Source: a virus. From it: a stretch of DNA of 23,077 nt. A program made the position numbers and the translations under genes. Below are positions 1 to 23,077 of the stretch, in pieces (position 1 is the first letter of the stretch; the number at the start of each line of letters is the position of its first letter). The notes below the pieces were generated by a model, which ran no database searches, had not been told where the DNA came from, and worked only from the letters and a program-made list of their open reading frames with translations. The stretch is taken from the IMG/VR virus record IMGVR_UViG_3300006752_000246, positions 1-23,077 of that record; one strand, 5' to 3'.

Positions 1-209
1 TAACCGGCTAAGGGACGCCAAGATGACTGAAACCAGTTGCCTTTTGCATCGAGCTTCAAGATTTCTATCTGCTCTAACGCAATCTCCTGCCCATGTTTCT
101 CGGACATCGTGGCGATCTCGTGGGCCAAAGCCGCCGCCTTGTCCTTATCTTTGATAACCTTGCCAAGCAGCCCGCTTACAGGGCCTATCAGCTGTCCTAC
201 TATGCTCAT
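1..209 (-). CDS. Holin, 3TM family (partial, C-terminus beyond window)
   Basis: This is the N-terminal 69 residues of a protein that runs off the left edge. It starts with an ATG at 209 that shares one base with the stop of the 2030-aa gene (TAATG), so translation is probably coupled. The visible part has a short hydrophobic start, a charged helix rich in Lys, Glu and Ala, and then a motif ending NWFQSSWRPLAG. A charged N-terminal region followed by an xWRPxxG motif just before the first membrane segment is typical of the 3TM holin family (GTA_holin_3TM, Pfam PF11351). That family makes inner-membrane lesions that release endolysin. The membrane segments themselves lie off the window, so the assignment rests on the motif and on the position at the end of the morphogenesis genes, where lysis genes usually sit. 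The next codon begins TA, so it could be Tyr or a stop. Confidence 0.6.
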   Translation of the reverse strand, partial: MSIVGQLIGPVSGLLGKVIKDKDKAAALAHEIATMSEKHGQEIALEQIEILKLDAKGNWFQSSWRPLAG

Positions 210-3200
210 TACAGAAGTCCTGTTGGTAACATTCGATTTTCAAACGTGCTGGAAAAACCATCGGTGAATATACGCTGCACGGTTTCAGCGGTTGGGCCTG
301 CGACAACTGCAGCTGCGCCTGTAACGCCGCGCCCCCAATCAGCTGCCTGCATCGCTTGTTGAGCAATCGTTATGGGACCGGCCGCAAAAGAGCGGTCAAA
401 TGCAGCGCCTAGGTATTCAGGCCAACTGAGGTTGTCCGTGCGGAAGTAATCTTTAGCGTCGTGGTCTATGCCTGGAATGGCGTAAGCAAGACCAAACTTG
501 GCGTATTCACGAAGCTCCATGCTCACCATAGCCAGTGGCATAGTCGCTATACCCATCAAGGCAAATACACCTGCTGCGCCGGTCAATGCCGCGTACTTGC
601 TTGCGTCGGTTGCGGTAGCGCCATTCAAACGTGAGGCTGCTTCGCGTCGTGCGCCTGCAAGCATTACTTTGCCGTACGAGTAGAAGAAACCTTTTAATTG
701 CCAGAACAGCGCCCAGTGTGGGTCAGACGCCCACAGAGGTCGTTCAGCAGCGTTCGGTCGTAGCGTTGATGATTCGACAAAACGTTGAAGCGCCATTCTG
801 ACGCGCTGGCCCTCTGGAGTGTTGAAGTTCTGATCTGACTTAGACCATGCCTGCACATCGGCAGCGGACACGCCTAGCTCATCGAGGTACTTCTTGGAAA
901 AGGCGTTCGCGTTCCCGTCGATATCAGCGTGCTTAATAATAAACCGTACGCCCATATTCGAAGCAAACTCGCGCGTAAACTTGGTGTATGTATCTAGCAG
1001 AGTCACTCGGAAGAACCCGTCTGTCAGCTTGCGCGCACCTTCGCTCATGAAATCTAGTTCTGCCTGCGACATCATGATGTTCGCGACTGATTGACTGGTT
1101 ACAACTCCGAGATCCCTAGCTAAGGCTCGCGCTTCATCTCTGTTGCGGATACTTCTGACAATCTCCTTCATACCTTCAGTAACCGAACTGAATTCTTTAC
1201 TAGCTATAACAGGCCCAGCCAATTCTGGGATGGACCCCAATACCGCCAGTGGAAGAATAGCGAAGATCTGCAATACAGAACCCCAGCTGTTGATCGTCCG
1301 CCACATAGGGCTAAGCGGAGACTCTTGGTAGCCGAGATACTTATGTACAATTTTCTGTACTTCTGCCTGATCTTTGCCTGACAGTTTGCGCAGTTCTTCT
1401 TCGTAGATGCTGTTACCGAATTCGTCTTCAGTATTACGCTTCCACTCGACGCGCTTCACAGTCTTCGTAATGTAGGTCATCAACGCGACGTCTGTGTCTT
1501 CGAGAAGACCAGCGGCCTTCAACTTGTCTCGTCCTACAGCCTTCGTCAGCTTAATTGCCGCTTCAGCTGATTGCGCAGGATTAGTCCCCTTGATGTCTAT
1601 CGGGGCACCGTCCATAACGGCTTGCTGATAATCGACCAGTTTCTGCACGGCAAACTTGATGTCCGCAGGCTTTGCTTCTGGATCAGATTCGAGGATCAGC
1701 TTAATAAGTACGTCTGGGTTTTGCTCGATTTCGGAGAGCTTTAGCACGACAGGCGCGTAATCAGTCTGCCTGCCGATGTCAGCCTGAGACGGCTCTATGT
1801 ACTCATCGTAGAACTGATCAAACCACTTGCGTACCGCGATCGCGTTTTTATTCGTAAGGTCTCGCGTGGGCGTGTCTGAAAACGCTATATCAATGTCAGC
1901 TTGTACTTCCGGCGAATCTAGGTCGCCATCGATTGCGTCCTCCAACTTGTTAAACCAGCGGTTGCCTTCAAGCATCGAGGTCTTGATAAAGCCAAGCTTA
2001 TTCCGGCCTTTACCGTTGGCCTGTTGCGCTCTGCCGTAGAACAGGTCAGCCACCTTATTGCCGGCGATTTTTCGGAGTCGTGAGTCGGCGGTGAAGATAA
2101 AGTTATAAACAGGTGTGAAGCCATCGCTTCTAATCAGCTGTTGTACTTTCTTGTTAACCGCGCCGACGAAGCCTGGCTGCTGTTTCTCAACGACTTCTGC
2201 CATCTTGCGGACAATAACTTTCTCTTGCATCGATGCTGTTTGCGCACCAGATGCCGTGCTGCCTTCGGAGCGACGGCGTATAACTTCATCCATATAGCCA
2301 CGGAATTCTGGCGAAGCAGCGTCACGGCCAAACCGTTTCTTCATGTCAGCAGAGAAGGCTTTGTAAAACTGCTTTAGCTTACGGGCAACTTTCTGGAAGT
2401 GCGCGCCTACCAAGCCTTTCTTTCTGTCTTTGGCGTATTCAGCAATCGCCCAGTTAGCAGTCTGATCTGCGTACCACTCTTCGAAGCCGTGCTTCCCTCG
2501 GTACGCAGTAGGCGCGTCGTCGGCGTCGCGCGCTTTTTGGAACTCGTCAAACAGGCGGTTATATAACGCAGGGTTCTTTAGAGTTGAAGAGAGCTGCTCT
2601 TTGAACAGGGCATGCCCGAGTTCGTGAGCAACAATCAGCGCCGTGTCCAAGTCGTTCTTGCCCGCGCTTTCATCAACAAGAATGATGTGCGCATCGCCAA
2701 ATCCGATGTATCGACCGCCGCCTTGTGGGTCCGCTATAAGCTGCTCTGCGACTTCCTTAACGTATGCAGCTACCCTAGGGTCGCTGAATGCGTCTTCAAA
2801 GCTGTCCATACGGAGCAACTCGCGGACTGACAAGACTGACGTAGGCTTATCTAAGTTCAACGTTCGGCGCGCAATATCAACAACCCGCGCAGCGATCGTG
2901 CCAGCCTTTACGCCAAGAGGCTTGAGGTCACCTAAGTTTTCCGCTTCAGGGTCAAAAGCGTAATCAGCATCAGCGTCCGTGGTTTGCTCTGAGAAGCCGA
3001 TCGGCCTCAAGTCTTCACTCGGTGTGTCCGCCACAGGCTCGTCGGGCCGGAAATTAGTCGGGCGGTCGTTGAAGCCCACGTTGCGCTCTTGTGCAAACTC
3101 TTCGTCAGTTAGGCGCTTGCCGTTCTTGCTGATGATGTAAGGTCTGTTGGAGCTTTCAATCTCCTCTTGCACCTGCTGCTTGTTACCTTCGAAAACAACA

Positions 3201-6200
3201 AAACCGTCTTCGTTTGTTAGCGTGTAGGTTGAATCCTTTGAAGGCGTGTTCTCAGGCGTTTTATTCAGGAGCTTACCGACGGTGATTGACCGTCCGTCTT
3301 CCATGCCTGCCTGCACGTCCATCAGCGCGAGAAGGGGTGGCTTCACGGGTTCCGTCAGGCCTTCTGCGCCTTGCTCCTTCTGCTTCTGATACTCCGCGTA
3401 GTCACGTGCCCATTTCGCGCGCTGAATTTTTAATCGATCCAGTGGCGAGTTTCTTCGGGCCTCTCTGTCAGCACGACGTCCTTGAGCGACTCTGCCTTCA
3501 ACTTCAGATAGGTACTGTTGAACCTCGGCAAGACGCGCATTTAGATCGGGGCTGTCAGGATCTAAGTCCCACTCCAACGCTGCATCCGCCACTGCTTGCT
3601 CTTCTTGAGCAATCTGGGTCGATATGTCTTGCAGGTCTTTAAGGAGCTTGGAGCGAATGTCGTATCCGCCAATCTTAACCACTCTGCCTTCAGCAATCAG
3701 CGAACCAATTACCTGAAACAGGCCGTTGCGCATCGCTGTTACTCGACCGCCTTGGGTGAACTCGCCGCGCTGTTCGATTGAAAAAAGACGCTGTCCGTCT
3801 TTGACTAGATCAACAAGGTTTACAGCGACTCCATCTACGGTAACAAGTTCTTCTGGCTTCTTGTTTACCCAGCCTTTCTTAGTTCGGCGCTGGCGGGCAA
3901 ACCGGCTTTCTTTCGCTTTTTTAATTGCGTTGCGAATAAACTGCGCTGCTGTCGCTACTCCGCCGATAACTCGTGGGGCGTCTTCGCCGCGCTGCAAAGG
4001 GTCCGGCTCAACAGGGCCGACGGGTGGGGCTTCTTTAGGCTGCTGGTCGAATAAGTCGAGCCCAGGGCGTAGCTCGTTTGTGTCTTTGATCTGGTTTACA
4101 GCTTCCTCTGCATCCAGTTCAGCTTCAAGCGCTTCAGCGCGCGCGGCCTCAGCGTCTATCTCTGCTTCGACTGCAGGGTCAAGGAGAGTGTCAGTGCGGG
4201 AATCAAACCCAAATAACTCTGCCTCAGGGCTGACCGTCTGCATGAGCGAGTGACTACCGTCCTCGTTCTCAATGACGAAGATGTCTGTGCCTGGGTTTTC
4301 GCGCTTTGCTTTCGCGGCTTGCCGCAAGAAAGCATCAGACATTAGTGCAAACTTGCTGCCTTCTGCGAAAGAGACCCCTGTGAACTCATCTTTTCCTAAG
4401 TCCGATAGATCTACATCTTCGAACGCTGCTGCGAACTCGCTGCGTGCTTCGTTGGTCGAATCGAAGACTCTATTGCCGTCGGAGCGAGGTTTATAAGTTT
4501 CCTCGTTACCAATGTTTATTTCTTTCGCATCGCCAAGCTCAGTACTACCGATGCCAAATTCGTCAATTTCAAAACCAAGCTCTTGGTCGACCTTTAGCTC
4601 GTTATCGATATCTGAGAAGCCATCTTCAAAGCTTTCTGCATCGATGTTTCTTACTTGCGGGCCTTGTTCTTGGTTAAACAGCGTTTGTCGTTCTTCGAGA
4701 GCTTCTTGAACCGAGCGGCGTCTTACTGATCCGCCAGCAGGAACCTGAGAACCAGCTGCGCTAAACGCACCAGCCAATCCGTCTTCGTTTGTACCTTGCT
4801 GCCAGACTACGTTGCCTTCGCGGTCTAGTGCTTCTACAACAATGTCGCCGTCTATTGGCTTAACGTCGCTGTATTGCAGTGCCGCAGCAAGCGATTCCTC
4901 GTTCGCTTGCGACTCAGCAACTTCTTCGACTATGTCAAAGTTCTTAGAGATGATCGTGCCGCGACCCGGGATAAAACGCGTATAGAACTTTTGATAGGTG
5001 ACGTTCCCGTCCCCATCAACGCCAGCCTCGATCTCGACTTCTTTTGTTTCCGTCTCGGAGGCATCGTATTCAGGGTTTGGCCCTTCGACCCAAATGGAGT
5101 GCCGCGCGGTAGTGGGGTCTACGGCCGCTCTAACTTGCGCGTTTACTGAGCTTTGTGGTTCCGGTGTCGTGAACCCCATTGAGTCCACACCATACTGCTC
5201 GCCATCAATTTTTGCGTCGACCTGCTGCTGTCGGGCCTGCTCGATGTAATCCTTGGCTTTACCCATGACGTTCTGAGCGCCGCGAAACGTACCTACTGTG
5301 GCGCTTCCGGCTCCTGAGATACCAAGTCCGCCGAAGAAACCAGCAAAAGCAGATTCGCCCATTCGAAGAGCAGCGTCTTGCGCAGTGTATTCAGGGTCAA
5401 TGTCGAACCGATTAGCTACACTAATACCTTCTTGCAAAGTTTCAGCCACACCCTCGGTAGCGCCGCCCCTCGCTAAATTCTTTGCGAGCTTTGCAAAAGA
5501 GGAGCCGTCTCTCGTTGACCGCTTTGCTGCGAGATCGCCGAGATCTTTCATCAGCATTCTTGTCAGAAGCTGCTCGCCCTTGAGGCCAATAAACGCCTGT
5601 GGCACGGCCAAACCGGCCGACCTTAGTGCTGCTTCTTCATCATCTAGAAAGTCGAGGTTCTCGCCGAAATTTGAGCCAGCCATGCTGCTGTACTCTTGGC
5701 CGTACATGCCAGCGGCAGCGCCGCCTTTAAGGGTGATCTTGTCGGCGGCGTTATTACGTTGTGCGAGCCGATAGGAAACAGCAAGCACGCGCTCCTCTTC
5801 GGGAGTTGCTTCGCCCTTGAGCTTCTTCTCAAAAGCATCTCGCACTAGGCGCTTTGTTACGTGACGGCTCCCCGCGCTGACGCCGAGTTTGGTAAGGCCC
5901 GAGACTGCGGCCCCAGCAAGGCCGCTGCTGAGCGTCGCGCCTACATAAGGCGTCATTTGAGCGAGGTTCTTAGTTATCTGAGTAAAGAAGCCACCGACAG
6001 TTGGGTTCTCAACAAACCCTTCGAAGTCCTGTAGTTCCCCAAATGATGTGGAGGTGCGTTGTTCGCGGGCACGAGCAGCTGCAATGTTTTCAGCCGCTGC
6101 TTCTTCGTCCCCAATTACAGTATTGAACAGGCCTTTGAAGTAGTCGTTGTCCGTCTGGATGTTTTCAAGACCGACGTCAAAACCTCGGGCAAACGTTTCC

Positions 6201-6301
6201 CCAAGGCCATCGGGCGTAGTTCCCGTGCGCGCAGTTACGTCATAGTCGCGATCCGGCTCTGAATAGTCGAACTTTAGAAGCGACTCTACGGGATCAGCCA
6301 T
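209..6301 (-). CDS. 2030-aa internal virion / DNA-ejection-type protein with zincin domain
   Basis: This is the largest gene here. Its N-terminal ~350 residues are Ala/Gly-rich with hydrophobic stretches (for example around 110-135 and 310-335). An acidic, low-complexity region covers about 350-780, and a helical, charged region about 780-1000. A zinc-metallopeptidase motif, HELGH, lies at residues 1226-1230, and a downstream EEWYAD (Glu1274/1275) could supply the third zinc ligand. Two hydrophobic segments lie near residues 1685-1715 and 1905-1930. Size, composition and position (last structural gene before the holin) match large multidomain internal virion proteins, including phage 'large polyvalent proteins', which are packed in the head and ejected with the DNA. 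The peptidase might act on host peptidoglycan or proteins or on virion proteins; that is inference. Start and stop both overlap neighbours as TAATG. I see no frameshift. It is not an N4 virion RNA polymerase: I find no polymerase motifs. Confidence 0.65.
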   Translation of the reverse strand: MADPVESLLKFDYSEPDRDYDVTARTGTTPDGLGETFARGFDVGLENIQTDNDYFKGLFNTVIGDEEAAAENIAAARAREQRTSTSFGELQDFEGFVENPTVGGFFTQITKNLAQMTPYVGATLSSGLAGAAVSGLTKLGVSAGSRHVTKRLVRDAFEKKLKGEATPEEERVLAVSYRLAQRNNAADKITLKGGAAAGMYGQEYSSMAGSNFGENLDFLDDEEAALRSAGLAVPQAFIGLKGEQLLTRMLMKDLGDLAAKRSTRDGSSFAKLAKNLARGGATEGVAETLQEGISVANRFDIDPEYTAQDAALRMGESAFAGFFGGLGISGAGSATVGTFRGAQNVMGKAKDYIEQARQQQVDAKIDGEQYGVDSMGFTTPEPQSSVNAQVRAAVDPTTARHSIWVEGPNPEYDASETETKEVEIEAGVDGDGNVTYQKFYTRFIPGRGTIISKNFDIVEEVAESQANEESLAAALQYSDVKPIDGDIVVEALDREGNVVWQQGTNEDGLAGAFSAAGSQVPAGGSVRRRSVQEALEERQTLFNQEQGPQVRNIDAESFEDGFSDIDNELKVDQELGFEIDEFGIGSTELGDAKEINIGNEETYKPRSDGNRVFDSTNEARSEFAAAFEDVDLSDLGKDEFTGVSFAEGSKFALMSDAFLRQAAKAKRENPGTDIFVIENEDGSHSLMQTVSPEAELFGFDSRTDTLLDPAVEAEIDAEAARAEALEAELDAEEAVNQIKDTNELRPGLDLFDQQPKEAPPVGPVEPDPLQRGEDAPRVIGGVATAAQFIRNAIKKAKESRFARQRRTKKGWVNKKPEELVTVDGVAVNLVDLVKDGQRLFSIEQRGEFTQGGRVTAMRNGLFQVIGSLIAEGRVVKIGGYDIRSKLLKDLQDISTQIAQEEQAVADAALEWDLDPDSPDLNARLAEVQQYLSEVEGRVAQGRRADREARRNSPLDRLKIQRAKWARDYAEYQKQKEQGAEGLTEPVKPPLLALMDVQAGMEDGRSITVGKLLNKTPENTPSKDSTYTLTNEDGFVVFEGNKQQVQEEIESSNRPYIISKNGKRLTDEEFAQERNVGFNDRPTNFRPDEPVADTPSEDLRPIGFSEQTTDADADYAFDPEAENLGDLKPLGVKAGTIAARVVDIARRTLNLDKPTSVLSVRELLRMDSFEDAFSDPRVAAYVKEVAEQLIADPQGGGRYIGFGDAHIILVDESAGKNDLDTALIVAHELGHALFKEQLSSTLKNPALYNRLFDEFQKARDADDAPTAYRGKHGFEEWYADQTANWAIAEYAKDRKKGLVGAHFQKVARKLKQFYKAFSADMKKRFGRDAASPEFRGYMDEVIRRRSEGSTASGAQTASMQEKVIVRKMAEVVEKQQPGFVGAVNKKVQQLIRSDGFTPVYNFIFTADSRLRKIAGNKVADLFYGRAQQANGKGRNKLGFIKTSMLEGNRWFNKLEDAIDGDLDSPEVQADIDIAFSDTPTRDLTNKNAIAVRKWFDQFYDEYIEPSQADIGRQTDYAPVVLKLSEIEQNPDVLIKLILESDPEAKPADIKFAVQKLVDYQQAVMDGAPIDIKGTNPAQSAEAAIKLTKAVGRDKLKAAGLLEDTDVALMTYITKTVKRVEWKRNTEDEFGNSIYEEELRKLSGKDQAEVQKIVHKYLGYQESPLSPMWRTINSWGSVLQIFAILPLAVLGSIPELAGPVIASKEFSSVTEGMKEIVRSIRNRDEARALARDLGVVTSQSVANIMMSQAELDFMSEGARKLTDGFFRVTLLDTYTKFTREFASNMGVRFIIKHADIDGNANAFSKKYLDELGVSAADVQAWSKSDQNFNTPEGQRVRMALQRFVESSTLRPNAAERPLWASDPHWALFWQLKGFFYSYGKVMLAGARREAASRLNGATATDASKYAALTGAAGVFALMGIATMPLAMVSMELREYAKFGLAYAIPGIDHDAKDYFRTDNLSWPEYLGAAFDRSFAAGPITIAQQAMQAADWGRGVTGAAAVVAGPTAETVQRIFTDGFSSTFENRMLPTGLL
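5409..5427 (-). promoter_or_regulatory. Intragenic copy of the ATTAG-N5-CTAAT palindrome
   Basis: The inner half-sites ATTAG (5411-5415) and CTAAT (5421-5425) are perfect with a 5-bp spacer ctaca, which begins with C and ends with A like three of the four intergenic copies. The outer bases do not match. On the minus strand a TTGCAA hexamer lies 17 bp upstream of the TAATCG box. It lies inside the coding frame of the 2030-aa gene (SVAN residues), so codon constraint or chance could explain it. Kept at low confidence. Confidence 0.25.
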
Positions 6302-8496
6302 TAGTTACTGGCCCTCTGTCGCTCGATCTCATCGAGCTTTGTAAAGAAGAATCGAGACAGTTCTTCGTTGCCGCCAAAGAACTCTTCTACCTGTTCCGCG
6401 CTGAATGCGTCGCCGTCCTGCGTGTTAGTGCCAGGTTTCAAGATAATTATGCCGCTGCGACCTTGCGCGTCTCGCGCACCGTCCCTTGCTATTCGAGACA
6501 AGCGGCTGTCGCTTGCCGTCAGCGCTGCACCTGAATCGGTAGCTAAAAAACTCACCTCTAAGTCGCCGTCTTGACTTACAAACTGCATACCAAAGCTGAT
6601 CTGAGCAAGGAGCGCATCAGTAAGCTGTCGGCTTTCGGCACCTGCAACATCGCGCCCGCCAGCCCCAGACTTTCGACGGTTCATAGCGCCTTGTAAGCGC
6701 CGGAAAAGATTTGCGATGGAGCCGTTCTGGCCGAGCGCAGCTGTTTGATACTGCTTTACAGAAGGATCGAGGGCATTACCGTCGCCATCAACAAACAGCT
6801 TCGCAACGTTCTCACCTTGTTTGTTTATGAAAGTGGAACTCTTGTGGACCGCGTCTCCAACGAATTGATCCCGTAAACGTGTACTGTTTGCGCGCGCCGT
6901 TTTATACGAATACTCGGTTGCATCTTGCTTTCGGTCATCCAAAACTGCCGCGTCTAAAGACTTTCTGTCATACGACAACGTGCCAGTTTCGATCATGTTG
7001 TTCAGGGCGATCTGGTACCTCTCGCGCTGTCCTGAGTCAACGTTCTCATCTGAAGAGAGGACCGCTAACAAAGCGCGCTGTTCCTCCAGCGAAGCTCTAG
7101 GCATTTCTCTAAACGACATTATTCCTCTGTCGTTCAAAGCTTCCTTAAGGGCCGCTACCTGCTCGCGCGTCGGTTTAACGTTTTGTGCGTTCGTATCTCC
7201 TTTAGCTTGAGCGGCTGCCACCTGTTGCCCTAGTTCGACCACAGCTGGAGCAGCGGCCTCGTCTTTGGCTGGCGCACTCTCAGTCGCGGCCGGTGCAGAC
7301 GGTTTGCCTTGCAGTCCTTCGAGTTCTTTTTGCAAGGCTTGCCGACGTCTTGCCACTCCCGAACGCGCGTTCTTGGGGAGAGGGCGGGCGAGGATCTGTT
7401 CGATCTCTGCGATGCGTGCGCTATTGTCTTCTGCGCCTGCGCTGTCTCTCGTCCTTGCACGCTCTGCAAGACTCATTTCTTTACGCTGCTGCCCACGAAG
7501 CCTGCTCGCTATAACCCTGTCGGGTAAGTTCGCTTCGAGCGGATTAGCCTTTTTATAAGCTTCTATATCAGCATCGGCTACTTGCGTAGGTGCGGCAGGC
7601 GCGGCAGGTGCAGCAGCTTGACCAGCTGGAGCAGTGGCAGTGGCAGCAGTTGTATTGCCAGTGGTACTGCCAGTAGTATCAGCTTTTGCAGCAGCCACGA
7701 TTTCAGTTATTCCGTCCACACCAAGCTGCTCGCCAAAATCTTGCAACACATCGAACTGCGCTTCCCAACCTTCAGCGCTTGCAAGCGCACTCGTTAGCTT
7801 TCTTGCGGCTTGTTGCGCCGCTTGTTCTTGATCAGTGCCTTTGTACTGTCCCAAGAAAAGGTCTACTTGGTTTCTTAACTGGCCGACCGCAGCGCGAGTC
7901 TCATTTTCTGCCATATCTATAGCTGAGTTGCCTATCCTAACCTTGTTCTTGACTTGCAAGTAGTAACCCGCGTTGCCTTTTTTCTGCAAAAGCTGGTTGA
8001 ACCCATTACCTACAGCGTTAGCGACCTGTTCAGGTGAAGCAAACAAGACATCTTCACTATCATCTGTACCGCCATTAACAGTAGCGGCTCTAGGGTTACC
8101 TTCTTGACCGTCGTACGAACCGACCATAGAAAACGAGCCGTCAGGGCTTACGTTGAATTGCCTGAACTTAAAACCTGGGTTGGTCTTAACGGAAAAATCA
8201 GTGTTACCTACGGTAGTCAGCAGTTTTTCGAGCGACTGATCTACTTGCCCGCTTTCTCGCTGTGCCGCCAGACGTTCAGTCAGTTTCTTGGTATCAATAG
8301 ATAATCCATCCGGCGACAAAACCTCCAGCTGGCTGGCAATCGCTTGCGTCTGATTCAGAGCAAGTCGGTCATCTCTTAGAGCTTGCTCGCCCTCAAGGAG
8401 ATCAATTTGCTTCTGCTGATACGTTGCTGCACGGATGTCGTTGCGATAGTTCTGGTTGGCATTTGCGCCTGAAAAGAAACTGCTTAAAGCTGACAT
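6301..8496 (-). CDS. 731-aa putative internal virion protein
   Basis: No family is recognised. Residues 1-120 are helical and polar. About 270-310 is a Thr/Ala/Pro-rich linker with short Ala-Ala-Pro repeats, and a second Ala/Pro-rich linker lies near 395-420. These separate an N-terminal domain, a Gln/Arg/Glu-rich helical middle (about 315-395) and a C-terminal domain (about 430-731). There are no membrane segments and no catalytic motif I can name. It sits between two small Ala/Gln-rich proteins and the 2030-aa protein, to which it is joined by a TAATG overlap. This arrangement resembles the two to four internal or ejection protein genes of podoviruses (compare T7 gp14-gp15-gp16), so a role as a core or ejection protein is likely but inferred. 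The start at 8496 has only a weak GAG ribosome-binding match. Confidence 0.55.
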   Translation of the reverse strand: MSALSSFFSGANANQNYRNDIRAATYQQKQIDLLEGEQALRDDRLALNQTQAIASQLEVLSPDGLSIDTKKLTERLAAQRESGQVDQSLEKLLTTVGNTDFSVKTNPGFKFRQFNVSPDGSFSMVGSYDGQEGNPRAATVNGGTDDSEDVLFASPEQVANAVGNGFNQLLQKKGNAGYYLQVKNKVRIGNSAIDMAENETRAAVGQLRNQVDLFLGQYKGTDQEQAAQQAARKLTSALASAEGWEAQFDVLQDFGEQLGVDGITEIVAAAKADTTGSTTGNTTAATATAPAGQAAAPAAPAAPTQVADADIEAYKKANPLEANLPDRVIASRLRGQQRKEMSLAERARTRDSAGAEDNSARIAEIEQILARPLPKNARSGVARRRQALQKELEGLQGKPSAPAATESAPAKDEAAAPAVVELGQQVAAAQAKGDTNAQNVKPTREQVAALKEALNDRGIMSFREMPRASLEEQRALLAVLSSDENVDSGQRERYQIALNNMIETGTLSYDRKSLDAAVLDDRKQDATEYSYKTARANSTRLRDQFVGDAVHKSSTFINKQGENVAKLFVDGDGNALDPSVKQYQTAALGQNGSIANLFRRLQGAMNRRKSGAGGRDVAGAESRQLTDALLAQISFGMQFVSQDGDLEVSFLATDSGAALTASDSRLSRIARDGARDAQGRSGIIILKPGTNTQDGDAFSAEQVEEFFGGNEELSRFFFTKLDEIERQRASN

Positions 8497-8519
8497 AGAT
8501 TGATCTCGGGTAGTGTGCT

Positions 8520-9119
8520 TTATATGCCAAAAATGAGGGCTGCTGCGCCGATCGTGCCCAACGTGCTGTACGTCTGCGCTTTGTTCTGGGCGCGAGCGCT
8601 CTTGTATGCAGACTCTCGATTAGCGGCGTTCTGTGCGGCGTTACCTAGTTCGCCTAAAGACGCTCGATTTACGCCTTGGCCAATATCAATAAGATCCGCC
8701 ATCAGCGCTCTGTTTGCGTCTTTTTGTGCAATACGTGCGTCGGCGATGCCTTGGATACCCCCAAGTGTCGTGCTGCGACTTAGCTCACGCCGCTGCTGTT
8801 GCATCTGAGCGGGCGTCAGCTGAGCTCCATAACGACCAGCGTTGCGGTCTACGATGCCCTGAGTCAGCTGATTCGAACGATCGCGGTCCTCATAAGCGGC
8901 ATCAATGAGACTGGTGTCCGTCCTCGCCTTCTCAATCAATTGCATTTCGATGGGGCGCACATCACGAACATAGTTTTGATATTCGCGCTGAGTAATATTC
9001 GCGAGGGTCTGCTCCGCGTCTACCTGCCCATCTTTATAGGCAGTCAGCGACGGTGCAGTTGCTCTTTGCCGCGCAAGCTGTGTATCGATCTCATCCATGA
9101 TCCCGCTAAAAACACCCAT
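8520..9119 (-). CDS. 199-aa small internal virion-like protein
   Basis: Polar and mostly alpha-helical in composition (Gln, Arg, Ala, Asp), ending in a short hydrophobic Gly/Ala/Ile segment (about residues 184-199). There is a good ribosome-binding site, TAGGAG, five bases before the ATG. No family is recognised. A small helical protein with a C-terminal hydrophobic tail, placed just upstream of two large ejection-type proteins, recalls the smallest internal core protein of podoviruses (T7 gp14-like position). I infer a virion or ejection role from position and composition only. Confidence 0.5.
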   Translation of the reverse strand: MGVFSGIMDEIDTQLARQRATAPSLTAYKDGQVDAEQTLANITQREYQNYVRDVRPIEMQLIEKARTDTSLIDAAYEDRDRSNQLTQGIVDRNAGRYGAQLTPAQMQQQRRELSRSTTLGGIQGIADARIAQKDANRALMADLIDIGQGVNRASLGELGNAAQNAANRESAYKSARAQNKAQTYSTLGTIGAAALIFGI

Positions 9120-9127
9120 GTTTACTC

Positions 9128-9703
9128 CTACTTCCCTGACGCTTTGTTATACGCTTGGCGCATTCGATCCCAATCAGTGGGATCTTCACCATCAGCTGCG
9201 CCAAACATCTTGTCTCCAGCTGCACCCGCGACACGCATACCTGCGTCGATCTTCGCCGCCTTCATTAGCGCATTGTTTTTAGCTCGATCAAGCTGGCGGG
9301 ACGTGCCAATAGAAGCGAGCGCAGAGCGCGCGGCTCCACTAGAGGCGCTTTGACCTTGAGCTACACCCACAGCTGCTGCTGCGCGCTGGTTTTGCAGCGT
9401 TTCAGCGCCGGCAGTGGCTTTGCCTAGTTGACCTTGGTATGCCTGCGAGAAATCTCGAGAAAACTGCCCTGCGTTCTGCGTCTGTTGGTAGGTTGGCGCG
9501 GAGGTCAAGGCCTGCATAACGTCAGCATTTGCCCTGCTACGCGCCAGATTTGTCACATCATCGGACAGAGAATCTTTTAACTCGGCCACGTTTAGAGGCT
9601 GGTAGTTCCTTTCAAAAAATTCTGCTTTCTCGGCCCCGACTTTCGCGGCCTCGATCTCTGCAGGAGATGCCTTGTAATCGCTTTGCTTTGGTTTGCTACC
9701 CAT
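9128..9703 (-). CDS. 191-aa Ala/Gln-rich virion-associated protein
   Basis: The start chosen is the ATG at 9703, encoding MGSKPKQ, because it forms a TAATG overlap with the stop of the upstream 151-aa gene. The longer reading from 9742 would intrude 13 codons into that gene. The protein is helical, rich in Ala, Gln, Ser and Asn, with no Cys and no membrane segment. Its central part (about 60-140) has a repetitive Ala/Gln/Ser texture. It shares this style with the following 199-aa protein, and the two are separated by only 8 nt. No family is recognised; the probable role is as an internal or tail-proximal structural protein, inferred from location. Confidence 0.5.
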   Translation of the reverse strand: MGSKPKQSDYKASPAEIEAAKVGAEKAEFFERNYQPLNVAELKDSLSDDVTNLARSRANADVMQALTSAPTYQQTQNAGQFSRDFSQAYQGQLGKATAGAETLQNQRAAAAVGVAQGQSASSGAARSALASIGTSRQLDRAKNNALMKAAKIDAGMRVAGAAGDKMFGAADGEDPTDWDRMRQAYNKASGK

Positions 9704-10158
9704 TACAGTTCTCTCGTGTAAATTACTGTATCTTTCTTCCAACCCTCGGCAAGTAGGTAATCCTCCATTGCCGTTACGGGCGTCCGGACCTCTATATTTG
9801 AGAAGCCGCTGTCTTTCGCAACCTGCGCAAAGAAGGAGTAGTACTTAATCACGCAACTAGCTCCGCGCTTCTTTGCCCATGCAAGCCACACTAAAAATGT
9901 CTTTGCCCCAGTAAACTCGTCCACCTCTGCGGTAGTGATTACAAACCCCTCTGACGCTACCCAAAGGTGCGCTTCTCCGTTTAGACAAGCTGCATATACA
10001 TCTTCTGGCCTAAACGTAAGCTGAGCCTGCTCAGCTAAAATCTCTTCAATGCCGCACTTCACCCAGTCCCACTCTTCGCGGATCTGTGCAAAAGCTGGTT
10101 TATCCTCCGCTACCGTAACGTCGGCGTCTTGTGCGCAAAGCACCCGAACTTCCGCCAT
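9703..10158 (-). CDS. GNAT-like protein of the morphogenesis module
   Basis: A 151-aa protein with an alternating alpha/beta pattern. The central part (around LTFRPEDVYAACLNGEAHLW and the strand-rich FVITTAEV) and the helix WLAWAKKRGA resemble GNAT-fold proteins often found between adaptor and ejection genes in podovirus genomes. The classical acetyl-CoA loop (Q/R-x-x-G-x-G/A) is not clearly present, so activity is doubtful. It may be a structural GNAT-like protein. The start is firm: AGGAGG at 10166-10171 lies seven bases before the ATG. The first 59 nt overlap the end of the upstream adaptor gene in another frame, and its stop overlaps the next start (TAATG). Confidence 0.5.
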   Translation of the reverse strand: MAEVRVLCAQDADVTVAEDKPAFAQIREEWDWVKCGIEEILAEQAQLTFRPEDVYAACLNGEAHLWVASEGFVITTAEVDEFTGAKTFLVWLAWAKKRGASCVIKYYSFFAQVAKDSGFSNIEVRTPVTAMEDYLLAEGWKKDTVIYTREL

Positions 10159-10780
10159 ATCGAACCCTCCTAGCTATGCCGGTATCGGCCCCACGAGCTT
10201 GTAACTCGGCGCGCTTTACACCGTCATTAAATAAAGACCCGTACAAGCCTGCGCCGGTCAGATCCGTCCAATCTTTGTTTGGTATCCGCAGCAATCGGAA
10301 TAAGGCCCCGTTAACAATCGTGTCCCTATGGCGATCCATTACATCGTCGTCACAGGCGGTGCTTGTGTGAGTCGGCCTCAGCACTGCACGCACAATCGTG
10401 CTAGATACAGACGTCGTTGTAGGCACAGGGGCTAGCCAAAAAGTCTGGGCGCTTTGCTGCACGAAGTATTCGGGTACACCGTTGCCTTCTCTCCACTTCG
10501 GGATTCGCTGTTCAAGCAACGTGCTAGACAGTGGTTCTAGATCTTTCCCTTCGTGCGTAACCCAAAGGATCTTTTGGACCGAAGTACCGCTTGGCGGTTC
10601 GAGGTCATACTCAAAAATGCCGCCGACAGTGGTCACTGGATCAAGCTCGGCCTGATACACCTCAGACATCTCACACAACTCAATAACGGCAGCGCGGATG
10701 CTGTTCTCTACCATTGTGTCGGAGCACCCAGACACCATCGGTAGAATCTCAGGAAGTAGCGTTTCGTACGAAATCGCCAT
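10100..10780 (-). CDS. Head-tail adaptor/connector-like protein (226 aa)
   Basis: The N-terminus is helical and opens with MAISYETLLPEILP. This is followed by a region predicted to alternate strands, and a helical section ending in an Arg/Gly-rich tail (RTRRRRYGSGG). Short proteins of this layout lie just downstream of the capsid gene in many podoviruses and are annotated as adaptor, connector or 'tail tubular A-like' proteins that dock below the portal. I infer that role from fold style and place next to the DUF6682-like gene; sequence recognition is weak. A GGGAG ribosome-binding site precedes the ATG by eight bases, and the gap from the previous gene is 3 nt. The basic tail is encoded where the next gene overlaps, which may be why it is so Arg-rich. 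Confidence 0.5.
   Translation of the reverse strand: MAISYETLLPEILPMVSGCSDTMVENSIRAAVIELCEMSEVYQAELDPVTTVGGIFEYDLEPPSGTSVQKILWVTHEGKDLEPLSSTLLEQRIPKWREGNGVPEYFVQQSAQTFWLAPVPTTTSVSSTIVRAVLRPTHTSTACDDDVMDRHRDTIVNGALFRLLRIPNKDWTDLTGAGLYGSLFNDGVKRAELQARGADTGIARRVRYGGSSGALRTRRRRYGSGG
10166..10171 (-). promoter_or_regulatory. Consensus ribosome-binding site for the 151-aa gene
   Basis: AGGAGG on the minus strand, seven bases before the ATG at 10158. It lies inside the coding end of the upstream adaptor gene and fixes a 59-nt overlap between the two genes. Confidence 0.8.
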
Positions 10781-10783
10781 GCG

Positions 10784-11470
10784 TTACGCTCCCGCTGTCT
10801 CTCTGCGTTCTATATTGGGGTTCGTGATCGCGTCAATCTGGCCTTTCCCAGTCACCTGCGCTTGAAAGATCTGATAATGAGTGCCAGCGCGCTGAGCATT
10901 ACCTGCGTACTCGGCGTCCTTCATATAAGCCATGTACATCACGTAATTCATCACAGCGTTCGCGAAAATGTCCGGGATATCTAAATTTCCGTCCTGCGCT
11001 ACTGTATCGGGGTTGGCAGAGTAGATAATCTCTAAGTACGCGCTGCCTGCGACGCCTGGATAGACGTAGAAGTTTCGAGGATTTGATTCTTCATAGACGT
11101 AGTGCTTCACGATATTGGTGTGGGCAGCGTCGCCTGTTACAGAGGGGTCATGCCAGTCGGGGGTCTGACCGTTTAGCACCTCAGCATCTACGAGCCTTAC
11201 AGAACGCTTACCCGTGCCACCAGACGCAGCAGACATGTTGCGTACGACCTTTAACAGGCGGTTGCCGCCAGAAGGTATATCCTGCTTGGTGCCCGTGGCC
11301 AAAGTTATGGTCTCGTTTTTAGCCGACGCGTCGGGCTTCAGCAAAGCGATTTCGCGCTGAGCGTCGTTCACCCAAAGCACAAGCTCGGAAACTATGGGCC
11401 ATCTGACACCTGTTGTATCTTGGAGCACGGTCTGCACTCGGTCGATTACGCTTTGTACTGATACTGTCAT
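10784..11470 (-). CDS. Phage adaptor protein, DUF6682-like (228 aa)
   Basis: The N-terminal signature, a helix with RVQTVLQDTTGVRWPIVSEL followed by LWVNDAQREIALLKP, is the pattern I know from the DUF6682 phage adaptor family: 'V..vLqD....RW...eLl.wlNdaqreia'. Members lie between the major capsid protein and tail genes and are thought to join the portal to the tail. The middle is strand-rich (NETITLATGTKQDIP) and the C-terminal half is helical (NAVMNYVMYMAYMKDAEYAG). The length is normal for the group. A moderate TAGGT ribosome-binding match lies upstream of the ATG. Confidence 0.7.
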   Translation of the reverse strand: MTVSVQSVIDRVQTVLQDTTGVRWPIVSELVLWVNDAQREIALLKPDASAKNETITLATGTKQDIPSGGNRLLKVVRNMSAASGGTGKRSVRLVDAEVLNGQTPDWHDPSVTGDAAHTNIVKHYVYEESNPRNFYVYPGVAGSAYLEIIYSANPDTVAQDGNLDIPDIFANAVMNYVMYMAYMKDAEYAGNAQRAGTHYQIFQAQVTGKGQIDAITNPNIERRETAGA

Positions 11471-11479
11471 GTCATATAC

Positions 11480-11857
11480 CTATGAGTTCAGAATTGATTC
11501 CCAAGCGGCTTCTCGGGCGTCTGTATCAACAGTTCTCCCAACAGCTTTGTTTACAGCCGCTGCCTTCGGGTAGCCGTCCGTCTTAAAATTGTCTGGGTCA
11601 CCTTCATCCATCATCTTTTCAAGGACGGTTACTAACTCTGAGTCCAGCTGCACGATCTCCTCGACAGCTGTTTCCTCGACAACCGAGACATCTATTTCTT
11701 CCTCAACAACAGTAGAACCCTTGAGTTCTTTTGCTCCCTGTTGGATCGCTAAAAGGCCAATCTCCTCAGATATTTCCCGAGGTACGCCTGCTTCGAACAA
11801 GACGGCGGTTCCGCCCATTGTTGTGACGCGTAAGCCTTCGCTGCTAACAATCTTCAT
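11480..11857 (-). CDS. 125-aa phage protein, head/neck region
   Basis: Two parts are visible. A compact N-terminal part (about 1-45) of strands and turns reads SSEGLRVTTMGGTAVLFEAG, a style seen in small phage proteins near the head-completion genes. A very acidic middle (Glu/Asp/Val, about 45-80) leads to a C-terminal helix-turn of the form DGYPKAAAVNKAVGRTVDTD. No named family is certain. It lies 10 nt from the basic 174-aa gene and 9 nt from the DUF6682-like gene, so a head-completion or capsid-accessory role is inferred from context. Confidence 0.5.
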   Translation of the reverse strand: MKIVSSEGLRVTTMGGTAVLFEAGVPREISEEIGLLAIQQGAKELKGSTVVEEEIDVSVVEETAVEEIVQLDSELVTVLEKMMDEGDPDNFKTDGYPKAAAVNKAVGRTVDTDAREAAWESILNS

Positions 11858-11867
11858 GATTTATTGC

Positions 11868-12392
11868 CTACTTAGTTTTGGTGGTGTACTTCTTGCCGTT
11901 CCAAGTGAATGTCTTCTTGCCTGCTTTCTTCGCCGTAGCGAAAGCAGATCTAAAGCTGCCAGCTGCAGCAGAGTTCTTTTTGAACGTCTTATAAGTGCCT
12001 GCTTTAGTCTTCACACCACCCGTAACGTCTCGCTGCATACTTTGACTACGAGTACGGGGGTTTCTATTCGTGTTTCGAGGTGCCGCGTCGAAGTCCATAT
12101 TGGTTTTTGAATCTACCGAACCGCCACGCCGGCTTGTTCTTGGATTCTTTGGTGTTACCGGCTTCTTGGCCGCAACCTTCTTGGTAGAGGGGCTGCCCTT
12201 TTTCTTTTGCCCAGCTGTCGCAGGTACCTTCCTCTTCCTAGATACAGTGTTTAGCCTCTCAGCTTCTTTCTTCGCTTCTTCAGCTCTAGCCGCCTGCCTC
12301 TTCGTTTTCATACGAGCCACCGTCGCTTTCAATCGATCGCTACGGCTGGTTGTGGATGAACTCTTCGCCTTTGCGTAGGGCCTTTTTCGCAT
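11868..12392 (-). CDS. 174-aa highly basic, Lys/Arg-rich protein
   Basis: The first ~110 residues are dominated by Lys, Arg, Ala, Ser and Thr with little hydrophobic content and are likely disordered. The C-terminal ~40 residues form a compact motif (FRSAFATAKKAGKKTFTWNGKKYTTK), a short domain I have seen at the end of small podovirus proteins near the capsid gene. No catalytic motif is present. The composition suggests binding to DNA or to acidic capsid surfaces; that is inference. A GGAG ribosome-binding site lies seven bases before the ATG, just after the U-tract of the terminator that ends the capsid gene. Expression therefore depends on read-through or an unseen promoter. Confidence 0.55.
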   Translation of the reverse strand: MRKRPYAKAKSSSTTSRSDRLKATVARMKTKRQAARAEEAKKEAERLNTVSRKRKVPATAGQKKKGSPSTKKVAAKKPVTPKNPRTSRRGGSVDSKTNMDFDAAPRNTNRNPRTRSQSMQRDVTGGVKTKAGTYKTFKKNSAAAGSFRSAFATAKKAGKKTFTWNGKKYTTKTK

Positions 12393-12403
12393 ACTGAATC
12401 TCC

Positions 12404-12432
12404 AAAAAAGAGCCCCCTCCGAAGAGGGGGCT
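12404..12432 (-). terminator. Intrinsic terminator after the major capsid gene
   Basis: On the minus strand a perfect 9-bp stem (AGCCCCCTC / GAGGGGGCT, 12411-12432) encloses a TTCG loop closed by C-G, the very stable cUUCGg tetraloop. It is followed by CTTTTTT. It lies 7 nt past the stop of the capsid gene and 11 nt before the next ATG. Confidence 0.9.
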
Positions 12433-12439
12433 AAACACT

Positions 12440-13585
12440 CTACTGAGCGGTATCGAGGGCGATAACACCGAAGTCCTGAGCACTACCAGAAATATCTGAG
12501 TTGTACTTAGGCTTACGGAGACCGAAGATCTTGCCTACAGAGATGCCTGACTGGTTGCCATAGTCGAAGGTGTCTTCGACCATCTCAGGCAGACCGATAT
12601 CAGCCAGTGCGAGAGCTTGCGCACCGCAGAACAATGCGCGAGCACCGTCTACGTCAGCGTCAGCACCCCACTTGTAGCCAGCTGCACCAGCGTTAGCGGA
12701 GGCACCAGAAGTTGCGCCAGTAGTGTTAAACACATGACGGAACTCGTGGATCATCACGCCGTCTACCATCAGGCTTGAAGAACCCGCAAACAAGCTGTTG
12801 CCAGTTCCTCGGACACCGGCATTACGCACGTTGGCCAAGAAATCGCTATCAAGTTTGAGGTCAGCCATTTGCTGCGGAGTAACAAACATATGGAAGGTTT
12901 CTTGGTTACCAGCACCGCGAATACCTCGGATGTAGTTATCCTTAGCGTAGGCTTTCAGTTCTACAACGTGGCGGTAGGCCAACTTGTCAGAAGCTGTAAC
13001 AGCGGTAGTGTCGCCAGCCGCTATCGAGGTTCCGCTTATTCGACGATGGCGATCACCAGTAGGTGCAGAAACGTCAGACGCAAACTCCAGATCTACCAAC
13101 TCGTGGCCAGCAGAAGAAGAGGTAGTACGCAGAGCACCATTGTTTTTGTGAGTGTAAGCAACACCTGACAGAGTCAAGAATGCCAACTGGTCACAACGGT
13201 CAGCCATTGCATAAGCAAGCGCGTCGCGAGACTGCTCACGGAAGTTAACCACTGTCTTCTGGTCCGTCATACGGCCAGCGATGCGGTTAGCAAAACGTAG
13301 CTGATCTAGCTCAATGGTGATGTCATACGCGCGTAGGGCTTCTTCGTTCCCTTCTAGCGTGTTATCGCCAGTGATACCGTCACCAGTCATATCAGCAAGC
13401 AACGTAATGTTTGCTTTCGTGCCTTTCTGGTTCTTGGTCAGTTCAGTGATTCGCTGAACCATCGCGTTAGAGCCAGTACCAGCGAACTGGTTAATGAAAG
13501 ATTGGTTGCGTGCTACTTTCCAGAATTCACGCGACCACATCTGCAGTTGGTCGCCCGTAAGCGTACCGAAGTTCGTTAAAGCCAT
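12440..13585 (-). CDS. Major capsid protein, N4-gp56 family
   Basis: This 381-aa protein forms the icosahedral shell. Hallmarks of the N4-gp56-type major capsid family (HK97 fold) are visible: an N-terminal helix (MALTNFGTLT, then MWSREFWKVARNQSF), the strand-turn region with MTGDGITGDNTLEGNEEAL, the conserved IELDQLRFANRIAGRMTDQK segment, and then a helix with REQSRDALAYAMADRCDQLAFLTLSG. Length is normal for the family. The start chosen is 13585: GGAGG at 13591-13595 lies five bases before this ATG, whereas the in-frame ATG at 13597 overlaps that site. The gene is a transcription island, with a 261-nt upstream leader carrying two palindromic elements and a strong terminator directly downstream. 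That fits very high late expression. Confidence 0.9.
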   Translation of the reverse strand: MALTNFGTLTGDQLQMWSREFWKVARNQSFINQFAGTGSNAMVQRITELTKNQKGTKANITLLADMTGDGITGDNTLEGNEEALRAYDITIELDQLRFANRIAGRMTDQKTVVNFREQSRDALAYAMADRCDQLAFLTLSGVAYTHKNNGALRTTSSSAGHELVDLEFASDVSAPTGDRHRRISGTSIAAGDTTAVTASDKLAYRHVVELKAYAKDNYIRGIRGAGNQETFHMFVTPQQMADLKLDSDFLANVRNAGVRGTGNSLFAGSSSLMVDGVMIHEFRHVFNTTGATSGASANAGAAGYKWGADADVDGARALFCGAQALALADIGLPEMVEDTFDYGNQSGISVGKIFGLRKPKYNSDISGSAQDFGVIALDTAQ

Positions 13586-13590
13586 GATGG

Positions 13591-13595
13591 CCTCC
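13591..13595 (-). promoter_or_regulatory. Ribosome-binding site that decides the capsid gene start
   Basis: GGAGG five bases before the ATG at 13585. It argues against the in-frame ATG at 13597, which lies upstream of and next to the site. Confidence 0.8.
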
Positions 13596-13609
13596 ATAAA
13601 ATTGTCGTA

Positions 13610-13628
13610 TTAATAGCGCAGCTAATAA
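13610..13628. promoter_or_regulatory. Palindromic element copy A (capsid leader, proximal)
   Basis: TTAATAG-cgcag-CTAATAA, two 7-bp half-sites (one internal mismatch between arms) around a 5-bp spacer. It is 24 nt upstream of the capsid ATG and starts exactly 200 bp from copy B. It is the most diverged intergenic copy. Confidence 0.5.
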
Positions 13629-13809
13629 AGCTGCTCGTTTAGCCGACTTACTGGAGCGGCTAATCCGTGTTCCCGTGTCGTGGGACGACGAACTAGCGCG
13701 TTTTAACGAGAGCGACCTCGGCAGGTTTAACGCCTTGTGCAGGCGATGATTACGTTTTTTACGGCTACGGGCCGATCAGATATCGCTCTGATGGACGAAT
13801 ATACATCGA

Positions 13810-13828
13810 ATATTAGCGATACTAATAT
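13810..13828 (-). promoter_or_regulatory. Palindromic element copy B (capsid leader, distal), possible promoter
   Basis: Perfect half-sites ATATTAG-cgata-CTAATAT. On the minus strand it contains TAATAT, with TTGCAT located 17 bp upstream, a spacing that fits a sigma70-type promoter although the -35 match is poor. It begins 18 nt after the DUF5872 stop and points toward the capsid gene. Confidence 0.6.
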
Positions 13829-13846
13829 ACGTATGCAACACCTAAA

Positions 13847-14272
13847 TCAACTGCGTCGGCTAGGGCGGTGGCTCGCTTTTCGAACCCGCGCTGTCTTCTT
13901 CGCTATCTTTTTTGGCTGCTTTGAGAACTGCTTGCCTTTCTTTGTGTCTTCCCGCTTCTTTCGGGAAGTGGCAGCGTACTCCTTGTCTGATAAAGCTTTT
14001 CGAGCCTTCTTCGGGAGATACCTTTCACCTGTCGCTTTGCTTCCTTGAGTTGAGTTTTTACCGGACTTTGTCCCCCATTCCTCTTTAGTCCACTTAGACA
14101 GCGACTTCTGAGCCTTTGTTTTGGGGCCTTTATAACCGCCACCTGACTTTTTGTAGCGCTGCGTCGCGATTTGCGCCTTACGGGCTGACCACTGGCCAGG
14201 TTTTCCGCCAGCTGAGCCCGCCTTAACCGACGCGACAATGCGTTTCCATTTAGGTTCGTCTGTTCTGCTCAT
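13847..14272 (-). CDS. DUF5872 family protein
   Basis: A 141-aa very basic protein. The conserved pattern is nearly complete: WKRIVASVKAGSAGGKPGQW, then SARKAQIATQRYKKSGGGY, SLSKWTKEEWGTKSG, ERYLPKKARKALSDKEYAAT and GKQFSKQPKKIAKK. This matches DUF5872, a short family of unknown function that I know from phages (many marine) and some large DNA viruses. The start at 14272 is chosen because its ATG overlaps the DUF6321 stop as TAATG; the GTG two codons upstream is less likely. It lies between scaffold and capsid genes, which suggests a role in capsid assembly or as a packaged DNA-binding protein (inference). Confidence 0.75.
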   Translation of the reverse strand: MSRTDEPKWKRIVASVKAGSAGGKPGQWSARKAQIATQRYKKSGGGYKGPKTKAQKSLSKWTKEEWGTKSGKNSTQGSKATGERYLPKKARKALSDKEYAATSRKKREDTKKGKQFSKQPKKIAKKTARVRKASHRPSRRS

Positions 14273-14559
14273 TACCACTTCACCTTATGTGACCAGTAAC
14301 GTGCTGACAGCTTTGATGGCTTTGCATCTTGGGCGTTATGGCGTGCGTAATATGAGCGTTTTCGTGCCTTATCTTTCGCACTTTTAGGGTTTTTACCTGC
14401 GCCCCGAACACCTTGCTGACCAAAACGTATGGTTTTGATCTTATCTCCCTCTTTAGCCACAACAATGTGTGATTTTTTCGGGTGATTGGGCGTCCGCTTC
14501 GGTTTGTTAAAGCCCGAGACACCTGCTCGGGCTAATCGTGGGTCTCTTTCACTCGCCAT
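14272..14559 (-). CDS. DUF6321-like basic protein (95 aa)
   Basis: The full conserved layout is visible: VSGFNKPKRTPNHPKKSHIV, IKTIRFGQQGVRGAGKNPKS, then RKRSYYARHNAQ and the terminal SARYWSHKVKW. This matches a short phage family that I recall as DUF6321, of unknown function, often found together with DUF5872 proteins. Basic, with no Cys and no membrane segment. A GGAG ribosome-binding site precedes the ATG, 12 nt after the scaffold gene. It probably belongs to the head-assembly group by position. Confidence 0.65.
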   Translation of the reverse strand: MASERDPRLARAGVSGFNKPKRTPNHPKKSHIVVAKEGDKIKTIRFGQQGVRGAGKNPKSAKDKARKRSYYARHNAQDAKPSKLSARYWSHKVKW

Positions 14560-14571
14560 TTAGGCTGCTCC

Positions 14572-15603
14572 TTACAAAATATCGCCGCGTAGGCGTCTCA
14601 GGGTGGCTTCAGGCAGCGCATCAAACTCTTCTTCGGTCATGTTGGAGACGTCTAGACCTCTCTCTCCATGAACCGAGGAGCTTTCACCTGGCAATTCAGG
14701 TGGTTGGGCTTCTGCGGCCTTCAGTTTTTTGCTCACTTGCGCACGTTTCTTGGCAACTTCGTCTACAGACGGCGCTTTACCAGCCAAACTCGGTGCGCTT
14801 TCTTCCGTTTGATCTAAATCATGGTCTTTCACGACGTATTTGACGGCTTTTGACAGCGCGTCTACTACGTCATAGCCGGTGGACATGAACGCATCACGCA
14901 GTTCGAGGACTTCGTTCGTGTAATCCTCGTTGAACTCCGCTGAGTTACGGTCAAAAACGGGATACGCTTCTTCCATAGCGGTCGCAGCCTGCTGAAGCGC
15001 GTTCATTTGGCGGTCTTGAGTTACGGTTTGCGTCATTTCTTGGCGCATTTCGTACTCAAGCTGCTCGCGCTCCGCCTTTCTAATCTCTCGTCTCAGAGCT
15101 ACGGCTTTTTCTGTCTCCCCATCAAGCACCATGTTCTGGTATTCGACTTCTTTCTCATCAAAGTCGTAGGCTTCGGGAGCTTCTTCAGCTTTTTCTTTCG
15201 CAGCATTTATCTCGTCAAGCTGCTTCTGTAGGGCTTTCTGCTTTGCAAGCACCTCATCGAGGCGGGCTTTAGGGACCATTTTGCTTTTTGCCGCTTTCTT
15301 GGGTGCGGGGGTAGGTTCTTCGGGCGCTTCTTCAGCTTCTTCTACCTCCTCGTCGGCAACTGCTTCGGTTTCTTCGGCTTCATCTTCGGCCACGTCCTCC
15401 TCGGGATCTTCGGCTTCGGGCTCTTCTTCCGATTCTTCGGCTTCAGCGACAGTGGGTTCCTCTTCGACAACGGCTTCTGGTTCCTCTTCCTGCGTAAAAC
15501 TTAGGTCAAGCGCAGGCGTGTCGTCTTCTTCGGGGCGATCGGCCCCAGGCATTACGTCAAATTCCAGTGGCTTGTCTTCAGTTGCTTCGTCTTTGGTGCT
15601 CAT
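14572..15603 (-). CDS. Scaffolding protein (343 aa)
   Basis: Residues ~30-95 are almost pure Glu, Ala, Asp and Val, forming a long acidic disordered region. A Lys/Pro-rich joint follows at ~95-110, then a helical, coiled-coil-like section (about 110-215: ARLDEVLAKQKALQKQLDEI and similar) and a C-terminal part with a helical ending. Acidic, helical proteins encoded between portal and capsid genes are typical scaffolds, which guide capsid assembly and leave before or during packaging. No protease motif is seen. AGGA lies eight bases before the ATG. The acidic region is encoded by repetitive GAA/GAG codons, producing a misleading long Ser-rich open frame on the opposite strand. Confidence 0.8.
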   Translation of the reverse strand: MSTKDEATEDKPLEFDVMPGADRPEEDDTPALDLSFTQEEEPEAVVEEEPTVAEAEESEEEPEAEDPEEDVAEDEAEETEAVADEEVEEAEEAPEEPTPAPKKAAKSKMVPKARLDEVLAKQKALQKQLDEINAAKEKAEEAPEAYDFDEKEVEYQNMVLDGETEKAVALRREIRKAEREQLEYEMRQEMTQTVTQDRQMNALQQAATAMEEAYPVFDRNSAEFNEDYTNEVLELRDAFMSTGYDVVDALSKAVKYVVKDHDLDQTEESAPSLAGKAPSVDEVAKKRAQVSKKLKAAEAQPPELPGESSSVHGERGLDVSNMTEEEFDALPEATLRRLRGDIL

Positions 15604-15612
15604 ATCAAAGTC

Positions 15613-17757
15613 CTATTGGGTTGGTTGGGTTGGGTTGGTTGGTCCAGCTGTGCGCGTAGTGCTTCTACCTTGCTTCATTGCCTCCGCAGCTATCTTGGCT
15701 GCGGCAGTAGTCTCACTTTGCCCTTGGCGGATTTCGTTGGTAGCAGCAGAAAGCTCTCTGCGGAGGGCTAGCTGCTCTTGGTTCATCTGGAGCTTCGCTT
15801 GTAGCTCAGCCAGACGCGCTTGCGGATTCACTTCCGCTACTTCCTGTACCTTGGCAACGTTTACAGCCGCTTCGGTCTGGAGTTTTTCGACTTCAGCTTG
15901 GAGCTTCATGGTCTCCAGCTGCAGGTTTTGCATCGCCAGCATCTGCTGTTGCTGCATTACCTGTGCCTGTTCTGGTGTTGGTGGCTCTTGGCCGGTCATT
16001 TGACGTATACGTTTGGCCAGTTCCTGCTTCTTCACTAGATGGCTGTACTGAATAATTGCGTCGTCAGGTATTGCGACACCTGCTTGGCGTAAACTCAGTG
16101 CTTCTGCGAACTGAGTCTCGTCGAAGCTGTCCCGCGCAGGGGCAGTAGAGACAATTACGTCGTATTCACCCAGCGTGAGGTTGTTGATGATGTCTCCCTC
16201 GGGCGACATCGTGTTCAAAACCAGTGGCTCGCGCGGCTGTAGCGGGTCTTCTTCGTTTGTGACCTGAATAACGCGCTCTTCGGTGTAGAAAGTCTGAATC
16301 AGGTTCAGGATCTTCTCTGCTAGGTACTGTCTAGCCTTCGCTAAGTTATCCAAAGGCACCTGAATCATGATTGCGCCGCGATTTTGCTTAGCTTGGATAG
16401 CAATTCCAGACACTTCAGCGCTATCTGTGCCTAACATTGAGTCGTTGATGCCCGAAATCGCCTGAATATTCGCTGCTGCTTTCTGTGCAATACGATCGAG
16501 GCCAGTAGGGATCTGATTGGCTTGTATTTTCGATGGAGGATTCGTTCCTCGATTGTACTCAAGCACCAATCCAGTCTCTGCACCGTGCTCTTCGAGGTCA
16601 TCAGCCGTCATACCAACGAGTGATCCGCTCTCAACCATCCATCCGCTGTTCGCGGTGGTGTTCACGATGTGCAGTTCTTGGCTCGCGATCTTGTTCAGCT
16701 GCTCCTGTGGGGACAACAGGTTGCGAATTGCGCCAAACGGACGCCCTCTGCGGAAATAGCAGAAGAACGGGACGATGGTCAGCTGATCGTAGGGAGACCA
16801 ATCATCATGCAGGACCACCTGATCGCACGTAACAGTCCACCGGACCTTGCGGATGACCTTGGATATAAGCTCCATATCGTATTTTTTGGCGAATTTTTTA
16901 CATTTGGCCTCGCCCCACTCGGAAGGGCACTGCCTTTGGTCGCCAGTTAATCGGTCGACGAAGAAAGATGCGCGGTGCAGCTTCTTGTGTTGGCGCTCGA
17001 CGACGCGCAGTGCCTTCACATTTCGGTACTCCTCGTCCCCAGGCACGCCTGCGCCGAAGTAATCGTCGTTTGTTTCGGTATCACCGAAGCGAGTTTCCTG
17101 ATATTCGACCGAATCAGGGCCGAAGCTCATACCGTTCTCTGCAACGAATAGCAGGCGCTCCGCCTTTTCCTCGCCATATAGCTCCTCGATCTCGTCGAGC
17201 GTCATCCACTTAGACTCAAACACCTCGTTCCAAGTCTTTGGGTCGGCGTCCTTAGCATCTGGGTCGATAAGAATGTCCAGTGGGTCTTTAGCCGTGATGC
17301 GGATCTCACCTTCAACGTGATCACTAAAGTCCATGCGGACGTCAAAGTACCCCCGACCGTCCATAATCAGACCGTCGCTGAATACTTGCTGCTCGACCCA
17401 GTCCAGCTTGTTGCTGTCAGCGATCTGCATGTACAGCTTTGACAACGTGTGCGCTACTTCTTCATCGCCACCGCGACGCGGCTTGAACTTAATGTCCGCT
17501 CGGCGGGTCGACTGTTCGCCCAGAATTGTATTAATGGTCGGCAAAATAGTATTAATCGTGAGAGCAGGGCGGCCCTCATTCTCAAGCACAGCCTGATCAT
17601 CTGGGTCCCACTGGTCGCCTTGGTAATACTCGTCGCATTTGAGTGCCATCTCCACATAGTCGAGGTGACCGTTATCCCGAGCGCGTTCATAACGCGCCCA
17701 CTGGGTGCGTGTGATCTCTTCTTCCTTCGCCGGATCAATTTTTCTTGTCTTAGCCAT
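15613..17757 (-). CDS. Portal protein, P22-like (714 aa)
   Basis: The portal is the dodecameric ring at one capsid vertex through which DNA is pumped. The N-terminal half has the P22-like portal pattern: KCDEYYQGDQW, GRPALTINTILPTINTILGE, the strand-rich ITAKDPLDILIDPDAKDADP and, further on, PFGAIRNLLSPQEQLNKI. Length matches the P22-like group (about 700 aa). The C-terminal ~120 residues are Gln- and Ala-rich and helical (coiled-coil or barrel-like) and end in a Thr/Pro/Gln tail. It sits 2 nt after TerL, and only a weak GAG ribosome-binding match lies upstream, suggesting translational coupling. Confidence 0.85.
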   Translation of the reverse strand: MAKTRKIDPAKEEEITRTQWARYERARDNGHLDYVEMALKCDEYYQGDQWDPDDQAVLENEGRPALTINTILPTINTILGEQSTRRADIKFKPRRGGDEEVAHTLSKLYMQIADSNKLDWVEQQVFSDGLIMDGRGYFDVRMDFSDHVEGEIRITAKDPLDILIDPDAKDADPKTWNEVFESKWMTLDEIEELYGEEKAERLLFVAENGMSFGPDSVEYQETRFGDTETNDDYFGAGVPGDEEYRNVKALRVVERQHKKLHRASFFVDRLTGDQRQCPSEWGEAKCKKFAKKYDMELISKVIRKVRWTVTCDQVVLHDDWSPYDQLTIVPFFCYFRRGRPFGAIRNLLSPQEQLNKIASQELHIVNTTANSGWMVESGSLVGMTADDLEEHGAETGLVLEYNRGTNPPSKIQANQIPTGLDRIAQKAAANIQAISGINDSMLGTDSAEVSGIAIQAKQNRGAIMIQVPLDNLAKARQYLAEKILNLIQTFYTEERVIQVTNEEDPLQPREPLVLNTMSPEGDIINNLTLGEYDVIVSTAPARDSFDETQFAEALSLRQAGVAIPDDAIIQYSHLVKKQELAKRIRQMTGQEPPTPEQAQVMQQQQMLAMQNLQLETMKLQAEVEKLQTEAAVNVAKVQEVAEVNPQARLAELQAKLQMNQEQLALRRELSAATNEIRQGQSETTAAAKIAAEAMKQGRSTTRTAGPTNPTQPTQ
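15618..15642 (+). repeat. G/T-rich short tandem repeat at the portal gene end
   Basis: Six runs of two or three G separated by TT on the plus strand, encoding the Pro-Thr-Asn/Gln tail of the portal on the opposite strand. The pattern could form a two-tetrad G-quadruplex on the plus (template) strand; this is untested and may just reflect low-complexity coding. Confidence 0.4.
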
Positions 17758-17759
17758 CG

Positions 17760-19403
17760 TTATGCGCTCATTGCTGATTTATTACGTTCGCCCTTAAGTA
17801 ATCCAGGGAGCCGGTCTCTCCAGCTTGGGACGTGTTCAATCTTCTCTACGAAGGTGCTGAACTCGGTCATCATCAGACCGATCCAAGCCAAGGCATCTAC
17901 TTGGTCGTCGTGGACCCCATTCGGGAAGCGCAGAAGTTCTGCGACTAATGGCCCAGTAAATTCCTCATCTTTGGGCAGGAAGACCATGCCCTGTTGCATC
18001 CGGCCTTGGATTGCTCTGGCGCGTGCCTCCTTGTCCCTGCGGCCAGTTTTCAAATCTTTGAAATACGCCTCGTAGAGCCCACGCTCACGGACGCGCTTTT
18101 CTAAGAACGGTCCGAGAGCCATCTCGATGTGTCCTTTCTCAATCCCGATGATCGACGGCTTCCACGACTCGTACAGATCGAGGATCTGCTCAACCAGTTC
18201 AAAGCCGTCAAACCGTCCGCGCACCATGTCCATCACAAACATCTGGTCGTACTCGTCGACGCCTACAACGATTCCAACGGTGTAGTCATTTCTGTCGTTC
18301 TTACCGATCGCCAAGTCCCACGCGCAGTAGTAACGCATGCGATCCTCGTCGACCTCGTCGCGGTCGTAGTACTGGATCATGTCTCTAGTGAAGTAGTCGC
18401 CGTCATCTGCGACGGGGTTCTGCTGATACAGCGCTGACCAGTCTCTGGGCCCGACAGCTTTTTCGATCCGCGCGAGCGCGTCCTCGTCGTAACGCTCGCG
18501 GTGTAGGGCTTCACCTTGCTGCCGAAACTCCTCGTCCACCTCGGCTCTAGCTGGGTAGTTCACAACTTCCCACTGCTCACCGTTATCTGCGGCAGCTTTA
18601 AGCAGACGACCCGCCAAATCGTCGTCATGCCAGCGCGTCAAAATTACCAGCACGCCGCCGCCTGGCGCGAGACGTGTATACGCGGTGGAGGTGTACCAGT
18701 CCCAGGCGCTGTCGCGCGCGTTTTGTGATTCCGCGTCGTCTCGGTTCTTTACCGGATCGTCAATAACGAGGATGTGAGCACCCTTACCAGTGATACCGCC
18801 GCCCACACCGGCAGCAACGTAGCCACCACCAACAGTAGTAAGCCACGCTTCAGCAGACTGAGACTGAGGGTCGAGGCGGGTCTTGAAGGCAGACTTATAT
18901 CCCTCTTCGCGAAGGAGACCACGAACCTTGCGGCTGAAACCCATTGCGAGTGAACCCGAGTAAGAACAACTAATAAACTCATGCTCAGGATGTCGCCCAA
19001 GGTGCCAAGCTGGGAATCCAACCGATGCAAGCGTGCTCTTACCGTGCCGTGGTGGCATGAAGAGCATGAGTCGAGGCGACTTCTTCGCTGCAACATCTCG
19101 GGAAAACTCCTCTAATCGTTTACATATGTCCTTATGTACCCAACCGGCTTGATAATCGGGGTTAAACCGCTCCACGAACGGCAACAACTTCCGGCGGGTC
19201 AGGAACCGCAGTGCGAGTTCCGCGCGCGCCTTCTCTTCGACAGTTGATTCCTGCTCGACCTCCGGTTCGGGGCTGGCGGGCTGCGGTTCTTGCTCCGCGA
19301 TATCAGATTTGCAGTACACGCAGAGACGGTCGTCTCCCGAGTACAAAGTCTCGGGGTGAGACGCTTTGCAGCGTACGCATTCGATCTTTATGACATCTGT
19401 CAT
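17760..19403 (-). CDS. terL: Terminase large subunit with N-terminal zinc ribbon (547 aa)
   Basis: The packaging motor and nuclease. ATPase: Walker A PPRHGKS at ~117-123, Walker B ILVIDD at ~211-216, and a coupling motif LVILTRWHDDD at ~252-262. Nuclease: AWDLAIG (Asp363), IGIEKG (Glu422) and HDDQVDAL (Asp499-503 region), the RNase H-like acidic cluster. Unusually, residues 9-31 form a Cys4 zinc-ribbon-like motif (CVRC...CVYC: C9, C12, C28, C31) followed by an acidic Pro/Glu linker (~35-60) before the motor. The start at 19403 is chosen because its ATG overlaps the TerS stop (TGATG); a TTG one codon upstream is an alternative. It should form a holoterminase with the upstream small subunit. 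Confidence 0.92.
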   Translation of the reverse strand: MTDVIKIECVRCKASHPETLYSGDDRLCVYCKSDIAEQEPQPASPEPEVEQESTVEEKARAELALRFLTRRKLLPFVERFNPDYQAGWVHKDICKRLEEFSRDVAAKKSPRLMLFMPPRHGKSTLASVGFPAWHLGRHPEHEFISCSYSGSLAMGFSRKVRGLLREEGYKSAFKTRLDPQSQSAEAWLTTVGGGYVAAGVGGGITGKGAHILVIDDPVKNRDDAESQNARDSAWDWYTSTAYTRLAPGGGVLVILTRWHDDDLAGRLLKAAADNGEQWEVVNYPARAEVDEEFRQQGEALHRERYDEDALARIEKAVGPRDWSALYQQNPVADDGDYFTRDMIQYYDRDEVDEDRMRYYCAWDLAIGKNDRNDYTVGIVVGVDEYDQMFVMDMVRGRFDGFELVEQILDLYESWKPSIIGIEKGHIEMALGPFLEKRVRERGLYEAYFKDLKTGRRDKEARARAIQGRMQQGMVFLPKDEEFTGPLVAELLRFPNGVHDDQVDALAWIGLMMTEFSTFVEKIEHVPSWRDRLPGLLKGERNKSAMSA

Positions 19404-19936
19404 CAATCGCTCTTAGGTTCGAGGTAGTCCAGATCCTTACCTGCAATCTTCAACAAGTCCTCGTCACTCATGCGTTCAAGCTGCTTTGTACCGTTGATGT
19501 TGATGTTCACTTGGGTAGCGTTTTCCGGCGCGGCCAAACCGTGCAGCTTAACCAGGGAATCGGTGGTGTTTTTCATCTCAGTGGCGTTTGCCGAGGAGTT
19601 GTACGCCTCCATGTACATCATGTGCGCGTGCTGATTGGTAAACTTCACTTCTTCGCGCATTTCTTGGCGAAAATACTCGATGGCTTGTGCCACAGAGGGC
19701 CGTTTTGCGGCTTCGTAGGTTGCTTGGGGCGAAGAGTATCCAGCGCCGCGACCTGCGGCCGCGATCGTCATTCCTGAACTGATAAGCGAGACCAGCTTTT
19801 CCTGCTGCATGGTCAGTGAACCGCGTGTCAGGCCCATGTAGGGCAGATGCGATTGAAACTCCGTATGTTCGCTCACTAAGTCAGTGGACTGTGACTCCGA
19901 TTGGGGTGCCTGTTCCATGAAACTCTGGTTCTTCAT
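19403..19936 (-). CDS. terS: Terminase small subunit (177 aa)
   Basis: After a Ser/Gln/Glu-rich N-terminus (~1-40), residues ~42-90 form a helix-turn-helix-like unit (QQEKLVSLISSGMTIAAAGR, GAGYSSPQATYEAAKRPSVA, then a helix). This is typical of small terminases that recognise pac or cos DNA. A helical oligomerisation region with several Met follows, and a C-terminal tail that probably contacts TerL. The ATG at 19936 has no clear ribosome-binding site and overlaps the 88-aa gene by 56 nt. The ATG at 19918 (overlap 38 nt, weak AGAG site) is a reasonable alternative. It is followed by TerL with a TGATG overlap. Confidence 0.75.
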   Translation of the reverse strand: MKNQSFMEQAPQSESQSTDLVSEHTEFQSHLPYMGLTRGSLTMQQEKLVSLISSGMTIAAAGRGAGYSSPQATYEAAKRPSVAQAIEYFRQEMREEVKFTNQHAHMMYMEAYNSSANATEMKNTTDSLVKLHGLAAPENATQVNININGTKQLERMSDEDLLKIAGKDLDYLEPKSD

Positions 19937-20147
19937 TTACATACACAAATGCAGGTGATCCGTCGAACTCGTTCGAACACATCTCCGTGATCCATTCTTC
20001 CGCGTACTCCTCGGAGTACCCGTGGGACACAAGTATTTCGACAGCTTTGTCGATGTCATATGCGAGGACTTCACGACCATCGCGAACGGTTGACCCGATA
20101 ATTGCGGCGTCAAGACCTTCAATAGTGATGACTTCTACTTCGCTCAT
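19881..20147 (-). CDS. 88-aa conserved phage hypothetical protein
   Basis: An acidic small protein with the pattern TIEGLDAAIIGSTVRDGREV, AYDIDKAVEILVSHGYSEEY and AEEWITEMCSNEF. I know this layout (Glu-Gly-x-x-x-Ala-Ile-Ile-Gly, then a Tyr-Asp helix, then a helix with Glu-Glu-Ala and Trp/Phe) as a small phage protein of unknown role, common near terminase or replication genes. There is no other Met near the N-terminus, so the start is secure, yet no ribosome-binding site exists: the 6 bases before the ATG are GCCGAG, directly next to palindromic element C. It may be translated from a leaderless message. Confidence 0.6.
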   Translation of the reverse strand: MSEVEVITIEGLDAAIIGSTVRDGREVLAYDIDKAVEILVSHGYSEEYAEEWITEMCSNEFDGSPAFVYVNEEPEFHGTGTPIGVTVH

Positions 20148-20153
20148 CTCGGC

Positions 20154-20172
20154 ATATTAGCTTTACTAATAT
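20154..20172 (-). promoter_or_regulatory. Palindromic element copy C, putative promoter-operator of the terminase operon
   Basis: Perfect half-sites ATATTAG-cttta-CTAATAT. It fills the 25-nt gap between the HNH stop (20173) and the 88-aa start (20147) except for 6 bases. On the minus strand TTGTGA (20177-20182) lies 17 bp upstream of TAATAT (20154-20159), a sigma70-like layout that would start the transcript at or beside the ATG. Confidence 0.6.
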
Positions 20173-20643
20173 TTAATCACAAGTGAAATCACCGATGGTC
20201 TTGATCCACCAAAAGAACATATCTTCAGGCAAATTGTGCTTCATTATGTTGACTCGGTAACAAACCAGCTGCGTATTTGCAGCGGTGTAGCCAACGTCTT
20301 GTGAAATCCTGTCGATTGACGCGTTGTTGTCTTTCACACCGGAGCCGTCGACGTGATGCGTCAGATATACACCGGACAGCGCGCAGCGTCCTCCTTGCTC
20401 CGTCCACTTTTCCACTAAATCTTCATACGTTATGTGCCAATCGCGGTTCGCGGCTCGGGGGTCGCGTTTGTTGGAGTTCTTGGATTTTGAATAGAGGTTC
20501 CGCAAGTACGATTTGTAGCTCGCGGATATACGTTTTTGGGCTGCGACCGTGCGACACGCCTGGCACTGAACTCGGTTGCGTTCAAATTCCTTTTTTGGCT
20601 TTGTGGAACCGCAGCCTGAACATACGAGAGTGGTTGCTGGCAT
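20173..20643 (-). CDS. HNH-like endonuclease with N-terminal zinc ribbon
   Basis: A 156-aa protein. Residues 8-30 hold CSGC...CQAC, a Cys4 zinc ribbon. Residues ~65-156 match small phage HNH-type nucleases: a helix EDLVEKWTEQGGRCALSGVY, then HH, NNASIDRISQDVGYTAANTQ and LVCYRVNIMKHNL, where the Asn-Ala-Ser-Ile-Asp-Arg core, the Gly-Tyr-Thr turn and Asn-x-x-Met-Lys are characteristic. HNH proteins beside terminase genes assist genome cutting in some phages (HK97-type); others are homing enzymes. The position directly before the TerS/TerL group supports the first, but homing cannot be excluded. The ATG at 20643 has no ribosome-binding site and lies 9 nt from palindromic element D. Confidence 0.7.
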   Translation of the reverse strand: MPATTLVCSGCGSTKPKKEFERNRVQCQACRTVAAQKRISASYKSYLRNLYSKSKNSNKRDPRAANRDWHITYEDLVEKWTEQGGRCALSGVYLTHHVDGSGVKDNNASIDRISQDVGYTAANTQLVCYRVNIMKHNLPEDMFFWWIKTIGDFTCD

Positions 20644-20652
20644 AACGTATGA

Positions 20653-20671
20653 ATATTAGCGTCACTATTAT
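20653..20671 (-). promoter_or_regulatory. Palindromic element copy D upstream of the HNH gene
   Basis: ATATTAG-cgtca-CTATTAT, one mismatch between arms. The spacer again begins with C and ends with A. On the minus strand TAATAT lies 9 nt before the HNH ATG, but I see no -35-like hexamer at 17 bp. Confidence 0.55.
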
Positions 20672-20811
20672 TACGGACCGGAGCATACACGCTTAACTGC
20701 ATGTTTCTGCAAAAATTTTCAAAAAATTTTTTTTCATTTTTACGTCTGTATCGCTCACGGACTATCTCCCCCCTTGGCCCATCGCGCCCCCCGTACCCCG
20801 ATCCGCAGTGT

Positions 20812-20848
20812 TGGAACCTTGTCACGTATACATCTGTGGAACCTTGTC
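20812..20848 (+). repeat. Direct repeat TGGAACCTTGTC, two copies
   Basis: Exact 12-bp copies at 20812-20823 and 20837-20848, starting 25 bp apart. They lie upstream of the plus-strand gene cluster. Likely a paired protein-binding site. Confidence 0.6.
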
Positions 20849-20896
20849 GGAAAAACGCCTCGCTCCTAGCGTCGCTCGTCGTCGGTGTCGTTATGA

Positions 20897-20919
20897 ATTG
20901 GATGAATGGTTCGTCCAAT
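20897..20919 (+). promoter_or_regulatory. 10-bp stem hairpin in the leader of the 111-aa gene
   Basis: ATTGGATGAA and TTCGTCCAAT pair over ten positions (one becomes a G-U wobble in RNA) around the loop TGG. It ends 7 nt before the AAGGAG ribosome-binding site. It could regulate translation or form a hairpin in DNA; no T-tract follows, so it is not a terminator. Confidence 0.55.
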
Positions 20920-20938
20920 CACAATCAAGGAGACAGAG

Positions 20939-21274
20939 ATGTCACAGTCGAACAACGTTATCGGTAACCCAGTACAGCTTTCCCTCGGCAAGAGCAAAGG
21001 CAGTGCAACAATCTACGCTCAGCTAAAGAACGGCAGCGTGTGGGCACTGAACGCCCCGTCACGTAGAGACGCTAATCAGTGGATCAAGTTCATCAACGCA
21101 CAAGGCGCGCTGCTACTCAACGGGTGGAAGCGAGTACGGGCCGCGCCCCAAGCACCACGACCCGCGAAGCCCCTGCGCGCTCAACTGGCACCGACCAAAG
21201 CTGCACTGCTGATCCAGCAGAAACGCGCTGAGCAGGCCGCCGCTTACAAAGCCGCTAAGCAAGGAGAAGTGTAA
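20939..21274 (+). CDS. 111-aa basic protein of unknown function
   Basis: The start chosen is 20939 because AAGGAG at 20927-20932 lies six bases before this ATG; an upstream in-frame start at 20906 lies inside the hairpin. The N-terminal half looks like a small beta-rich fold (VQLSLGKSKGSATIYAQLKN, then GSVWALNAPS) followed by an amphipathic helix (RDANQWIKFINAQGALLL). The C-terminal 45 residues are Ala/Arg/Lys/Pro-rich and probably disordered or DNA-binding. No family is recognised. First gene of the rightward cluster, with a stop overlapping the next start (TAATG). Confidence 0.65.
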   Translation: MSQSNNVIGNPVQLSLGKSKGSATIYAQLKNGSVWALNAPSRRDANQWIKFINAQGALLLNGWKRVRAAPQAPRPAKPLRAQLAPTKAALLIQQKRAEQAAAYKAAKQGEV

Positions 21275-21462
21275 TGACCACGTCAGACATGTTCGAACAA
21301 CACTTCGCCCGTACGCCGCTCGCTCGCCAGGAGGCTCGCGATCCGCGATCCGCGCCCCAGCGGGCAGCAATCCGTAAGGCCTATCGTCGCTATCTACGTA
21401 TGGGGTTCGATCCCCGAGAAGCGTCGTTCAAGGCCTATCACTATCACACCTCTAAACTGTAA
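21274..21462 (+). CDS. 62-aa basic protein of unknown function
   Basis: Short, Arg/Ala-rich and probably two helices. The central part APQRAAIRKAYRRYLRMGFD followed by PREASFKAYHYHT is amphipathic and basic. It is preceded by an excellent AAGGAG site and coupled to the previous gene through a TAATG overlap, which supports its being real. No family is recognised. Nucleic-acid binding is possible from charge alone. Confidence 0.6.
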   Translation: MTTSDMFEQHFARTPLARQEARDPRSAPQRAAIRKAYRRYLRMGFDPREASFKAYHYHTSKL

Positions 21463-21474
21463 CGGAGAAAACCC

Positions 21475-21660
21475 ATGAAACTATTCTACACCCCAGTAGA
21501 ACGCATGCTCCTGAGCATCGACGACTGCCACGACGTAACCGACAACGAGTACCTCCGAGATGCCTGTTGGAAGATCTTCGACAAGTACTTTGGCAGAACA
21601 AAACTCTCGGTTCGTGAAGCACGGATCTTGGATCACGCTCGCGGTCTGTTGCAGATTTAG
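21475..21660 (+). CDS. 61-aa protein of unknown function
   Basis: A small, mostly helical, mildly acidic protein (MKLFYTPVERMLLSIDDC, then YLRDACWKIFDKYF and LSVREARILDHARGLL). A CGGAG site lies eight bases before the ATG, 12 nt after the previous gene. No family is recognised. It ends directly at the repeat array, whose first copy begins 2 nt after the stop. Confidence 0.55.
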   Translation: MKLFYTPVERMLLSIDDCHDVTDNEYLRDACWKIFDKYFGRTKLSVREARILDHARGLLQI

Positions 21661-22029
21661 GTGTGTAGCAGCTTTGAAGTGTGTAGCAGGTGTGTAGCAG
21701 CTAATTTTCCGTTTCTGCTACACAAAGTTTTCCTTTGTATTCAACCACTTAGGTCTAAACACCCTATGTGTAGCATGTGTAGCAGCTTTTTTGACTTGTT
21801 CAGATCGTTTTTCAAAAACACCGTTTTTTTTTCTAAATCGAACTTCAACTCAAATTTACCTGCTACACATGCTACACACTGCTACATCATTGTTTTCATT
21901 ACATTTTGTGTGTTTTGAACCTGCTACCAAAGCTGCTACCAACCTGCTACACACCCCCTGTTCCTGCTACACACTGACCGCGAACCACGAATCACGGTCA
22001 TTAATGACTACCATCAATTGGAGGGCCAT
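21661..22029. repeat. Iteron-like array: 13 copies of TGTGTAGCAG, candidate origin or operator array
   Basis: A 369-nt gene-free region. Forward copies of TGTGTAGCAG (or its first 9 bases) start at 21662, 21680, 21691, 21767 and 21776. Reverse copies (CTGCTACACA and close variants) start at 21715, 21860, 21870 (TGCTACACA), 21879 (CTGCTACA), 21921 and 21933 (CTGCTACCA), 21944 and 21964. Forward copies cluster on the left and reverse copies on the right. Between them lies an A/T-rich core of about 70 nt (21787-21858) with GTTTTTcAAAAAC (21807-21819) and a T9 run (21824-21832). The copies at 21691 and 21715 could form a 10-bp hairpin. The layout (iterons plus an easily melted core) resembles replication origins that bind an initiator protein; a regulatory array is the alternative. 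Spacing is irregular and orientation mixed, so it is not a CRISPR. Confidence 0.7.
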
Positions 22030-22209
22030 ATGGCTACTTTCTTCGCTATTTTCTTCGCTTTTTTCTGCGGAGTCCTACTTATCACGACCGCTGCACTCAT
22101 CATCACGGGTGTCATGTTCGTGGTCAACGAGAACTACCGCAACGCAATGTTCCACCTGTTCAGCACTGTCACCGATGACGCTGAACCACACCAACCGGAG
22201 GTTCACTGA
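22030..22209 (+). CDS. 59-aa single-pass membrane protein
   Basis: The start chosen is 22030: GGAGG precedes it with five bases between, while the in-frame ATG at 22018 overlaps that site. Residues ~3-38 are hydrophobic (ATFFAIFFAFFCGVLLITTA, then LIITGVMFVV), giving one long or two closely spaced membrane segments with a short polar C-terminus containing Asn, His and Asp. Small membrane proteins in phage accessory cassettes can affect host envelope or exclusion, but no function can be named. The TGATG overlap with the next gene supports co-translation. Confidence 0.6.
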   Translation: MATFFAIFFAFFCGVLLITTAALIITGVMFVVNENYRNAMFHLFSTVTDDAEPHQPEVH

Positions 22210-22466
22210 TGAACACTGACTTTGTAGACAGGCTGCTCACACTTGTAGCGTTAGCAAGCGTTGGTTTAGACCACAACAGACCAGACGTTGTCCGACAACA
22301 AATAGACGGTATGCGTGAGTTACTCATACCCGAATTAAACAAACTCGAACTCGAAGAAGCGCAGTTGTGGTGGCGAAAACAACAAGAGTTCAACTCCGGA
22401 AAAGAGTTGGTGCGATTGGTACAACAGGAGATTGGCAATGACTCGTCTGATCGTAGCTGGGACTAG
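22209..22466 (+). CDS. 85-aa acidic helical protein of unknown function
   Basis: Mostly alpha-helical in composition: an N-terminal helix NTDFVDRLLTLVALASVGLD, then a charged coiled-coil-like section with IPELNKLELEEAQLWWRKQQ. A CGGAGG site lies seven bases before the ATG, and the start overlaps the previous stop (TGATG). The last 29 nt overlap the SLOG-family gene in another frame. No family is recognised. Confidence 0.6.
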   Translation: MNTDFVDRLLTLVALASVGLDHNRPDVVRQQIDGMRELLIPELNKLELEEAQLWWRKQQEFNSGKELVRLVQQEIGNDSSDRSWD

Positions 22467-22806
22467 GCACTTCAACAGTCCCACTATCATGCAGGTGACT
22501 CTCGACCACCTGCTATCCGACCACCAACCCGACGAAATCGAAATCGTCTCAGGCAGAGCGCGTGGCGCGGACCGTATGGGCGAAGCATATGCCCGAAGCC
22601 GTGGCTACGCAGTCAAGCTGTTCCCAGCTGATTGGGAGAAGCACGGAAAATCTGCTGGCTACAAACGTAATACTCAGATGGCTGAGTATGCAGATGCACT
22701 AGTCGCGTTCTGGGATAACGAGTCTCGCGGCACTTTACACATGATCAACATCGCTCGCGATCTTGGTCTACAAACCGAAGTCATTCTTTATAAGGAGTAT
22801 ATGTAA
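22438..22806 (+). CDS. YspA/DUF2493-type SLOG family protein (122 aa)
   Basis: A Rossmann-like nucleotide-binding protein. Visible motifs: the first strand LIVAGTRHF (~4-12), the phosphate-binding-type loop VSGRARGADRMGEAYA (~37-52), FPADWEKHGKSAGYKRN (~62-78) and the strand plus loop DALVAFWDNESRGT (~86-99). These match the YspA, cpYpsA-related SLOG family (DUF2493, Pfam PF10686) at full length. SLOG proteins bind nucleotides or their derivatives; their role in phages is unknown, and links to nucleotide signalling or defence conflict are inference. The start at 22438 is chosen from AGGAG seven bases upstream; a TTG at 22432 is in frame but too close. Confidence 0.8.
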   Translation: MTRLIVAGTRHFNSPTIMQVTLDHLLSDHQPDEIEIVSGRARGADRMGEAYARSRGYAVKLFPADWEKHGKSAGYKRNTQMAEYADALVAFWDNESRGTLHMINIARDLGLQTEVILYKEYM

Positions 22807-23077
22807 TGACCATCCTTCGTAATATTTTTCTCGCTGGTTCCGTCTTGTTCATCGTGTTGGTACTCGCAATGCTCAACAACCACTTCAATCGCGAAATGAT
22901 GTACTCGTCCGATCTTCCGCACGGCAACCTCATCTGTCTACATAACGAGTGGAACGATGCGTATCTCTGCGTCCAAGACGAAGACGATCTCCACCCGTTC
23001 GCACCTTCTTTCTTGACTACAGATGTAGTCCCACGGGTAGGTCGTCTCGATCACGAAGAGACCTATCTATCATACAA
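22806..23077 (+). CDS. Membrane-anchored protein, partial (runs off right edge)
   Basis: It starts with an ATG at 22806 that overlaps the SLOG gene stop (TAATG), with AAGGAG upstream. The visible 90 residues begin with an N-terminal hydrophobic segment of about 20 residues (LRNIFLAGSVLFIVLVLAML), a membrane anchor or uncleaved signal. A polar domain with Cys, Trp, His and many Asp follows (ICLHNEWNDAYLCVQDEDDL). With two Cys in the outer part it may act in the periplasm. No family is recognised. Confidence 0.6.
   Translation, partial: MTILRNIFLAGSVLFIVLVLAMLNNHFNREMMYSSDLPHGNLICLHNEWNDAYLCVQDEDDLHPFAPSFLTTDVVPRVGRLDHEETYLSY

Follow-up and report, generated by a model that had tools for sequence, protein, structure and literature searches.

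A two-armed array of short repeats, constant in geometry and variable in sequence among phages, as a probable replication origin

The rise of a new specificity is seldom visible in initiator–origin pairs, because most of them evolve at too slow a pace or are altered too thoroughly. The alpha protein of P4 unites a primase, an SF3 helicase and a C-terminal winged helix, and reads decamer iterons beside an A/T region. In PICI/SaPI elements, the origin has an A/T-rich region with a set of short iterons on either side, and the element encodes a primase–helicase (PMC6092414, PMC7581432); the describers of this origin plan knew of no other bacterial replicon sharing it (PMC6092414). The C-terminal domains of SaPI Rep and Cch2 bind the origin iterons, and Cch2 of SCCmec, a D5-type helicase, is reported to bind short direct repeats with this domain in isolation (PMC7581432). 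For the PLE of Vibrio cholerae, co-variation of the RepA DNA-binding domain with the origin is described, as is an origin that can escape an origin-directed nuclease (PMC8263062). Other accounts describe the helicase region of NrS-1 as hexameric, with a likely but unproven helicase activity (PMC9611036), and marine satellites with a DUF5906 primase (PMC10803314). No paper on the origins of the phage group considered here was found in the open-access literature.

The window, the whole 23,077-base viral record analysed here, carries its late genes (terminase, portal, capsid) leftward and small genes rightward. The late genes include the terminase large subunit gene (TerL; 17760–19406, minus strand), which was the anchor for finding relatives, and a TerS-like gene (19403–19936, minus strand), named from its position and sequence. 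The original prediction, made from the letters alone, was of a gene-free, thirteen-copy array with opposing arms around an A/T-rich core. Thirteen copies of TGTGTAGCAG with 0–2 mismatches (eight exact, two with one mismatch and three with two) were found at 21662–21973, as delimited by a unit scan and by homologous arrays; five are forward and mostly on the left, and eight are reverse and mostly on the right, with one reverse copy (21715) sitting in the left arm. The array lies in the gap between a 61-aa ORF (21475–21660, plus strand), whose end directly abuts it, and a 63-aa ORF on its 3' side (22018–22209, plus strand; start at 22018, TTG, or 22030, ATG), and the absence of genes was thus borne out as well. 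The exact 10-mer occurs eight times in the whole record, always inside the array, and 0 times read backwards; weak extra matches to TGTGTAGCAG at 21645 and 21110 are outside the grid of sites. The commonest 7-mer, present on both strands, reached 11 copies within 350 bp, compared with a maximum of three (78 shuffles) or four (22 shuffles) among 100 two-base-block shuffles of the window, indicating that the array is not a product of chance.

In the left arm, three exact outer sites on the plus strand (21662–21671, 21680–21689 and 21691–21700) lie 114, 96 and 85 bp from the innermost site, followed by a flipped site on the minus strand (21715–21724) at 61 bp, which has a counterpart at ~60–66 bp in most relatives. 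A plus-strand sequence similar to the IHF consensus, ATTCAACCACTTA (21739–21751), then precedes the inner tandem site (21767–21775, plus strand), 9 bp from the exact innermost site (21776–21785, plus strand). The A/T-rich core (21786–21859), the proposed melting region between the arms, measures 74 nt between the innermost sites rather than the 70 nt given originally, and contains the palindrome GTTTTTCAAAAAC (21807–21819) and the T9 run (21824–21832) that had been pointed out in it. The right arm, entirely on the minus strand, comprises the exact innermost site (21860–21869), an inner tandem site at 9 bp (21869–21878, one mismatch), a third inner site at 19 bp (21879–21888, two mismatches), and outer sites at 61 bp (21921–21930, two mismatches), 73 bp (21933–21942, two mismatches), 84 bp (21944–21953, exact) and 104 bp (21964–21973, exact). 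Degenerate GTGGTTCGTGATTCGCGGTTC-like repeats were noticed by eye at 21980–22005 and beside many other arrays, on one or both sides. Searches for RNA families and tRNAs found none, a comparison of the window's array with the phage collection gave no match, and a genome scan for a host found none.

The terminase search yielded at least 80 loci. Among the terminase matches listed, the unit of the window itself forms an array in a few relatives only; a k-mer scan without a preset unit revealed that many relatives have an array in the corresponding position, each with its own unit. Among the matches listed with at least 2.6 kb of upstream sequence, 24 of 29 carried an array, called when at least seven sites were present, at 1.6–3.7 kb upstream of terL; three of these carriers (L009, L010 and L061) belong to the window's own lineage. 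Two further loci (L081 and L082) had a partial array at a contig end, and no array was recognised in the remaining three (L039, L044 and L047). The expectation that relatives would hold the array at the same locus was thereby upheld, with near-fixed geometry, and the search for the exact 10-mer that had been suggested would have been misleading on its own, as most relatives have another unit on the same grid. Helicase-anchored searches brought in further arrays from more distant phages, and each of the six long contigs checked contained one array. Counted by eye, there are ~15 kinds of unit, including TGTGTAGCAG, TTTGTAGCAG, TCTGTGCAGG, TGTGTACAG, TTCGTGCCAC, TGTGTGACGG, TGTGTGTCAG, TCTGTGCACG, TGTGTACGC, TGTGTACCA, TGTGTGCCA, GGTGAGAC, TTTGTGCACC and others, and the general pattern is a near-constant TGT with ~4 variable bases. 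The unit is specific to the lineage and 9–10 bp long, and its copies form a grid that is roughly mirror-symmetric about the core.

The geometry was compared in 36 arrays brought into a single orientation, with site patterns tuned per phage by eye and the palindromic units of L043 and L165 counted on both strands; the set includes close relatives such as L017/L035 and L064/L067. Relative to this common orientation, the arms are swapped on the plus strand of the window, whose right arm corresponds to the left arm there. Of the 36 arrays, 30 had their inner tandem sites spaced at exactly 9 bp in the left arm, and 30 had this spacing in the right arm. The core had a median length of 76.5 nt (quartiles 75–78; 35 arrays within 71–87 nt, and that of phage KPP25 at 111 nt) and a median A+T content of 0.73. 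The number of sites per array had a median of 12; there were six sites in the left arm of 26 arrays and in the right arm of 17, and exactly six in each arm in 12 of 36. The outer sites of the left arm cluster at 62, 74, 85 and 105 bp from the innermost site, corresponding to ~6, 7, 8 and 10 helical turns, and those of the right arm at 85, 95 and 105 bp, with the flipped site mostly at 60–66 bp. At 10.5 bp per turn, in 32 of the 36 arrays (L043, L165, L194 and KPP25 left out), outer sites were in phase with the innermost site in the left arm (R = 0.74, 125 sites) and in the right arm (R = 0.57, 74 sites). Because the phages share ancestry, a p value for this phasing has no meaning, yet the same grid is occupied by clearly different units. 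Among relatives, the positions of the sites are thus kept while the letters of the unit have changed. By eye, a second common element, approximately AAAGTCAGCAA...GGGTTGTAGAG, was seen in the left-arm gap of L018, L032, L064 and others, and was not seen in the window's lineage.

The consensus used for scoring IHF sites was WATCAANNNNTTR, from which the site of the window differs by one mismatch. Of 38 arrays, 23 contained a perfect consensus sequence, whereas 30 dinucleotide shuffles yielded 0.9 such arrays on average and never more than three; in the same scan, no IHF-like site was found in the array of L075. In the 32 arrays used for the phase analysis, whose innermost sites are clear, a copy with at most one mismatch was always present 20–60 bp outside the innermost right-arm site, and was perfect in 20, whereas 60 rounds of shuffled gaps gave on average 3.5 arrays with such a copy and at most eight, and on average 0.1 arrays with a perfect one and at most two. 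In KPP25, the only near match, with one mismatch, lies elsewhere in the region.

A cultured group is also involved. The Pseudomonas phages KPP25 (Kochitakasuvirus), phiR18, CRPAP1904 and YMC17/07/R4900a encode an SF3 protein with 31% identity and share an unannotated, gene-free gap of 676–677 bp that is conserved at 96.7–100%. In KPP25 (NC_024123, 26219–26894), pairs of TGT[TC]ACGA, 8 and 9 bp apart, flank an A/T core. This array differs from those of the window type in having a longer core, of 111 nt when measured in the same way, and additional repeats within the gap. Portions of this gap are found again at five to six places in the genomes of this group, and AACCCGCGTGGCACTAAGGCTCCAGC is repeated inside it. 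In Aeromonas phage phiA008, no array was seen in the gap inspected, nor by a 7-mer scan of the record.

Like the PICI/SaPI origins, the 36 arrays and that of the window (21662–21973) consist of two iteron sets around an A/T-rich region. In contrast to them, the array lies ~6–13 kb from the helicase gene, upstream of it in the linked contigs, whereas the PICI origin lies directly 3' of rep or pri-rep; its carriers are contigs of 44–61 kb with terminase, portal and capsid genes rather than satellites; and it has a phased grid of ~12 sites, an IHF-like site and turnover of the unit at constant geometry. The array is thus predicted to work like a PICI-type origin and yet is not PICI, because its position and its carrier differ. 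If so, the PICI-like origin plan would extend to full-size phages, including the cultured KPP25 group. Compared with P4 alpha and its ori, the protein plan appears to be alike, whereas the unit and layout appear to differ. Cch2 differs in having three iterons of 5 nt and a putative origin that adjoins the gene (PMC7581432), and PLE in having a RepA_N-type initiator and three semi-palindromic iterons of ~30 bp (PMC8263062).

The candidate reader of the array is a PrimPol–SF3 protein, encoded in all eight long array contigs found through terminase (G001, G002, G003, G008, G009, G010, G014 and G016). Profile searches matched it to DUF5906 (PF19263, 4e-20) and VapE-like proteins (1e-6) and, among PDB profiles, to the NrS-1 primase (6k9c/6k9e, 3e-34). 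Its C-terminal region was modelled by AlphaFold as a winged helix (pLDDT 81.7, pTM 0.62). In VIA-align, the best match of this model was the hexameric NrS-1 helicase region (93–97 residues, rmsd 3.2–3.5 Å), at a Z of 7.6, which is below the 8 taken as the level for more than a common arrangement; winged-helix domains including ORC/Cdc6 came next at Z 3–4, and Foldseek alone gave a weak match (E 0.087). The protein thus fits a DUF5906 helicase core followed by a C-terminal winged helix, the latter as predicted by the model. In G001, the SF3 gene is split over three ORFs (L090 10887–13411, which is G001 30887–33411), compared with one ORF in relatives, reflecting either an assembly error or true frameshifts.

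In 37 sequences from close relatives, no other 12-residue window of the SF3 protein is as variable as the predicted wing (residues 797–808), with an identity of 0.37 against a mean of 0.84. Among ten early proteins, of which SF3 is the longest, this wing deviates most strongly from the average of the protein that contains it (z −4.05, a divergence 4.05 times the mean); a VRR-NUC-like protein has a window of lower absolute identity (0.125), being variable throughout (mean 0.605, n = 9). Eight early genes of G010, SF3 among them, were matched in 19 of 19 array contigs, a count that for SF3 holds by construction because most contigs came from the SF3 search; the eight terminase-found contigs are the ones independent of it. 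The other seven genes appear to encode PolA-like, SNF2-like helicase, Cas4-like, VRR-NUC-like, gp34-like (by PF23977) and CsrA-like proteins and one protein of no assigned kind. The CsrA-like gene (64 aa; e.g. L105 10693–10887) adjoins the SF3 gene in G001, G008, G009 and G010.

Considering these results, we propose that the array is very probably a replication origin, whatever protein reads it, and that it is probably read by the phage's own primase–helicase, as suggested by the conserved array, the gene content and the predicted fold. The C-terminal winged helix of each SF3 subunit would read one unit, and two helicase hexamers would assemble, one per arm. An IHF-induced bend may bring in the helically phased outer sites, while the inner tandem pairs would lie at the edges of the core, which would melt; the helicase would be loaded there, and its own primase would start synthesis. 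In evolution, initiator and iterons would change specificity together, with the array homogenised after each change. The original prediction had left the choice among an origin, a partition-like centromere and a multi-site operator; the origin is now favoured of the three, with conservation speaking for it and skew not supportive in the closest relatives.

A turning point of skew at the array had been expected for an origin, and this part was not confirmed: in the closest relatives, GC skew keeps one sign throughout the array, with no sign change in G001, G003 or G010 (computed, with KPP25, for six contigs in all), and is not supportive there as proof of an origin. The turning point of keto skew, a maximum, lies 0.9–2.6 kb from the array, near the divergence of transcription. 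In G016, the minimum of detrended skew is 256 bp from the array. These skew readings are confounded by the direction of transcription. No clear excess of contig ends piling up at the array was found.

It is unlikely, though the best placed of the alternatives, that the array is an origin recognised sequence-specifically by a different protein, of the phage or of the host, with SF3 only recruited. The co-variation data bear on this point. For 19 linked pairs including KPP25 (L249 dropped for its cut C-terminus; unit consensus hand-aligned on TGT), the distance between units correlated with that of the winged helix in SF3 (Mantel r 0.27, p 0.003) and equally with that of the remaining SF3 sequence (r 0.28, p 0.001), and the correlation with the winged helix was not significant when controlled for this remainder (partial Mantel r 0.07, p 0.19, n = 19). 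None of three sets (the 19 pairs; without KPP25; without KPP25, L168 and L182) gave a significant partial correlation, and in L118 and G003 the units differ although the recognition helices are almost the same. The lack of significant co-variation beyond phylogeny is in keeping with another binder, as is a fast-evolving early protein that many of these phages encode close to the array; coupling of unit and SF3 is plausible but unproven. Against another binder, the seven other early proteins matched in all 19 contigs, which were chosen through SF3, include no sequence-specific DNA reader as far as their sequences indicate; L018 and L032 have the same unit, yet by eye their proteins near the array are strongly different, so that this protein is disfavoured as partner; and a conserved host protein would not explain a different unit in each phage. 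The fast-evolving protein has ~190–295 aa, usually a CW.AR motif, and a position ~0.4–1.8 kb from the array (e.g. L016 2119–2868, L018 3445–4227, L060 4067–4663 and L213 1074–1712); the two members searched had no Pfam match at E 0.1. Post hoc residue patterns seen by eye in SF3, such as an R before the conserved G with an A at unit position 9, are recorded with no claim attached.

A recruited SF3 set aside, reading by the phage's own primase–helicase has also to be weighed against functions other than replication. The dispersed stoperators of mycobacteriophages are an example of a multi-site repressor operator. That the array is such an operator of a phage repressor is very unlikely, even though its unit is asymmetric, it lies inside the rightward set of small genes, and an HTH_3 protein is encoded near the integrase in close relatives. 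The HTH repressor was unmatched in five of 19 array contigs, four of them partial and the fifth the 56-kb G016; the unit is confined to one array, isolated single matches aside; and region 20500–22300 contains one promoter-like site against a shuffle mean of 1.4. Furthermore, an operator does not require a fixed grid, an A/T core or an IHF site.

Multi-site pac elements exist, and the array is 1.6–3.7 kb from terL in the relatives among the matches listed, as could be the case for a pac- or cos-like packaging site at which TerS, encoded ~2 kb away, binds the unit and starts packaging. The identity of TerS (99.3%) and TerL (99.8%) between L032 and L086, however, is accompanied by different units, TGTGTGACGG and TCTGTGC[GA]C, respectively; L013 and L014 likewise have different units without a TerS difference in the aligned part. 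The distance between TerS proteins was unrelated to that between units (Mantel r −0.055, p 0.74, n = 26; 26 of 28 kept, L009 and L061 being dropped as near-copies of the window). TerS is thus excluded as the specificity partner, the array does not qualify as a pac/cos site, and a packaging function is highly improbable.

Equally hard to credit is a partition centromere or an attP with integrase arm sites and IHF, given that, although arrays and IHF sites occur at attP sites and close relatives encode a tyrosine integrase (PF00589), the integrase gene of G001 is ~18 kb from the array and so not adjacent to it, no match to the integrase was found in six of the 19 array contigs (mostly partial ones), and KPP25 has a similar array without an annotated integrase.

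With reading by the phage's own primase–helicase retained as the preferred explanation, a wider interpretation may be offered as a tentative possibility. In a widespread, mostly uncultivated phage family, the PICI-like origin may have become a geometry-locked, sequence-free platform, with sites for two initiator hexamers and an IHF bend in full-size genomes, on which the recognition code switches through the hypervariable wing of the helicase. Conflict over the use of the origin, involving co-infecting phages, origin-stealing satellites or origin-directed nucleases, might drive the switching, and the origin type might then define a replication immunity group. Many natural phages, at least one cultured group among them, have retained almost every site of a single architecture, whereas the presumed initiator has changed in its wing and the unit in its variable bases. 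This opens three questions to direct tests: by which code the origin is recognised, how many initiator subunits take part, and why the unit turns over. These phages may document, as found in nature, how an initiator and its binding sites could evolve jointly.

Two observations concern the turnover of the unit itself. In L051, L064, L067 and L087, the arms differ largely by one base (TGTGTGCCA versus TGTGTGTCA), as if each arm had been homogenised on its own. Between L032 (131–3350) and L086 (692–3186), a block of ~3 kb containing the array differs, whereas the terminase side is 98.6% identical and 130 bp beyond the block are again 99% identical; judged from this alignment, the block appears to be a recent module exchange.
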